Origin: Microlunatus panaciterrae
Lineage (GTDB): Bacteria > Actinomycetota > Actinomycetes > Propionibacteriales > Propionibacteriaceae
Assembly (NCBI RefSeq): GCF_016907535.1
Contig: NZ_JAFBCF010000001.1
Location: 1,116,001-1,180,000, forward strand
DNA: 64,000 nucleotides
Direction: 5' to 3'
In this document: in pieces, positions 1 through 64,000 of the stretch
How the letters are laid out: the number at the start of each line of letters is the position of its first letter
Position numbering within the stretch: position 1 is the first letter of the stretch
Translations under genes and position numbers: made by a program
The notes under the pieces: model-generated
Databases searched by the model: none
What the model was told of the DNA's origin: nothing
What the model saw: the letters and a program-made list of their open reading frames with translations, nothing else

Positions 1-59
1 TGGCCGTGCAGACAAGTTGTCTCCCTTGCGATGGTGGCTCCCGGTACGGGATCGTCCGC

Positions 60-137
60 TCCCCGGGTAGGAGTCGAACCTACGTCGCTCATCCTGATTC
101 AAAGTCAGGCGGGCCCTGCCGGCAGACCAACCGGGGA
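60..137 (-). tRNA. tRNA-Gln (anticodon TTG)
   Basis: Read on the minus strand this folds as a tRNA. The acceptor stem TCCCCGG pairs with CCGGGGA (3' end at 60-66, 5' end at 131-137). The anticodon stem CCTGA/TCAGG holds the loop CTTTGAA, giving anticodon TTG, and the T arm is GTAGG-TTCGACT-CCTAC. The variable region is somewhat long, about nine bases. CCA is not encoded. The gene points out of the window, away from the desaturase. Confidence 0.9.
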
Positions 138-140
138 ATG

Positions 141-163
141 GCCGAATCCGGCAGAGATTCGGC
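141..163. other. 8-bp hairpin between tRNA-Gln and desaturase
   Basis: GCCGAATC (141-148) and GATTCGGC (156-163) form a perfect inverted repeat with a 7-base loop. It lies just 5' of the tRNA and 5' of the divergent desaturase gene. There is no T-tract, so it is not a standard terminator; it may be structural or a protein site. Confidence 0.4.
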
Positions 164-210
164 AGGGACCAGAGTACGCATGCCCGCTGGCGGTTGCACG
201 CCGCCTTGAA

Positions 211-249
211 ACCTACGGGTGCGTAAGTTACGGTTGCGTAAGCGTAGGT
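211..249. promoter_or_regulatory. Compound palindromic operator upstream of the desaturase
   Basis: Outer arms ACCTACG (211-217) and CGTAGGT (243-249) enclose three alternating half-sites: CGTAA (222-226), TTACG (228-232) and CGTAA (237-241). The middle TTACG can pair with either flanking CGTAA. The site ends 29 bases before the desaturase ATG, and a TetR-family gene lies just downstream of the desaturase, so autoregulation through this site is likely. The operator assignment is inference. Confidence 0.6.
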
Positions 250-278
250 ACAACTTTCTCCACCTCGATGGGACCACG

Positions 279-1235
279 ATGACGCAAGCCCCACCCGCCC
301 CGTACGACGTCGCCGCCGACAGCCAGGTCGTCCCCGAGAAACGGCTCACCCTTGCCGCCCAGATTGCGCTGGGCGCGTTCATCGTGGTCCCGTTCCTCGC
401 GTTGCTGGTCGCCGTGCCGATGGCCTGGGGCGGATGGCTCGGCTGGAAAGACGTGGTGCTCTTCCTCGCCTTCTATATGACGTCGGGCATGGGCATCACC
501 GTCGGCTTCCACCGTTACTTCACCCACAAGTCGTTCAAGCCGAACCGCGGACTGAAGATCGCCCTGGCCATCGCCGGCAGCCTGGCCATCCAGGGCCCGG
601 TGATCCGCTGGGTCGCCGACCACCGCAAGCACCACAAGTTCTCCGACCGCGACGGTGACCCGCACTCCCCCTGGCGCTACGGCACCAGCGTCGGCGCGCT
701 GACCCGCGGGCTCGTCTACGCCCACATGCTCTGGATGTTCAACCCCGAGCAGACGCCCCGCCGCCAATACGCCCCCGACCTGATGAAGGACCCGGACCTG
801 GTCAAGGTGGACAAGGCATTCCCCGCCATCCTCGCCTTCTCCCTGCTCGGCCCGGCGCTCATCGGCGGCCTCTGGTCGATGAGCTGGACAGGCGCCGCGA
901 CGGCGTTCTTCTGGGCCTCACTGGTCCGGATCGGCCTGCTGCACCACGTCACCTGGTCGATCAACTCGATCTGCCATGCCGTCGGCCAGCGACCGTTCAA
1001 GAGCCGGGACAAGTCCGGCAACGTGTGGTGGCTGGCCCTGCTCAGCCACGGCGAGAGCTGGCACAACCTGCACCACGCCGACCCGACCTGTGCGCGGCAC
1101 GGCGTGCTGCCCGGCCAGATCGACACCTCGGCCCGGGTGATCTGGTTCTTCGAGAAGTTCGGCTGGGCCCGCGAGGTGCGTTGGCCGGTGGCCGAGCGGG
1201 TCGAGGCGCGCCGGGTGGCCGACACCCTTGGCTGA
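279..1235 (+). CDS. Membrane fatty-acid (acyl-lipid/acyl-CoA) desaturase
   Basis: A 318-residue integral-membrane di-iron desaturase that introduces a double bond into fatty acyl chains. All three histidine clusters are visible: HRYFTH (H78-H83), HRKHH (H115-H119) and HNLHH (H262-H266), the arrangement of the delta-9-type family. Hydrophobic segments lie near residues 27-70 and 190-230. I chose the ATG at 279; an in-frame GTG at 219 would put the start inside the palindromic operator. No strong ribosome binding site precedes 279. A TetR regulator follows after a few bases on the same strand, the usual pairing for membrane-fluidity control. Position of the double bond and the acyl carrier cannot be told from sequence. 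Confidence 0.88.
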   Translation: MTQAPPAPYDVAADSQVVPEKRLTLAAQIALGAFIVVPFLALLVAVPMAWGGWLGWKDVVLFLAFYMTSGMGITVGFHRYFTHKSFKPNRGLKIALAIAGSLAIQGPVIRWVADHRKHHKFSDRDGDPHSPWRYGTSVGALTRGLVYAHMLWMFNPEQTPRRQYAPDLMKDPDLVKVDKAFPAILAFSLLGPALIGGLWSMSWTGAATAFFWASLVRIGLLHHVTWSINSICHAVGQRPFKSRDKSGNVWWLALLSHGESWHNLHHADPTCARHGVLPGQIDTSARVIWFFEKFGWAREVRWPVAERVEARRVADTLG

Positions 1236-1251
1236 CAACGAGACTGTCCTG

Positions 1252-1923
1252 ATGACGCCCGCCCCGGTCTCGCCGCCCAAGGAGCCAAGCCGAGCCCGGC
1301 GTTCCGGCCGGGTCAGGATGACCAGTGCCGAGCGCCGCGAGCAGCTGATCGACGTCTCGCGCGCCCTGTTCGCCAGCCGCGGCTTCGAGGGGACCTCGGT
1401 AGAGGAGATCGCCGCCCGGGCCGAGGTCAGCAAGCCGGTCGTCTATGAGCACTTCGGCGGCAAGGAGGGCCTGTACGCGGTGGTCGTCGACCGCGAGGTC
1501 CGCAACCTGCTGGAGGGGATCCGGGGCTCGCTCACCTCAGGCCGGCAGCGCGAGCTGATCGAGCAGGCGGCCCTGGCGCTGCTGGACTACATCGAGCAGA
1601 ACACCGACGGCTTCCGGATCCTGGCCCGCGACTCCTCGGTCGGCAGCACCGGCGGCTCGTTCGCCAGCATCCTCAGCGACGTCGCCTCGCGGGTCGAGGA
1701 CATCCTGGTGGACGAGTTCAAGCGGCGCGGGCTGGACCCGAAGACCGCCCCGTTGTACGCCCAGATGCTGGTCGGCATGGTGGCGCTCACCGGGCAGTGG
1801 TGGCTGGACGCCCGCCGGCCCAAGAAGCCCGAGGTGGCCGCCCATCTGGTCAACCTCGCCTGGAACGGGCTGAGCAACCTCGAGGCCAAACCGACGCTGC
1901 TGACCGACCAGGGCAAGCGGTAG
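1252..1923 (+). CDS. TetR-family transcriptional regulator
   Basis: A 223-residue TetR repressor. A basic N-terminal arm is followed by the helix-turn-helix (about residues 22-68 here: REQLIDVSRALFASRGFEG, then VEEIAARAEVSKPVVYEHFG). The C-terminal half is an alpha-helical ligand domain. An alternative TTG start at 1228 would overlap the desaturase stop; I prefer the ATG at 1252. Co-orientation and tight spacing suggest co-transcription with the desaturase and control through the palindrome at 211-249. The ligand is probably a long-chain acyl-CoA, by analogy with other desaturase-linked TetR proteins (inference). Confidence 0.85.
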   Translation: MTPAPVSPPKEPSRARRSGRVRMTSAERREQLIDVSRALFASRGFEGTSVEEIAARAEVSKPVVYEHFGGKEGLYAVVVDREVRNLLEGIRGSLTSGRQRELIEQAALALLDYIEQNTDGFRILARDSSVGSTGGSFASILSDVASRVEDILVDEFKRRGLDPKTAPLYAQMLVGMVALTGQWWLDARRPKKPEVAAHLVNLAWNGLSNLEAKPTLLTDQGKR

Positions 1924-1995
1924 CGCCTGCTCCAGGCGCCAGCCAGCCCTCCCTGCAGGCCGTGGGCACGGTCTGCAGGCCCCCGGAGGCCTGCA
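1923..1995 (+). terminator. Possible terminator hairpins after the tetR gene
   Basis: Two inverted repeats follow the stop codon: GCGCCT/AGGCGC (1923-1939) and TGCAGGCC/GGCCTGCA (1974-1995, 6-base loop). Neither has a T-tract. The remaining stretch to 2166 contains GGCCTGCACGG repeats and the promoter of the next gene; I see no gene in it. Confidence 0.35.
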
Positions 1996-2166
1996 CGGAG
2001 CGGCGACGGCCTGCACGGATGCGGCTTGGCATCCAGGGCGGGGCGCCGCCGCACGGACAGGGCCCTACCAACCTTCACCCCATCCAGACGTACGTTTGCC
2101 ACTGTCCGGGCGAACCGGATATCGTCGGCTGAAACGTTCTAGTAAATCGATACAGAAGATGTGCTC

Positions 2167-3363
2167 ATGACCATCCTGACCGCGCCGCCGCTGCGCCCCA
2201 CCTCCACTCTCGATGGTCGGATCGCCGCCATTGCCGTGACCACCCTGTTCGCCGTGAACGGCATGCTGCTGGGTGGCTACGGCGGCACCCTGCCGTCGCT
2301 GCGGTCCAAGCTGGAGATCACCGACAGCCAGATCGCCGTGATGCTGTTCTGCGGCGGACTGGCTGGGATCGTCTCGATGCAGATCGGCGGCCGACTGGCC
2401 GATGCGGTCGGCGCCCGCCGGATCACACTGGCCGCATTGCCGATCCTGATCGCGGCCTCGCTCACCCTGGGTCTGACATCCAGCTATCCGATGGCGGTGC
2501 TGGGTGCCGTCGGCGTCGGTTTCGGCAACGGCGCGATGGACGTCTCGATGAACGCCATCGGCGTCCAGGTCGAGGCGGCCCGCCGGAAGCCGATCATGAG
2601 CTTCTTCCATGCCTTCTTCTCGGTGGGAAGCTTCGTCGGTGCCGGCACCGTGTTGCTGTTGAGCCTCGTCACCGGTACGTCCGGCGGCCAGATCGTGCTG
2701 CCGGTGATGATCACGCTCGCCGTCATCGCGATCGGGGTGCTGGTGGTCCTGGTCAGGATCACCCCGGCTGCCGCGACCGTCGAGCACACGGTCGACGGCG
2801 TCCGGTCCAAGATCCCGAGGGTGGCCTGGCTGCTGGGGATCATGGCGATGGCGTTCGGGCTGTCGGAGGGCACCGCGGTCGACTGGTCTTCGTTGCACGT
2901 CACCGACGTCGCCCGCGTCGACTCGACCACCGGCTCGCTGGGCCTGATCGCCGTCAGCGGCTTCATGGTCGTCATCCGGCTGCTCGGCGACCAGCTGGTG
3001 GCCCGCTTCGGTCGGCGTGCCGTGGTCCGATTCGGGGCCGTCTGCGCCGCCCTCGGCTATGCCATGGTGACGCTGGTGTCCAGCCTGCCGCTGCTGTTGG
3101 CCGGCTGGGCGCTGGTCGGCTTCGGCGTCGGCATGATCGCACCTCAGGTCTATGCGGTCGCCGGCCATCTCGGCGGCGGTCGGGTGCTCGCGGTCGTGGT
3201 GACCTTCGGCTACGCGTCGTTCCTGTGTGGGCCGGCCGTGATCGGTTTCCTGGTCCGCCACCTCGGCATCCACCACGCGATGGCCATGCCGGCCGTGCTC
3301 TGCGCCGGCATCATCGCCCTGGCCGCGGTCATGCCCAGAAGTGACGACGACCTGACAGCCTGA
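2167..3363 (+). CDS. MFS transporter (YbjJ-like)
   Basis: A 398-residue major facilitator superfamily protein with about 12 hydrophobic segments. The loop between TM2 and TM3 carries the family signature GGRLADAVGARR, and TM4-5 contains FGNGAMDVSMNA, a pattern I associate with YbjJ/fucose-permease-like MFS proteins. The ATG at 2167 is preferred over the GTG at 2161 because AGAAG lies about 7 bases upstream. It is monocistronic and ends at a strong hairpin (3387-3416). The substrate is unknown; sugar or small-metabolite export or uptake are both possible. Confidence 0.8.
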   Translation: MTILTAPPLRPTSTLDGRIAAIAVTTLFAVNGMLLGGYGGTLPSLRSKLEITDSQIAVMLFCGGLAGIVSMQIGGRLADAVGARRITLAALPILIAASLTLGLTSSYPMAVLGAVGVGFGNGAMDVSMNAIGVQVEAARRKPIMSFFHAFFSVGSFVGAGTVLLLSLVTGTSGGQIVLPVMITLAVIAIGVLVVLVRITPAAATVEHTVDGVRSKIPRVAWLLGIMAMAFGLSEGTAVDWSSLHVTDVARVDSTTGSLGLIAVSGFMVVIRLLGDQLVARFGRRAVVRFGAVCAALGYAMVTLVSSLPLLLAGWALVGFGVGMIAPQVYAVAGHLGGGRVLAVVVTFGYASFLCGPAVIGFLVRHLGIHHAMAMPAVLCAGIIALAAVMPRSDDDLTA

Positions 3364-3386
3364 GGCAGCACCAGAACGGTGGTGGA

Positions 3387-3416
3387 GATGCCGGCGGTCA
3401 CCCGACCGCCGGCATC
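3387..3416. terminator. Bidirectional terminator hairpin
   Basis: GATGCCGGCGGTC (3387-3399) pairs perfectly with GACCGCCGGCATC (3404-3416) around a 4-base loop. It sits between the convergent ends of the MFS gene and the unknown gene at 3422, so it can serve both. Confidence 0.75.
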
Positions 3417-3421
3417 CGCAT

Positions 3422-4213
3422 TCAGAACCTGCTGGCGCCGGTCCGGGGCAGCCAGCCGCCCGGCTTCGTCGGTCGGCGGGGCAGCTTCACCACAGGACCG
3501 GGATCGGCCGGGGCGCCGTTCGGCACCGGAGCGGCCATCACCGCACCGTCGATCCCGAGGGTGAACTCATAGTTGGCGCCGGCACCTCCGAGTCGTGCGG
3601 TGAACGCCGCCGGGCTGCCGTTGGCCGCAGCGTGGATCACCGTGCCACTGACCGCACCTTGTTGGACCAGGCGGACGCCGTCGGCTGCGCCTTCCAGGAC
3701 GAAGGTCATCGCTCCGAGAGTGTCATCGTCGTTGGAGAAGAGGCCTTTGAGGGCCTGCATGACCGCGGTGCCCGCGGTCAGCGCGAGGGCCAGCGGCGCG
3801 GTGACGACCGCCGATGGAGGGAAGGCGGTGGTCACCGCCGCCAGTGCCGCGGCTCCGGCCTTGGCCGCGGTCAGCTCCATGTCGGCGTAGTTGGTGCCGT
3901 CACTCTCCATCAGGGTCAGGGTGACGACGACGTGCTCCCCCGCCCCGACCGAGACGGAGAACAGCTCGGCCTGCGGTTCCTGGTTCGACAGGTAGCCGCT
4001 GTCGTTGCAGTCCCACGCGGCGATCCGCCCATCGGGGCCGCCCGCGTTCGCCCCCTGGCTCGCAGTGGGCCCCGCCGGGAGTGTGGGGTCCGACGTGACA
4101 CCGTGGGTGGTCCTGCGGACCACCGAGGGTGGCAGGTAGTACACCTCGTCGTGCCCTGACTCGGTCGTCTGGTGGCAGGTGATGTTCCTCATGACTACGG
4201 TTGCGACGCTCAT
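3422..4213 (-). CDS. Uncharacterised protein with C-x-TTE-x-G-x-DEVY motif
   Basis: A 263-residue protein I do not recognise at the level of a named family. The ATG at 4213 has a good ribosome binding site (AAAGGGGA, 6 bases away). The N-terminus carries ITCHQTTESGHDEVYYL, a motif I have seen at the start of other uncharacterised bacterial proteins. A central region (about residues 100-160) is rich in Ala/Val with AALAAVTTAFPPSAVVTAPL and could be a hydrophobic hairpin. The C-terminal half looks beta-rich (FTARLGGAGANYEFTLGIDG). There is no signal peptide. The gene is flanked by a divergent promoter region (4214-4372) and the hairpin at 3387. The resemblance of the N-terminal motif to secreted or toxin-associated beta-sandwich proteins is only a hint. 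Confidence 0.6.
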   Translation of the reverse strand: MSVATVVMRNITCHQTTESGHDEVYYLPPSVVRRTTHGVTSDPTLPAGPTASQGANAGGPDGRIAAWDCNDSGYLSNQEPQAELFSVSVGAGEHVVVTLTLMESDGTNYADMELTAAKAGAAALAAVTTAFPPSAVVTAPLALALTAGTAVMQALKGLFSNDDDTLGAMTFVLEGAADGVRLVQQGAVSGTVIHAAANGSPAAFTARLGGAGANYEFTLGIDGAVMAAPVPNGAPADPGPVVKLPRRPTKPGGWLPRTGASRF

Positions 4214-4372
4214 CGCGGTCCCCTTTCTCGGAGGTCGAGCTGTGTTGGAATGGGCTGCAGCCGCCGAACTCATATTTCGGCTTGCTATGCAGTTATTTCC
4301 GAAGAGCACGACGGAACGCCGCTGATACATCGGGCAGCGCCCGATACCAGCGGCTGTCTGAGGTGGAGCGGA

Positions 4373-5848
4373 CTATTTCCTGCCGCCGGCGACCTCGTGG
4401 CCGGCGGTGTGGTGCAGCGCCACCAGAGCGCCGACGACCGGGTACACCATCGCCACGGCCATCGCAGCGAAGGCGAACTGATAGCTCGCCACCGGCCCCA
4501 GGTTCGGCGCGACCGAGCTCAACAGCCCGTCTCCCAGCCGGAGCGACAAGGCCCCGAAAGCGACCCCGAGGGCGGCGGCCACCTGACCGACGGTCGAGGA
4601 CAAGGTGTTGGCCCCGGCCATCTGCGCGTCGCTGATGTCAGCGAACTGCAGGGAGTTGTAGCCGCTGAACCCGATTGAGCGGAACACCCCGCTCAGGAAC
4701 AGCACGGCCGCGATCAGCACCGCCGGTGTCCCCGGCTGGAGCAACGCGCACAGGGCGAACATCACCGCTCCGCCGAGGGCGCTGCCGACGATCACCGTAC
4801 GGAAGCCGAACCGGCGGATCAGCGGGCTCGTCGCCGGCTTGATCAACACGTTGCCGGCGAACAGCATCAGCACCATGAAGCCGGCATCGACGGCGCTCCA
4901 GCCGAAGCCGACCTGGAACATCAACGGGAGCACAAACGGTGCGGCGTTGATCACCAACCGGTAGACCATCCCACTGCCGTTGCTGACCCGGAAGGTGCGC
5001 ACCCGCAGAGCAGCGAAGTCCAGCAAGGGGTAGGCGGCGCCGCGCATCCTCAGCACGGTGCCGAAGCCCAGCGCGACCGCAAGCATGATCAGCCCGATCG
5101 CGGGCAGCCAACCGTGACCACCCAGGCCCTCGATCCCCAGCAGCAACGCCGCCAGAGCAGTGCCGCAGAGCACGAAGCCGAGCCAGTCCAGCGCCGGCAC
5201 CTGCTCGGTCCGCAGCGCCGGCACCAACCGCCACGCCGCCACCAGGGCTGCCAGACCCAGCGGGATGTTGATCAGGAAGATCCAATGCCAGGAGGCGTAC
5301 GTGACCAGCCAGCCGCCAACGGCCGGCGCGACCACTGGTGCGATCAGGGCCGGCCAGGTGAGGTAGGCGATCGCGTCCAGCAGGTCACGTTTCGCCGTGG
5401 CGCGCAGCACGACCAGCCGGCCGACCGGCACCATCATCGCCCCGCCGAGACCCTGGAGCACTCTCATCACACACAGCATCGGCAGGCTGGTGCTGAGTGC
5501 ACACAGGACCGATGCGACGGTGAACAGGGCGACCGCAACCATGAAGATCCGCCGACCGCCCAGCTTGTCGGTCAGCCATCCGCTGACCGGGATGCCGACC
5601 GCGATGGTGATCAGATACGCGGTCATCGCGATGTTGATGTCCACCGGAGCCACCTGCAGGTGGACAGCCATCGCCGGGGCCGCAGTGGCGATGATGGTGC
5701 CGTCGAGGATCTCCATGAAGAAGGTGATCGCCACCAGCAGCGCCAACCCGCGGCTGAACCGTGGCCGGTTCTCGACAGGCTGCTCTGTGGCTCTGCCTGT
5801 TGGGGCCGCCGTTGCGGCCGGGTCGGGGGTCGGCCGGGGCGACGTCAC
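4373..5848 (-). CDS. MFS drug exporter, DHA2 (EmrB/QacA) type
   Basis: A 491-residue transporter whose length and hydrophobicity fit 14 transmembrane segments. Early segments show the DHA2 hallmarks: LDGTIIATAAPAM in TM1, GWLTDKLGGRRIF in the TM2-3 loop and VMRVLQGLGGAMMVPVGR in motif C. It starts with GTG; the element AGGCTA at 5855-5860 (TAGCCT on the coding strand) lies 6 bases upstream, so the mRNA may be leaderless. It is divergent from the marR gene at 6008, and the half-site cluster between them suggests that MarR represses this exporter. A role in multidrug or phenolic export is likely. Confidence 0.85.
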   Translation of the reverse strand: MTSPRPTPDPAATAAPTGRATEQPVENRPRFSRGLALLVAITFFMEILDGTIIATAAPAMAVHLQVAPVDINIAMTAYLITIAVGIPVSGWLTDKLGGRRIFMVAVALFTVASVLCALSTSLPMLCVMRVLQGLGGAMMVPVGRLVVLRATAKRDLLDAIAYLTWPALIAPVVAPAVGGWLVTYASWHWIFLINIPLGLAALVAAWRLVPALRTEQVPALDWLGFVLCGTALAALLLGIEGLGGHGWLPAIGLIMLAVALGFGTVLRMRGAAYPLLDFAALRVRTFRVSNGSGMVYRLVINAAPFVLPLMFQVGFGWSAVDAGFMVLMLFAGNVLIKPATSPLIRRFGFRTVIVGSALGGAVMFALCALLQPGTPAVLIAAVLFLSGVFRSIGFSGYNSLQFADISDAQMAGANTLSSTVGQVAAALGVAFGALSLRLGDGLLSSVAPNLGPVASYQFAFAAMAVAMVYPVVGALVALHHTAGHEVAGGRK

Positions 5849-5972
5849 TGTGTCAGGCTATCGAGTCGGTACGGCCCCAGCGCTGGGCGTTCCACCCAGC
5901 GGGCAGCCTCAGCGAGGACAGGGACGACGTCCGGCCCGCCTGGACCGGGCAGTACGCACTGGCTCGGCAGAG

Positions 5973-5999
5973 TCTCGACATCAAGACTCTTGACCTAGA
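5973..5999. promoter_or_regulatory. MarR operator: overlapping inverted half-sites
   Basis: TCTCGA (5973-5978), TCAAGA (5981-5986) and TCTTGA (5988-5993) alternate in orientation, with a partial TAGA at 5996. TCAAGA-C-TCTTGA is a perfect palindrome and TCTCGA-CA-TCAAGA a near-perfect one, both matching the form of MarR-family sites. The cluster overlaps the likely -10 of marR (TAGACT, 5996-6001) and faces the divergent exporter. Confidence 0.65.
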
Positions 6000-6007
6000 C
6001 TGAAGGT

Positions 6008-6526
6008 ATGCGCGACGAGGTGGACAGCCTGCTGGAGGCCTGGCAGCGCGAACGTCCGGACCTCGACGTGTCCCCGATGCAGGTGCTGTCGCGCGTCTCC
6101 CGGCTGGCTCGCCATCTCGACCGTCAACGCAGCTCGGCCTTCGCGCGCCATCAGCTGGAGTCGTGGGAGTTCGACGTCCTGGCGGCGCTGCGCCGAGCCG
6201 GTGACCACTACCAGCTCTCCCCCGGACAGCTGCTGCGCGAGACGATGGTCACCTCGGGCACCATGACCAACCGGGTCGACCGGCTCACCGCGCGTGGTCT
6301 GGTCGCGCGGACCAACCACCCGGAGGACCGCCGCGGTGTGCTGGTCACACTCACCCCGGCCGGCAAGGAGACCGTCGACGCGGCGTTGTCGGACCTGCTC
6401 CGGGCAGAGCACGAGATCCTGGCGAAGCTCACCGATCGGCAACGAGATCAGCTGGCCGCCTCACTGCGCCAGCTGCTCGCCCCCTACGATGACGGTCTGC
6501 AGGCCAAGGACGCCGGCTCGGCCTGA
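6008..6526 (+). CDS. MarR-family transcriptional regulator
   Basis: A 172-residue winged-helix repressor. The recognition region is LSPGQLLRETMVTSGTMTNRVDRLTARGLVAR (about residues 73-104), followed by the wing NHPEDRRGVLVTLTPAG. TAGACT sits 6 bases before the ATG and GAAGG is only one base from it, so a leaderless message is plausible. The gene is divergent from the DHA2 exporter and 96 bases upstream of a beta-galactosidase gene on the same strand. It most likely senses a small aromatic ligand and controls the exporter and itself. Whether the galactosidase is in the same transcript is unclear. Confidence 0.87.
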   Translation: MRDEVDSLLEAWQRERPDLDVSPMQVLSRVSRLARHLDRQRSSAFARHQLESWEFDVLAALRRAGDHYQLSPGQLLRETMVTSGTMTNRVDRLTARGLVARTNHPEDRRGVLVTLTPAGKETVDAALSDLLRAEHEILAKLTDRQRDQLAASLRQLLAPYDDGLQAKDAGSA

Positions 6527-6622
6527 CCAGGCCACACCCAGCGGCGCAGCGCCGGGCGGGCATCACACCGGTCCCCCAACACAGACACTGCAGCACAGAC
6601 ACAGTCCGGAGCCGAGGAACTC

Positions 6623-8479
6623 ATGACCCAGACCCCGAGCAGCACCTCGACAACGATCGCGGCCGGGGCACCGAGCACGGACGGGCCCCAGATCCCAAAG
6701 GGCACCGGCGTCCTCGCAGTGGCCGGGAACATCCTCGTACGCGACGGCGAGCCGCACCAGATCATCTCCGGCGCCGTCCACTACTTCCGGATCCCGCGCC
6801 CGCTCTGGCGCGATCGGCTCCAGCGGCTTGCAGCAATGGGCTGCAGCACGGTGGAGACCTATGTCGCCTGGAACTTCCACCAGCCGCATCGCGACAGCCG
6901 CCCCGACTTCAGTGGCGACCGCGACCTCGGCGCCTTCCTGGACGCGGCTGCCGGGCTCGACCTTGACGTCATCGTCCGACCCGGCCCCTACATCTGCGCG
7001 GAGTGGGACTTCGGCGGGTTGCCCTCCTGGCTGCTGGACGATCCGCAGGCCTCGGCGGCGCTGCGTACCTCCGACCCGGCCTATCTTGATCATGTCGACG
7101 CCTGGTTCGACCACCTGGTCCCGATCATCGCCCGGCGGCAGGCCAGTCGCGGCGGCCGGGTGGTCGCCGTCCAGGTCGAGAACGAGTACGGCAGCTACGG
7201 CAACGACCGGCATTATCTCGAGCACCTCCGAGACGGGCTGCTCGAGCGTGGCATCGACGTACCGCTGTTCACCTCGGACGGTCCTGGTCAGCTCTGGCTG
7301 CAGGGCGGCACCCTGGACGACTGCCTGGCCACGGTGAACTTCGGCTCACGTCAGCAGGAGGCCTTCGCCGCCCTGGAGGCGTTCCGGCCGGGCCAACCCG
7401 GCATCTGCATGGAGTTCTGGAACGGTTGGTTCGACCACTGGGGAGCAGGCCACACCACCCGTGACCCGGAGGACGCGGCCGCCGAACTCGCCGGCATGCT
7501 GGCCGACGGCCGGTCGGTCAACTTCTACCTGGCGCACGGCGGCACCAACTTCGGGGTCTGGGCCGGAGCGAACACGGGCGAGCCGGGACCGAACGGCCCG
7601 GCCTACCTGCCCACCGTGACCAGCTATGACTATGACGCGCCCATCGGCGAGGACGGCCGGTTGACGCCGAAGTTCTGGGCGTTTCGGGACGTGATTGCCG
7701 CGCATACGAGCCGCCGGCCGCCGGAGCCACCCGCCGACCCGCCGCGGCTCGCCGCTGCTGTGATCACCATCGACCGCAGCATTCCGCTGGCGTCCGTCCT
7801 TGATCATCAACCGGTCACGGTCAGCCCGACACCGCAGTCGTTCGAGGCGCTGGGCCTGCATCACGGTGTGGTGCGCTATCGCACCAGGGTCCATGGCCCA
7901 TTCGAGAGTGCCGCTCTGCACCTGGACGGCCTGGCGGACCTGGCCAGCGTCAGCGTCAACCAGACCACCAGTGCCCGGGTCGGCCGCACCACCGTCGACC
8001 CCGCCTACGCCGAGGGGTGCACCGTCACCCTGGCCGAGGACAACGTCCTGGATCTCACCGTGCACTCCCTGGGCCGGGTCAACTTCGGACCTCGGCTGCG
8101 CGACCCCAAGGGCCTCTCGGCGGTACGGCTGGAGTTCCAGCATCTGTTCGGGTGGGAGCAGTCGGCGCTCGACCTGACCGAGCTGCCGCACCTGGACTGG
8201 TCCGGCCCGCAGGCCGACCAAGATCAACAAGCCTTCCACCGGGGCGCGATCATGATCGACGAACCAGCCGACGGTTACCTGGACCTCACCGGGTGGCACC
8301 ACGGCTACGTGTTCCTGAACGGGTTCAACCTGGGTCGTTACTGGCCAGCCGCCGGACCGCAGCGGACGCTCTACGCGCCCGCGCCGCTCTGGCGCCAGGG
8401 GCGCAACGACCTGGTGCTGCTGGAGCTCGTCGCCGCCGGCACCACCGTCGCCCTCGTCGACCGGCCGGTGCTGGGCTGA
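6623..8479 (+). CDS. GH35 beta-galactosidase
   Basis: A 618-residue cytoplasmic glycoside hydrolase that removes terminal beta-linked galactose. The N-terminal TIM barrel begins with SGAVHYFRIPR and WNFHQP. The acid/base is E188 in QVENEYGSYG and the nucleophile E264 in MEFWNGWFDHWG. HGGTNFG at about residue 305 is another family signature. The C-terminal third is beta-sandwich (GYVFLNGFNLGRYW), typical of bacterial GH35 enzymes of about 600 residues. There is no signal peptide. GAGGAA lies upstream of the ATG. It converges on ispE. With the GH42/GH31 operon later in the window it suggests breakdown of galactose-bearing plant glycans. Confidence 0.92.
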   Translation: MTQTPSSTSTTIAAGAPSTDGPQIPKGTGVLAVAGNILVRDGEPHQIISGAVHYFRIPRPLWRDRLQRLAAMGCSTVETYVAWNFHQPHRDSRPDFSGDRDLGAFLDAAAGLDLDVIVRPGPYICAEWDFGGLPSWLLDDPQASAALRTSDPAYLDHVDAWFDHLVPIIARRQASRGGRVVAVQVENEYGSYGNDRHYLEHLRDGLLERGIDVPLFTSDGPGQLWLQGGTLDDCLATVNFGSRQQEAFAALEAFRPGQPGICMEFWNGWFDHWGAGHTTRDPEDAAAELAGMLADGRSVNFYLAHGGTNFGVWAGANTGEPGPNGPAYLPTVTSYDYDAPIGEDGRLTPKFWAFRDVIAAHTSRRPPEPPADPPRLAAAVITIDRSIPLASVLDHQPVTVSPTPQSFEALGLHHGVVRYRTRVHGPFESAALHLDGLADLASVSVNQTTSARVGRTTVDPAYAEGCTVTLAEDNVLDLTVHSLGRVNFGPRLRDPKGLSAVRLEFQHLFGWEQSALDLTELPHLDWSGPQADQDQQAFHRGAIMIDEPADGYLDLTGWHHGYVFLNGFNLGRYWPAAGPQRTLYAPAPLWRQGRNDLVLLELVAAGTTVALVDRPVLG

Positions 8480-8495
8480 CCGGACACTGCGTGGG

Positions 8496-9425
8496 TCAGC
8501 TGATGACCCGGGCACCGGGGACCGGGCCGGTGGTGCGCCGGACGGCCCGGCAGACGCCTTCGGCGCTCAGAGCCACGCTCAGGTCAACGGCGGCCGGCTC
8601 ACCGGCCACCAGGAAGGCGCAGGTGGGTCCGGAGCCGGAGACGATGGCGCCCAGCGCTCCGTAGTCCAGGCCGAAGTCCAGCGTCTGCCGCAGCTGCGGC
8701 TGCATCTCCAGGGCCGCCTCCTGCAGATCGTTGCTCAGTGCCGCCCCCAACAGCTTCGCGTCGCCGACCCGCAGCGCGTTCATCAGGTCGTCCGGGACAG
8801 CGAGCGGTTCGGCCGGGGCCGACAGGGCGTCGAAGCGGCGGTAGACCGCCGGCGTGGACAGGCCCTGGTGGCCGAACGCCAGCACCCAGTGGTAGTTGCC
8901 CCGGGCCAGGGCCGGAACCAGCGACTCACCCCGGCCGCTGCCGACGGCGGTGCCGCCCACCAACGCGAACGGAACGTCGCTGCCCAGCTCGGCAGCCAGC
9001 TCAGCCAGCGCCTCCGGGCCGACGTCCAGATCCCACAGAACCGCACAGGCCAGCAGCGCCCCGGCGCCATCGGCCGACCCTCCGGCCAGGCCGCCGGCCA
9101 CCGGGATCGCCTTCTTGATCGACAGCGACACCCCCAGCGAGTCGTGCGGGCCGTAGGTCCTGGCCAGCAGCTTCGCCGCCCGGATCGCCAAGTTCGAGTC
9201 GTCGGTGGGCACCAGGCCGGTCCCCTCGCCGCTGACCGTCACCTCGTACTCGTCCGGGTTGGCCCACTCCGCATACACCTCGTCGCACAGCGACACCGCC
9301 TGATAGACGGTCGCGAGCGGATGGAAACCGTCCTCACGAGGCGACCCCACCTTGAGAGCGAGGTTGATCTTGGCCGGAACCCGCACGCGGATGCCGACCG
9401 GACCGGGCGGAAGAGGTGACGCCAT
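8496..9425 (-). CDS. ispE: 4-diphosphocytidyl-2-C-methyl-D-erythritol kinase
   Basis: A 309-residue GHMP-superfamily kinase that phosphorylates CDP-methylerythritol in the MEP pathway for isoprenoids. VPAKINLALKVG near residue 16 and the ATP-binding glycine motif PVAGGLAGGSADGAGAL (about residues 109-125) are both intact, and GSGPTCAFLV marks the third GHMP motif near the C-terminus. The gene lies downstream of rsmA and rpfB on the same strand, an order conserved in many actinobacteria. The gap to rsmA is 70 bases. Confidence 0.94.
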   Translation of the reverse strand: MASPLPPGPVGIRVRVPAKINLALKVGSPREDGFHPLATVYQAVSLCDEVYAEWANPDEYEVTVSGEGTGLVPTDDSNLAIRAAKLLARTYGPHDSLGVSLSIKKAIPVAGGLAGGSADGAGALLACAVLWDLDVGPEALAELAAELGSDVPFALVGGTAVGSGRGESLVPALARGNYHWVLAFGHQGLSTPAVYRRFDALSAPAEPLAVPDDLMNALRVGDAKLLGAALSNDLQEAALEMQPQLRQTLDFGLDYGALGAIVSGSGPTCAFLVAGEPAAVDLSVALSAEGVCRAVRRTTGPVPGARVIS

Positions 9426-9495
9426 CCTGCGAGGCTAGCGCCTCCGACGCAGCAGCCAAGGGCCCGGCCAATCCTCGGGCACGGCTGGGTGCGGT

Positions 9496-10314
9496 TCAGC
9501 TGAAGATCTGCTCGGCGATCCGGGCGAAGTCGGTCACCTCGAGCACCTCGCCGCGCGCCTGTGGGTCCACGCCGGCGGCCTGCAGAACAGCGCTGGCGGC
9601 GGCAGACGAGCCGACCAGCCCGGACAGGGCGGACCGGAGCATCTTGCGGCGCTGGGCGAAGGCGGCGTCAATGACCCGAAACACCTGTTCACGGCTGGCG
9701 GTGGTCTCCGGAATGGGCCGCCGACGGATCGCCACCAGCCCGGATTCGACGTTGGGCACCGGCCAGAAGACACTGGGCGGCACGGTGCCAACCCTGGTCG
9801 TCTCGGCATACCACGCCATCTTCACCGACGGTATGCCGTAGATCTTGGATCCAGGGCTGGCCGCCAACCGGTCGGCGACCTCCGCCTGCACCATCACCAG
9901 GCCGTGCTGCCAGGAGTCGAAGGTGGCCAGCAGGTGCAGCAGCACCGGGACCGACACGTTGTAGGGCAGGTTCGCCACCACAGCGGTCGGCCACGGCCTG
10001 GGCAGATCCTCGATCCGCATCGCGTCGCCGGTGATCACGGTCAGCGCGGCCGCCCGGTCGGGCCGTCGGGAGGCGACTGTGGCCGGCAGGGCATCGGCCA
10101 GCAGCGGGTCGATCTCGACCGCCACCACCCGCTCGACCACGTCGAGCAGGCCCAGCGTCAGGGACCCCAGCCCGGGGCCCACCTCGAGCACCACGTCATC
10201 AGGACCGACGCCGGAGACGGCGACGATCCTGCGTACGGTGTTCGCGTCGGTGACGAAGTTCTGGCCGCGCTGCTTCGTCGGGCGCAACGCCAAGCGGCCT
10301 GCCAGTTCCCGCAC
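9496..10314 (-). CDS. rsmA: 16S rRNA dimethyladenosine transferase
   Basis: A 272-residue SAM-dependent methyltransferase (RsmA/KsgA) that dimethylates the two adjacent adenines near the 3' end of 16S r[18 protein letters not shown] is followed by the SAM motif [11 protein letters not shown] and the catalytic [11 protein letters not shown]. The C-terminal domain has [12 protein letters not shown]. The annotated start is GTG. The frame stays open upstream to 10377 without an ATG, GTG or TTG, so a slightly longer protein starting at CTG is possible but not needed. It follows rpfB by 60 bases and is probably co-transcribed with it and ispE. Confidence 0.94.
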
Positions 10315-10374
10315 CGAGGTGGGGTCCAGCAGGCCGCTCTTGGGTTGACTGTTCAGCGCACGTCTCTCGTCAGC

Positions 10375-12710
<2,336 letters not shown>

Positions 12711-13299
12711 CCCCGGTGCAGCAGCTCGTCCGCTGGCTTGCGGGGTCGGCGCCGGGCTGAGCCTCGGCTGCCGCCGGGAGCCGGGTAGCCGAGGCTGACC
12801 ACGCCGACGCTGAGCTGGGGCACGGGCACCCCGAAAGCGGCCCGGACAGCGGCGATCCGGGCCGGCGGGATGCCGAAGAAGCAACAGCCGAGCCCGCGGT
12901 CCACTGCGGCGAGCAGCATCGCCATCCCGGTCATCCCGGCATCGACGAACCAGTAGGGCGCGGACCAACGTTGCGGATCACGATCGGTCCAGCCCTTGTC
13001 GGGCTCGGCGTAGCGGTCCAGGTAGGCGTCGGGAGAGGTCCAGATCAGGATGAGCACCGGCGCGGTCCGCATCCCTCGCAGCCAGCTGTTGTCCCCGGCC
13101 GGGTCGGAGGTTGCGGCCCAGAAGGTCGACCGCTGGTCGTGGGCGTCGAGCACTAGCAGCGAGACGCCCTGGGTGAAGCCAGCCGACGGGGCCCGAAGCG
13201 CGGACCGCAGCACCCATTCGACGTCGTCTGCCGGCACCGGTCGGGACGGGTCGTAGGCGCGCACCATCCGCCGGCGGCGGACCACCTCGGCGAGCTCCA

Positions 13300-14202
13300 T
13301 CAGGCCGCCTCGGGCCACGGTCCACCGAAGGCGGTGTCGGCGTTGACGTTCAGGGCTCGACACAGCTCAGCCAGCTCGGCGCCCCGCGCCTCAGCCATCA
13401 GCCGGACCGTGTGCGGAACCAGGTAGGAGGCATTCGGGCGGCCGCGGTAGGGCGCCGGAGTCAGGTAGGGAGCGTCGGTCTCGGTGAGGATCCGGTCCAG
13501 TGGGCAGATCCGGAGCGCGTCGCGGAGCGGCTCGGCGTTCTTGAACGTGACGGTCCCGGCGAACGACAGGTGGGCCCCACGGTCGAGACAGGCCCGGGCG
13601 AAGTCGGCGTCGCCGGAGAAGCAGTGCATCACGATCCGTTCGGGCGCCCCTTCGGCGTCCAGCACGTCGAGGATGTCCTTGTGCGCGTCCCGGTCGTGGA
13701 TCACCAGCGCCTTCTGGTGCTGGCGGGCCAGCGCAATGTGGGCGGCGAAGGCGTCCTTCTGCCTGGCCAGGCCGGCCGGCTCCCGGGTGCGGAAGTAGTC
13801 GAGTCCGGTCTCACCGATCGCTCGCACCTGCGGATGGCCCGCCAAGGCCTCGATCTCGCCCAGGCCCACTGCGAGCCCGGAGCCCAGCCGGGCCGCGTCG
13901 TTGGGATGGATCGCGACGCTGGCTACCACGCTGTCCCACCGCTGGGCCGCCTGCACCGCCCAGCGGGAACCCTCCACGTCGCAGCCCACCTGGACGATCC
14001 GGCTGACCCCGACCGAGGCCGCCAGCTCGATGGCGTCAGCAGGTGAGAGGTGCGTCCTGCCGTCGGCGACGTCGAGGTGGCAGTGGGTGTCCACCACCGG
14101 ACCCGGCAACGGGTCCGGCCGGTCCGGCCGCTCGAGGTTGCGGCGGAGCCCCTCCTCGGTGACGGCGGCCCGCTGCTCACGCGTACTGAGGTCGTCACTC
14201 AT
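13300..14202 (-). CDS. tatD: TatD-family metal-dependent hydrolase
   Basis: A 300-residue TIM-barrel metallohydrolase/3'-exonuclease family member. DTHCHLD gives the first metal ligands, ETGLDY, VIHDRDAH and MHCFSGD the others, and TETDAPYL the catalytic aspartate. The ATG at 14202 (MSDDLSTREQ) is preferred to an upstream in-frame start at 14250. Position downstream of rsmI and near rpfB is conserved in actinobacteria, where metG usually sits beside it. metG is not found in this window. Confidence 0.9.
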   Translation of the reverse strand: MSDDLSTREQRAAVTEEGLRRNLERPDRPDPLPGPVVDTHCHLDVADGRTHLSPADAIELAASVGVSRIVQVGCDVEGSRWAVQAAQRWDSVVASVAIHPNDAARLGSGLAVGLGEIEALAGHPQVRAIGETGLDYFRTREPAGLARQKDAFAAHIALARQHQKALVIHDRDAHKDILDVLDAEGAPERIVMHCFSGDADFARACLDRGAHLSFAGTVTFKNAEPLRDALRICPLDRILTETDAPYLTPAPYRGRPNASYLVPHTVRLMAEARGAELAELCRALNVNADTAFGGPWPEAA

Positions 14203-14256
14203 CGGACCAGCGTTCCACGTCGTGGCGACCGGTCGAGCCAGGGGGTGCACCGGGCG

Positions 14257-15093
14257 TCAGCGTGCCGCCAGTACGGCCTCGTACAGAGCGTTCTTCCCCA
14301 GCCCGTGGCGGCCGGAGACCTCTGCGACGGCGGGCTTGAGCTTCCGTCCTGCCGCCACGAGCGTCTCCACCTCCGCCACGGCCGAGGCCAGGTCGACCGG
14401 CCCGCGCTCGGCGCCGGCGACCACCAGCGTGACCTCGCCCCGGACGCCCTGCTCGGCCCATCCCACGAGCTCGGCCAGCGGACCCCGACGAACCTCCTCG
14501 TAGGTCTTGGTCAGCTCGCGGCAGACCGCCGCCGGCCGGTCGGGGCCGAACTGCGCGGCCATGTCCGCCAGGCACTCGGCTGTGCGATGGGGCGCCTCGA
14601 AGAACACCATGGTGCGCCGCTCGTCGGCGAGCTCGGCTAGCCGCCGACGTCGCTCGCCGGGCTTCCTGGCCAGAAAGCCCTCGAAGCAGAACCTGTCCAC
14701 CGGCAGCCCGGACACCGCCAGAGCGGTCAGTACGGCCGACGGCCCGGGCACCGCCGTCACCCGGAGGCCCCGCTCGACCGCAGCCACCACCAACCGGTAG
14801 CCCGGATCCGACACCGACGGCATCCCGGCGTCGGTGACCACCAGCACCCTCGCACCCGCCTCCACTGCGGCGACCAGGCTCTCGGTGCGTTTCCCCTCGT
14901 TGCCCTCGAAGTAGGACACGACCTGCGCCTCGGTGCTGATGCCGAGCCGCTCGAGCAGCCGGTGCAGCCGCCGGGTGTCCTCCGCGGCGATCAGGTCGGC
15001 CCGCTGCAGCTCAGCCAGCAACCGGGGCGAGGCATCCGCGACATCCCCGATCGGCGTTGCCGCCAGCACCACCACACCTGAGGTTTCGCTCAC
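14257..15093 (-). CDS. rsmI: 16S rRNA 2'-O-ribose C1402 methyltransferase
   Basis: A 278-residue tetrapyrrole-methylase-fold enzyme that methylates the ribose of C1402 in 16S r[43 protein letters not shown] and [17 protein letters not shown] are all family signatures, as is [13 protein letters not shown]. The GTG start at 15093 opens directly into the conserved N-terminus. It is divergent from pmt, an arrangement also seen in mycobacteria, and leads into tatD with a 54-base gap. Confidence 0.94.
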
Positions 15094-15205
15094 CGCCCCA
15101 GCGTGTCACATCCATCGAGCAGACCGACGCGCCTCAACCGGCCCGGGTCGATCCACGCGCCTCCAGCCACTGATGCTGGTGCCCGGCGGGTTGGGCCGGT
15201 CTGCC

Positions 15206-15211
15206 TACTAT
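15206..15211 (+). promoter_or_regulatory. -10 element of pmt (leaderless)
   Basis: TACTAT lies 7 bases before the pmt GTG at 15219. Transcription would start at or within a base or two of the start codon, and there is no ribosome binding site, so a leaderless mRNA is likely. Confidence 0.5.
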
Positions 15212-15218
15212 TAGCCGC

Positions 15219-16874
15219 GTGAGTCGCGAGGTACTCGAGGTGGACGCCCCTGCCCGCCGGCTTGACCCGGCCGACGGCATCGATCCGGCGACCTCTCGCG
15301 CCGCGCTGACCGATACGCCGCAGCCCGCCTCGACCACCGAGCGGCTCACGGTGCCGATGCCCGCCGACCGGATCGGCAGCTGGCTACTCGCCCTCGCCAT
15401 CAGCGCTGTCGCGTTCGGTCTTCGGTTCGTCAACCTCGGCCGGCCCGCGGGCCTGGTGTTCGACGAGACCTACTACGCCAAGGACGCCTGGTCGCTGCTC
15501 GCGTCCGGCTACGAGCGCAACTGGCCCAAGTCGGCCAACGACTCGATTGTCGCCGGCAACCCGAACGTGATGGAGAACAGCGCCTCGTTCATCGTGCACC
15601 CGCAGGTGGGCAAGTGGCTGATCGCCGTCGGCGAACACCTGTTCGGGATGAACTCGTTCGGCTGGCGGTTCATGCCGCTCGTCTTCGGCACACTGCTGGT
15701 GTTGGTGACGATCCGGCTGGTCCGGCGGGTGTCGCGCTCGACCCTGATCGGGTGCACCGCCGGGCTGCTGCTGACCCTGGACGGCCTGCACTTCGTGATG
15801 TCGAGGACCGCCCTGCTGGACATCTTCCTGGCCTTCTTCCTGGTCGCGGCGGTCACCTGCCTCGCCGCAGACCGCGACTGGTTCCGCGTCCGGCTGGCCC
15901 GCCACCTCAGCCGAAGTGGCCGGCCAGACCTGGGCGGCGCGTTCGGCCCGGCGCTGTGGTTTCGGCCCTGGCGGATCGCGGCCGGGATCTGCTTCGGGTT
16001 GGCGGGCGGCACGAAGTGGAACGCGATCTACGTGCTGGCAGCGTTCGCCCTGCTGAGCCTGGCCTGGGACGTCGGCGCGCGTCGCCTGGCCGGCGCCGGC
16101 CGGAGAGCCTACCTGGGCATCCTCCGGGACGGGCTCCCCGCCTTCGTGTCGCTGGTCGTGCTCAGCGTCGGGGTCTACATCGGCACCTGGGCCAGCTGGC
16201 TCGCCACCTCCGGCGGCTACGACCGGGACTGGGGGGCCAGGAACCCCGACGCCACCACGGTCCACCTGCTGGGCAAACCGCTGGCGTCCCTGCTGCACTA
16301 CCACAAGGACATCTACGGCTTCCATACCGGCGATTTCATCAACCACGCGACGCACACCTACGCCGCCAACCCGGCCGGCTGGCTCATTCTGGCCAGACCG
16401 ATCGGGATCGACGCCGTCAACGACATCCTGCCCGGCACCGACGGGTGCGCCGGGCCGGACAACTGCCTGCGGGTGATCAGCGGGATCGGGACACCGGCGC
16501 TGTGGTGGGGCGCACTGCTCTGCCTGGTGATCGCCGCCGTCCTCTGGGTCGGCGCCCGGGACTGGCGGTTCGGGATCCCGATCGTCGGTGTGCTGAGCAA
16601 CTGGCTGCCGTGGTTCCAGTACATGTCGCGGCCGCTCTTCTTCTTCTACGCCATCACCATCATCCCGTTCTCGGTGATGGCTGTCTCGCTCTGCCTCGGT
16701 CGACTACTGGGCGGCGCCAAGGACGGCGATCGCAGGATGATCGGGGCGATCGCGGCCGGGGCGTTCGTGGCTCTGGTCGGGGCGAACTTCGCCTACCTCT
16801 ATCCGGTCCTGACCGACGGGTTGCTGCCCTACCCGAAGTGGCTGGCCCGGATGTGGTTCAAGTCCTGGATCTAG
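15219..16874 (+). CDS. pmt: Dolichyl-phosphate-mannose-protein mannosyltransferase
   Basis: A 551-residue polytopic GT39 enzyme that transfers mannose from polyprenyl-phosphate-mannose to Ser/Thr of exported proteins. After a 50-residue cytoplasmic tail, the first external loop carries the acidic motif FDETYYAKD. NSASFIVHPQVGKWLIA and FRFVNLGRPAG-type sequences follow, and about 10-11 hydrophobic helices reach the C-terminus (LPYPKWLARMWF). It is divergent from rsmI, as Rv1002c is from Rv1003. Likely substrates are secreted proteins with Ser/Thr-rich segments. Confidence 0.93.
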   Translation: MSREVLEVDAPARRLDPADGIDPATSRAALTDTPQPASTTERLTVPMPADRIGSWLLALAISAVAFGLRFVNLGRPAGLVFDETYYAKDAWSLLASGYERNWPKSANDSIVAGNPNVMENSASFIVHPQVGKWLIAVGEHLFGMNSFGWRFMPLVFGTLLVLVTIRLVRRVSRSTLIGCTAGLLLTLDGLHFVMSRTALLDIFLAFFLVAAVTCLAADRDWFRVRLARHLSRSGRPDLGGAFGPALWFRPWRIAAGICFGLAGGTKWNAIYVLAAFALLSLAWDVGARRLAGAGRRAYLGILRDGLPAFVSLVVLSVGVYIGTWASWLATSGGYDRDWGARNPDATTVHLLGKPLASLLHYHKDIYGFHTGDFINHATHTYAANPAGWLILARPIGIDAVNDILPGTDGCAGPDNCLRVISGIGTPALWWGALLCLVIAAVLWVGARDWRFGIPIVGVLSNWLPWFQYMSRPLFFFYAITIIPFSVMAVSLCLGRLLGGAKDGDRRMIGAIAAGAFVALVGANFAYLYPVLTDGLLPYPKWLARMWFKSWI

Positions 16875-17014
16875 CCGGGACGACATTGCGACATCGTGAC
16901 GGAGAGGCCCCCTCTGCGCCCGGTTGCAGAATTCGGAGTTAGAGTCACCGCAGTAATGTGCATGATCGCCGTGCACGGTTCCAAGTCCCGGACCCGGGGA
17001 GGGAAGACCGCTCA

Positions 17015-17995
17015 ATGGGCAAGTATCTGCTTCGCCGGATCGTGAACTATGTCATCTTGCTGTTCATCGCCGTCACCCTGGCCTACTTCCTGGCCGCCTC
17101 CGCCCTGCATCCTCGGGCCTTGTATGAGGTGGTGAACCCGCCGATCGACCCGGTGTCGATCGAGAACTCGCTGCGGGAGAAGAACCTCAGTGACCAGGTG
17201 CCGCTGATCCAGCGGTGGTGGACCTGGTTCACCGGCGTTCTGCACGGTGACTGGGGCCAGGCTCCCCGCGGTGGCGAGGTCGCCGACGAGATCGGCCGGA
17301 GGATGTGGGTCAGCCTGCGGCTGGTCACCCTCGGTTCGCTGATCGGCATCGTCGGCGGTGTCGCGATCGGCGCCTGGACCGCGACCCGGCAGTACAAGGC
17401 ATCCGATCGGGTCGTCACCGCGGCGTCGCTGCTGCTGCTGGCCATGCCCACCTTCGTGGTAGCCACCATCCTGATGATCCTTGCCACCAAGTTCAACCAG
17501 GCCACCGGCCTGCGCGTGTTCGAGTTCATCGGTGAGACCGGTGACCGCGGCAGCTATCCCCTGGCCGGCCTGGTGGACCGGATACAGCATCTCTTCCTAC
17601 CGACCCTGGCGCTGTCCGCCTTCGGCATCGCGTCGTTCAGCCGGATCCAACGCAATCTGATGCTGGACACCCTGGGCGCCGACTTCGTCCGCACCGCACG
17701 GGCCAAGGGGCTGCGTAAGCAGAAGGCCGTGATGAAGCACGCATTGCGCACCTCGCTGATCCCCACCGGCACCTACTTCGCGTTCAGCGTCGCCACCCTC
17801 TTCACCGGCGCCACAGTGATGGAGCTGATCTTCACCTTCCACGGGATGGGCATCTACGGTGTCACGACGATCCAGCAGCAGGATGTCCACGGAGCCGTGG
17901 CCGTGGTCGCGTTCAGCGGCGTCTGCGTACTTGTCGGCGCCATCCTTGCCGACATCATGGTGGCCATCCTCGATCCGCGCGTGCGGCTGAGCTGA
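17015..17995 (+). CDS. ABC transporter permease (DppB/OppB type)
   Basis: A 326-residue membrane permease of the peptide/nickel/opine ABC family. The N-terminus LLRRIVNYVILLFIAVTLAYFLA is the typical first helix. The EAA loop region reads DTLGADFVRTARAKGLRKQKAVMKHALRTSLIP (about residues 216-250). The ATG at 17015 has GGGAGGG upstream. It is the first gene of a four-gene transporter; dppC follows after 10 bases. Substrates are oligopeptides or, in actinobacteria, sometimes oligosaccharides. Confidence 0.9.
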   Translation: MGKYLLRRIVNYVILLFIAVTLAYFLAASALHPRALYEVVNPPIDPVSIENSLREKNLSDQVPLIQRWWTWFTGVLHGDWGQAPRGGEVADEIGRRMWVSLRLVTLGSLIGIVGGVAIGAWTATRQYKASDRVVTAASLLLLAMPTFVVATILMILATKFNQATGLRVFEFIGETGDRGSYPLAGLVDRIQHLFLPTLALSAFGIASFSRIQRNLMLDTLGADFVRTARAKGLRKQKAVMKHALRTSLIPTGTYFAFSVATLFTGATVMELIFTFHGMGIYGVTTIQQQDVHGAVAVVAFSGVCVLVGAILADIMVAILDPRVRLS

Positions 17996-18005
17996 AGGGC
18001 CTGCC

Positions 18006-18980
18006 ATGTCCGACCAAGTCATCCACCCGTCGCGCACCGATCTCGACATCATCGAGAACGCCAACGAGCCGGGCCCATCGGCGCCCATCGGCACGGTCCA
18101 GCCAACCACGAAACGACTCACCCGCTCTCAGCTGATCTTCCGCAGGTTCCTGCGCAACAAGACCGCGGTCGTCGGCCTGATCGTCTACCTGGTGCTGATC
18201 CTGATGGCGATCTTCGGCCCGCTGATCTCGCCCTGGCATTTCGACGACGTCGACCGCACCGCCTACCTGAAGCCGCCCAGCCCCGAGCACTGGTTCGGCA
18301 CCACGCAGAGTGGTCGCGATGTGCTGGCACTCACCATGCGCGGCCTGCGCAAGTCACTGCTGATCGGACTGCTGGTAGCCGGGATCTCGACCACCATCGC
18401 AGCGACCGTCGGCTCCTTCGCCGCCTACTTCGGTGGCTGGTTCGAACGGATCGCCCTCTGGTTCATCGACCTGCTGCTGGTCATCCCCTCCTTCCTGATC
18501 ATCGCCATCGTCACCACCGGCGGGCCCAAGGGTCCGCATTCCTGGCTGCTGCTGGTCGTCATGCTGGCCGGGTTCAGCTGGTTCCTGTCAGCCCGGGTGG
18601 TGCGGAGCCTGACCATGTCGGTGAAGGAACGCGAGTATGTGCTGGCGGCCAGGTTCATGGGGCTGTCCGCGCCCAAGATCGTCTTCCGGCACATCGTGCC
18701 GAACATCTCGTCGCTGCTGATCATCGACGCCACCCTCGGTGTCGGCGGCGCCGTCCTGGCCGAGGCGAGCCTGTCGTTCTTCGGCTTCGGCGTGCAGGCG
18801 CCGGACACCTCGCTGGGCACGCTGATCTCGGAGGGACAGCGGATGGCCACCACCTTCCCCTGGATCTTCCTCTGCCCGGCCGCAGTGCTGGTGGTGATGG
18901 TGCTCGCCATCAACGCCGTCGGCGACGGGCTGCGCGACGCCCTCGACCCGAACTCGAACTCCGGAGGTAAAGCCGCATGA
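18006..18980 (+). CDS. ABC transporter permease (DppC/OppC type)
   Basis: A 324-residue permease partnering the upstream DppB-like protein. A 45-residue polar N-terminal extension precedes the first helix (FLRNKTAVVGLIVYLVLI). TTQSGRDVLALTMRGLRKSL and the EAA loop ARFMGLSAPKIVFRHIVPNI are conserved. The last helix runs to NAVGDGLRDALDP, the usual C-terminus of the family. The start lies in AAGGGCCTGCCATG. Its stop overlaps the ATPase gene (ATGA at 18977). Confidence 0.9.
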   Translation: MSDQVIHPSRTDLDIIENANEPGPSAPIGTVQPTTKRLTRSQLIFRRFLRNKTAVVGLIVYLVLILMAIFGPLISPWHFDDVDRTAYLKPPSPEHWFGTTQSGRDVLALTMRGLRKSLLIGLLVAGISTTIAATVGSFAAYFGGWFERIALWFIDLLLVIPSFLIIAIVTTGGPKGPHSWLLLVVMLAGFSWFLSARVVRSLTMSVKEREYVLAARFMGLSAPKIVFRHIVPNISSLLIIDATLGVGGAVLAEASLSFFGFGVQAPDTSLGTLISEGQRMATTFPWIFLCPAAVLVVMVLAINAVGDGLRDALDPNSNSGGKAA

Positions 18981-21106
18981 GCGTCGACTCGAAGGCGATG
19001 GCGTCGGAGGGACCCGTCCGCAAGGTCCGCAAGACCGCCTCCGGCACGGTGCTGTCCGTCAACGACCTGCATGTGACGTTCCCCAGCGAGGCAGGACCGG
19101 TCCGGGCCGTCCGCGGCCTGAGCTTCGACCTGGCCGCTGGCGAGACGATGGCGATCGTCGGTGAGTCCGGCTCCGGCAAGTCCGTCACCTCGATGGCCAT
19201 CATGGGACTGCACCCGGAATCGGCCAGGATCACGGGGTCGATCAAGCTGCACGGCCAGGAGCTGCTGAGCCGCAACGACGCCAGCATGTCCAAGTTGCGC
19301 GGCAATGAAGTAGCCATGATCTTCCAGGACCCGCTGTCGGCCCTGACCCCCGTCTACAGCATCGGCGACCAGATCGTCGAAGGCATCCAGATCCACCATG
19401 ACGTCTCCCGGGCTGCGGCGATGAAGCGCGCCGTCGAGCTGCTGGACCTGGTCGGCATCCCCAACCCGCAGCTGCGGGTCAAGTCCTTCCCGCACGAGTT
19501 CTCCGGCGGCATGCGACAGCGCGCCATGATCGCGATGGCGATCGCCAACGACCCTGACGTGATCATTGCCGATGAGCCGACCACTGCGCTCGACGTCACG
19601 ATCCAGGCCCAGGTGCTCGAGGTCCTGAAGAAGGCGCAGAAGGAGACCGGAGCTGCGGTCATCATGATCACCCATGACCTGGGTGTGGTGGCCGGCATCG
19701 CCGACCGGGTGACGGTGATGTATGCCGGCAGGCCGGTCGAGCAGGGCACGGTCGACGAGATCTTCTACCAGCCGCGGATGCCGTACACCATCGGTCTGCT
19801 GGGCTCGGTGCCCCGCCTCGACGCCGTCGAGAAGGAACCGCTCGCCACTGTGGAGGGCAACCCGCCGTCGGTGGTCAACCTTCCGCCCGGCTGCCCGTTC
19901 GCACCGCGGTGCCCCATGCGGCAGGACGACTGTGTCGTCGCCGAGCCCGAGCTGGCTCCGACCGAGCACCCGCTGCACACCGCGGCCTGCCTGTACTCCG
20001 ACCAGATAGCGCGGGAGAACCTGAGCTACACCGAGATCTTCCCCATCCCCAAGATCCGCCCGTCAAGGCTGGAACGCCTGCCCAGAGCTGAGCGTGACAC
20101 GGTGCTGGAGCTGCAGAACTTCAAGCGGCACTACCCGTTGATGAAGGGCGCGGTGCTGCGCCGCCGGGTCGGCACGGTGTACGCCGTCGACGGCATCGAC
20201 CTGGAGATCAAGGAGGGCGAGACGCTCGGCCTGGTCGGTGAGTCCGGCTGCGGCAAGAGCACGACGATTCTGGAGATCCTCAACCTCAAGCCGCCCACCG
20301 AGGGCAACGTGGTCGTGCTCGGCAAGGACGTTCGCCACATCCGTGGCGGTGCTCAACGCAAGGCGTTGCGTCGCGATCTGCAGGTCGTCTTCCAGGACCC
20401 GATGGCCTCGCTGGATCCCCGGATGCCGATCTACGACATCATCGCCGAGCCGATGGGGGTCTTCAAATACAGCAAGAAGCAGATCGACGACCGGGTGGTC
20501 GAGCTGCTCAACCTGGTCGGGCTCGAGTCGTCGCATGCCAACCGTTACCCTCAGCACTTCTCCGGCGGACAGCGGCAACGGATCGGCATTGCAAGAGCCC
20601 TCGCGCTCGAGCCCAAGGTGATCGTGCTGGACGAGCCGGTGTCGGCGTTGGATGTCTCCATCCAGGCCGGCGTGATCAACCTGCTGGACGAGCTCAAGTC
20701 GAAGCTCGGGCTCTCCTACCTGTTCGTGGCCCACGACCTGGCCGTCATCCGGCACATCGCCGACCGGGTCGCCGTCATGTACCTGGGGAAGATCGTGGAG
20801 ATCGGGGACGTCGCCGACGTCTACAACCACCCCACCCACCCGTACACCCAGGCACTGCTCTCGGCCATCCCGTTGCCGGACCCGAACAAGGAGCGGATGC
20901 GAGAGCGCATCCTGCTCAAGGGTGACCTGCCGAGCCCGGCCAACCCGCCGTCCGGATGCAAGTTCCGCACCCGGTGCCAGAAGTTCCCGACCCTCAACGA
21001 GTCCGAGCAGCAGCTGTGCCTGGAGAAGATGCCCGACCTCCTCCCGCTGGCTCCGCCCGAGCACCGCTCAGCCTGCCACTACAACGAGGAGCGGGCGGTC
21101 GTCTGA
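18977..21106 (+). CDS. Fused double ABC ATPase (DppD-DppF)
   Basis: A 709-residue protein joining both ATPase subunits of a peptide-type ABC importer. The first domain has Walker A at residues 62-69 (GESGSGKS), signature SGGMRQR and Walker B ending D199-E200. The second has Walker A at 421-428 (GESGCGKS), signature SGGQRQR and D552-E553. Each half ends with the oligopeptide-transporter C-terminal extension with cysteines ([14 protein letters not shown] and [11 protein letters not shown]), which in this family can hold a metal or cluster. The two halves are joined by about 60 residues. It is translationally coupled to the permease gene. Confidence 0.92.
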
Positions 21107-21277
21107 CACCGCAGAACCGCTCATCGCCGCTGGTGTGATGCATTTGTGACTGCATCGGGCGATTCGTTAGGAGGCTGTGACCGTATCCGGGTATGGGCAT
21201 CCGATTGCTGTCGTAGAGTCGTCTGCGTTGTTCGGCGACCCACAGGCCGCCTTTCGGACTGATTCCCTGGAGGAAAT
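21107..21277 (+). promoter_or_regulatory. Intergenic region before the binding-protein gene
   Basis: 171 bases without a gene. ATGCA (21138-21142) and TGCAT (21151-21155) form a short inverted repeat. A possible -10 (TAGAGT) occurs near 21214, and GGAGGAAAT is the ribosome binding site of the next gene. A separate promoter here would let the binding protein be made in excess. Confidence 0.4.
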
Positions 21278-22966
21278 GTGAAGGCACGCAAGCTACTTGC
21301 GATTCCTGTCATCGCTGCTGCACTCGTCATGAGCGCGTGCAACAGCGGCGGAGGAGGAGGAAACGGGACAGGCGGCACTGAACCCACGCAGAAGCCCATT
21401 ACCGCCCAAGACATCAACAAGCAGGACCGAGCCAGCCTGCAGCAGGGCGGCGAGCTCCGTCAGGCCATCAGCGAGTTCGGTGACAACTGGAACCCGCTCA
21501 ACGTGAACGGCAACAACGCCGACATGTCGGCGGTTCGCAACCCGATGTCCGTGTCCTTCTGGGACTTCGACGAGAAGGGCGTCCCGACCGCCAACAAGAA
21601 CTTCCTCCTGGAGGCCAAGGGCAACGGGGCCACCCCGCTGGTCGTCACCTACAAGCTCAACCCCGACGCCAAGTGGAACGACGGCTCGCCGATCGACGTC
21701 GACGACTTCATCGCGACCTGGAAGGCGTGCAACGGCCAGAACAAGAAGTTCGAGTGCGTCAGCACCCAGGGCTACGACGCGATCACCGACATCAAGGCGG
21801 GCGCCGACAAGTTCGAGGTCATCATGTCCTACAAGGGTGCCTACCCGGACTGGACCTCCACCTTCGGCTCGGTGCTGAAGGCCGAGTCGGTCAAGGACCC
21901 GGAGACCTTCAACAAGGGCTGGTCCAAGCTGAACATGGACTGGTTCGCCGGTCCCTTCGTGCTGGACAACTTCGACCAGACGCAGAAGGTGCTGACCGAG
22001 AAGCCGAACTCGAAGTGGTGGGGCGACAAGCCGCTGCTGGACAAGCTGACGTTCCGCGCGATCTCGCCTGACGCCACGGCTGCCGCCTACGTCAACAACG
22101 AGATCGACACCTTCGACATCGGTCCGGACCCGGACGCCTACGCGCGGGCGAAGACCGTCGCCGACGGCGAGATCCGTGCCGCTGCCGGGCCGAACTTCCG
22201 GCACTTCACCTTCAACCAGAAGTCCGGCCTGGTGCAGGACAAGGCCGTTCGTCAGGCCATCGTCCGCGGCCTTGACCGTGCAGCGATAGGCGTCTCGGAC
22301 CTGGCCGGTATCGACTGGCCGGCCCGTCCGCTGAACAACCACATCTTCATGGAGAACCAGGACGGCTACGTCGACAGCGCCAAGGCGACCGGGCTCGACT
22401 TCGACCCGGCGAAGGCCAAGTCCGATCTTGACGCGGCCGGCTGGAAGGCGGGCGCCGACGGCACCCGGGAGAAGGACGGCAAGAAGCTCGAGGTCAAGTT
22501 CTCGCAGTTGAGCGGGGTCCCGGTCTCGGAGAACGAGGCCCTCCAGGCTCAGAAGATGCTGGCTGAGATCGGCATCAAGCTCGACATCGTCGATGTCCCG
22601 ATCGCGAAGTTCCAGGACGGAACGCTGCTCTCCCAGGGCGAGTTCGACATCGTCGCCTTCTCCTGGATCGGCACCCAGTACCCGTTCTCCAGCATCAAGC
22701 AGATCTACGGCACGGATCAGGAGAGCAACTACAGCAAGGTCTCCATCCCCGAGGTCGATGACCTGATCAAGAAGATCGACGTCGAGAACGACCCGAAGAA
22801 GCGCATCGACCTGGCCAACCAGGCCGACAAGCTCCTCTGGGAGGACGTCAACACCCTGCCGCTGTACCAGCGTCCCGAGCTGATCGCGGTCAAGTCCAAG
22901 CTCGCCAACTTCGGCGCGGTCGGTCTGAGCACCACCCGCATTGAGAACGTGGGCTACATGAAGTGA
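21278..22966 (+). CDS. Extracellular solute-binding lipoprotein, family 5
   Basis: A 562-residue receptor for the adjacent ABC importer. A lipoprotein signal peptide (MKARKLLAIPVIAAALVMSAC) ends in the lipobox VMSAC at C21, followed by a Gly-rich linker. The body has the SBP_bac_5 pattern: LNPDAKWNDGSPIDVDDFIATWKA, AGPNFRHFTFNQ and VRQAIVRGLDRA. GTG start with GGAGGAAAT about 6 bases upstream. It is the last gene of the transporter cluster and is followed by a strong hairpin. The ligand (peptide or oligosaccharide) cannot be told. Confidence 0.92.
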   Translation: MKARKLLAIPVIAAALVMSACNSGGGGGNGTGGTEPTQKPITAQDINKQDRASLQQGGELRQAISEFGDNWNPLNVNGNNADMSAVRNPMSVSFWDFDEKGVPTANKNFLLEAKGNGATPLVVTYKLNPDAKWNDGSPIDVDDFIATWKACNGQNKKFECVSTQGYDAITDIKAGADKFEVIMSYKGAYPDWTSTFGSVLKAESVKDPETFNKGWSKLNMDWFAGPFVLDNFDQTQKVLTEKPNSKWWGDKPLLDKLTFRAISPDATAAAYVNNEIDTFDIGPDPDAYARAKTVADGEIRAAAGPNFRHFTFNQKSGLVQDKAVRQAIVRGLDRAAIGVSDLAGIDWPARPLNNHIFMENQDGYVDSAKATGLDFDPAKAKSDLDAAGWKAGADGTREKDGKKLEVKFSQLSGVPVSENEALQAQKMLAEIGIKLDIVDVPIAKFQDGTLLSQGEFDIVAFSWIGTQYPFSSIKQIYGTDQESNYSKVSIPEVDDLIKKIDVENDPKKRIDLANQADKLLWEDVNTLPLYQRPELIAVKSKLANFGAVGLSTTRIENVGYMK

Positions 22967-23002
22967 TCACTGGTCGCGCCTGATCGGCGCATCAGCGACG
23001 AA

Positions 23003-23035
23003 GATGGGGCCGGTGGTCAGACCACCGGCCCCATC
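23003..23035 (+). terminator. Terminator hairpin after the transporter operon
   Basis: A perfect 15-bp stem (23003-23017 with 23021-23035) closes on a 3-base loop. It follows the binding-protein stop by 37 bases and faces the convergent FGE gene, so it probably stops both transcripts. Confidence 0.8.
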
Positions 23036-23075
23036 TGCATGCCCGGCGAGACTTCCGCCCGCCGCCGGGTGCCGG

Positions 23076-24101
23076 TCAGCCGTCGGCGGCGAGTCGGAAG
23101 CCGGTGTGGCCCAGCGAGGAGTCCGGCGTCGTCTGCGTCCTCGCGGCGACCCGGTAGCGGTTGCAGTAGGACCGGTGGCACAGGTAGGAGCCGCCGCGGA
23201 CCACCCGGGCCCGGCCGTAGCGCGGCCCACGCGGGTCGATCCTGGTCTCCGGTCGATGATGGCGGTGCCAGGTCGGGGAGAACCAGTCCCCCGTCCACTC
23301 CCACACATTGCCCGAGCTGCCGTACACCCCGTAGCCGTTGGGAGGGAACGCATCCACCGGAGCCGTACCGAGATAGCCGTCCTCGGCGGTGTTGTGGGAC
23401 GGGAAGGCGCCCTGCCAGATGTTGGCCCGGTGGCTCCCGCCAGGGGTGAGCTCGTCGCCCCAGGGATAGCTGGCCCGCTCGAGGCCACCGCGGGCGGCTT
23501 TCTCCCACTCGGCCTCGGTGGGCAGTCGCTTGCCGGCCCAGTCCGCGTAGGCGACCGCGTCGTTCCAGGAGACATGGACCACCGGATGGTCGGGAAGACC
23601 GGCCAGATCCGACCCGGGACCGAACGGCGACTGCCAGGTGGCGCCGCGCACCCCTCGCCACCAGGGTGCGCCGGGCACGGTCCCTTCGATCAGCCGGGGC
23701 GCAGCCTCAGCCCCGAGCAGCCCGGCGAACACGAACGACCAGCCGAACCGCTCCGCCTCGGTGCGGAAGTCGGTGGCTGCGACGAAGCGGGCGAACTGTG
23801 CATTGGTCACGGGGAACTTGTCGATCCAGAAGGTCGATATCCCCACCTGGCGTACCGGTCCCTCCCCGTCGGCGGGGAAGGCGTCGGACGACTCAGAGCC
23901 CATCCAGAACTCCCCGGCGGGGATCTTCACCATGCCGTCCCTCGACGGCGTGGCCGCCAAGGCACTCGGTGGCGAGGCGACCTGGGACGCGCCAACCCGG
24001 GGGGCGGCCAGATCGGCGGCCGGCAGGTCCGCAGTGGCGTCCCTGCGTGGCGCGCAGTAGCAGTGCGCGCCAGCGCTCTGGGCAGGCTCTCTGTCGTTCA
24101 C
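23076..24101 (-). CDS. Formylglycine-generating enzyme (sulfatase activator)
   Basis: A 341-residue oxygen- and copper-dependent enzyme that oxidises the active-site cysteine of sulfatases to formylglycine. The FGE fold runs from GEFWMGSES to the C-terminus. The catalytic cysteine pair is C308 and C313 in LCHRSYCNRYR, the bacterial FGE pattern, in contrast to FGE-like proteins that lack these cysteines. GNVWEWTGDWF and GHTGFRLA are family hallmarks. A 55-residue N-terminal tail with HCYC is unusual and of unknown role. GTG start. It is divergent from the sulfatase at 24163, its likely substrate. Confidence 0.92.
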   Translation of the reverse strand: MNDREPAQSAGAHCYCAPRRDATADLPAADLAAPRVGASQVASPPSALAATPSRDGMVKIPAGEFWMGSESSDAFPADGEGPVRQVGISTFWIDKFPVTNAQFARFVAATDFRTEAERFGWSFVFAGLLGAEAAPRLIEGTVPGAPWWRGVRGATWQSPFGPGSDLAGLPDHPVVHVSWNDAVAYADWAGKRLPTEAEWEKAARGGLERASYPWGDELTPGGSHRANIWQGAFPSHNTAEDGYLGTAPVDAFPPNGYGVYGSSGNVWEWTGDWFSPTWHRHHRPETRIDPRGPRYGRARVVRGGSYLCHRSYCNRYRVAARTQTTPDSSLGHTGFRLAADG

Positions 24102-24162
24102 ACCTCATGATCGTACGTGCCCGCAGCGGAAGGTCGAGAGGCCGCCAGTAAGGTGCTGAGAC

Positions 24163-25587
24163 GTGACCTCTCCGACGGCACCCGACCTCATCTTCATCAT
24201 GGCCGACGACCACGCCGCCCATGCCATCAGCTGCTACGGCAGCAAGATCAACAGCACGCCCAACCTCGATCGGCTCGGCCGCGAGGGGATGCGCTTCGAC
24301 AACTGCTTCTGCACCAACTCGATCTGTGCGCCCAGCCGGGCGTCGATCCTGACCGGCACCTACAACCATGTCAACGGTGTCACGACGCTGCACACCCTCT
24401 TCGACGCGGCTCAGCCCTCCTTCCCCGGGCTGCTGCAGCAGAGCGGATACCAGACGGCCATCTTCGGCAAGTGGCATCTCGGGCACGGCCCGGAGCACGA
24501 CCCGCAGGGCTTCGACGACTGGCAGATCCTTCCCGGGCAGGGCGACTACCACAACCCGAAGATGATCAATGCCGATGGCGAGACCATCGTCGCCGGCTAC
24601 GCCACCGACATCATCACCGATCTGAGCCTGGACTGGCTCGAGCAACGAGACCCGGACCGGCCGTTCTGCCTGCTGGTCCATCACAAGGCCCCGCATCGCC
24701 GCTGGGAGCCCGATCAGCAACATGCCGAGCTCTATGCCGACGAGCACATCCCCCAGCCAGTCACCTTTGCCGACGACTACTCCGACCGGAGCAACGCTGC
24801 CACAGCAGCACGGATGCGGGTCGACCGCGACCTCACGCCCGACGACCTCAAGGGTGAGGTGCCGGAGCAGTTGGACGCCGCTACCGCCGCCGACTGGAAG
24901 TATCAGAGCTACATCAAGGACTATCTGCGCTGCGTCGCCTCCATCGACGACAACGTCGGCCGAGTGCTCGACTATCTCGATGATCATGGGCTGAGCGACA
25001 CGACGATGGTGGTGTACACCTCCGACCAGGGTTTCTTCCTCGGTGATCATGGCTGGTTCGACAAACGGTTCATCTACGAGCAGTCGCTGAGAATGCCCCT
25101 GCTGGTGCGCTATCCGGCCGAGGTCCCGGCCGGGTCGACCTGTACGGCCCTGACGGTCAACGTGGACTTCGCCCAGACCTTCCTCGATCTCGCGGGTGTC
25201 CCGGCGCCGGACCGGATGCAGGGCAGCAGCCTGCGCCCGCTGCTGCGGGGGGAGAGACCAACCGACTGGCGGGACACCGTCTATTACCGCTACTGGGAAC
25301 ACGATGACGCCGACCACGGCGTGTGGGCGCACTACGGCATCCGTACGGATCGCTACAAGCTCGTGTACTACTACTCCGACGGTCTGGGGCTGCCGGGTAC
25401 GTCGGATCGACGGTTTGCCCCCGAGTGGGAGCTGTTCGACCTCGAGCGGGACCCAGACGAGCTGCACAACGTCTACCACCGGCCGGACTATCGCGAGGTG
25501 CGGGAGGTGTTACGGGCCGAACTGCGTACCCAGCAGACGACCCTGGCCGACCGGCCGCACCCGGACGAGCTCGAAAATCAGGAGTAG
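24163..25587 (+). CDS. Type I (formylglycine) sulfatase
   Basis: A 474-residue alkaline-phosphatase-superfamily enzyme that hydrolyses sulfate esters. The modification motif is C55-A-P-S-R followed by ASILTG, matching CxPSR. The metal ligands DD in FIMADDH and D/H in [18 protein letters not shown] are visible, as is FGKWHLGHG. There is no signal peptide, so it is probably cytoplasmic and acts on imported sulfated sugars or small sulfates. GTG start with TAAGGT 8 bases upstream. Its last 10 bases overlap the convergent beta-propeller gene. Length and motifs resemble choline-/glycan-sulfatase-like members; substrate unresolved. Confidence 0.92.
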
Positions 25588-26447
25588 GCGACGTAGGCGA
25601 ACCGGTCGCTGTCCGGCGCCCAGCTGTTGACGTTGATGGTGCCCTGGCCGCCGAAGAAGGCGACGACGTCGGTGCAGGGGCCACCCGACGGGGACATCGA
25701 CCGCAGGATGACGTCCTTGTCCGCCGGATGGCCCTGCACACCTGGCGGGTAGCTCAGGTAGAGCAGCACCTGTCCGTCGGGCGACGGATGCGGGAACCAG
25801 TTGACCCGTTCGTCGTCGGTGAGCTGCTCCAGGTCCGAGCCGTCGGGCCGCATCCGGAAGAGCTGGGCGTGCCCCGGGGTCTGGGCCGCATACTCGGAGT
25901 TGAAGTAGATCCAGCTTCCGTCCGGGCTGAACTCCGGACCGTCCGACGGCGCCGGAAAGTCGGTTACTCGGGTGTCGGGGCCGCCGGCGGCCGGGATGGT
26001 GAAGATGCTCGCTCGGCCGAACTCCTTGCCCTGGTACGGTTCCACGCCGACGTAGGCGAGGGTGGTGCCGTCGGGCGAGATGCCGTGCAGGAAGTACCTG
26101 AACGGCGCGTCGTGTTCGTTGGACACCCGACGAGGTGCACCGCCCACGAGCGGCACCGCATAAAGGTGCCCGTCGTTGGCCGAGACGTACACCGTGTCTC
26201 CGTCAGGTGAGAGAACATGATCGTTGTTGACCCCGGGCACCTCACCGAGGTCGATGGGCGTCCAGTCCCCACCGTCCACCGGGACCGCGAACAGCAGGCC
26301 CTCGGAGTTGATGATCAGTCGCTCGCCGTCCGGCGTCCAGTTCGGTGCCTCGAAGTGGCGATCGGTCGACTCGAAGACCAACGTCGACTCGCCGGTGCTG
26401 AGCGAATGGGTCAGGAGCTGGGCCCGCCGGGCGCTGTCAGAAGTCAC
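25578..26447 (-). CDS. TolB-like WD40/PD40 beta-propeller protein
   Basis: A 289-residue protein made almost wholly of PD40 repeats: [51 protein letters not shown] and [13 protein letters not shown], giving about six blades. There is no signal peptide, unlike true TolB. The GTG at 26447 is my choice; a GTG at 26483 would add 12 basic residues. Such proteins often bind or process oligosaccharides or serve as scaffolds. The 10-base overlap with the sulfatase gene suggests long co-residence. It reads away from a large repeat array. Confidence 0.75.
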
Positions 26448-26510
26448 CTGCCCATTGTCCAGCCGGCGCCGTACCCGCCTCACCCGGGTCCTGCGCCCCT
26501 CTAAGCGCGT

Positions 26511-26834
26511 CCCCTGAGCCTTGTCGAAGGGCCGTGCCCTGAGCCTGTCGAAGGGCCGTGCCCTGAGCCTGTCGAAGGGCCGTGCCCTGAGCCTGTCGAA
26601 GGGCCGTGCCCTGAGCCTGTCGAAGGGCCGTGCCCTGAGCCTGTCGAAGGGCCGTGCCCTGAGCCTGTCGAAGGGCCGTGCCCTGAGCCTGTCGAAGGGC
26701 CGTGCCCTGAGCCTGTCGAAGGGCCGTGCCCTGAGCCTGTCGAAGGGCGCTCTTCGACAAGCTCAGAGCGCGGAGGCGCGGAAGCCCCCAGTGAACGCGC
26801 CCTGAGCTTGTCGAAGGGCACGCTCAGAGCGCGG
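26511..26834. repeat. 24-bp tandem array of the GCCCTGAGCCTGTCGAAGGGC element
   Basis: Ten head-to-tail copies of a 24-bp unit (core GCCCTGAGCCTGTCGAAGGGC plus CGT) run from 26511 to 26748; the first is degenerate and nine are identical. An inverted variant (GCTCTTCGACAAGCTCAGAGC) follows at 26749-26769, and another direct copy at 26797-26819. The array lies between two divergent gene starts. Because 24 is a multiple of three, both strands remain open, but the resulting peptides (ALSLSKGR repeats) are not credible genes. Confidence 0.92.
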
Positions 26835-26842
26835 CTGGTGCC

Positions 26843-26848
26843 TACACT
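26843..26848 (+). promoter_or_regulatory. -10 element of the small lipoprotein gene (leaderless)
   Basis: TACACT ends 6 bases before the ATG at 26855, with no ribosome binding site, as expected for a leaderless mRNA. It abuts the repeat array. Confidence 0.5.
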
Positions 26849-26854
26849 CGAAAC

Positions 26855-27199
26855 ATGACTGGACGGCGACGGGGACTCGCTCTGGCTGTCGTCGGGGTCG
26901 CCCTGACGGCGTCGGCATCGTGCCAGTCTGCCAACATCAGCGAGAAGGATGCCTACGCGATCGGCTGCCCCGCCATCGACACCGTGATCGCGACGGGTTC
27001 TCTCGGAAGCAAGGCGGTGGTCGCGGGGCTGAAGGGGCTGCGGTCGAGTTCTGAGGTGTCCGCTGAGACCAGGAGCTGGCTGGACGCAGCCATCGGCCTG
27101 CTCGAGTCCGCCAACCCGGATGCCCTGCCACCGAAGGCCAAGAGGGTCCTCCTCGACGGCTGCGCGCACAACGGGCACCCGCTGCAGAACCTCACCTAG
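26855..27199 (+). CDS. Small putative lipoprotein
   Basis: A 114-residue exported protein. A basic start and hydrophobic stretch (RRRGLALAVVGVALTASASC) end in a lipobox-like ASASC at C23. The mature part is helical, with two further cysteines (GCPAID and DGCAHN) that could form a disulfide. No family recognised. It appears monocistronic behind a leaderless promoter. Confidence 0.65.
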   Translation: MTGRRRGLALAVVGVALTASASCQSANISEKDAYAIGCPAIDTVIATGSLGSKAVVAGLKGLRSSSEVSAETRSWLDAAIGLLESANPDALPPKAKRVLLDGCAHNGHPLQNLT

Positions 27200-27250
27200 C
27201 CGAGTCCGCGAGCGGGGGACCGCCGCTCGCAGAAAGCGAGCAGGCCTGAG

Positions 27251-27916
27251 TCAGCGACCCAGACCCGCGCGGTCGACCTTCCGATGGAACCGCATCCCAC
27301 CCAGGCCGCCGAGGATCGCGCCGATCAGGCTCACCACGACCACGCCGACCGCAGTCACGATGCCGGCTGTGGTGAGTGTTCCCTCGTTGACCGGGATGCG
27401 CGGGAAGCCGTTCAGCCGGGCGAGCACGTCGTAGTTCTGGCCGGCCAGGACTCCAAGGATCGCCACGACGATGGCGATGACGATCGCCCACAGCCAGACA
27501 GCGACGCCCTGCCGGAGGCCGTTGAAGCGGGACATCCTTCCGGCGACGTACCCACCGCAGTAGTAGGCGATGAAGATGACGACCAGCAGGATGATCCCGC
27601 CGGTCAGCCCGACCGTCTGGACGTTGGCGGTGTCGGTGGACTTGGGGAGGTCCTGGGTGGTCAGGCCGAGCGCTGCGCCGGTTCCGGCCACCAGCGCCGT
27701 CAGGATCACAGCGGTGCCGGTCGCCGTCAACCAGCCGAAGAAGGCGGCGCCCACCTTGATCCCACCGAACGCTTCCTTCTCGCGGGCCACGACCGCCCGC
27801 CGGTCCTCGGTGACGGGGACGACCGTCTCCTCCGCTGGGCGGCCCGTAGGTGGGGTCGTCCGATCTCCGGCCGGTGTGCGGCCCTTGCCCTCGTCGGGGT
27901 TGGTCGTCGAGCTCAT
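27251..27916 (-). CDS. Four-helix membrane protein of unknown function
   Basis: A 221-residue protein: a polar 60-residue N-terminus, then four hydrophobic segments (about residues 62-85, 107-128, 145-165, 185-205). YYCGGYVAGRMSRFNGLRQG after the second helix is a motif I have seen in other actinobacterial membrane proteins with no assigned role. The ATG at 27916 has GGAGGAAT 5 bases upstream, which decides the start over a longer frame. An inverted repeat at its promoter (28007-28029) hints at regulation. Confidence 0.72.
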   Translation of the reverse strand: MSSTTNPDEGKGRTPAGDRTTPPTGRPAEETVVPVTEDRRAVVAREKEAFGGIKVGAAFFGWLTATGTAVILTALVAGTGAALGLTTQDLPKSTDTANVQTVGLTGGIILLVVIFIAYYCGGYVAGRMSRFNGLRQGVAVWLWAIVIAIVVAILGVLAGQNYDVLARLNGFPRIPVNEGTLTTAGIVTAVGVVVVSLIGAILGGLGGMRFHRKVDRAGLGR

Positions 27917-28006
27917 GTCATTCCTCCAAGTCTCACCGGGTGGCCGCGCTGGTTGCGGGCCCCCATTCAGGCCTGCCCCCTCTGTACCCATTCCCGGGTT
28001 TCTTCT

Positions 28007-28029
28007 GCCGTCAGTGTAGGGCTGACGGC
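28007..28029 (-). promoter_or_regulatory. Palindrome overlapping the -10 of the membrane-protein gene
   Basis: GCCGTCA (28007-28013) and TGACGGC (28023-28029) are perfect inverted 7-mers. TACACT on the minus strand (28013-28018) fits a -10 element and lies between the arms, so a bound repressor would block RNA polymerase. The rest of 27917-28172 shows nothing else I can name. Confidence 0.45.
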
Positions 28030-28172
28030 CAAGGGGGTCGCTGCGCCTCTCCGCTTCCACGCAACGCCTTCTTGTGGCGGGTTCGATCCCTGAAGCTGTC
28101 ATTCCCACCACCTGTTCTTCGCGGAGATGTCACAGTGGGGGTGCGGGCGTCGCCGCAGTCAGGAGGGACCTC

Positions 28173-29522
28173 ATGGGTCGTTCAGTCGTGATCGGTGCCA
28201 GCCTCAGCGGTCTCTTCACGGCGGTCGCGCTGCAGCAGCTCGACGGCGAGACATTGATCATCGAGCGGGACCTGCTCTCCGCTGCGTCGGCGCTCCCCAG
28301 GTCCGGTGTTCCCCAGGGCCGACATCCGCACGTCTTCCTCTACCGGGGCCTGCTCGCTGCAGAACAGCTGCTGCCGGGCCTGGGCGATGATCTGATCGCG
28401 GCTGGCGCCATTCCGTTCAACACCGGTGACCTGCCCTGGCTGAGTGAGGACGGCTGGTTGCCGACCGGTCGGCCAGGCTTCGAAGTGCTCTCTGCTACCC
28501 GACCGCTGTTCGAGGAGGTCGTTCGACACAGAGTGCTGACGCTGCCCGGCGTACAGCTGAGGGAGGGGGCCCGGGTGTCGGAGCTGCGCCGGGACGATGG
28601 TCGGTGGGACGTCGATCTGGCCGACGGGGGCAGTGTCCCTGCCGACCTCGTCGTCGACGCCTCCGGACGGTCGTCTCGGCTGTCGGTGTGGCTGACCCGG
28701 CTCGGCGTCACCGTACCCGAACCGACCGAGATCGATGCCGGCGTCGGGTACGCAACCAGGATGTACCAACCGGACCGAGAGCCCGACGACTGCCCCGGGC
28801 TGGTGCTCGCCTCGAACCCGACGACCCTGGCCGGCGGGATGGCGCTGCGTGTCGAGCAGGGCCGGTGGCTGATCTGCGCGCTGGGCTTCGGCACTCGGCG
28901 CCCGCCCCGGGACGAGTCCGAGTTCCATGACTTCTTGGCGACCCTGCCCGATCCGGTGCTTGCGGACCTGGCTGCTCGGTGGCGAGCCCTCGGCGACGTC
29001 CAGCTGCATCGCCAGACCGGGAACGTGCGCCGCCGGTTCGAGCGTTGCCGCGACTGGCCGGCCAGGCTGCTCGCGGTCGGTGACGCCCTCTGCGCCTTCG
29101 ACCCGATCTACGGTCAGGGCATCACCGTCGGGGCCTGCCAGGCACTGCTGCTCCGGGATGCGTTCACGGCCGGCTTCACCCCGGCAGCCAGCCGCAGGCT
29201 GCAACGACGGATGGCCGGTCCCGTACGGACACCGTGGGACATCGCCACGTCGGAGGACCTGCGATTCCCGACCAGCCGAGGGCACCAGACCGCAGTGCAG
29301 TCACTGCTCGGCAGCTGGGCACGGGAGGTGGGACGCCTGGCGGTCCACGGGGACCGACGCGCGGCGGACGTCCTGGGGCGGGTCTATCACCTGGTGTCGA
29401 CACCGCTGCTGCTGGCTCACCCGGCGCTGGTCGTTGCGGTGGCACGCAGCCGGCTGTTCGGCCCAGGCACCCCCGCCGCTCGGCCGGCGGTGCTGGACAG
29501 CCTGGTCGGCTATCCCCCCTGA
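28173..29522 (+). CDS. FAD-dependent monooxygenase/oxidoreductase
   Basis: A 449-residue flavoprotein with an N-terminal Rossmann motif VVIGASLSGLFTAVALQQL, where a Ser replaces the middle glycine of GxGxxG. VVDASGRSSRLSVWL is the second FAD/NAD-contact motif and VGDALCAFDPIYGQGITVG the flavin-ribityl GD motif. SGVPQGRHPHVFLYRGL near residue 40 is typical of an actinobacterial subgroup related to squalene/geranylgeranyl-type oxidases. The ATG at 28173 has AGGAGGG upstream. It converges on the ferredoxin gene with only 10 bases between. That ferredoxin may supply electrons, but family members normally use NAD(P)H directly. Confidence 0.8.
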   Translation: MGRSVVIGASLSGLFTAVALQQLDGETLIIERDLLSAASALPRSGVPQGRHPHVFLYRGLLAAEQLLPGLGDDLIAAGAIPFNTGDLPWLSEDGWLPTGRPGFEVLSATRPLFEEVVRHRVLTLPGVQLREGARVSELRRDDGRWDVDLADGGSVPADLVVDASGRSSRLSVWLTRLGVTVPEPTEIDAGVGYATRMYQPDREPDDCPGLVLASNPTTLAGGMALRVEQGRWLICALGFGTRRPPRDESEFHDFLATLPDPVLADLAARWRALGDVQLHRQTGNVRRRFERCRDWPARLLAVGDALCAFDPIYGQGITVGACQALLLRDAFTAGFTPAASRRLQRRMAGPVRTPWDIATSEDLRFPTSRGHQTAVQSLLGSWAREVGRLAVHGDRRAADVLGRVYHLVSTPLLLAHPALVVAVARSRLFGPGTPAARPAVLDSLVGYPP

Positions 29523-29532
29523 CGCGGGCGGC

Positions 29533-29739
29533 TCAGTCCGGGGTGACCATGAGACGCAGTGCTCTGGTCGGGCACTCCTTGGCCGCGCGACGGGCCAGCG
29601 CGAGCAGGTCGGGCCGGATCCTGCTGGTGTGCAACACCGGGTAACCCCACTCGTCCAGGTCGATGACCTCGGGCAGCCAGGCCGCGCACAGACCGTGCCC
29701 GGTGCAGGCGGTCGGATCCACCTTCAGATCGATGCTCAT
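29533..29739 (-). CDS. Small single-cluster ferredoxin
   Basis: A 68-residue acidic protein with C12-x5-C18 (ACTGHGLCA) and C56-P (KECPTRAL), the spacing of [3Fe-4S] ferredoxins that serve P450s and other oxidoreductases in actinobacteria. His at the usual second-cysteine position supports a 3Fe cluster. Its ATG overlaps the stop of the NuoF-like gene (ATGA), so it is the last, translationally coupled gene of the electron-transfer operon. Confidence 0.88.
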   Translation of the reverse strand: MSIDLKVDPTACTGHGLCAAWLPEVIDLDEWGYPVLHTSRIRPDLLALARRAAKECPTRALRLMVTPD

Positions 29740-30917
29740 GCTGCGGCTCCGACCGTGACCGGGTCGGGGTGTCGACCGTTGCCCGCGCACCGGCCGGACC
29801 AGTGAGACTTCAGGTGGGAGCCGAAGACGTCCAGCGCGCTGGCCGCCTGACGCATGGCACCGTCGGGGTGTCGACACGCTCCCCTGCCGGCGATCACCGG
29901 CATCCGACGCTGCAGCCGGTCCCACGCCGACGGTCCGAGCCGACGATCGACCAGCTGGCCCCAGTCGGCGGCCACCGCCGGGAGCCCGAACATGCAGGGT
30001 CCACACTGCCCGGCGGACTCTCCGGCCAGATAGTCCAGGATCTGCTGGACCAACCGATGCGGGCACTCACCGACGGGCTGCAGATAGAGCAGTCCGGCGC
30101 CGAGGCTGACCCCTGCGGCCGCTGCCGACTCGGGAGACAGTGCCAGTCGTTCTGCGTCCTGCCAACGCAGCCAGGACCCACCGAAACCGCCCAGCAGCAC
30201 CGCCCGGGGGCGGTCCGTCGGGCCACCAGCAGCCCAGACGACGTCGGACACCGGTCTGCCGAGGGGCACTTCGACTACTCCAGGTCGCACCACGGCACCG
30301 GCAACAGTGACCAGGCGACTGGACAGCCGGGGAGCCGTCTCGCCGGCCAGCAGCCGGGCCCACAGCTGGGCCATCTGCGCGCAGGTCTCGGCGTTCAGCA
30401 CCAGCACCGGCACCCGGCCACGGCCGGGTCCGCCGAAGACGAGTGGCTGGGATCTGAAGCCGGGTCGTTCGGACTCACCGACGGCCATCGAGGCCAGCGC
30501 CGACTCCTCGCTGGCCACGTAACGCGGCGGAACCGCGAGCACGTCGACGTGTCTGAAAAGGTGCGCCTCCGCTGGCAGCAGGGCGCGCAGCTGCGCCAGG
30601 GTTGCAGAGCCGTGATGAGCCGCGAAGATCACCTCCCGCGCACCCACCGCCTGGGCGACCAGCGCAGCACCGTCGACGACCAGCCCGGCGGAACCGGCGA
30701 ACAGCGTCGCGTCCTTGTGGACCAATGGTTCGCCATCACAGAGGTTGATGATCATCCGTGGTCGGTGTCCGGCGACGGCGCTGATCTTGGTGGCGGTCGG
30801 GAACCCTGCTCCCCCATGGCCACGGAGGCCCGCAGCCTGCAGCAGCGTCGTCAGGCGATGGAGATGCCCTGAACCGGTCGGGATGGGGATCCGGGTCGGG
30901 TTGGACAGCAGTGTCAT
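29736..30917 (-). CDS. NuoF-like flavin/iron-sulfur oxidoreductase
   Basis: A 393-residue relative of the 51-kDa subunit of complex I. An FMN/NADH-binding part begins GLRGHGGAGFPTATK and continues INLCDGEPLVHKD, diverged from the canonical NADEGEPGT. An SLBB-like segment (AGAVVRPGVVEVPLGRPVSDVV) is followed by a C-terminal cluster domain with AGQCGPC and a further cysteine at GRGACRHPDG. Of two starts, the ATG at 30917 has GGAG at the right distance; the ATG at 30923 overlaps the preceding stop. It probably oxidises NAD(P)H and passes electrons to the ferredoxin or membrane protein of the same operon. Loss of canonical NADH-site residues leaves the donor open. Confidence 0.82.
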   Translation of the reverse strand: MTLLSNPTRIPIPTGSGHLHRLTTLLQAAGLRGHGGAGFPTATKISAVAGHRPRMIINLCDGEPLVHKDATLFAGSAGLVVDGAALVAQAVGAREVIFAAHHGSATLAQLRALLPAEAHLFRHVDVLAVPPRYVASEESALASMAVGESERPGFRSQPLVFGGPGRGRVPVLVLNAETCAQMAQLWARLLAGETAPRLSSRLVTVAGAVVRPGVVEVPLGRPVSDVVWAAGGPTDRPRAVLLGGFGGSWLRWQDAERLALSPESAAAAGVSLGAGLLYLQPVGECPHRLVQQILDYLAGESAGQCGPCMFGLPAVAADWGQLVDRRLGPSAWDRLQRRMPVIAGRGACRHPDGAMRQAASALDVFGSHLKSHWSGRCAGNGRHPDPVTVGAAA

Positions 30918-30919
30918 GA

Positions 30920-31480
30920 TCATCTCCAGGAATGGGTCAGGGTGGGACGGCGTCGAGCCTCCGCGGCCGCGGCCGTCGTACGCCAGAGGATGGCTGTCAC
31001 CCCGCTGGCCAGGCAGCCGAGTGTGATCACCAGCATCACCGCGGTGTCCTTGGTCGAGGCACCCAGCCCATGGACGAGGGCGACCGGCCACAGGGCGTAG
31101 CTGAGCCAGTGGACCAGTCTCCAGGCCCGGTGCGGAATGTGCTGCTTGAGCAGAGAGGTCAGGACGACCGCGATCAGCAGGTCGAGACTGAGCGTGCCGA
31201 GGCCGACCCAGAATGGGTTGTAGCTGGAGCTGAACGGAACGATGGCCGAGATCCAGCCGATGTCGACGTACGTCTCGACCACGGTCGTGACCACGTGCAC
31301 GGCGACGAAGATCACCATGGTCAGCGAAAGCGTCCGGTGCAGGGCAGCGCGGATGAAGTGGGGAGCCGACACAGGGGCGCCGCGACCGGCGGTCAGCGCA
31401 CCGAGGACAACGGTCACGGTCAGCAGGACGATCGAGACCATGCCGCTGGCCCGGGCCAGGTACCACAAGGCCAGGTTCAT
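30920..31480 (-). CDS. Ferric-reductase-like transmembrane protein
   Basis: A 186-residue membrane protein with about six helices and paired histidines in helices 3 and 5 (FIRAALHRTLSLTMVIFVAVHVV and RAWRLVHWLSYALWPVALVHGLG). These are haem b ligands in the ferric reductase/MsrQ/NOX-like cytochrome b fold. No flavin or NAD domain is attached, so electrons must come from a partner. Its ATG overlaps the apbE stop and its own stop overlaps the start of the NuoF-like gene. Confidence 0.85.
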   Translation of the reverse strand: MNLALWYLARASGMVSIVLLTVTVVLGALTAGRGAPVSAPHFIRAALHRTLSLTMVIFVAVHVVTTVVETYVDIGWISAIVPFSSSYNPFWVGLGTLSLDLLIAVVLTSLLKQHIPHRAWRLVHWLSYALWPVALVHGLGASTKDTAVMLVITLGCLASGVTAILWRTTAAAAEARRRPTLTHSWR

Positions 31481-32433
31481 GCCGACCTCGCCATCATCGG
31501 CTTCCGGTCCTCCGGCCAGCGGCTGACAAAGACCGCCATCCCTTCCTGGTTGACGAGCCTTGCGCTGAGTCCGCGCCTAGCCAGCCATTCCGGCGCCTCG
31601 GCGCCCAGGATGATGGCGGCGGTGGCGGCCGCATTGGCGCGCTCGCAGGTCGCCGCGGTGACGCTGACCGTCCGCCAGATCGGGGCGGCAGCGTCGCCGG
31701 TGCGGGGGTCGAGGATGTGGTGCACCCGCCGTTCCCCGGACCACCAGGTGCGCAGTGCCGTCGAGGAGGTGGCCAGGCCGCCGGATCGGATGGTCACCAC
31801 CGGGCGGTCAACCTCACTGCCACCGCCGCCGGGACCGGATGCGTCGTCGATAGCGACGCGCCAGCCTCCGGCCGGTCCCGGTCCGGCCACCGCAAGGTCG
31901 CCGCCGAGGTTGACCAGATAGCTGCCACCCAGGGTGTCGCGACAGCTTCGCGCCGCCCGGTCGGCCGCCCACGCTTTGGCGCTGGCACCAAGATCAAGAT
32001 CGACTCCCCGCGGGACCATCACCTGACAGGTGCCTTCCTCGTGGAACACCCGCCAGTAACCGGGCGCCCCGACCGGTTCCCCCAGCGGCGACGGCAGGTG
32101 CCGACCGCGGACCTGGGCGATGTCGGCGTCGTATCCGAGGGTCTCCAGCGCCCGGCAGATCGTCGGGTCGACCAGCCCCTGGGTGCGCTGAGCCGTCCTC
32201 AGTGCCGCAGCGATGGCATCGGACAGGATCGGGCTGATCGACACCATCCTGCCGTGGCTGAGTCGGCTCAGCTCGGACGGTCGGAACCGCGAACAGGCAG
32301 CGTCGAGCTCGGCCAGCTGCCCGCGGATGATCGTGGCGGCAGCCTCGGCCAGTTCCTCGGACTCGGCCAGCACCTCGCACCGGGTGCCGATGGCCTGCCA
32401 GCGACGGACGCTCAGCAGCCCCGGCGCCGACAT
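31477..32433 (-). CDS. apbE: FAD:protein FMN transferase (ApbE family)
   Basis: A 318-residue ApbE-type enzyme, which attaches FMN covalently to a Thr/Ser of extracytoplasmic redox proteins or binds FAD. DLDLGASAKAWAADRA, YLVNLGGDLAVAG, ATSSTALRTW and HHILDPRTGD are the family motifs, though the usual DxGGxxKG is here LGASAKA. No signal peptide or lipobox is evident. The ATG at 32433 shares a base with the preceding stop (TGATG); a GTG sits at 32436. Its acceptor is not obvious in this operon. Confidence 0.87.
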   Translation of the reverse strand: MSAPGLLSVRRWQAIGTRCEVLAESEELAEAAATIIRGQLAELDAACSRFRPSELSRLSHGRMVSISPILSDAIAAALRTAQRTQGLVDPTICRALETLGYDADIAQVRGRHLPSPLGEPVGAPGYWRVFHEEGTCQVMVPRGVDLDLGASAKAWAADRAARSCRDTLGGSYLVNLGGDLAVAGPGPAGGWRVAIDDASGPGGGGSEVDRPVVTIRSGGLATSSTALRTWWSGERRVHHILDPRTGDAAAPIWRTVSVTAATCERANAAATAAIILGAEAPEWLARRGLSARLVNQEGMAVFVSRWPEDRKPMMARSA

Positions 32434-32744
32434 CACGATCCCCCGGATGAGCTGTGGGAGTGGGATCCGGCGGCAGGCCCGGGTGCCGAGCTGCCCCAGC
32501 CATCGTCGCCCAGCCCACGATCATCCCGCGCACTCGAGCCGTCATCGCTGTGGGAAGACGAGTTCGCTGTGACCTGTTGCTGGTTGGCTGCGGCCGCCAG
32601 GCCCGACGTCACGGCGAATGCACCGGCGACCGCGGACGTGACGACGGCGGCCGACACGGCGACCCCGACTGTGACCTTGTGTACGGTCGTACGCCCCTGG
32701 TCGCGCAGGGAGATCCGCTGGGCGCGGGAGGAGTCATCGTTCAT
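32433..32744 (-). CDS. Single-pass membrane protein heading the redox operon
   Basis: A 103-residue protein: a basic N-terminus, one transmembrane helix at about residues 24-52 (VGVAVSAAVVTSAVAGAFAV), and an outward tail rich in Ser, Gly, Asp and His. It occupies the place where an FMN-binding acceptor would be expected beside apbE, but I cannot see the flavinylation consensus (roughly S/T-GA-S/T-x-T); TSGLAAA is the nearest. It could be a tether, a metal-binding tail or a degenerate acceptor. The ATG at 32744 follows GGTGGA. Confidence 0.68.
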   Translation of the reverse strand: MNDDSSRAQRISLRDQGRTTVHKVTVGVAVSAAVVTSAVAGAFAVTSGLAAAANQQQVTANSSSHSDDGSSARDDRGLGDDGWGSSAPGPAAGSHSHSSSGGS

Positions 32745-32764
32745 ACGTCCACCATCGGGGCCGG

Positions 32765-32783
32765 ACCTGTGCCGCACCTGTGC
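32765..32783 (-). promoter_or_regulatory. 11-bp-phased direct repeat before the redox operon
   Basis: ACCTGTGC occurs at 32765-32772 and 32776-32783 (plus-strand reading), exactly 11 bp apart, on one face of the helix about 20-40 bases before the first ATG. This spacing is typical of OmpR/PhoB-type response-regulator sites. No two-component genes lie in the window. Confidence 0.4.
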
Positions 32784-32826
32784 GATCTCTACCGTTTGGA
32801 TATGACTCGGGCCCGAGGCGGCCCGC

Positions 32827-33906
32827 TCAGGCGACCCAGGGCCCGGGGGTGGTCCGTACCGGTGTGCCGGTCGCAGCGGCCTCGTGCATGGCCAGGCTGA
32901 TCTGATGGTCTTGGCAGCCCTGGTCGAGTGGATACGGCTCAGGTCCCTCGTCTCGCACCCAGGCGCCCATCGCCAGCAGCATCGTGGCAATGGCGATCTC
33001 CTCGTCCATCAGCCGCAGGCCCTGGAACGGGTTGCGGTAGACGACGTCGCCCTCGAAGGTGAGGTGCTCGGTGTCATAGCCGTCCAGGTTGAGGTCGTAG
33101 CCGAGCTGCGAACGGGTCAGGCTGGACTTGATGATCGTCTCCGGACCGGTGAGATGGACGACCTGGTCGTCGGCGATCTCGCCCCGGCTGCCCCGGATCA
33201 CGATGCGGCGCAACCGCAGCTGGTTGTGCCACTGGTTGTCGGTGAAGTCATACAGCCCGGAGCGACCATCGAAGTCGAGAATGGCCAGGGTGGTGTCGGC
33301 CTGGTGCTCCGTGTCGTCGCCGGTCCAGCCGTCGCGGCTGAGCGGGTCGACCAGCGGGGCGGGCAGCCGGGTCGCGGTCACCGTCACCGGGTCGAAGTCG
33401 ACACCGAGCAGCCCGCGGATCATGGAGACCGCGTGGTAGTCGTGGGTGGAGGACACCTGGACCGAGGTCGGCGTGCCGATCACCCCGCGACGAACGATCT
33501 CATGACGGGCCGCGTGGCCGGGCATCAGCAGGTATTGTTCGGCGACCTGGACCAGACGTCGGCTGCCCACCCGAGACCAGAGATCGCTGAGACCGGGCAG
33601 GTCGGCGGCCGGCGGGGTCTCGGTGAGGACGGGAATCTTGTCGGCCACCAGGTCGCACACCACCGAAGGGTTGGTGTCCCGGGGCAGGCTGGTGATCACG
33701 AAGTCGGGCCGCTGATGCCGGACGAGCTCGGCCGTCGACAGGTAGGCGGGCACCTGCCAGCGCTGGGTCGCGGCCGCCGCCGCTTCCGACCGCCGAACCG
33801 CGAACCCGACCAGGCTGAGCTGCTCAGGCAGCAGCCCCGCGAGGCGGGCGAAGAACTCCGAGCGCCATCCGCTGCCGACGATGCCGAACGTTGTAGGACC
33901 AACCAT
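32827..33906 (-). CDS. Gfo/Idh/MocA-family oxidoreductase
   Basis: A 359-residue NAD(P)-dependent sugar or inositol-type dehydrogenase. The Rossmann start GIVGSGWRSEFFARLAG fits GxGxxG loosely. ITSLPRDTNPSVVCDLVADKIPVLTETPPA is the conserved EKP-like region, but with ETP in place of EKP, so the usual catalytic lysine appears to be missing. The C-terminal alpha/beta domain follows. The ATG has GGAGAGTCGG upstream. A non-catalytic or altered chemistry is possible. Confidence 0.8.
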   Translation of the reverse strand: MVGPTTFGIVGSGWRSEFFARLAGLLPEQLSLVGFAVRRSEAAAAATQRWQVPAYLSTAELVRHQRPDFVITSLPRDTNPSVVCDLVADKIPVLTETPPAADLPGLSDLWSRVGSRRLVQVAEQYLLMPGHAARHEIVRRGVIGTPTSVQVSSTHDYHAVSMIRGLLGVDFDPVTVTATRLPAPLVDPLSRDGWTGDDTEHQADTTLAILDFDGRSGLYDFTDNQWHNQLRLRRIVIRGSRGEIADDQVVHLTGPETIIKSSLTRSQLGYDLNLDGYDTEHLTFEGDVVYRNPFQGLRLMDEEIAIATMLLAMGAWVRDEGPEPYPLDQGCQDHQISLAMHEAAATGTPVRTTPGPWVA

Positions 33907-34009
33907 TCCGACTCTCCTTCCACCGCACCGGGCGGTGTTGCTGGGCTGGGTCAGCCTCCATCATGGCCGCACCTCGTCGGACGCCTGCCTCCGCCCTCGA
34001 GCAGAGGCC

Positions 34010-34267
34010 TCAGGAGGCGTTCTGCTCCCAGGCGTCCTTGAGTCGCCGCCTGTCCTCAGCCGGGAGGGAGAACCATCGGAGTCCCCGAATCGCCCCTTCC
34101 AGGGCGAACAGCGCATTGATGCAGTCGTGAAGTCCGTTCGCCTCGAGGCGGCGGCAGGCGTCGATCGCGCCGACCGTCTGCAGCGTCTCCAGGTCGGGGA
34201 TGGAGACCGCCCGAAGGTCGGCGGCGAGCTTGGGTCCGAGATTGACGACGTCCTCCAAACGGGTCAT
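34010..34267 (-). CDS. TfoX C-terminal-domain protein
   Basis: An 85-residue stand-alone TfoX_C domain: a helix-hairpin-helix-like LEDVVNLGPKLAADLRAVSIPDLETL, then GAIDACRRLEANGLHDCINALFALEGAIRGLRW. In proteobacterial TfoX/Sxy this domain is joined to an N-terminal domain; here the N-terminal domain is a separate gene 3 kb away (37316-37666). GAGGGC precedes the ATG. Function in actinobacteria is unknown; a link to competence is not implied. Confidence 0.78.
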   Translation of the reverse strand: MTRLEDVVNLGPKLAADLRAVSIPDLETLQTVGAIDACRRLEANGLHDCINALFALEGAIRGLRWFSLPAEDRRRLKDAWEQNAS

Positions 34268-34298
34268 GCCCTCAGTGTCCCGCCGGGCGGCACCTTCC

Positions 34299-34390
34299 GT
34301 GCAAGAAGACGACCAGTCGTCGGTGGCGTGCTCCGGGTTCCCGGCGTAGCCGGTGCGGCGTGGCCCCGACGAGTGGTCGTTTTCTTGCAC
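34299..34390. repeat. 92-bp element with 25-bp terminal inverted repeats
   Basis: Arms 34299-34323 and 34366-34390 match at 23 of 25 positions, both beginning GTGCAAGAA and ending with CGTCGG near the centre. The 42-base middle is partly self-complementary. No target-site duplication is seen. It could be a MITE-like element or a long RNA hairpin in the intergenic space between two divergent genes. Confidence 0.7.
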
Positions 34391-34456
34391 TGACCTGCTC
34401 GGCCGGGCGCGATGTACGGCTGGCGACCCGAGCCGGTGCCGGAGTAACGTCCAGTC

Positions 34457-34564
34457 ATGGAGTGGGCAGCGCGCCTGCCGTGGACTGACGATGGGCTGCC
34501 CCGCCGCCCAACCGGCGCTGTGAGCGCCGAGGCTGCCGGGGGCGCGCCGAGAGCGAGTTCGTGA
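34457..34564 (+). CDS. Possible 35-residue small ORF
   Basis: ATG at 34457 (GGAG 18 bases upstream, which is far) opens a frame of 35 residues beginning MEWAARLPWTDDGLPRRP and ending one base before the FUSC start. The tight junction would allow coupling. It has no recognisable family and Ala/Arg-rich composition typical of chance frames in GC-rich DNA, so it is offered with low confidence. Confidence 0.25.
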   Translation: MEWAARLPWTDDGLPRRPTGAVSAEAAGGAPRASS

Positions 34565-34565
34565 G

Positions 34566-35915
34566 GTGACCGAGCTGGGTCAGGCTGCCCGGCCGTCACG
34601 CTGGCAGCGGGTCCTCAACCTGGCGTGGCCGGGTCGACCGACCCGCTGGCGGGATCTGCCGGGTCGGCTGCAGCCGACCATGATGACTGTGCTGCGGCTC
34701 ACCGCGGCAGCGGTGGTGTCCTATCTGCTGACCTTGGCGCTGACCGATGGTGTCGTCGATCTCACCGGCCCACTCACCGCGCTGCTGGTGGTCCAGGCGT
34801 CCGCCTTCTCGACGCTCAAGATGGGCGTCGTGCGGGTCGGCGCCGTCCTCTCCGGGGTGCTGGTGGCCATCCTGCTGTCGAGCTGGATCGGGCTGACCTG
34901 GTGGAGCCTGGGTGCGGCCATCGCCGCTTCACTACTGCTGGGCAAGGCGCTGCGGCTGGGTGACCAGGCGTTGGAGACGCCGATCAGCGCCATGCTGATC
35001 CTCGGCGTCACCAATCACGACGTGGCTGCCGAGGTCCGGGTGCTCACCACCCTGATCGGAGCCGGCGTGGGCGTGGCCTTCAACTTGATCTATCCCCCAG
35101 CCATGCCGACACGGCCCGCCGGACGGGCGCTGCTCCGGGTGGCCGACGCGGCGGCCGCCTCGTTGGACACGGCCGGGCACGCACTCGAGGCCGGCCCGGT
35201 GACCCGGGAGCAGGTCGAACACTGGCTGGACCGAGTCCGAACGGCCGGTCGCCGAGTGGCGGACGCCAACGATCTCATCGCACGGCTCCGGGACAGCCGG
35301 AGGCTCAACCCGCGCGCACTGGGCACGGCCGACGTCGCGCCCGTACTCGCGACCGGACTGGACACGCTGGAGCACTGCCTGTTGGCGATCCGCAGCCTCT
35401 TCGTTGTGCTTCTCACGGAGATTCCGATGACCGAGGAGCGCGAGGATCCTTACGGCGAAGAGCTCCGGTCAGCCTTCGCTGTCGTCCTGCACGATGTCGG
35501 AGACTGCCTGCGTGCGTTCGGCAGTCTCGTGGTGGCCGAGGCGGAGCAACGCGAGGAGGAGACCGAAGCTGCGCTCGCGGAGAGCCTCGACATCCTGCGA
35601 GAGACCCAGGCGATTCTGACTGAGCTGATCATGGTCGACGCCCGTGACAACACGTCCTCCTGGCTGCTCCGCGGCTCCACCCTGGCCGCGGTCGAACAGG
35701 TGCTGACGCAATTGAACTTGGAGAACCGGGCCCGAATCCGGCAGAGCTGGAAGGAGGAGCAGTCACGCCGACCGCTGGCCCAGCTGCCGTCCGCGATCCA
35801 GAACGTGCTGCCGCATCCGGACCGGCCCTACCTGCGTGGTCTGGATTCCGCCAGACCCCGCCGGGGGACGCAGCGGGACGACAGCCGCGCGGCCCCGAAG
35901 TCGACGGCCGACTGA
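34566..35915 (+). CDS. FUSC/aromatic acid exporter family protein
   Basis: A 449-residue inner-membrane protein. A cluster of about six helices lies in residues 40-180 (VLRLTAAAVVSYLLTLALT, GPLTALLVVQASAFSTLKMG, VLSGVLVAILLSSWIGL), which is the FUSC/ArAE signature. A long cytoplasmic helical region follows, rich in Glu (AEAEQREEETEAALAESL). Related proteins export hydroxylated aromatics or are involved in envelope stress; here the substrate is unknown. GTG start at 34566. A bulged hairpin (35926-35946) follows the stop. Confidence 0.82.
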   Translation: MTELGQAARPSRWQRVLNLAWPGRPTRWRDLPGRLQPTMMTVLRLTAAAVVSYLLTLALTDGVVDLTGPLTALLVVQASAFSTLKMGVVRVGAVLSGVLVAILLSSWIGLTWWSLGAAIAASLLLGKALRLGDQALETPISAMLILGVTNHDVAAEVRVLTTLIGAGVGVAFNLIYPPAMPTRPAGRALLRVADAAAASLDTAGHALEAGPVTREQVEHWLDRVRTAGRRVADANDLIARLRDSRRLNPRALGTADVAPVLATGLDTLEHCLLAIRSLFVVLLTEIPMTEEREDPYGEELRSAFAVVLHDVGDCLRAFGSLVVAEAEQREEETEAALAESLDILRETQAILTELIMVDARDNTSSWLLRGSTLAAVEQVLTQLNLENRARIRQSWKEEQSRRPLAQLPSAIQNVLPHPDRPYLRGLDSARPRRGTQRDDSRAAPKSTAD

Positions 35916-35925
35916 TCCAGTCGAC

Positions 35926-35946
35926 GAGTCCGGGGCGGCCCGACTC
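35926..35946 (+). terminator. Possible terminator after the FUSC gene
   Basis: GAGT/ACTC plus CGGG/CCCG pair with one bulged base around a 4-base loop. There is no T-tract, so the call is weak. Confidence 0.35.
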
Positions 35947-36083
35947 AGTGCCCCGGCCATCTGGCCTGTGAAGATGGACGGGGCGGGACCCGAGGAGGAA
36001 CGAGTCCAGTGAAGATGTACCCCTCGGCCAGCCATCAAAACAGGCTGCGGAGCAGCCCGTGAGGGAGAAAAGCCCGCCGCGTA

Positions 36084-36101
36084 TAGGGCCTAAAGTCCCT
36101 A
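36084..36101. promoter_or_regulatory. DosR-like box
   Basis: TAGGGCCTAAAGTCCCTA contains GGGCCTAAAGTCCC (36086-36099), which differs from the DosR/DevR core GGGACTWWAGTCCC at one position only. TATGGT at 36124-36129 would place the box centre about 43 bases before the transcription start, the normal activating position. The downstream gene on the plus strand is the phosphotransferase at 36365. Confidence 0.6.
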
Positions 36102-36204
36102 CCGCTCGACTCGTCCCCGATTTTATGGTTGTGGAGATCTCAAAGGCGAGATGAGGCGTTGCTCGGCGGGGCTCATTGGGCGCAGCGCTTCAGCCGGAGA
36201 CGCC

Positions 36205-36248
36205 AAAGCCGGCCCGGCTTTCTCGGGGGGGAAGACCGGGCCGGCTTT
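36205..36248 (+). terminator. Strong hairpin in the leader of the phosphotransferase gene
   Basis: AAAGCCGGCCCGG (36205-36217) pairs perfectly with CCGGGCCGGCTTT (36236-36248) over an 18-base loop containing seven Gs. It lies between the DosR-like promoter and the gene, so it may act as an attenuator, or it may terminate an upstream small transcript. The remainder of 35947-36364 shows GAGATCTC at 36134 and no other gene. Confidence 0.55.
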
Positions 36249-36364
36249 AGCGTGCCGCCCCTGGGGCCGGTCAGCCCACACTTTGATCTCACCCGTTGCT
36301 CGATTCCCAGTGGTGGAATTCGGTTGTCGAGAAGTGGCCCAACCGTACACACTGGCGCGTGGCC

Positions 36365-37261
36365 ATGCACCCGAACCAGCTCGAGATCGAGCCCGAGACC
36401 GTCCAGGATCTTGTCGCGGACCAGTTCCCGCACTGGCGCGGGCTGGCGGTGCGACCGGTCACCTCGCACGGCACGGTGAACAAGGTGTTCCGCCTGGGCG
36501 AGAGGCTGGTGCTGCGGTTCCCGCTGGAACCGGGTCCCCCAGACGAAAAACGCGCCTGGCTGGTGGCGGAGGCCGACCTCGCCCGCAGTCTGCTGGGGCG
36601 GATGCCGGTGGCGACACCGGTGCCGGTGGCTCTCGGCGAGCCCGGTCGTGGTTACCCGCTCGCTTGGGCCGTCTATGGGTGGCTGCCAGGCACCGATGCT
36701 GCCACCGCCAGCGTCGGACATTCGCACCAGTTCGCCTGCGACGTGGCGGCCTTCGTCCAGGCTCTGCGACGACAGGACACCGGCGGCCGTACGTTCGACG
36801 GGCCCGGCCGAGGTGGGTCGTTGAGCTCCCACGACGAATACGTGGCCTCCTGCCTGGGCCGCAGCCGCGGGCTGATCGACGTCGAGGCTCTCGCACGGCT
36901 GTGGGGGCGGCTTCGCGAGACACCGCGCGCCGGAGCCAAGGATGTCTGGACTCACGGCGACCTCATGCCGGGCAACCTGCTTGCGGAGGATGGTCGGTTG
37001 GTCGCGGTGATCGATGTCGGGGGGCTGGCGCCGGCCGACCCGGCCCTCGACCTGATGCCGGCTTGGAACCTGATGGAGGCGGGGCCGAGACGGGCCTTCC
37101 GCGAGGCCCTGGCTGTGGACGAGACCGAGTGGGCGCGGGGCCAGGGCTGGGCGCTGGTCCAGGCGATCGGCTGCCTTTACTACTACCGCGTCACCAACCC
37201 GGTGATGTCGGCAACGGCGCACCGGACGCTGGAGGCGCTGCTCGACGAGCTCGAGCAGTGA
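36365..37261 (+). CDS. Aminoglycoside-phosphotransferase-family kinase
   Basis: A 298-residue APH/choline-kinase-fold phosphotransferase. HGTVNKVFRLGERLVLRFP is the nucleotide-binding start, VWTHGDLMPGNLL the catalytic loop (HGDLxPxN) and VIDVGGLAPADPALDL the metal-binding Asp with a Gly in place of the usual aromatic. The ATG at 36365 (MHPNQLEIE) agrees with family starts; a TTG at 36296 is possible. COG3173-type members phosphorylate diverse small molecules, and antibiotic resistance should not be assumed. It may be hypoxia- or redox-induced, judging from the DosR-like box. Confidence 0.82.
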   Translation: MHPNQLEIEPETVQDLVADQFPHWRGLAVRPVTSHGTVNKVFRLGERLVLRFPLEPGPPDEKRAWLVAEADLARSLLGRMPVATPVPVALGEPGRGYPLAWAVYGWLPGTDAATASVGHSHQFACDVAAFVQALRRQDTGGRTFDGPGRGGSLSSHDEYVASCLGRSRGLIDVEALARLWGRLRETPRAGAKDVWTHGDLMPGNLLAEDGRLVAVIDVGGLAPADPALDLMPAWNLMEAGPRRAFREALAVDETEWARGQGWALVQAIGCLYYYRVTNPVMSATAHRTLEALLDELEQ

Positions 37262-37315
37262 CGAGGCCGCGCGGACCGTGACCGCGGACCGGTCACTACC
37301 TCCCTCGCCTGGGAC

Positions 37316-37666
37316 CTACTTCCTGCGGGCCTTCGGCTGCTTCGGGGGCAGATCGGCAACGTAGGCGAGCGCCGAGGAGATCCACTCATCCAGCTGCTGA
37401 GCTGTCGCGGCCGCCGGCAAGGTCAGGTATCCACCCATGGGACGCCCTTCCGGCCCGTAGGGGCCACCTCCAGCCTCACGCAGCCGCTCCTGGTCGGCCG
37501 GCGCGAGCTTCACGCCGATCTGCGACCCGAACAGCCCCATGAACATATTGCCGTTGACGAAGGCGCCGAGGTTGCCGAACATCGGCTTGACCTCCACGTC
37601 GTCTCGCTGTGGAACAAGTTCTCGGAAGCGCTCCTTGTCGGTCTCTGTCGGCTTCGGGATCTCCAC
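37316..37666 (-). CDS. TfoX N-terminal-domain protein
   Basis: A 116-residue stand-alone TfoX_N domain: VKPMFGNLGAFVNGNMFMGLFGSQIGVKL and MGGYLTLP are the hallmarks. The GTG at 37666 opens with VEIPKPTETDKERF, matching the common MEIPxP start, and has GAGGCGG upstream; an ATG at 37693 is the alternative. A Lys/Arg-rich tail closes the protein. The complementary TfoX_C domain is encoded at 34010-34267. Confidence 0.8.
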   Translation of the reverse strand: MEIPKPTETDKERFRELVPQRDDVEVKPMFGNLGAFVNGNMFMGLFGSQIGVKLAPADQERLREAGGGPYGPEGRPMGGYLTLPAAATAQQLDEWISSALAYVADLPPKQPKARRK

Positions 37667-37774
37667 GTGTCCGCCTCTCGCTCTCTCCCTCATTGCTCTC
37701 GTGATCATTATCGTTCGGCCGTGTCTGCCACCGCCCTCAACGCGAAATCCTTCACAAGTTGAATCCCCGCACAA

Positions 37775-38040
37775 TCCTGAGCAGATCTTCAGTCGGCGCT
37801 CACTGCTGGCTGGAGTTGGGCAAAGGTCGGCCGGTCATTGTTGGTGTTGTCGGATCGGGGGGTTCGCACAGCCGCTCCGGACAACGTCCGGGGCACAGGG
37901 ATCCGCGCGGTTGAGGTCATCGGTTCAGTACAGGGGGAGGACCGGCCACCATCAGCCGCGCGGATCTTTCCGTTTTCACGGCCCCTCGTGGTCGTTGGGG
38001 ATGGTGATTCCCTTTGTGGGGTTCGGTCCCGCGCAGGTCT
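37775..38040 (+). ncRNA. Structured intergenic segment, candidate small RNA
   Basis: CCGGAC-AAC-GTCCGG (37877-37891) is a perfect short hairpin. Downstream, 37900-37914 pairs with 37952-37966 at 14 of 15 positions plus a G-U pair, and is followed at once by TTTCCGTTTT, a terminator-like U-rich tail. No protein gene reads into it on the plus strand. This could be the 3' part of a small RNA of about 100-200 bases, or a remnant element. No promoter is certain. Confidence 0.35.
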
Positions 38041-38418
38041 TCAGTCGGATCCCTCGATGACCCGCGCGAGTATCGCGGCATGACTGGTGCTGGGATCTCG
38101 GGTCGCGGTCAGCAGCGTGAGCGGACCGAGTCGTGCCAGTGTGCGCAGCTCATCCACCGCCTCGGTCACCTCCCCCGAGGTGAGTTCGTGCCGATAGCGA
38201 TGCTCGAACTCCGCAAACCGGTCCGGGCGGTGGCCATACCAGCGGCGCAGCTCCGATGAAGGTGCGACGTCGCGGTTCCACTGGTCAAGGCGCGGATCGT
38301 CCTTGCGCAGACCACGGGGCCAGAGCCGGTCGACCAGGACCCGCCGGCCGTCGCTTGGCCCGCGCTTGTCGTAGACCCGACCGACCCGCACTCGCGCCTC
38401 CGATCCCATGATCAACAT
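38041..38418 (-). CDS. DUF488-family protein
   Basis: A 125-residue cytosolic protein with the DUF488 pattern: VYDKRGPSDGRRVLVDRLWPRGL near the start, LDQWNRDVAPSSELRRWYGHRPDRF, and LTLLTATRDPSTSHAAIL at the end. The ATG at 38418 has GGAG and AAAGG upstream. The family is common beside redox and metal genes but has no established activity. Confidence 0.82.
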   Translation of the reverse strand: MLIMGSEARVRVGRVYDKRGPSDGRRVLVDRLWPRGLRKDDPRLDQWNRDVAPSSELRRWYGHRPDRFAEFEHRYRHELTSGEVTEAVDELRTLARLGPLTLLTATRDPSTSHAAILARVIEGSD

Positions 38419-38507
38419 CACCTTTCACTCCAGGGCAGACTCAGCCCGCGATCTGTACGTCCCGTGCCGCAAAGCTCATGCCGAGTGCTCCGACTCCTGA
38501 CGTCGTC

Positions 38508-39053
38508 TCAGGGGCCACCGCTGAGATGAGCGAGGACCAGGCCGACGGGGACACTGAGGAGGACCACCACCAGCAACAACCGGTAGGCCCAGCCGGCGGA
38601 CCGGGAGACCACGTCGCCCACGGAAGGCCGGGCCTTGGGGCGGACGGCGTGGAGGGCGATACCCAGCGCGATCACGAGCAGCACACCGCCGCCATCGACG
38701 ATGCCAGGGATGGCAGCAAGAGATCCCGCGATGACGGCCGCATTGCCCAATACCCAGCACGCCAGCTGCGTCCGGGCCACGACCGCGGACACCGGCCGGC
38801 CGACTCTCGTCTGCATTGCGCCGATCGCACATCCCGTCACACCGCACACCAGGACGAGATAAGCCGCCAGCCAGCTGCCCTTGTGGAGCACCAACGGTCC
38901 GGTGGCGGCGGCAACCGCGCCACCGAGGACCACGCAGCAGGCACCCAGTACGGCGTGGGCGACGGCGATCCGTTCCGTCACTGGGCGGACCGCGCCACCG
39001 GACCTGAGTGGGAGACCCTGGGTACGTCCTTTCGGTACCGAGAACCAGCTCAT
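38508..39053 (-). CDS. Multi-pass membrane protein of unknown function
   Basis: A 181-residue protein with about five hydrophobic helices (AVAHAVLGACCVVLGGAVAAA, WLAAYLVLVCGVTGCAIGA, CWVLGNAAVIAGSLAAI, GVLLVIALGIALHAV, YRLLLVVVLLSVPVGLVLA). I do not recognise the family. Its ATG shares a base with the stop of the HTH regulator gene (TGATG), so the two are coupled. Context suggests a role with the DUF2249-cupin protein in nitrogen-oxide or redox response, as inference only. Confidence 0.65.
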   Translation of the reverse strand: MSWFSVPKGRTQGLPLRSGGAVRPVTERIAVAHAVLGACCVVLGGAVAAATGPLVLHKGSWLAAYLVLVCGVTGCAIGAMQTRVGRPVSAVVARTQLACWVLGNAAVIAGSLAAIPGIVDGGGVLLVIALGIALHAVRPKARPSVGDVVSRSAGWAYRLLLVVVLLSVPVGLVLAHLSGGP

Positions 39054-39748
39054 CAGCGCGACTTCCCGAGGCTGATCATGGTGCTACTCCTGTCGGGTGT
39101 GAGGTGGGCCAGGCAGAGGTCGGGTTCGACAAAAGGGTCCAGCCGGTCGACCGTGACCGGAGCCCTCCACGCCTCCAGCGCGCCCTGCATCAGACCGAGG
39201 TGGACCGGGCAGACGACCTGGGGCGTGGTCGCGGCGAGCTCCAGGAACGGACAGTGCCGCAGGCCGATCTGTGATCGGCCGTCGGTATCGCGTTGTTCTG
39301 GGGCGAAGCCCAGCTCATCGAGCATCCCCAGCAGTCGAGCGGCTGCCTCGCTTGTGCTCGGATCGCTACCGTTTTCGGCCTGACTTCCCAGCCGACGCCC
39401 CCAGGCGCGACCGGCCTCGACGGCTCGGGCGCTCGGCTCCGGCTCGGCAGCCAGGCTGAGAGCCAGCACCTCGGCCAGCATTCGGAAGTGCCGGGGTCCC
39501 GTGGGATCCATCCCCTGCCTTGCCCGGAACACCTGCGGCGGACGTCCAGTTGCCCGGTGGTCCCGCTCCGCCCGCTCTACCTGACCGCTCTCCACGAGCT
39601 TGTCGAGATGAAACCGCGCCGTGTTCGGGTGCATCCCGAGCCGGTCGGCTATGTCGGTGATGGTCAGTGGACCCTCGGCCTGTCGGAGTACCTGCAATAC
39701 GTGACCGCGTGTACTCGCCGGGTCGGGCCGGTTCGGGGGTTCAGACAT
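39053..39748 (-). CDS. HTH regulator with C-terminal cysteines (SufR/COG2345-like)
   Basis: A 231-residue winged-helix regulator. The DNA-binding part is GPLTITDIADRLGMHPNTARFHLDKLVESGQVER (about residues 27-60). The C-terminal half has three cysteines, RHCPFLEL, VVCPVHLG and DLCLAHL, spaced CX13C and CX31C, which could ligate an iron-sulfur cluster as in SufR-like proteins. The ATG at 39748 is preferred to starts 5 and 23 residues upstream. It is divergent from the DUF2249-cupin gene, with a 12-bp-arm palindrome between. Confidence 0.82.
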   Translation of the reverse strand: MSEPPNRPDPASTRGHVLQVLRQAEGPLTITDIADRLGMHPNTARFHLDKLVESGQVERAERDHRATGRPPQVFRARQGMDPTGPRHFRMLAEVLALSLAAEPEPSARAVEAGRAWGRRLGSQAENGSDPSTSEAAARLLGMLDELGFAPEQRDTDGRSQIGLRHCPFLELAATTPQVVCPVHLGLMQGALEAWRAPVTVDRLDPFVEPDLCLAHLTPDRSSTMISLGKSR

Positions 39749-39836
39749 GGCCTTCAGCGCCATTCCCGCAGCGTCGCGATGAGGCGAGGCCGGCAGATCG
39801 CCGGAGCGCGTACGCACTGGTGGAGGCCATACCCTA

Positions 39837-39867
39837 GAGTTTACACAACACTAGATTGTAGAAACTC
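39837..39867. promoter_or_regulatory. Palindromic operator between the HTH and cupin genes
   Basis: GAGTTTACACAA (39837-39848) and TTGTAGAAACTC (39856-39867) are inverted repeats matching at 10 of 12 positions, 7 bases apart, in an otherwise AT-richer stretch. It is 16 bases before the cupin ATG, so a bound regulator would probably repress. Confidence 0.65.
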
Positions 39868-39883
39868 GTGAACGGGAGAACGT

Positions 39884-40513
39884 ATGGTCGACCAGCACGC
39901 AACGGCGCCGGAGCTCGACGTGCGCCCACTGCGCAAACCCGAGAAGCACCCGACGATCTTCGCTACCTACCGAGACCTTCCCGTCGGCGGTTCGTTCGTG
40001 CTGGTCAACGACCACGATCCCCGGCATCTGCGGGACGAGTTCGAGGCCGACCATGCCGGCAGCTACGGATGGGAATACCTCAACACCGAGCCCCGTGACT
40101 GGCGGATCCGCATCACCAAGCGCACCACCGCCCCGCTTCCCCGAGTCCTGGTCAACACCGCGGACCTGACCGCGGCTGAGGACCGGCCGGATGCGTCGGG
40201 TGCGGTCTGGAAGCTCCAGGCGCGCGAGCGGGACCTGGACTCCAACATCATTGCCCTGCCACCCGGTGAGGGCATAGCCGAGCACGTCGGACCCGACCTC
40301 GACGTCCTCATCCACATCCTGGCCGGCTCCGGACAGCTCATCACCGAGGTCGGCCCGATCGACTTGGCCCCAGGCATGCTGCTCTGGCTGCCCCGTCGCT
40401 CCCGACGCCAGTTCGCCGCCGGAGCCGACGGCCTGCGCTACCTCACCGTGCACCAACGCCGACAGTCGCTGGTCCTCGGTACCAGCCGACTCGGGACGGG
40501 CGAGGCCCCATAA
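39884..40513 (+). CDS. DUF2249 domain fused to a cupin domain
   Basis: A 209-residue protein. Residues 10-85 are DUF2249: LDVRPLRKPEKHPTIFATYRDL, FVLVNDHDPRHLRDEFEADH and WEYLNTEPRDWRIRI. Residues 110-200 form a cupin barrel (IALPPGEGIAEHVG, DVLIHILAGSGQLITEVGPIDLAPGMLLWLPRRSRRQF) with one clear metal-type His in each motif. GGGAG precedes the ATG. DUF2249 proteins occur beside nitric-oxide and hemerythrin-type genes, and the divergent cysteine-bearing regulator supports a nitrosative or oxidative stress role (inference). Confidence 0.82.
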   Translation: MVDQHATAPELDVRPLRKPEKHPTIFATYRDLPVGGSFVLVNDHDPRHLRDEFEADHAGSYGWEYLNTEPRDWRIRITKRTTAPLPRVLVNTADLTAAEDRPDASGAVWKLQARERDLDSNIIALPPGEGIAEHVGPDLDVLIHILAGSGQLITEVGPIDLAPGMLLWLPRRSRRQFAAGADGLRYLTVHQRRQSLVLGTSRLGTGEAP

Positions 40514-40596
40514 CGGGTTGATGGTGGTCGACCACATTGCGGCGCGGGTGATATTCGGCTGCAACCCGCCGGCGGCAACAGCCGCGGTGCTTGTCT

Positions 40597-40639
40597 GTGG
40601 AGCTAAGGAGATTCGAACTCCTGACCTTCTCGATGCGAA
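40597..40639. repeat. attachment-site copy: 43-bp tRNA-Ala 3' fragment
   Basis: This segment is identical over 43 bases to 43435-43477, which is the 3' part of tRNA-Ala(CGC). It has no 5' half, so it is not a gene. It marks the distal end of an element that integrated into the tRNA, restoring the intact gene at 43436-43508. Confidence 0.85.
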
Positions 40640-41034
40640 TGCCTCCTGGGCTCGTTCGCCGGCGTCCGGAGAGTGCGTATTGAGTGCATGTCAGACTCGG
40701 TGCGAAGTGGTCGGGGGTACGCCAGGGGGACGTGGCGGGAGCCGACTTGATCGGATCGGACCCGAGGTTGGCTGACGTCGGAACGTGTCGTTGCGAACGC
40801 GGGGCAAGGGCCCGGTGGTGCCGTTGCAGGCGTTACACGCAACGCAGCGGATGCCTCGGATGGCGCGCGATCGGTGCGTGGGGGTGCACAGAGGTGCACG
40901 TCCTCGTTGCCTTGTGCCCGTCTCCACATTCAGCGTAGGTAAGGGCAGCAGACGGTCTACAGGGTGGGTCGTTGACAGTCCCCTACAGCTACCACTCATG
41001 CTGTGAACAAGGGACTCAGGAGGGGGACGTGCCG

Positions 41035-41190
41035 ATGCCTCACCAATGCTGGACCGTGGAGGAGTTGCAGCGGTTCGAACGGGAGCTCGTTGCGTCCGGC
41101 AAGCCCCGAGACACCGTTAACACATACGTAGACCGAGCCGGTCGTTTCGTTGCGTGGTTTGCCGGCGAATACTCGCCGCAGTCGAGGTGA
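41035..41190 (+). CDS. Small integrase-type SAM-like domain protein or fragment
   Basis: A 51-residue product with the core-binding (SAM-like) N-terminal pattern of tyrosine recombinases: TVEELQRFERELVASGKPRDTVNTYVDRAGRFVAWFAGEY (two parts, residues 6-45). It stops before any catalytic domain. AGGAGGGGG lies upstream, and a GTG at 41029 is an alternative start. TTGACA at 40972-40977 may belong to its promoter. It is either the broken start of an integrase or one of the stand-alone small proteins of this type. Confidence 0.55.
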   Translation: MPHQCWTVEELQRFERELVASGKPRDTVNTYVDRAGRFVAWFAGEYSPQSR

Positions 41191-41536
41191 CCGCTTCGTC
41201 CCGAACCCTGGCAGGTGCGCGGGCTGCCATCGAGTTTGCGCCTGCAGCTCGTCCAGGATCGTCCGTTTTGAACGAGGTCGCGGCAGCGTCGTTTACAGTG
41301 AGTTCGACTGGCAGACCATCTGATTCGCAGGGTTCGATCGCTTCGTGCGACACCGTCCAAGGTCGTCCGTCGCACGGTCACGTCAAGATGAGAACGTCCG
41401 CCGACGGCCGGCCAGTTGGGCGGGAGTCTGGCTGCGGCGGCGGCCCAGGTTCCCGGCGACCTCCTGCTTGCAGATCGTCTCTTCCACGACCGCGGATGCG
41501 GTTGAAGCGGTGAGGTCGCTTTGAGACGATGGCCAC

Positions 41537-42973
41537 GTGGGGAGAAACGTCGTCGTGGGTGCGGGCATCGCCGGGCTCGGGGCCGCCCTGTTCCTCGCGC
41601 GCGACGGTCATCCTGTAACGGTTTGCGAGATCGATGGGCCCCCACCTCCCGGGATCGACGAGCTGTGGTCGGACTGGGCGCGGCCGAACGTCCCTCACGG
41701 ACGGCTCGGCCACGGCTTCCTGTCGGGCTTCTGCACAGAGCTACAAAGTCGGGCCCCTGACGTTCTGCAGGGCATCCTCGACGCCGGAGCGGTAGTCCAG
41801 GACCTCACCGAGCAAGCGCCGGAGGGGAAACGGGAGCCCGGGGACGAGCAGTTGATCATCGTCATGTGCCGCCGCCCCGTCCTGGAGGGCCTGCTGCGAC
41901 GAGCGGTCGAAGCCGAGCCGTCTGTCACGATCCGCTCCGGCTGCCGCCTGGCGGGCGTGGTCGCCGAGCCGGGACGACCTCCCACCGTCACCGGCGTCCG
42001 GACGTCGGAGGGGGACGTGATAGCGGCCGACGTCGTGGTCATGGCCGGAGGCCGCCGTCTCCCGCTGATGAGATGGCTCGACGCGATCGGTGCGGAGCGG
42101 CCGGCGGAAGTCTCGGAGGGGTGCGGCCAGCTCTGGTACACTCGGTACAACCGTCTGCGTCCCAGGAATGGCGAGGACGGCACCGCAACGTTGATGGCGG
42201 CGTCGGCGATCCAGGACCTTGGCTACATGTACTACGCGTTCGGGCCTGGAGACCGCGGGACGTTCTGCTACGAGCTGGGAATCCCGGTCAGAGATCGCAG
42301 CCTCCGGGCCGTGCATGACCAATCGGTGTTCATGGCGGTGATCCATCTGATGCCGGAGGCCGCTGACCTGCTCGCCGACGGACGCTCCGAACCGGTCGGT
42401 CGGATGTGCCCGATGGGCGAGGAGCACAACATAGTGCGTGCGTTCCCGCGTCAGGGCGCGCCGCTGGCCCTGGGCTTGCACGTGATCGGCGACGCGCGCA
42501 GCCGCACGAACTCGCTCTATGCGTGGGGGGTCAGCCTCGCACTTCAGCAGGCTGCAGCGCTGACCGACGCCATCCGCGAGCACCCGACCGACAACGCCGC
42601 GCAGGCTTGGGAGCTGGAGGCGGCCGTGGCCGACGAAATCGAAGGCCGGTACCTTGTGTCGATGTCAGATGACCGTGCCTGGCTGCGGGCTATGGGTGTC
42701 GATCGACCCCGGGTCACGGATCGGCGGATCCGCGTGATCGATGAGGTGCTTCGACCGGCGAGCAAGGTGGACCGCCGGGTATGGCGCGAGTTAACACGCT
42801 GGAACATGTGTCTGCGTTCGACTCGATCCTTAGCAGACGACGACCAGTTGATCCGCCACGCGGAAGCTTTACGTGCTGGCCGCCAGTCGCCGGCCAAGGC
42901 GGCGAAGGATACGCCGGATCGAGGCACCGTACTGGGCACGATCAGCCGGTCAGGGCCTGAAACGCGTGCATGA
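41537..42973 (+). CDS. FAD-dependent oxidoreductase carried by the island
   Basis: A 478-residue flavoprotein. NVVVGAGIAGLGAALFLARDGHPVTVCE is a complete FAD-binding Rossmann motif. ADVVVMAGGRRLPLMRWL is the second motif, and VIGDARSRTNSLYAWGVSLALQQAA the flavin-ribityl GD region. It belongs broadly with the monooxygenase-like protein at 28173 but is clearly a different branch. GTG start without a strong ribosome binding site. It is the only intact gene in the island, so it is the presumptive cargo. The substrate is unknown. Confidence 0.78.
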   Translation: MGRNVVVGAGIAGLGAALFLARDGHPVTVCEIDGPPPPGIDELWSDWARPNVPHGRLGHGFLSGFCTELQSRAPDVLQGILDAGAVVQDLTEQAPEGKREPGDEQLIIVMCRRPVLEGLLRRAVEAEPSVTIRSGCRLAGVVAEPGRPPTVTGVRTSEGDVIAADVVVMAGGRRLPLMRWLDAIGAERPAEVSEGCGQLWYTRYNRLRPRNGEDGTATLMAASAIQDLGYMYYAFGPGDRGTFCYELGIPVRDRSLRAVHDQSVFMAVIHLMPEAADLLADGRSEPVGRMCPMGEEHNIVRAFPRQGAPLALGLHVIGDARSRTNSLYAWGVSLALQQAAALTDAIREHPTDNAAQAWELEAAVADEIEGRYLVSMSDDRAWLRAMGVDRPRVTDRRIRVIDEVLRPASKVDRRVWRELTRWNMCLRSTRSLADDDQLIRHAEALRAGRQSPAKAAKDTPDRGTVLGTISRSGPETRA

Positions 42974-43025
42974 CGCACGTCAGGCCTGACACCGGAAGAG
43001 ATCAGCGAGGGCCACCTGGATCGCC

Positions 43026-43376
43026 TTGCTGACGCAAGAGGTTCAAGTGAGTCTCCATGACCGCGGCCAGCTCGCTGACCAGGGCTTTTCTCAGCGCTCG
43101 CCAACGAGGCCGCCCGATGATGCCCGTCTTGGTGTACCAGCGCATGCCGAGAACGAGGGTCGCCTGATTCACGATCTGCGGCATACGGCGGCGTGCTTGT
43201 GGCTGCCTAGAGGAGTCGATCCGGTGACGGTGCAGGCGTGGATGGGTCACGCCTCGATTGCCACGACGAACCTCTACCTGCATCACCTGGGAACGGCCGC
43301 TGACCAGGCCGGATTGGCGCGTCTGAACGCTCTGAGGCACACCGGGGGCACGCCAGGCAGGTTGGAATCGAAATGA
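43026..43376 (+). pseudogene. Tyrosine integrase C-terminal remnant
   Basis: Residues 48-100 carry the catalytic signature of tyrosine recombinases: HDLRHTAA (Arg codon 43179-43181, His 43182-43184), MGHAS (His 43248-43250) and TTNLYLHHL (Tyr 43275-43277). The first catalytic Arg and the N-terminal two thirds are missing, and the sequence upstream of about 43140 does not continue the domain. It lies next to the tRNA-Ala attachment site. Classed as a remnant. Confidence 0.75.
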
Positions 43377-43435
43377 CGGTGGTGTCACTCACCGGGCGGA
43401 CCGTGTTTGGCCTGGTGAGAGCGAGATTTTCTGGG

Positions 43436-43508
43436 TGGAGCTAAGGAGATTCGAACTCCTGACCTTCTCGATGCGAACGAGACGCGCTACCAACTGCGCC
43501 ATAGCCCC
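43436..43508 (-). tRNA. tRNA-Ala (anticodon CGC)
   Basis: On the minus strand GGGGCTA (5') pairs with TAGCTCC (3'), allowing one G-U pair. The anticodon stem TCTCG/CGAGA encloses TTCGCAT, giving CGC for the Ala codon GCG. The T arm is CAGGAG-TTCGAAT-CTCCTT-like. Its 3' part is duplicated at 40597-40639, showing that it served as an integration target. Confidence 0.92.
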
Positions 43509-43570
43509 TCTGGATGAACCAGCAGGGAGACTTTACCATCCCCGGTTTCGTCGCTCGTGCGTAGGCCGGC

Positions 43571-43735
43571 ATCCGCGCTCTGAGCCTGTCGAAGAGCGTC
43601 CTTCGACATCCGCGCTCTGAGCCTCTCGAAGAGCGCCCTTCCACATCCGCGCTCTGAGCCTGTCGAAGAGCGTCCTTCGACAAGTGGCCCTTCGACAGGC
43701 TCAGGGCGCGGTCCAGGCTCAGGGAGCGGAGGGCG
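43571..43735. repeat. 37-bp tandem copies of the TGAGCCTGTCGAAG element
   Basis: Three tandem 37-bp units start at 43571, 43608 and 43645 (core GCGCTCTGAGCCTGTCGAAGAGCG; the middle copy has point changes). An inverted copy (GCCCTTCGACAGGCTCAGGGC) follows at about 43687-43707, then a partial CAGGCTCAGGGAGCGG. It is the same family as the arrays at 26.5 and 62.1 kb but with a different period. It fills the space between the tRNA and the sepX-like gene. Confidence 0.88.
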
Positions 43736-43749
43736 GGCTCAGGACACGG

Positions 43750-44532
43750 TCAGGAGGCTCTGCGGTCGCCTTCGGCGTTCTCATCTTCGGCAACGGGATT
43801 GACCGGTGCGACGCGCTCGGGGGCATCCGCTGTCACCGGGACGCTCTGGCGGCCGGCGGAGGTGACCTCCGGTCCGGACAGGTCGATGGTACGGACGGTA
43901 CGCGGGGCGAGCGGCTTCGAGACGTACGTCGGCAGCGTGATCGGCACCGGATCCCACAGGGCACCGGTCCGTTCGGGCTGCTTCGGCTTGTGGTGAAGTT
44001 TCTTCTCCACCTTGAGATCCGCTTTGGCCAGATCGTCGCGGCTGAGGAACACCGTCGACTCGTCACTACCACGGCAGATCTCGGCATAGCGGGCATCCAA
44101 CCGACGCCGCATGCCGTTGACACTGATCCGAGCCACCACAACGAACGCCAGCAGCAGTCCGCCCGGAATGAGCGACGACCACCACGGCCCCAGGCCGGCT
44201 GTCCAGACCGCGACCGCCACGGTCACCGCCATCATCAGGGCGACCAGCACGCGACGACGTCGCTTGGCGGCCACCCGTTCGAGCCGGCGGAGGTCCTCGA
44301 TCGCGGCCCGACGAGTCAACGGGGTGGAGACTTCGGCGGCCGGGATCTCGGCCAGGTCCTGGTCGAGTAGCGGCGCCGTCCCCCGTTTGATGATCCGCAT
44401 CGAGTCGGAGAAGCGGTTCGTCGGATCGTCCTCTTCCGCCGGTGCTGCGTCACGTCGCTTGGCATAGAGCGGAACGAGGTAGGCGAGCCACGCGATCGCA
44501 ATCGCGGCATAGATCAGTCCTGTCGTCCCCAC
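43750..44532 (-). CDS. SepX/GlpR-like divisome membrane protein
   Basis: A 260-residue protein: an N-terminal helix (GLIYAAIAIAWLAYLVPLY), a cytoplasmic segment with RRRDAAP-type and FSDSMRIIKRG sequences, a helical hairpin near residues 95-140 (VLVALMMAVTVAVAVWTAG, LIPGGLLLAFVVVARISV) and a polar tail. This layout and the position next to rimJ match the actinobacterial SepX/GlpR group of cell-division proteins. The GTG at 44532 is chosen over the ORF start at 44565. Assignment rests on layout and synteny. Confidence 0.65.
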   Translation of the reverse strand: MGTTGLIYAAIAIAWLAYLVPLYAKRRDAAPAEEDDPTNRFSDSMRIIKRGTAPLLDQDLAEIPAAEVSTPLTRRAAIEDLRRLERVAAKRRRRVLVALMMAVTVAVAVWTAGLGPWWSSLIPGGLLLAFVVVARISVNGMRRRLDARYAEICRGSDESTVFLSRDDLAKADLKVEKKLHHKPKQPERTGALWDPVPITLPTYVSKPLAPRTVRTIDLSGPEVTSAGRQSVPVTADAPERVAPVNPVAEDENAEGDRRAS

Positions 44533-44622
44533 ACGGAGACCGTAAGCGGGCCGACGCAATCCCACCGTGACCTGAGGCGGTGTGTCGCAAGAAACAGCAG
44601 TGACGGGTGGGGATCGGCCTCT

Positions 44623-45264
44623 TCAGGTCCGTTGCCGCTCCCAGCGCGCCATCAGACCCTCCGGCACCTCCTCGCTGTTCAGGGCGAAGACCAGGTGGTC
44701 ACGCCAGTCGCCGTCGATGTGCAGATATCTGGGGCGGAGCCCCTCCGGACGGAAACCGAGCTTGTTCACCACCCGCAGGCTCTTGGCGTTCTCGGGCCGG
44801 ATGGCGATCTCGATCCGGTGCAGCCGCATCGTCTCGAAGCAGTAGTCCGTCGCCATCGCCACCGCTGTGGGGATCAGTCCTCGGCCGGCCCATCGGTGGT
44901 CGATCCAGTAGCCGATCTGCCCCCACGAAGCCGAGCCACCCACGATGCCGCTCACCGTGAGCTGCCCGGCGAGCACCGGCTTCGCCGCCTTTGCGCCCTC
45001 CTCCCCCGGGTCATAGAACAGCAACCACGGCAGCATCCTGCCTTCGCGGGCCTGGCGGTTCAGCGCCCGGACCAGGCCGGAGTACGTTGTGGGCCCGGGC
45101 ACGCTTCCAGCCGGCAGGGTGGCCTCCCAGGGACGCAGCCAGGACTGGTTCAGCCGCCGGACCCGCTCCCACTCCCCCTGGTCGCGATAGCGCATCGGCC
45201 GCAAGGTGATCTGACCATGCCGCAGCGTCACCGGCCAGTGATGCTCCCGGCCGAACGACTGCAT
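44623..45264 (-). CDS. rimJ: RimJ-like GNAT N-acetyltransferase
   Basis: A 213-residue GNAT enzyme similar to RimJ/RimL, which acetylate N-termini of ribosomal proteins. QIGYWIDHRWAGRGLIPTAVAMATDYCF contains the acetyl-CoA loop (RGxxxxA) and IEIAIRPENAKSLRVVNKLGFRPEGL the conserved fourth motif. The ATG at 45264 has GAGGTG 8 bases upstream. It follows mog in the molybdenum cofactor cluster, as rimJ follows moeA in mycobacteria. The true target protein is not established. Confidence 0.86.
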   Translation of the reverse strand: MQSFGREHHWPVTLRHGQITLRPMRYRDQGEWERVRRLNQSWLRPWEATLPAGSVPGPTTYSGLVRALNRQAREGRMLPWLLFYDPGEEGAKAAKPVLAGQLTVSGIVGGSASWGQIGYWIDHRWAGRGLIPTAVAMATDYCFETMRLHRIEIAIRPENAKSLRVVNKLGFRPEGLRPRYLHIDGDWRDHLVFALNSEEVPEGLMARWERQRT

Positions 45265-45277
45265 CCGGGCGGGCACC

Positions 45278-45754
45278 TCAGTGATCACCCCCGCGGAGTT
45301 GGCTGACGGCATGCAGCAGTATCGGGGCCAGCACTGCCATCCCGTCCCGCGCTCCTCCGCTGGAACCCGGCAGGTTGACGATCAGGGTCCCGCGGGCGGT
45401 GCCGGCCAGCCCTCTGCTGAGGACGGCGGTCGGGACCCCCTGGTCCCAGCCGTAGCGGGCGACCGCCGCCGCCAGCTGCGGCAGCTCACGGTCCAGCAGC
45501 GGCCGGGTCATCTCCGGCGTCTGGTCGGTGGGGTTCAGACCCGTACCGCCCGTCGTCAACACCACCGCGTGCCCGGCCGCGACCGCCTCGGTCAGCGCAA
45601 CCGCCACCGGCGGGCCGTCGGGCACCACCAGCGGATCGCCGACCTCGAAGCCGAGCTCGGCCAGTCCGGCGACCAGGATCGGGCCGGACCGGTCCGCATA
45701 CACGCCGGCCGCGGCCCGCGAGGACACGGTGATGACCAGCGCGCTGTGGCTCAT
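45278..45754 (-). CDS. mog: Molybdopterin adenylyltransferase-type protein (MogA/MoaB)
   Basis: A 158-residue protein of the MogA/MoaB fold, which adenylylates molybdopterin before molybdate insertion. VLTTGGTGLNPTDQTPEMTRPLL is the signature active-site loop and LIVNLPGSSGGARDGM the nucleotide/ligand loop. Its start overlaps the end of moaC by 4 bases. With moaC and moeA it forms a molybdenum cofactor operon. Confidence 0.92.
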   Translation of the reverse strand: MSHSALVITVSSRAAAGVYADRSGPILVAGLAELGFEVGDPLVVPDGPPVAVALTEAVAAGHAVVLTTGGTGLNPTDQTPEMTRPLLDRELPQLAAAVARYGWDQGVPTAVLSRGLAGTARGTLIVNLPGSSGGARDGMAVLAPILLHAVSQLRGGDH

Positions 45755-46251
45755 CGCGGGCCGGTCACCGAGCGCTGCCAGTCGCCGCTCCGGCCACCCG
45801 ACTTCTGCTGCACCAGGATGTCGGTGATCACCGCCTCGCGGTCGATGGCCTTGATCATGTCCACCACGGCCAACGCGGCAACCGACACGGCCGTCAGCGC
45901 CTCCATCTCGACCCCGGTGCGCTCGGTGGTCCGCACCGTGGCCGCGATCTCCACCCCGTCATCCACGACGTTGATCAGGACGTCGACACCGCTCAGGAAG
46001 AGCGGATGACACAGCGGCACCAGCTCCGGCGTCCTCTTGGCCCCTTGGATGCCCGCAATCCGGGCCACCGCCAACGCGTCGCCCTTCGGCACCGACCCCT
46101 CGCGAAGCGCGGCCACACATTCGGGACTCAGCTGGACCCGGCCGGTGGCCGTGGCCGTGCGGGCGGTGACCTCCTTGCCGGAGACGTCGACCATCCGGGC
46201 GTCGCCGCTCGGGGAGAGGTGCGGGAACTGCGGCCCGCCGGACTCGGCCAT
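45751..46251 (-). CDS. moaC: Cyclic pyranopterin monophosphate synthase MoaC
   Basis: A 166-residue protein that with MoaA converts GTP to cPMP, the first molybdenum cofactor step. MVDVSGKEVTARTA, GKGDALAVARIAGIQGAKRTPELVPLCHPL (two adjacent motifs) and VEMEALTAVSVAALAVVDMIKA are all diagnostic, including the catalytic lysine region DMIKAIDR. Length is normal. It begins 3 bases after moeA and overlaps mog. moaA is not in the window. Confidence 0.95.
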   Translation of the reverse strand: MAESGGPQFPHLSPSGDARMVDVSGKEVTARTATATGRVQLSPECVAALREGSVPKGDALAVARIAGIQGAKRTPELVPLCHPLFLSGVDVLINVVDDGVEIAATVRTTERTGVEMEALTAVSVAALAVVDMIKAIDREAVITDILVQQKSGGRSGDWQRSVTGPR

Positions 46252-46254
46252 GGC

Positions 46255-47580
46255 TCAGTCGTCCTCGTTCAGCAGCCAGACGACGACCTCGTCGCCGGCC
46301 GCCACGAGCTCGGTCTCCTCAGCCAGCAGGACCAGCGCGTTGGCCCTGGAGAGGTCGCCCAGCAGATGCGAGCCGTGGCCACCGGCCAGTTCGACCTGGC
46401 GGGAGCCGTTCTCGTCGTAGGTGACGATCCCGCGCGCCAGCTGGACCTTGCCCGGGATCGACGTGATGGCGTGGCTGGCGACGCAGCGGACCGCGGTGCG
46501 GCCGTAGGGCCGCGTGCCCATCAGCTTGCGGATGGCCGGCCGGACGAAGGCCTCGAACGAGACGAAGGCGCTGACCGGGTTGCCCGGCAGCATGATCATC
46601 GGCGTCCGGTCCTCACCAATCAGGCCGAAGCCCTGCGGTTTGCCCGGTTGCATCGCCACCTGGGCGAAGTCCGTCGCCCCCATCTCCGGCATGACCGCCT
46701 TCACCACATCGAAGTCACCCTGGCTGACACCGCCGGTGGTCAGGATGAGGTCGGCGCGTACCTGCTGGTCGGAGATGGTCTGCTTGACCTCCTCCGGGTC
46801 GTCGCTGACCAGGCCGACCCGGAAGACCTGGGCGCCCGCAGCCCTGGCCGCAGCGGCCAGCATGTAGGAGTTGGAGTCGTAGATCTGGTCGGCGCTGTCC
46901 AACGGCAGCCCGGGCTCGACCAGCTCGGAGCCGGTGGAGACCACGACCACCCGCGGCCGCGGGCGGACCAGCACCTTGTCCAGACCGATGGCAGCCAGCA
47001 GACCGATGGCACGAGGTCCCAGCCTGTCCCCGGCGGAGAAGACCTGCGTGTCGGCCTCCACGTCCTCGCCGCGACGACGGATGTGCTGTCCCGCCTCCCG
47101 CGGAGCGAAGATCCTGACGTCCTGCTCGCCGCGGTCGGTGTCCTCGTACGGGATGATGGCGTCGGCGCCTGCCGGCACCGGCGCCCCGGTCATGATCTTC
47201 ATGGCGGTCCCCGGCGACAGCGGGTGGGAGGCCGACTTCCCGGCCGCGATCTCCCCGACGACGGGCAGGATGACCGGCGACCCCGGCGTGGCATCTGCGA
47301 CGTCCGCCGCTTGCACGGCGTAGCCATCCATGGCCGAGTTGTCGAAGCCGGGCAGGTTCACCGTCGAGACGATGTCCTCGCAGAGACTCAGGTCCAGGGC
47401 GTCCAGAATCTGCTGCCCGAACGGGGGCAGCTCCTCGATGCAGTCGAGCAGGTAGTCCCGGTGGTCGGCCAGCGAACGGAGGCCGTCGGGCCTCGCTGCG
47501 GGCGGCTCCGGCAACGACGGGAGCGCGTGCTGCGCCGGCGCCTCGGGTTCTGGGGACTTCTTACGGCCGAACAATGGCAT
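46255..47580 (-). CDS. moeA: Molybdopterin molybdotransferase MoeA
   Basis: A 441-residue enzyme that inserts molybdenum into adenylylated molybdopterin. After a 35-residue variable N-terminus (GRKKSPEPEAPAQ), LPGFDNSAMDGYAV and IMTGAPVPAGADAIIPYEDT are the signature motifs. LTTGGVSQGDFDVVKAVM and MLPGNPVSAFVSFEAFVRP mark the MoCF-like domain. The ATG at 47580 follows AGGGTG. It is first in the moeA-moaC-mog-rimJ set and divergent from the cyclo-ligase gene. Confidence 0.95.
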   Translation of the reverse strand: MPLFGRKKSPEPEAPAQHALPSLPEPPAARPDGLRSLADHRDYLLDCIEELPPFGQQILDALDLSLCEDIVSTVNLPGFDNSAMDGYAVQAADVADATPGSPVILPVVGEIAAGKSASHPLSPGTAMKIMTGAPVPAGADAIIPYEDTDRGEQDVRIFAPREAGQHIRRRGEDVEADTQVFSAGDRLGPRAIGLLAAIGLDKVLVRPRPRVVVVSTGSELVEPGLPLDSADQIYDSNSYMLAAAARAAGAQVFRVGLVSDDPEEVKQTISDQQVRADLILTTGGVSQGDFDVVKAVMPEMGATDFAQVAMQPGKPQGFGLIGEDRTPMIMLPGNPVSAFVSFEAFVRPAIRKLMGTRPYGRTAVRCVASHAITSIPGKVQLARGIVTYDENGSRQVELAGGHGSHLLGDLSRANALVLLAEETELVAAGDEVVVWLLNEDD

Positions 47581-47692
47581 GGCCAACACCCTAGGGGAAC
47601 CCCTCGGCGAATCCGCAGAGGACGTGGCAGGTCGAGCGGCCGCACCTCCGAGGGCTGCCTGCCACTCTGGCTGCCTCGCCTGTGACTGGCCC

Positions 47693-47698
47693 TACGCT
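47693..47698 (+). promoter_or_regulatory. -10 element of the cyclo-ligase gene (leaderless)
   Basis: TACGCT ends 6 bases before the ATG at 47705. The spacing fits a leaderless mRNA. Confidence 0.45.
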
Positions 47699-47704
47699 GA
47701 GGCC

Positions 47705-48361
47705 ATGGTTGATGCGCAGGGTCAGGGACAGTCAACGGCTGATGCGGCCGCGCTGCAGGAGGCCAAGGCGCTGCTCCGTGAGGCAGTCCTGCTGCGCCGG
47801 GAGACGCGGACGGCAGCCGAGCGCACGCAGCAGGACCTGGCTCGGTTCGCGCAACTCCAGAAGGCCCTCGAACCCTCGCTCGGCGGTCTGCAGACGGTGT
47901 CGGTCTACCTGTCCACCGGCGCGGAGCCCAGCACCCTGCAGCTGATCGGCTGGCTGGCGGCCCACGACATCACTGTTCTGCTGCCCGTACTGAGCGGAGG
48001 CCCGGACGGGATCCGCAAAAGCCAGCCGGACTGGGCGCCCTACGGGGGACCCGACCGGCTGCGAATCGGCCCCCATTCCATCCTTGAACCGACCACAGCG
48101 CCGCTGGGTCCGCAGGCCCTGGCGCGGGCCGACCTCGTGATCGCCTCGGCCCTCGCGGCGAGCGCCGAAGGTGACCGGCTCGGTCGAGGCGGCGGCTGGT
48201 ATGACCGTGCTCTCGAGCACGCGTCGCAAGCGGCCGAGACCTGGGTCCTGCTCAACGACGAAGAGGTCCTCAAGATCATTCCGACTCAAGCATGGGACCG
48301 GCGAGTGGACGTGCTGGTCACGCCCTCCCGGCTGATCCGCACTTCCCCCCACGCGGCCTGA
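47705..48361 (+). CDS. 5-formyltetrahydrofolate cyclo-ligase family protein
   Basis: A 218-residue protein of the 5-FTHF cyclo-ligase (MTHFS) family, which uses ATP to convert 5-formyl-THF to methenyl-THF. The substrate/phosphate motif GRGGGWYDRAL is intact, and WVLLNDEEVL and VDVLVTPSRLIR correspond to the conserved C-terminal part. The N-terminal helix AKALLREAVLLRRETR matches the usual K-x-x-LR motif with a Glu/Ala change. The neighbouring moeA and the order match Rv0992c in mycobacteria. galU, usually between, is absent. Confidence 0.9.
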   Translation: MVDAQGQGQSTADAAALQEAKALLREAVLLRRETRTAAERTQQDLARFAQLQKALEPSLGGLQTVSVYLSTGAEPSTLQLIGWLAAHDITVLLPVLSGGPDGIRKSQPDWAPYGGPDRLRIGPHSILEPTTAPLGPQALARADLVIASALAASAEGDRLGRGGGWYDRALEHASQAAETWVLLNDEEVLKIIPTQAWDRRVDVLVTPSRLIRTSPHAA

Positions 48362-48387
48362 ATCTGTCGGCACTTGCGCTCCCGCTC

Positions 48388-48640
48388 CGAAAACTCATCA
48401 GAACGCGACATTTCGCCCGCCCCAAAGCCGATCTGGCCGCAGAACTCAACAGAACGCGACATTTCAGCCGCCCCAGACCCGAACCGGCACCAGAACTCTT
48501 CAGAACGCGACATTTCGGCCGCCCCAGACCCGAACCGGCACCAGAACTCATCAGAACGCGACATTTCGCCCGCCCCAGACCCGAACCGGTACCAGAACTC
48601 AACAGAACGCGACATTTCGCCCGCCCCGCGCACCTTCCCC
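48388..48640. repeat. 51-bp tandem repeat, five copies
   Basis: AGAACGCGACATTTC recurs at 48400, 48451, 48502, 48553 and 48604, a fixed 51-bp period. Each unit has ACTCATC or ACTCAAC before it and CGCCCGCCCC after, then a variable stretch (CAGACCCGAACCGGCACC in the middle copies). The period is a multiple of three, so both strands stay open. It separates the convergent ends of the cyclo-ligase and ileS genes. Copies drift, and this is not a CRISPR array. Confidence 0.9.
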
Positions 48641-48662
48641 CGCATGCCTTCCCCCGCGCGGG

Positions 48663-51600
48663 TCAGGCTCGGGCGAGGGAGACGGAGACCTGCTGACCCT
48701 CACCGACGGAAACGATGGCTCCGTCGACCGGCGCATCGCTCACCTCCAGCGTGGTGGTCAGCGTCTCGGAGGTGATCAGGTCGGCATGCGCGTTGATCGC
48801 AGCCAGCACATCGGCGCTCCCACCGAGCCGCAGCGTGATCCGGTCGCTCACCTCGAGTCCGGCGTCGCGACGACCCTGCTGCACCGCCCTGACCACATCG
48901 CGAGCCAGACCCTCCGCCGCCAGCTCTGGCGTGACCGCTGTGTCCAAGATCACGAACCCGGACCGGGGCAGCATCGCGACTGCACGGCTGTCGTTCGGGT
49001 CGGCGTCATCGACCACGGTCTCCAGGGCATACTCCCCTTCCAGCAAAGCGATCCCGCCGGCGGTGACCGTCCCGTCATCAGCGACCGACCAGTCCCCGGA
49101 CTTGCTGCCGCGGATCGCCAGCTGCACGTCCCTACCCAGCCGCGGACCGGCGGCCCTGGCGTTGACCTGCAGCGACTGCCGGACACCGAAGCCACCGCCC
49201 GCGGCAGCCGAGATGTCGGTCAGCTCCAGCTCGCGTACGTTCACCTCATCGGAGATCAATTCCACAAACGGCTGCAGCGCGGCGGCATCATCAGCGACCA
49301 CAGAGAGCTTGGCCAACGGCAGTCGTACCCGCAGCCGCTCCGCCTTGCGTACCGCCGACGCGACCGAGCAGACCTCACGGGAGCGGTCCATAGCCGCGAC
49401 CAGCTGATCATCGGCCGGCAGCTGGTCGGCGTCGGGCCACTCAGCCAGGTGCACCGAGCGACCTCCGGTCAGGCCACGCCAGATCTCCTCCGAGGTCAGC
49501 GGCAGCAGCGGCGCCACCGCGCGGTTCGTCACCTCCAGCACCGTGTACAGCGTGTCGAAAGCGGCCTTGGACGCCTCGCTCTCGCCATCCCAGAACCGCT
49601 CCCTCGAGCGGCGGATGTACCAGTTGGACAGCACCTCCAGGAAACTCCGGGTGGCATCACAGGCCGCGGCCACGTTGAGCTGGTCGAGCTCGCTGGTCAT
49701 GGTCTGCACGAACTGTCGAAGCTTGGCCAGGATGTAGCGATCCAGCACATCGGTCGAGGTGGCGGAGAACTTCGCGTCATAGCCGGCACCGCCGTTGGCG
49801 ACGTTGGAGTAGAGCGAGAAGAAGTACCACGCGTTCCAGAGCGGGATCATCACCTGCCGCACCCCGTCACGGATCCCCTGCTCGGTGACGATCAGGTTGC
49901 CTCCGCGCAGGATCGGCGAGGACATCAAGAACCAGCGCATCGCGTCGGCGCCGTCCCGGTCGAACACCTCGTTGACGTCGGGATAGTTCCGCAGCGACTT
50001 GCTCATCTTCTGCCCGTCGCTGCCGAGCACGATCCCGTGACTGATGCAGTTGGAGAACGCGGGCCGGTCGAACAGGGCCGTCGCCAGCACATGCATGGTG
50101 TAGAACCAGCCGCGGGTCTGGCCGATGTATTCGACGATGAAGTCGCCCGGGTAGTGGTGCTCGAACCAGTCCGCATTCTCGAACGGGTAGTGCACCTGGG
50201 CGTACGGCATCGAGCCGGAGTCGAACCAGACATCGAGGACGTCCTCGATCCGGCGCATGGTGGAGCGGCCGGTCGGGTCGTCCGGGTTCGGTCGGGTCAG
50301 TTCGTCGATGTAGGGCCGGTGCAGGTCCGGCACCGAGACGCCGAAGTCGGCCTCAAGATCAGCCACCGAGCCGTACACGTCGATCCGGGGATACTCCGGG
50401 TCGTCGGACTTCCAGACCGGGATCGGACTGCCCCAGAAGCGGTTCCGGCTGATCGACCAGTCGCGGGCGCCGGCCAGCCACTTGCCGAACTGCCCGTCCT
50501 TAACGTGCTCGGGCACCCAGTTGATCTCCTGGTTGAGCTCCACCATCCGATCCCTGAAGGTGGTCACCTCGACGAACCAGCTCGACACCGCGCGGTAGAT
50601 GAGCGGGTTCCGACAGCGCCAACAATGCGGGTAGGAGTGGTCGTAGGTCTCGTGCCGCAGCAGCACCGTCCCGGGGGTGGTGGAACCGGCCGCCTCGCCG
50701 CGGGTGCAGGCCTTCAGGTCGTCGATGATCATGAGGTTGGCGTCGAAGACCTGGACCCCGGCGTAGTCACCCACCTCGGCGGTGAACCTGCCGGCCGCGT
50801 CCACCGGGACCACCGGGGTGATCCCGGCGACATCGGTGACCGCCTTGTCCTCCTCGCCGAAGGCGGGTGACATGTGCACCAGGCCAGTGCCGTCCTCGGT
50901 GGTGACATGGCTGCCGGACAGCACCGTGTGCGCATTCTCATTGCCGACGAAGTAGGAGAACGGCGGCCGGTAGGCCCGGCCCAGCAGGTCGGCACCCTTC
51001 AGCCGCTCGACCACGTGGTCGGCGGCGTCCTCGCCCAGCTCGCGGGCATAGGCAGCCAGCCGCGCCTCGGCCAGCAGGTAGCGCTCCCCCTCGTGCTCCA
51101 CCACGACGTAGTCGATGTCGTCACCGACCGCGATCGCCTGGTTGCTGGGCAGTGTCCACGGCGTCGTGGTCCAGATCAGCGCCAACTCACCCGTCTCCAG
51201 CCGGACACCGACGGTGACGGCGGGGTCCTGCCGGTTCTGGTAGACGTCGTCGTCCATCCGCAGCTCGTGATTGGACAGCGGTGTCTCGTCGTTCCAGCAG
51301 TACGGCAGCACCCGCATGCCCTCGTAGACGTATCCCTTGTCGTACAGGGTCTTGAACGCCCACAGGACGCTCTCCATGTAGTCCCGGTTGAGCGTCTTGT
51401 AGTCGTTGTCGAAGTCCACCCAGCGGGCCTGGCGGGTGACGTAGGCCTGCCACTCGTCGGTGTAGCGCAGCACCGACTCCCGGCAGGCGGCGTTGAACTC
51501 CTCGATGCCCAGGGCAAGGATGTCGTCCTTGGTCTTGAGACCGAGCTGGGACATCGCCTCAAGCTCGGCCGGCAGGCCGTGCGTGTCCCAGCCGAAACGC

Positions 51601-51896
51601 CGCTCGACGTGCCTGCCGCGCATGGTCTCGAAGCGGGGCACGATGTCCTTGACGTACCCGGTCAGCAGGTGACCGTAGTGCGGCAGGCCGTTGGCGAACG
51701 GCGGCCCGTCGTAGAAGACGAACTCGTTGGCCCCGTTCTCGCCGGTCGGGTTCTTGGCGACCGAGGCTCGAAAGGTGTCGTCGGCCTTCCAGTAGGCCAG
51801 CACCCGTTCCTCGAGCTCGGAGAACTTGGGGCTCGAGGGGATGCGGAAGGCCGCCTCGCCGTCGACGGGTCCGGTCGTTGCCTTGGGGTACATCAT
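48663..51896 (-). CDS. ileS: Isoleucyl-tRNA synthetase
   Basis: A 1077-residue class I synthetase of the longer, eukaryote-like type often found in actinobacteria. The HIGH-type motif lies in [16 protein letters not shown] and the KMSKS loop in [15 protein letters not shown]. An editing domain ([15 protein letters not shown]) and a C-terminal tRNA-binding region ([12 protein letters not shown]) are present. Zinc cysteines occur in HCWRCRN. Two adjacent ATGs start the gene, and expression is controlled by the T-box leader. This enzyme type is generally less sensitive to mupirocin than the bacterial type. Confidence 0.96.
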
Positions 51897-51944
51897 GGGG
51901 TCTCATCTCACTCGTGGTGCTGTGCCGATCACGAGGACGATGTC

Positions 51945-52113
51945 TCCACCGCGGTACCACCTCGCTTGCCGACGCCTGCGCCCTTGTGGGGCCGGCATCG
52001 ACCGCTCTGGTCCAAGGCTGTCACGGGCCCACCCGTCCGGTTCTAGTGAAGACCGGCGCCAGCGCCGTCTCGTTCTTCCGGAGGCTCACCGGTGATGGCC
52101 GGATCACTGCCTG
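51945..52113 (-). promoter_or_regulatory. Ile T-box riboswitch, translational type
   Basis: On the minus strand the T-box TGGTACCGCG lies at 51950-51959, complementary to the uncharged tRNA 3' end. The short stem I occupies about 52071-52108 with specifier codon ATC (rc of 52094-52096) set in CCGG-CCATCA-CCGG, as in the actinobacterial ileS T-boxes with an ultrashort stem I. GAGATGAG ahead of the ileS ATG would be sequestered when the tRNA is charged. High uncharged tRNA-Ile turns translation on. Confidence 0.88.
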
Positions 52114-52120
52114 TAGCCCG

Positions 52121-52126
52121 ATTCTA
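52121..52126 (-). promoter_or_regulatory. -10 element of the ileS transcript
   Basis: TAGAAT on the minus strand lies just upstream of the T-box leader, putting the start near 52114. TTGGCG about 20 bases further up is a weak -35. Confidence 0.5.
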
Positions 52127-52251
52127 GCCCGTGACCCCGGGCGCACCGCCAATCGATATCGACAGGCGTTTCGGCTCGTCATCGCAGCGGATGCCGCCAC
52201 TCCACGCGTGGGAGGCGATCCGCTCGCACGATGACCAGCCGATTCGTCTGT

Positions 52252-54501
52252 TCACGGCCGCAGCACGACCCGATCCGACTCGGCGTCGACCAGCTGGTCT
52301 CCCACTCGAACCCGCCAGGGCTTGTCGGTGCCGACGGCGTCCACGCTGAGCTGGTCTCCGTCCCGCCGGACCGTGAAGGTCGCCTCACCGACCGCGACGG
52401 TGCGCTCATCGCCGTCGGCGAACTCGAAGATCCCCAGGGTCACACCGTCGGCGTGGTCGTAGTCGGGCCGATCGCTCCGGCTGCCGCGTGGGATCACCGA
52501 TCCGGGTCGAACGAACAGCGGCAGCGAGTCGAAGCCGTACGTGTCCCGATGCCACCGTGGCCCGGCCAGCTTCTCCCCCGACAGCAGGTGGGTCCAGATG
52601 CCCTCCGGCAGGTAGAAGTCGACCGTGCCGTCCTCGCTGAACACCGGCGCCACCAGCAGCTGGTCGCCCAGCATGTACTGCGTCTCCACCGTGACCGCAC
52701 CCCTGTCGTCGGGAAACTCCATCACCATCGGGCGCATCACCGGCACCCCCTCGGTGTGGGCGATCCGACCGAGCCCGGACAGGTAGGGCATCAGCGACAT
52801 CTTCAGACGGGTGAAGTCCCGAGTGACGTCCACCGCCTCCTCGTCGAACACCCACGGCACCCGGTAGGAGCCGGACCCGTGCAGCCGGGAGTGCGAGGAC
52901 AGCAGGCCGAAGGCGACCCATCGCTTGAACACCGCCGGGTCCGGAGTGCCCTCGAATCCGCCGATGTCGTGGCTCCAGAAGCCGAAGCCGGAGAGCGCCA
53001 ACGACAGGCCGCCGCGCAGCGACTCGGCCATCGAGACGAAGGTCGACTCGCAGTCACCACCCCAGTGCACCGGGAACTGCTGGCCCCCGGCGGTCGCCGA
53101 CCGGGCGAACACCACAGCGTCGCCGTCGCCCCGCTCCTGCCGGAGCAGGTCGTGCACGCACCGGTTGTAGCGCTGTGCGTAGTAGTTGTGCATCAGCTCG
53201 GGGTCCGAGCCGTCGTGCCAGCGGACGCCCTCGGTCGGGACCCGCTCACCGAAGTCGGTCTTGAAGGTGTCGACACCCTGGTCCAGCAGGACCTTGAGCT
53301 TGCCGGCAAACCAGCCGCAGGCCTCAGGGTTGGTGAAGTCGACCAGAGCCATCCCGGCTTGCCACATGTCCCACTGCCAGACATCGCCGGACTCCGTCTT
53401 CAGCAGGTATCCGTGCTGCTTGCCCTCTCGGAACAGCTCGGACCGCTGGGCGATGTAGGGGTTGATCCAGGCCGAGATGTGCACCCCCTTCGCCTTCAAC
53501 CGGGCGAGCATGGCCGCCGGCTCGGGGAACAGGTCAGGGTCCCAGACCAGGTCGCACAGATAGAACTGGCGCATCCAGAAGCAGTCGAAGTGGAAGACGC
53601 TCAGCGGGATCCCCCGCTCAGCCATCCCGTCGATGAACGAGCCCACGGTGGCCTCGTCATAGCTGGTGGTGAACGAGGTGGAGAGCCACAGCCCGTACGA
53701 CCAGTCCGGCACCTGCGCCGGGCGGCCGGTCAACGCCGTGTACTTGGTCAGGATCTCCTTCGGCGTCGGACCGTAGATGACGTAGTACTGCAGCCGCTGG
53801 CCCTCGACCGAGAACTGGCTCCGAGAGACGACCTCCGAGCCGACCTCGAAGCTGACCCGCTCGGGATGGGCCACGAACACCCCGTAGCCGGCGTCGGTGA
53901 GATAGAACGGGATGTTCTTGTACGCCTGCTCCGAGGCGGTTCCGCCGTCGGCGTTCCAGATGTCGATGGACTGGCCGTTCTTCACCAGCGCACCGAACCG
54001 CTCCCCCAGCCCGTAGACGTGCTCGCCGACGCCGAGTCCCAGCTGCTCGCGGACGAAGTGGCGACCGGCCGCGTCGGTGATCACTCCGACGCCACGGGAG
54101 GTGGAGGAGGTCAGCGTCCGCCCCTCGGCGGTGAAGTCCAGGGACCACTCGCCGCTGGCGGCTACCGTGGCGGTCAACTGCCCGGAGGAGAACGTGGCCG
54201 CACCACCATCGGCCGGTACGTCGATCTGGACCACCGGGTGGGTGCGGTTGAGCTCGAACGCCGGGCCGCGTTCTTGCACACCTTGGAAGTGTTCGATCCG
54301 AACACCGATCACGTCCTCGGCCGGCGCATCGAGGGTGATGGTGACGACCGGACGGTTGAGCGTGTCGCCACGCCCGGTGATCGGCGCGGTCGCCGCAAAG
54401 ATCGTCAGCTCATCCTCGGAGGCGCTGATCTCGTCCACGCCACGCGGGCGCAGGATGGTGACACCTGGCAGGGCCTGCCAGTAGCCGTCGGTGAACTTCA
54501 T
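52252..54501 (-). CDS. GH31 alpha-xylosidase (YicI-like)
   Basis: A 749-residue glycoside hydrolase that removes alpha-linked xylose or glucose. The catalytic nucleophile is D416 in FKTDFGERVP, the same sequence and the same number as E. coli YicI. The acid/base is D483 in HWGGDCEST. The N-terminal beta domain, the (beta/alpha)8 barrel from about residue 265 and C-terminal beta domains are all present (YGLGERFGALVKNGQ; FWSHDIGGFEG). There is no signal peptide. Its start overlaps the GH42 stop by 4 bases. It likely acts on isoprimeverose or xyloglucan oligosaccharides after import. Confidence 0.92.
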   Translation of the reverse strand: MKFTDGYWQALPGVTILRPRGVDEISASEDELTIFAATAPITGRGDTLNRPVVTITLDAPAEDVIGVRIEHFQGVQERGPAFELNRTHPVVQIDVPADGGAATFSSGQLTATVAASGEWSLDFTAEGRTLTSSTSRGVGVITDAAGRHFVREQLGLGVGEHVYGLGERFGALVKNGQSIDIWNADGGTASEQAYKNIPFYLTDAGYGVFVAHPERVSFEVGSEVVSRSQFSVEGQRLQYYVIYGPTPKEILTKYTALTGRPAQVPDWSYGLWLSTSFTTSYDEATVGSFIDGMAERGIPLSVFHFDCFWMRQFYLCDLVWDPDLFPEPAAMLARLKAKGVHISAWINPYIAQRSELFREGKQHGYLLKTESGDVWQWDMWQAGMALVDFTNPEACGWFAGKLKVLLDQGVDTFKTDFGERVPTEGVRWHDGSDPELMHNYYAQRYNRCVHDLLRQERGDGDAVVFARSATAGGQQFPVHWGGDCESTFVSMAESLRGGLSLALSGFGFWSHDIGGFEGTPDPAVFKRWVAFGLLSSHSRLHGSGSYRVPWVFDEEAVDVTRDFTRLKMSLMPYLSGLGRIAHTEGVPVMRPMVMEFPDDRGAVTVETQYMLGDQLLVAPVFSEDGTVDFYLPEGIWTHLLSGEKLAGPRWHRDTYGFDSLPLFVRPGSVIPRGSRSDRPDYDHADGVTLGIFEFADGDERTVAVGEATFTVRRDGDQLSVDAVGTDKPWRVRVGDQLVDAESDRVVLRP

Positions 54502-56549
54502 CGAGACTCCTCAATCAATACGCGGGCGTCCTGTGCCGGGATGGGCACGGTTGCGCTGTGGACGGTGTCGGTCAAGAGATCACGCACCGGATGCGGAACG
54601 CTGATGCCCCGCTCGTCCCAGCCGTGGTTGATCACGAACAGCGCCTCGCCTCGCCGTACCACCTCGACGTCGACGGGCGGCCGTTCACGGTCGGCTGCGA
54701 CGCCGGCACCGGTCAGCACCATGTCCAGCAATCTTTCCAGTTGGGCGGGTGCGGGGACAGTGCCCAGATAGCAGGCACGACCGGCACCGAAGCGGTGATC
54801 CAGCACCGCGGGCAGGCCGTCCAGCGGGCCACCGGTGAAGGAGGCCATCACGTCGGCGCCCTCGGCGCGCAGCCGCTCACCCCACGTCCGCGCCTCGCCG
54901 TCACCGAGCCGCTCGGAGAGCAGGCCGGTGCGGATGCCGTCCGGCAATGGCAGCCACTCTTCGCCGCTGCCCCCGATGACCTCGGTCAGCCCGACAGGGA
55001 ACCGACCGGGGCGGAGGTGGCCGCGGCTGTCCGCCACCGCGGAGAACGGCCCCAGAACCAGGTGCCCGCCCTGCCGCACATAGTCGCGCAGCCCCGCCAA
55101 GGCCTCATCGTCGACCAGGTAGAGCTGCGGCGCCAGCACCACCGGATAGCCGAAGAGGTCGTCCCCCGCCGACCGGACATCGACCAGCACGCCGGCCCGC
55201 CACAGCGGCCGATACCAGGACCGCAGCTGATCAAGTACCCGCAGCCGGCGTGACGGCATCGCGTCCTCCTCGGCGGCCCACCAGCTCGACCAGTCGAAAA
55301 GCAGCGCGACGGAGGCGTGGGACCGGGAGCCGGCCACCTCCTTGAGCCGGGCCAGGTCAGCGCCGTGCCGGCAGACACCGCGGAAGACCTCCGTGTCCGC
55401 ACCGGCGTGCGGCAGCAGCGCGGAGTGGAAACGCTCGGCGCCGAACGTCGAGGCCCGCCACTGGAAGAAGCAGGATCCGTCACTGCCGCGAGCGATGGCC
55501 TGCAGAGAGTCGAGCCGCATCCGCTGAGGCGTCTTGGGGACGTTGTGGTCTCGCCAGTTGACGGCTCCAGCCGCCTGCTCCATCAGCATCCAGCCTCGGC
55601 CGTCGGACAGCGAACGCATCAGGTCATGGGTCAGTGCCGTGTCCATTGGCGCCTGCGGGTCGGCGGGGTCGGGGTAGGAGTCGTCGGCGATCACGTCGAT
55701 CTCCTCGGCCCAGCTGTGATAGTCCACGTGCGGGAAGAAACCCATGAAGTTGGTCGTCACCGGGACGTGCGGCGCCTGCTCGGCGATGATCCGGCGCTGT
55801 TCGAGGTAGAGCTCGCGCAGCGCGTCGGAGGCGAACCGACGGAAGTCGAGCTGCTGGCTGGGGTTGATCAGGTACGGCGCCGCCCTGGGTGGCACCACCT
55901 CGGCCCACTCGCTGTACCGCTGGCTCCAGAAGCTGGTCCCCCATGCCTGGTTGAGGCCGGCCAGATCGCCATAACGCGCGCGCAGCCAGCTCCGGAAGGC
56001 CACCGCGCAGCTGTCGCAGTGGCAGACCTGCCCGAACTCGTTGCCGACATGCCACATCACGACGCCGGGGTGGCTCGCGTAGCGGTTGACCAGCTCGGCG
56101 ACGACGGCACGGCTGCGCTCCCGATACCTCTCCGAGGTCGGGCAGAAGTGGTTGCGCGAGCCGTTGCTCATCCGCACTCCGTCACGGTTCACGGTCAGGG
56201 CGTCCGGCCAGCGGTGACCGAGCCAGGGCGGCGGCGACGCGGTCGGGGTGGCCAGGTCGACCCCGATCCCGTTGTCGGTGAGGAGCGCGAGCACGTCGTC
56301 CAGCCAACCGAAGTCCCACTCGCCGGGCGCGGGCTCCAGCATGGCCCAGCTGAACACACCGACGGTGGCCAGGTTGACCCCGGCCTGCCGCATCAGCGCG
56401 ACGTCTTCCCGCCAGACTGCCGGCGGCCACTGTTCGGGGTTGTAGTCTGCGCCGTACAGGAGCCCACGGCTGGCGGTGACTGCGCTCAAGCCGGGACGGT
56501 CGCGGTGAGCATCAACTGAGCGGTCGCCCCGATCGTGAGCACTGGTCAT
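54498..56549 (-). CDS. GH42 beta-galactosidase
   Basis: A 683-residue family 42 beta-galactosidase. YGADYNPEQWP opens the barrel, E171 in HVGNEFGQ is the acid/base and E324 in LMEQAAGAVNW the nucleophile. CHCDSCAVAF supplies metal-binding cysteines as in other GH42 enzymes. The ATG at 56549 (MTSAHDRG) is chosen over the longer frame. No signal peptide is seen. It is first in the operon with the alpha-xylosidase; together they would strip galactose and then xylose from xyloglucan side chains. It is divergent from the acyl-CoA dehydrogenase. Confidence 0.92.
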   Translation of the reverse strand: MTSAHDRGDRSVDAHRDRPGLSAVTASRGLLYGADYNPEQWPPAVWREDVALMRQAGVNLATVGVFSWAMLEPAPGEWDFGWLDDVLALLTDNGIGVDLATPTASPPPWLGHRWPDALTVNRDGVRMSNGSRNHFCPTSERYRERSRAVVAELVNRYASHPGVVMWHVGNEFGQVCHCDSCAVAFRSWLRARYGDLAGLNQAWGTSFWSQRYSEWAEVVPPRAAPYLINPSQQLDFRRFASDALRELYLEQRRIIAEQAPHVPVTTNFMGFFPHVDYHSWAEEIDVIADDSYPDPADPQAPMDTALTHDLMRSLSDGRGWMLMEQAAGAVNWRDHNVPKTPQRMRLDSLQAIARGSDGSCFFQWRASTFGAERFHSALLPHAGADTEVFRGVCRHGADLARLKEVAGSRSHASVALLFDWSSWWAAEEDAMPSRRLRVLDQLRSWYRPLWRAGVLVDVRSAGDDLFGYPVVLAPQLYLVDDEALAGLRDYVRQGGHLVLGPFSAVADSRGHLRPGRFPVGLTEVIGGSGEEWLPLPDGIRTGLLSERLGDGEARTWGERLRAEGADVMASFTGGPLDGLPAVLDHRFGAGRACYLGTVPAPAQLERLLDMVLTGAGVAADRERPPVDVEVVRRGEALFVINHGWDERGISVPHPVRDLLTDTVHSATVPIPAQDARVLIEESR

Positions 56550-56707
56550 AAGTGGGGAACCTCTCGAGACTGGAGAACGATGGCCACCGTCAGAGACGTC
56601 ACCCAGGTGGCCGACATGTTGCCGTCCACTGTTTCGTACCGGCCGCGCGACAGGCACGCCACCTCCCCGGACACGCCGAGGCGCCCCACCGGCCATCCGC
56701 ACCGACG

Positions 56708-57871
56708 ATGACCAGCGCCTACGAGCTGTTCGCCATCGACCGCCTGCTCAGCGACGAGGAGAAGGCCGTCGCTGCCACGGTGCAACAGTGGGGCGCGCAG
56801 TTCGCCGTGCCCCGGGTAGCCGACTGGTTCGAGACGGCTGCGCCGCCGGTCCGTGAGCTGGCGGTCGAGCTGGGCCGACTCGGGCTGTTGGGCATGCACC
56901 TGCAGGGCTATGGCTGCGCGGGAAGCACCGCTGTGCAGTACGGGATGGCCTGCCTCGAGCTGGAGGCGATCGACTCCGGGCTCCGCAGCCTGGTCTCGGT
57001 CCAGGGATCGCTGGCCATGTTCGCCCTCTGGCGCTACGGCAGCGAGGAACAGAAGTCCGAGTGGCTTCCCGAGATGGTGTCCGGCCGGGCCATTGGCTGC
57101 TTCGGGCTCACCGAGGCCGACTTCGGCTCGGATCCGGCCGGAATGCGGACGACCGCCCGCCGAGATGGCACCGACTGGATCCTCAACGGCAGCAAGATGT
57201 GGATCACCAACGGCTCCGTCGCCGACCTCGCGATCATCTGGGCGCGCACCGCCGACGGCATTCGGGGTTTCGCGGTACCCACCGACGCGGCAGGGTTCCA
57301 TAGCCGGGAGATCACCCGAAAGCTGTCACTGCGGGCGAGCATCACTGCCGAGCTGATCATGGAGTCGGTGCGCCTTCCCGACGATGCGCTGCTGCCCGGC
57401 GCGATCGGGCTGGCCGGTCCGCTGCGCTGCCTGACCGAGGCCAGGTTCGGGATCGTCTTCGGCGCCTTGGGCGCGGCCAGGGACTGTCTGGAGACTGCGA
57501 GGCGATATGCGCAGGACCGCCAGGTGTTCGGTCGACCACTCAGCAGCACCCAGCTGACCCAACGCAAGCTGGCCCAGATGGCCGTGGAATGGGGCAACGG
57601 GATGCTGCTGGCGCTCCACCTCGGCCGGCTCAAGGACGCCGGCGCGCTCCGGCCCGAGCAGGTGAGTCTGGGCAAGCTCAACAACGTCGAGAAGGCGCTC
57701 CAGATCGCCCGGGAGTGCCGCACCATCCTGGGAGCCAACGGCATCAGCCTGGACTATCCGGTGATCAGGCATGCGGCCAACCTGGAGTCGGTACTGACCT
57801 ATGAGGGCACGTCGGAGGTGCACCTGCTGACGATCGGTCAGGCGCTGACCGGCCAGTCGGCGTTCCGCTGA
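56708..57871 (+). CDS. Acyl-CoA dehydrogenase (glutaryl-CoA-dehydrogenase-like)
   Basis: A 387-residue flavoenzyme. GCFGLTEADFGSDPAGMRTTA is the FAD/substrate signature, WILNGSKMWITNG follows, and TYEGTSEVHLLTIGQALTG carries the catalytic glutamate of the glutaryl-/isobutyryl-type branch. RYAQDRQVFGRPLSSTQ and RECRTILGANGISLDYP are conserved. The ATG at 56708 is chosen over upstream frame. It may oxidise glutaryl-CoA or a branched acyl-CoA; no CoA transferase or hydratase is nearby. It converges on the penicillin acylase gene with 7 bases between. Confidence 0.9.
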   Translation: MTSAYELFAIDRLLSDEEKAVAATVQQWGAQFAVPRVADWFETAAPPVRELAVELGRLGLLGMHLQGYGCAGSTAVQYGMACLELEAIDSGLRSLVSVQGSLAMFALWRYGSEEQKSEWLPEMVSGRAIGCFGLTEADFGSDPAGMRTTARRDGTDWILNGSKMWITNGSVADLAIIWARTADGIRGFAVPTDAAGFHSREITRKLSLRASITAELIMESVRLPDDALLPGAIGLAGPLRCLTEARFGIVFGALGAARDCLETARRYAQDRQVFGRPLSSTQLTQRKLAQMAVEWGNGMLLALHLGRLKDAGALRPEQVSLGKLNNVEKALQIARECRTILGANGISLDYPVIRHAANLESVLTYEGTSEVHLLTIGQALTGQSAFR

Positions 57872-57878
57872 GCGATGA

Positions 57879-60422
57879 TCAACCAGGAACCAGCTCGAGC
57901 CGGTGCTGCGCTGCCGCGTCAACCTTCGCCCGTCCCACCACGAACGGGATCATCCTGTTCGATGCCCACAGCTCGGTCTGGTCGTCGTAGTTGCGGTGGA
58001 AAGCATGCCCGGACACCCCGCTCTGGTTGATCCAACGTGAGCCGTCACGGTCGGCAAGATCAACGATCATGCGCATGGTCGGACCATGCGTCACTCGGTA
58101 TCCCAGCCGGTCGTCGTAGGCCAGGGCGTCCACCACCGCAGGTCCGCCGCCGACCTCGTAGTCGCCCCGGTTGAACAGCGCTTCCACCGCAGGGATTCCC
58201 GACTTGCCCAGGGTCTGATGCACCAGCGTCAGACGGTGCAGCCTGCCCCACTGCCAGGCCCCGGTGTCTCGAGCCATCAACGAGGTCAGCTCCTTGCGCG
58301 CCTGGGTCATCGCCGCCAGCAGGATGTCGTCTCGGGTCTCCACCTGCGGCGTGGTGATGTCGTCCCACCACGAGCTCGTCGGCTGGTCGAGCATCGAGGC
58401 GACCACGGCGAACCAGCGGTCACCGCCGGTCGGCCAGAGCTCCTCGGGCAGCTGGTCCCGGAAGGTCAGCTTGAGGATGTTGTGGAACACGACGTTGAAG
58501 TAGGCCGCGGCATTGGAGTCGGCCGAGGCGGAGTAGTCCCAGCCGACGAGGGTCTGCTGACCCTCCTTGATCCACGGGTCGGTGACCTTGATCTTGAGCA
58601 GTCTCGGCGTCAGATCGGCGGCGAAACGGATGGTGTCGTCGTAGAACACGTTCTCCGCGTTGTCCAAGGTCAACGGGGGCGCCGCCTCCAGCCGGTCGAT
58701 GATCTCCTGGCTGCGCCAGCCGTACGAGTAGTCGGAGCCGAGCTTGATCGGGTACCGAGCGGAGACGATCGGCTGGTTGGCGGTGACGATGTAGCCGCTC
58801 GGCGGGTTGTAGACGTAGGGCAGCTCGTTGAAGTCGACCAGTCCCTTCCAGTCGTAGGCAGGGTCCCATCCGGGCGAGGGCAGCAACCCGTTCCCCTTGC
58901 CGCGTTGGGGTAGCGCACCCGGCAGCTGATAGCCGATGTTGCCCTCGACGTCGGCGTACACCAGATTCTGCGACGGCGCCGCCAGCAGCTTGGCCGCCGC
59001 TCGGAACTGGCTGAAGTTCTGAGCCTTGTCGAGTCCGAAGAGGGAGTCCATGGTCCTGCTGGGGGTGAGCGCGACCCAGCTCAGCGCCACGGCATAGCCG
59101 GATTGGCCCGGTTTCTTCGAGCGCTCACCCATCAGGCGCAGCTGGTCATCCACGTCTGACAGCAGTGGGCCGTGCCGCGACTCACGTACGGTGAGCGAAC
59201 GGGGCTGGTCCTCCCCGGCGACCTTGATCTCCTCGGTGCGCGTGACCAACGGCTGATAGTTGGAGCCGACCCGGACCGTGTTGTCACGGACCTCTTCCAG
59301 ATAGAGGTCCTGGACATCGAGGTAGCTGGTGGTGAACCCCCAGGCGATCTTCTGGTTCTGTCCGATGATCACGCCGGGCATGCCGGCGAAGCTGAACCCG
59401 GACACTTCGAACGGGCAGTCGCTGTTCACGACCCGACAGTGCAGGCCGACCTGGGCGGAGATCGACGGGATCGACGTCGCCAGATGCGGGTCGTTGGACA
59501 GCAGCGGCTTCCCGCTTGCCGTGCGCCGACCCGATACGACGTAGGAGTTCGAGCCCACCTCGGCGCCAAGGGCCTGGTCGCCGAGCAGGTCGGGGATGGC
59601 GTCCCCCGCCTTCGCCGCCGCTCTCAACGCCCGGTCCGCACCTCGAAGGTGTGCCGTGTCGGCGCCCGCCGGAGCGGTTCTCTGCGACCCGGCACTCGCC
59701 CTGGGGTCGAACTTCCCGTCCACGACCGCACCCCGGGTGACGATCGGGTCGAACTTCTCAAGGTCGTAGGGCGGAAACAGCTGGGCCGCCCGGCTGGCGC
59801 CCACCCGGGTGGTCATCAGGGCAAGCTCGGTCTCCTGGCGGCGATTGGAACTGAGATCCCAGGCCATCGCCTTCAGCCACGCAACCGAGTCAGCTGCCGT
59901 CCAGGGCTCCGGGGTGTAGTCCGGGCCGGTGATCCCCAGCACGCTGTACTCCAACGACAACTCGGCGGTGGTGCGGCTCTGCAGATAGGCGTTCACCCCG
60001 GCTGCGTAGGCGTCGAGGTAGCGCCGGGTGCTGGGCGACAGCAGGGACAGCTCCTGCTCGGCCACCCGGCGCCAGCCCAGTGTGCGGATGTAGGCGTCCG
60101 TCTCCACCTCCGAAGGCCCGAACAGCTCGGCAAGCCGGCCGGAGGTCACATGGCGGCGGAAGTCCATCTCGAAGAACCGGTCCTGGGCGTGGACGTACCC
60201 CTGGGCGGCGAAGAGGTCCTCCGCGTTGTCGGCGTAGATGTTGGGCACCCCATAGCTGTCGCGGAGCACGTCGACCGGTCCATTCAGCGCGCTCAGCACC
60301 AGACGGCCGTCCTCCTGCGGGAAGGACTGCCGGACCGTGACCACTCCAAGGCTGGACAGCGCGCTGACCACCAGCATCAGGACGAAGATGCCGAACAGGA
60401 GCGAGCTGGGAATACGACGCAC
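57879..60422 (-). CDS. Penicillin-acylase-family amidase
   Basis: An 847-residue Ntn-hydrolase precursor. An N-terminal membrane segment (SSLLFGIFVLMLVVSALSSLGV) tethers or exports it. The alpha chain begins DVLRDSYGVPNIYADN with AQDRFFEMDFRRH. Autocatalytic cleavage is expected between G290 and S291 (VG-SNSYVVSG), which creates the nucleophilic Ser of the beta chain. GSPSxNxx-type and FSFAGMPGVIIGQNQKIAWGFT sequences are conserved. In actinobacteria such enzymes often hydrolyse acyl-homoserine lactones or lipopeptides rather than penicillin. It is divergent from the zinc-ribbon gene. Confidence 0.9.
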   Translation of the reverse strand: MRRIPSSLLFGIFVLMLVVSALSSLGVVTVRQSFPQEDGRLVLSALNGPVDVLRDSYGVPNIYADNAEDLFAAQGYVHAQDRFFEMDFRRHVTSGRLAELFGPSEVETDAYIRTLGWRRVAEQELSLLSPSTRRYLDAYAAGVNAYLQSRTTAELSLEYSVLGITGPDYTPEPWTAADSVAWLKAMAWDLSSNRRQETELALMTTRVGASRAAQLFPPYDLEKFDPIVTRGAVVDGKFDPRASAGSQRTAPAGADTAHLRGADRALRAAAKAGDAIPDLLGDQALGAEVGSNSYVVSGRRTASGKPLLSNDPHLATSIPSISAQVGLHCRVVNSDCPFEVSGFSFAGMPGVIIGQNQKIAWGFTTSYLDVQDLYLEEVRDNTVRVGSNYQPLVTRTEEIKVAGEDQPRSLTVRESRHGPLLSDVDDQLRLMGERSKKPGQSGYAVALSWVALTPSRTMDSLFGLDKAQNFSQFRAAAKLLAAPSQNLVYADVEGNIGYQLPGALPQRGKGNGLLPSPGWDPAYDWKGLVDFNELPYVYNPPSGYIVTANQPIVSARYPIKLGSDYSYGWRSQEIIDRLEAAPPLTLDNAENVFYDDTIRFAADLTPRLLKIKVTDPWIKEGQQTLVGWDYSASADSNAAAYFNVVFHNILKLTFRDQLPEELWPTGGDRWFAVVASMLDQPTSSWWDDITTPQVETRDDILLAAMTQARKELTSLMARDTGAWQWGRLHRLTLVHQTLGKSGIPAVEALFNRGDYEVGGGPAVVDALAYDDRLGYRVTHGPTMRMIVDLADRDGSRWINQSGVSGHAFHRNYDDQTELWASNRMIPFVVGRAKVDAAAQHRLELVPG

Positions 60423-60491
60423 CGGGCAACCCTAACGATTCGGCGGCGGGGCGGCGTCGTCGCGCCCGCAGACTCCGTTTCCCGTGGCCGG

Positions 60492-60518
60492 TTAGCAGTC
60501 GGTATGCTTGAGTGCTAG
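60492..60518 (+). promoter_or_regulatory. CIRCE element (HrcA operator)
   Basis: TTAGCAGTC (60492-60500), nine bases, then GAGTGCTAG (60510-60518). This matches the CIRCE consensus TTAGCACTC-N9-GAGTGCTAA at 16 of 18 positions with exact spacing. TATGCT (60503-60508) inside the spacer fits the -10, so HrcA binding would block transcription of the downstream gene and heat shock would release it. Confidence 0.8.
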
Positions 60519-60562
60519 TCGACGAGTGTTGGCGTCATCAGACTCTGGAGCCGAGAAGCACT

Positions 60563-60934
60563 ATGCCCACGTATCAGTACCGCTGCACCGAGTGCGGCCG
60601 CGAACTCGAGGTCGTGCAGAAGTTCAGCGACCCTGCCCTGACCGTCTGCCCGAACTGTGAGGGTGCGCTGCGCAAGGTCTTCAACGCGGTCGGTGTCGTC
60701 TTCAAGGGTTCCGGCTTCTATCGCACCGACAGCCGCACCGCAGGCGAGAAGTCCGGCGGTGCCGCGCCGAAGAAGGCCGACGGCGACGGGGCGTCCAAGC
60801 CAGAGCCGACCCCCAAGACAGAGAAGCCGGCGGCCAGTGGATCGTCCACCAACGGCTCGTCCGCCAACGGCTCGTCTGCCAGCTCCTCTTCAGGGAACAG
60901 CTCGTCCACAGCCGGCAAGGCCGCCACGAACTAG
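60563..60934 (+). CDS. FmdB/Ruc-like zinc-ribbon protein with disordered tail
   Basis: A 123-residue protein. The N-terminus MPTYQYRCTECGRELEVVQ and CPNCEG form a four-cysteine zinc ribbon (CxxC, CxxC). From about residue 55 the chain is low-complexity Lys/Pro then Ser/Asn/Gly repeats, with no hydrophobic core. This matches M. tuberculosis Rv0991c (Ruc), a redox-regulated chaperone in which oxidised cysteines activate the disordered tail. The CIRCE element in front supports stress induction by HrcA, as I recall for Rv0991c. Assigned by domain layout, synteny and regulation. Confidence 0.85.
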   Translation: MPTYQYRCTECGRELEVVQKFSDPALTVCPNCEGALRKVFNAVGVVFKGSGFYRTDSRTAGEKSGGAAPKKADGDGASKPEPTPKTEKPAASGSSTNGSSANGSSASSSSGNSSSTAGKAATN

Positions 60935-60982
60935 CCTGTGGACGGCGTGCACGATCGGCGCGTCTGTCCTTAGCGTCTGGTC

Positions 60983-61642
60983 ATGACGCGAACCAATACC
61001 CGCCCGGCCGACCCTTCCCGGCGTCGGCACCCTCTGCGCGAGCTCGGCCGAGCGGCGTCCTGGCACCGCCGCAAGCTCGCCGTGGTGGCCGCCGTGGTCG
61101 CCGTCCTGGCCGGTGTGAACGCAGCGGCCCCCGAGGCGCCGCCCACCGTCTCGGTGGTGACCGCTGCAACCGCTCTGTCCGGCGGCATCACGCTGACCCG
61201 GGACGATCTCGTGCTCAAGCGACTGCCGGTTGAGGCGGTCCCCGATCGCGCCCTCGGCGACCCCCTTCGGTTGGTCGGCGCGGTGCTGGCGGCGCCGGCG
61301 TCGCGTGGCCAGATCATGACCGAGCTCAGCCTGCTCACCGCAACCGTCGCCCCGGGTCGGGTGCTCGCCCCGGTCAGGCTCGCCGATGCCGATCTGGCGG
61401 CGCTGCTCCACCCCGGCGATGTCGTCGATGTGATCGCGGCAGACCCGCAGTCGGCCACGGCGCAGGTCGTCGCCCGGCGGATCCGGATCGCGACGGTCCC
61501 CGTCCCAGCCTCCAACCGCGGTTTCTCGGGCGCGGGCCCCTCGCCTGACGGAGCCTTGCTCTTGGTCGAGGTGGATGACAAGACAGCCACGATCTTGGCG
61601 CGGGCCAGCGTGTCGGCACGGCTGAGCGTGGTGTTGCGATAG
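60983..61642 (+). CDS. SAF-domain (CpaB/RcpC-like) membrane protein
   Basis: A 219-residue protein: a basic N-terminus, one helix (KLAVVAAVVAVLAGVNAAA, about residues 31-49), then an SAF domain (TLTRDDLVLKRLPVEAVPD, GAVLAAPASRGQIMTELSL) and a RcpC-like beta part (LHPGDVVDVIAADP). In pilus systems CpaB/RcpC act in assembly, but no pilus genes are near. The same gene sits beside fmdB and mscL in other actinobacteria. ATG at 60983, 48 bases after the zinc-ribbon stop. Confidence 0.75.
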   Translation: MTRTNTRPADPSRRRHPLRELGRAASWHRRKLAVVAAVVAVLAGVNAAAPEAPPTVSVVTAATALSGGITLTRDDLVLKRLPVEAVPDRALGDPLRLVGAVLAAPASRGQIMTELSLLTATVAPGRVLAPVRLADADLAALLHPGDVVDVIAADPQSATAQVVARRIRIATVPVPASNRGFSGAGPSPDGALLLVEVDDKTATILARASVSARLSVVLR

Positions 61643-61713
61643 AAGTGGTGGACACCTGCGGCGGCCCGCGATGAACCGTGAGTACCACGACATTTGAACG
61701 AGGGAGAAGGCGC

Positions 61714-62073
61714 ATGAAGGGCTTCAAGGATTTCCTGTTCCGGGGCAACCTGATCGAACTGGCGGTCGCTTTCATCATGGGGGCCGCCTTCGCCGCCGTG
61801 GTCACGTCGTTCACCGGGATGATCATGGACCTGATCGGCAAGGCCGGTGGTGTTCCCGACTTCAGCACCGTGTCGGTCGCCGGCATCGGCGTCGGTAAGT
61901 TCATCACCGCCCTGCTGAGTTTCCTGTTGATCTCGGTCGTGGTCTATGTCGCAATCGTGCTGCCCTACAACAAGATCAAGGCGCGCAACAGGACCGAAGA
62001 CGCGACGCCCACGGTCACCAGCGAGGATCTGCTGACCGAGATCCGCGACCTCCTCCGCGCCCAGCGCCCCTGA
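61714..62073 (+). CDS. mscL: Large-conductance mechanosensitive channel
   Basis: A 119-residue Msc[34 protein letters not shown] is the conserved amphipathic helix plus TM1, with pore-lining small residues. TM2 is [22 protein letters not shown], and the C-terminal helix bundle ends [13 protein letters not shown]. It forms a pentamer that releases solutes during hypo-osmotic shock. GAGAAGG precedes the ATG at 61714. The gene is followed at once by a repeat cluster. Confidence 0.95.
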
Positions 62074-62084
62074 CCCCCCTCCGC

Positions 62085-62392
62085 GCCCTGAGCCTGTCGA
62101 AGGGCCCTAGCACCACAACACGTGTCCTGAGCCTGTCGAAGGGCCCTAGCACCACAACACGTGCCCTGAGCCTGTCGAAGGGCCCTAGCACCACAACACG
62201 TGCCCTGAGCCTGTCGAAGGGCCCTAGCACCACAACACGTGCCCTGAGCCTGTCGAAGGGCATTTCAGCAAGCTCAGAGCGCGACATTGGGCCGCTCTTC
62301 GCCAAGCTCAGAGCACGTATGTCGAGCCCGCTCTTCGACAGGCTCAGAGCACGTGTTTTGTCGCTCTTCGACAAGCCCAGAGCGCGAAAGTC
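62085..62392. repeat. 39-bp tandem array plus inverted copies of the TGAGCCTGTCGAAG element
   Basis: Five copies start at 62085, 62124, 62163, 62202 and 62241 with a 39-bp period; each is the core GCCCTGAGCCTGTCGAAGGGC followed by a shared spacer that includes CTAGCACCACAACACGT. After 62261 four inverted, diverged copies follow (TTCAGCAAGCTCAGAGC, CTCTTCGCCAAGCTCAGAGC and similar). It fills the convergent gap between mscL and the gene at 62403. Confidence 0.9.
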
Positions 62393-62402
62393 GGGGCTGC
62401 CC

Positions 62403-62783
62403 TCATCCACCGTGATGCGGGGGCACCTCCCGCAGCAGTCGCTGATCGGCGGCGGTCAGTGGCAGCGGGCGCGACACCCGGGCCTGGCGGATCAGCGCAT
62501 CCAGGCCCAGCTCCTCCTGCAGCTGGCGGAGGGCTGCGGCGAACTGGGCCGCACCGATTCCCCGGCTCAGCTCGGGGGGGACCGGGTGCGGCCACACCTG
62601 TGCCGCAGCAAGTCGCGTACGGACATGATCATGGATCGCACCCGAGCCGGGGTCCGCGTTCAGCCGGGCCGACAGGGCACCGGGGTCCGGCCGCGGCTGC
62701 AGACCCAGCTCGGGCAGCCTGCGTCCGAGCACGGCAAACGCCAACGCCTGATGCCAGGCGGCCTCGGCTGTGGGCGCGGTCAT
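62403..62783 (-). CDS. Hypothetical protein
   Basis: A 126-residue, helix-rich soluble protein ([44 protein letters not shown]). I do not recognise a family. It starts at ATG 62783; the longer frame upstream overlaps the lutA promoter and looks non-coding. Its proximity to lutA, which is divergent, may be chance. Confidence 0.55.
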
Positions 62784-62955
62784 GCGGCCGATCCTAATCG
62801 CGAGAGCCCGCACCCCATGGGGCTGGCCGGCCGCGGACGCGCGGTGTGCCACCCCGACCCGGCAGCTCACGGCGATATAGAGTGAGCCCGTCCACAGCCG
62901 CACACTCCCGTAGAGGAGGTCGGCTCGCCTGCCGCATGCCGAGAAGGGGTCCTGG
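62784..62955 (+). promoter_or_regulatory. Promoter region of the lut genes
   Basis: 172 bases between the hypothetical gene and lutA. No clear operator; GATATAG at 62874-62880 could belong to a -10, and AGGAGG at 62912 lies too far from the GTG at 62956 to be its ribosome binding site (GAAGGGG at 62942-62948 is closer). I see no gene in it. Confidence 0.3.
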
Positions 62956-63651
62956 GTGAGGGTTTCGCTCTTCATCACCTGCCTTGCCGACACCTTGTTT
63001 CCGGACGTGGGCAAGGCGACGATCACCGTACTCGAACGGCTGGGCTGCGATGTTGACTTCCCCGTCGCGCAGACGTGCTGTGGACAGATGCATCTCAACA
63101 CGGGCTATCCGGAGCTGGCCGGTGGGCTGGTACGCAGCTTCGCCGAGACGTTCGCCGGCTCCGAGGCGGTGGTGTTGCCGTCCGGCTCCTGTGCCGCCAT
63201 GCTCCGCCACCATGCCGACCGGGTCGCGGAGGGCATCGAGCTGCCGCCGGTGTACGAGCTGTCGGAGTTCCTCATCGACGTGCTCGGCGTGACCGATGTC
63301 GGGGCACGGTTCCCGCACACCGTCACCTACCACCCGACCTGCCACTCGCTTCGGCTGCTCGGCGTCGGCGAGCGACCCTATCGGCTGCTGCGGGAGGTCG
63401 AAGGACTGGAGCTGCGCGAGCTGCCGGGTGCCGATGAGTGCTGCGGCTTCGGCGGCACCTTCGCCGTCAAGAATGCCGAGACGTCCAGCGCCATGGGCCA
63501 GGACAAGGTGGCGGCGGCGGTCGGGACGGGTGCCGAGATCCTCTGCGCGTCGGACTCCTCCTGTCTGATGCATCTGGCCGGCGTGGCCGGCCGCGAGCAC
63601 GCCCCGCTCCGGACCATGCACCTGGCCGAGATCCTGGCGAGCACCGGATGA
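62956..63651 (+). CDS. lutA: LutA-type iron-sulfur (CCG-domain) protein
   Basis: A 231-residue subunit of the LutABC L-lactate oxidation system. Two cysteine-rich domains are seen: FITCLAD with QTCCGQMHLNTGYPE, and YHPTCHSLRLL with DECCGFGGTFAVKN. Together they hold a [4Fe-4S]-type cluster or heterodisulfide-reductase-like site. The GTG at 62956 has GAAGGGG 7 bases upstream. Its stop overlaps the start of lutB (ATGA). The complex feeds electrons from lactate into the respiratory chain. Confidence 0.92.
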   Translation: MRVSLFITCLADTLFPDVGKATITVLERLGCDVDFPVAQTCCGQMHLNTGYPELAGGLVRSFAETFAGSEAVVLPSGSCAAMLRHHADRVAEGIELPPVYELSEFLIDVLGVTDVGARFPHTVTYHPTCHSLRLLGVGERPYRLLREVEGLELRELPGADECCGFGGTFAVKNAETSSAMGQDKVAAAVGTGAEILCASDSSCLMHLAGVAGREHAPLRTMHLAEILASTG

Positions 63652-64000
63652 GCAGACCGGCCCGCCACGACCGGCGACGACGCGGCACCGAACCGGTCCG
63701 GCTGCACCCCAAGCCGGACCAGGCCTTCCTCGGCATGCCCGCCTTCCCAGATGCGGCTCGAGTGGCGCTCGGGGACCAGCAGCTGCGCGCCAACCTCCGC
63801 CATGCCACCCACACGATCCGGGCCAAGCGCCTGAACGCGGTCGGGGAGATGCCGGACTGGCAGGACCTGCGAATGGCTGCGGCGGGCATCAAGGACGAGA
63901 CGCTGGCCCACCTCGACGACTATCTCGTGCAGTTTGAACAGGCGGCGACGGCAGCGGGCGCCACGGTGCACTGGGCCGTCGACGCCGAGGAGGCCTGCCG
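63648..64000 (+). CDS. lutB: LutB-type iron-sulfur protein, partial (runs off the window)
   Basis: The first 117 residues of a LutB protein, cut by the window edge. ANLRHATHTIRAKRLNAVGEMPDWQDLRMAAAG and IKDETLAHLDDYLVQFEQAA are the conserved N-terminal region of the family; the ferredoxin-type cysteines lie beyond the end. The ATG at 63648 overlaps the lutA stop, so the two are translationally coupled. lutC would be expected next. Confidence 0.9.
   Translation, partial: MSRPARHDRRRRGTEPVRLHPKPDQAFLGMPAFPDAARVALGDQQLRANLRHATHTIRAKRLNAVGEMPDWQDLRMAAAGIKDETLAHLDDYLVQFEQAATAAGATVHWAVDAEEAC

Follow-up and report, generated by a model that had tools for sequence, protein, structure and literature searches.

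AICEs of the pSAM2 type (actinomycete integrative and conjugative elements) and tRNA-integrated genomic islands are among the described systems closest to the locus that we report here. In the part of PMC3218068 that defines AICEs, the criterion is the combination of Int, Tra and Rep. The tRNA-integrated islands catalogued by Islander have ends that are marked, in the portion of PMC4383910 that describes them, by a regenerated target and a displaced fragment. Among the relatives of our locus, the two elements that we checked gene by gene look, from their gene content, like pSAM2-type AICEs. The element in genome G144 spans 8.5 kb and comprises a tRNA-Ala, an integrase gene (int), HTH_17, RepSA (3.9e-88), FtsK_SpoIIIE, HTH, NUDIX and a 54-bp distal repeat, and the 13.7-kb element in G007 comprises a tRNA-Thr, int, RepSA (5.9e-148), FtsK_SpoIIIE and a 43-bp repeat.

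We analysed a window of 64,000 nucleotides (G000:C1:1116001-1180000) from a Microlunatus panaciterrae genome of 4.07 Mb in a single contig. Beside a tRNA-Ala(CGC) gene in this window is a 2.8-kb segment bounded by a perfect repeat. With a probability of about 0.88, we believe that the segment reflects the integration of a tyrosine-integrase element into tRNA-Ala(CGC), followed by internal deletion of the element's backbone.

The tRNA-Ala(CGC) gene and its repeat

The first-pass annotation of this DNA claimed a perfect duplication of 43 bp, and positions 40597-40639 and 43435-43477 are indeed identical at 43 of 43 positions, as direct repeats 2838 bp apart. As had been proposed, the copy at 43435..43477 belongs to an intact tRNA-Ala(CGC) gene and forms its 3' part; the gene lies on the minus strand at 43434..43508 according to ARAGORN and at 43436-43508 according to Rfam (RF00005, 69 bits). 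This tRNA-side copy of the att core starts at tRNA nt 32, within the anticodon loop, and ends a little beyond the acceptor stem, with the 3' half of the target gene doubling as the attachment site. The displaced distal copy of the core, at 40597..40639, is recognized by its identity to the repeat; as had been described, it has no 5' tRNA half, and neither ARAGORN nor Rfam calls a tRNA at 40597.

When a 32-base core of the repeat was searched for with up to 3 mismatches, the only sites in the window were the 40597 and 43435 copies, and 100 shuffles gave 0 matches, so the repeat is beyond chance. Joining 40639 to 43478 in silico produces a single intact tRNA-Ala(CGC), as expected for attB. The remnant sits at a tRNA 3' end, as is asked of an AICE, and it has the direct repeats asked of a tRNA-integrated genomic island, one in the regenerated tRNA and one in a displaced 3' fragment. 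The 0 differences in 43 positions between the att cores bound their divergence only to roughly 7% (rule of three), so that they do not fix the age of the remnant.

In its 3' half, the window's tRNA-Ala(CGC) gene has U38, A52 and U62, with both window copies in agreement. All 16 of the congener tRNA-Ala(CGC) genes compared have A38, G52 and C62, and the sole gene identical to that of the window is in G021, from another genus (L037:5710-5785). We considered an imported tRNA 3' half, which is not demonstrated by these bases since both window copies carry them; given this agreement, either the host and the element already had the same sequence in common or the copies were homogenised. A third tRNA-Ala 3' fragment, an orphan, is found at G000:C1:1832456-1832499 (L053 from 1490), with no tRNA and no integrase of the remnant's family within the 44 kb examined. 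This fragment has G52 and U62. It is a possible intermediate in a change from the G52-C62 of the congeners to the A52-U62 of the window, and independent mutation is also possible.

The integrase family and the insertion site

Adjacent to the tRNA, at 43158..43376 on the plus strand, is the 3' remnant of a tyrosine integrase gene (PF00589, E 1.1e-8; phrog_1, 2.8e-12), which encodes the HDLRHT and GHAS...Y boxes and the C-terminus and covers positions 130-168 of the 172 in the PF00589 model. The remnant ends 57 nt from the tRNA-Ala(CGC) gene and is convergent with it. Of the intact integrase expected in a genomic island, and as the Int of an AICE, only the last ~72 of ~361 residues are present, at the usual place beside the tRNA. 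These residues are 84% identical to the G144 integrase over 68 residues, with 82% nucleotide identity over 194 bp. Full-length integrases related to the remnant, with at most 84% identity in the portion that is left here, are found in other genera, convergent with a neighboring tRNA-Ala(CGC) or tRNA-Thr(CGT). At E<=1e-10, the integrase end was matched in 16 of 198 genomes of the family, its own included, with no second copy in the window's genome. There was no match in 50,697 phage records, and the 4 plasmid matches were at 41-53%.

The 17 matched loci in family genomes (again including that of the window) contain tRNA-Ala(CGC) in 9 cases, tRNA-Thr(CGT) in 2, tRNA-Pro(CGG) in 1 and no tRNA in 5. 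A scan of GTDB for the integrase remnant returned 70 loci, and we examined 54 of them over up to 10 kb upstream. Nearly all (49/54) had a convergent tRNA within 700 bp, namely tRNA-Ala(CGC) in 30, tRNA-Thr(CGT) in 17 and tRNA-Thr(TGT) in 2, and in the other 5 none was found. These 54 loci span seventeen genus names, with Brooklawnia and Streptomyces represented by MAGs only. The two sets overlap (L149 is G201 and L153 is G152, for example) and there are a few near-duplicates among the 54 loci, so the counts are not counts of independent events. Members of the integrase family that adjoin a different tRNA, or no tRNA at all, are a counterpoint to our model. RepSA was detected in 21/54 loci and Tra in 11/54 (two query proteins each, anywhere in the DNA examined), so not every relative of the integrase is demonstrated to belong to an AICE.

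A distal repeat was found in 14/54 loci, a count that misses elements longer than the DNA examined. In 9 of these the repeat is 43-45 bp and 100% identical, and in 2 it is weak (17 bp in L141; 31 bp at 93.5% in L149); the distal repeats of integrase relatives, where found, are mostly 43-54 bp. We compared the position at which the repeat begins in G144, G040, G007, G201, G015 and the window. The start is at tRNA nt 29-32 in the first four, as it is in the window (nt 32), and the weak, diverged repeat of G015 starts later in the tRNA. The integrase family that uses tRNA-Ala(CGC) and tRNA-Thr(CGT) is thus linked to a repeat whose start is close to the anticodon loop, a rule that could help to detect remnants so small that methods dependent on an intact integrase would miss them. 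The earlier reading of the repeats as the attL/attR footprint of a tyrosine integrase has held up, given that the integrase remnant adjoins the tRNA and that the elements of its relatives are found at this same tRNA gene, with repeats of a similar kind. One could instead suppose that part of the tRNA gene was duplicated independently of any element and that the integrase fragment is nearby only by chance, and the orphan at G000:C1:1832456-1832499 indicates that such fragments can occur alone. However, the position and orientation of the integrase and the repeat itself match the elements of the family, and we consider coincidence extremely improbable.

The chromosomal neighbor of the tRNA, the SepX/GlpR divisome gene (43750..44565, minus strand; NF050099, 1.1e-49), is conserved: of the 16 congeners fetched, 15 have the two genes together on one locus. 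In one congener (G001, locus L013), the corresponding tRNA next to sepX has an integrase end at a distance of about 40 nt, and this was the only one of 22 loci around the tRNA or sepX in which the integrase profile found a member of the family. Between the tRNA and sepX, at 43570-43739, a CTTCGACAGGCTCAG-type repeat occurs in tandem and in inverted copies, with similar copies elsewhere in the genome and in congeners, among the matches listed.

On the left side, outside the element, the first gene is a DUF2249/cupin gene (39884..40513, plus strand; PF10006, 1.4e-25) and the second is an HTH regulator (39053..39817, minus strand; assigned from Pfam and comparison). G005 and G006 also have this HTH-cupin pair, and the 6.7 and 12 kb examined in them contain no tRNA. 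None of six left-flank proteins was found in 20 fetched loci around the tRNA or sepX, which reach up to ~10 kb past the tRNA, and a search for the left-flank DNA in 21 genomes (its own included, and 12 of congeners) found no relative that has it beside the tRNA. No empty-site allele for the remnant was found in any relative searched. In the 12 congeners with both genes on one contig, the distance from the tRNA to the next conserved gene tested (PMT) ranges from 3.3 kb (G014) to 59 kb (G010), and in the window it is 26.6 kb (interval 16875-43434). The PMT-tRNA-Ala interval is an insertion hotspot that is hypervariable in the genus.

Searches around related elements gave a similar picture. The distal flank of the G144 element was found in G023, where it is 2.4 kb past tRNA-Ala(GGC) and not at the CGC gene, so this case is not an empty site and none was found for G144. 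For the G040 element, the search gave nothing beside the tRNA, and no empty site. Terrabacter tumescens (L121) shares the sequence just past the distal repeat with Phycicoccus sp. HDW14 (L151), at 76% over 170 bp, which means that the distal copy there adjoins a conserved flank and lends indirect support to the integration model.

Contents of the segment

The interior of the remnant (40640..43434) is bounded by the repeats, and its joined flanks restore the tRNA-Ala. It holds three coding pieces, all on the plus strand: a 53-aa ORF, a flavoprotein gene and the integrase 3' end. The first-pass annotation considered the flavoprotein to be the only intact gene here. It is uninterrupted, but the integrase 3' end (43158-43376) and the 53-aa SAM-like ORF (41029-41190) are recognizable as well. 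The small size (~2.9 kb) and decay proposed for the segment agree with what we find, a length of 2.8 kb with ~80% of int missing and rep, tra and excisionase undetected. Sequence comparison against the family loci gave no trace of rep, tra or excisionase in the interior. For Rep, there was no interior match at E<=0.01 to the RepSA-carrying loci, with other Rep types covered by Pfam on the ORFs alone, and no FtsK/SpoIIIE-type Tra of the kind that AICEs carry was found inside the remnant. There were no phage structural genes among the three ORFs compared with PHROGs, in which the integrase remnant matches integrases, the flavoprotein has one weak match (ribonucleotide reductase, E 0.018) and the small ORF has none.

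The 53-aa ORF (41029..41190, plus strand) has no match in Pfam, PHROGs or NCBIfam at E<=0.1. Searches for relatives of it, which have 42-54% identity, identified them in 2 other genomes among the 198 of the family and in 5 others among the 394 of the class; they are short proteins, in some cases HTH-like in their N-terminal part, and two are beside RepSA. In these two (L103 and L105), the relative is the C-terminal part of a ~119-aa protein adjoining the RepSA gene (8.9e-78 and 3.5e-77). The L103 protein, which was the one tested for this, has weak HTH matches, and no Pfam match above the cut-off was seen for the HTH-like plus SAM-like proteins of L102 and L103, the two tested of the three in L102, L103 and L105. 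These small proteins are possibly AICE accessories. Having kin beside RepSA is a second hint that the remnant originated from an AICE, a hint that is weakened by the presence of such ORFs in 0/54 integrase loci at E<=1e-6. We rejected the ORF as the N-terminus of the same integrase, since its relatives are separate short proteins or HTH-like fusions; full members of the integrase family start with MSIRK, MTIRK or similar.

The flavoprotein gene (41537..42973, plus strand) has a GTG start and encodes 478 aa with an FAD-binding Rossmann motif (PF01266, 8.1e-10; MonCI, 5.2e-10 with phmmer). The flavin epoxidase MonCI is the only PDB match at E<=0.001 and is a sequence relative of the flavoprotein over residues 4-385. 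The similarity is low (41.8 bits), and no polyether biosynthesis gene was recognized among the 26 window proteins scanned with Pfam. With both the FAD-binding motif and the relation to MonCI-like flavin epoxidases present, we regard the flavoprotein as distantly related to MonCI and any epoxidase activity as putative. In an alignment with 7 homologues, the C-terminal part is poorly conserved. No close relatives were found in the GTDB scan, the best match by E-value (56 other genomes) is at 39% over 357 residues, and the matches in 56 plasmid records are all below 60%. A distant homologue lies outside the element at 28173-29264 of the window (30%, E 3.2e-14), in an ORF (28188-29522) with no Pfam match at E<=1e-6, so the genome is not without such an enzyme besides the element's copy. 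That the flavoprotein gene was kept because it is useful is something that we only infer.

Decay of the element and comparison with known systems

In the favored model, an element of the tRNA-Ala(CGC)-targeting integrase family would have inserted into the 3' half of the gene. From the anatomy of the locus, the tRNA would have been made whole again by the element's attachment site, and the host's own 3' half, now displaced, would have become the distal copy. We take the element to have been, most probably, a pSAM2-like AICE or something closely related to one. A large internal deletion would then have removed the first ~80% of the integrase together with excisionase, rep and tra, leaving the genes of the distal end (the flavoprotein and the small SAM-like ORF), the integrase 3' end and both att cores. 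Reading away from the tRNA, G144 has int, HTH, rep, tra, other genes and the distal repeat, and the window has the int 3' end, the flavoprotein, the small ORF and the distal repeat. A single deletion with one end near 43158 would account for the loss. Since there is no trace of rep, tra or excisionase inside, AICE ancestry rests on the integrase kin and the small ORF. The remnant should no longer excise by itself.

Other very small elements of the family are known, including L148 (3.5 kb, integrase match to residues 60-353), L160 (3.1 kb, residues 160-357) and G040 (4.7 kb, with an integrase frame of 129 residues). Their existence, and the fact that both att cores in the window are intact, would suit a small non-autonomous island, a CIME-like or satellite element, that arrived already small, was moved by an integrase in trans and was never a full AICE in this genome. 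On the other hand, the integrase 3' end is in its native position, which indicates that the gene was once complete, and no second copy of such a unit is known: the flavoprotein has no match at E<=1e-70 in the other 393 of the 394 class genomes, among the matches listed (four candidates scored per genome). An island that was small on arrival therefore seems unlikely to us. We are equally doubtful that the 2.8-kb unit is a functional, cis-mobilisable mini-element that, having both att cores intact, could be excised and moved by a related tRNA-Ala(CGC) integrase from another AICE. Its cargo would be the flavoprotein and the small SAM-like ORF, which might encode a DNA-binding accessory of recombination. 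Integration followed by internal deletion remains our preferred explanation, and the elements L148, L160 and L086 (3.1-4.7 kb), in which the integrase is matched in its C-terminal part only, suggest the same route of decay. The locus shows a pattern of wear in which the mobility genes are lost before the ends and one of the cargo genes.

Like pSAM2-type AICEs, the remnant has kinship of the integrase, a tRNA 3'-end target, a direct repeat and int at the tRNA end. Unlike the G144 and G007 relatives, which carry RepSA and an FtsK-type Tra, it has neither that we could find, nor an excisionase, and ~20% of int is left, so as it stands it falls outside the Int+Rep+Tra definition of an AICE. It shares with the tRNA islands catalogued by Islander a regenerated target and a displaced fragment that mark the ends, but it is only 2.8 kb and its integrase is broken. 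The remnant is a decayed member of an already known kind of element, unusually small and with one well-preserved enzyme gene.
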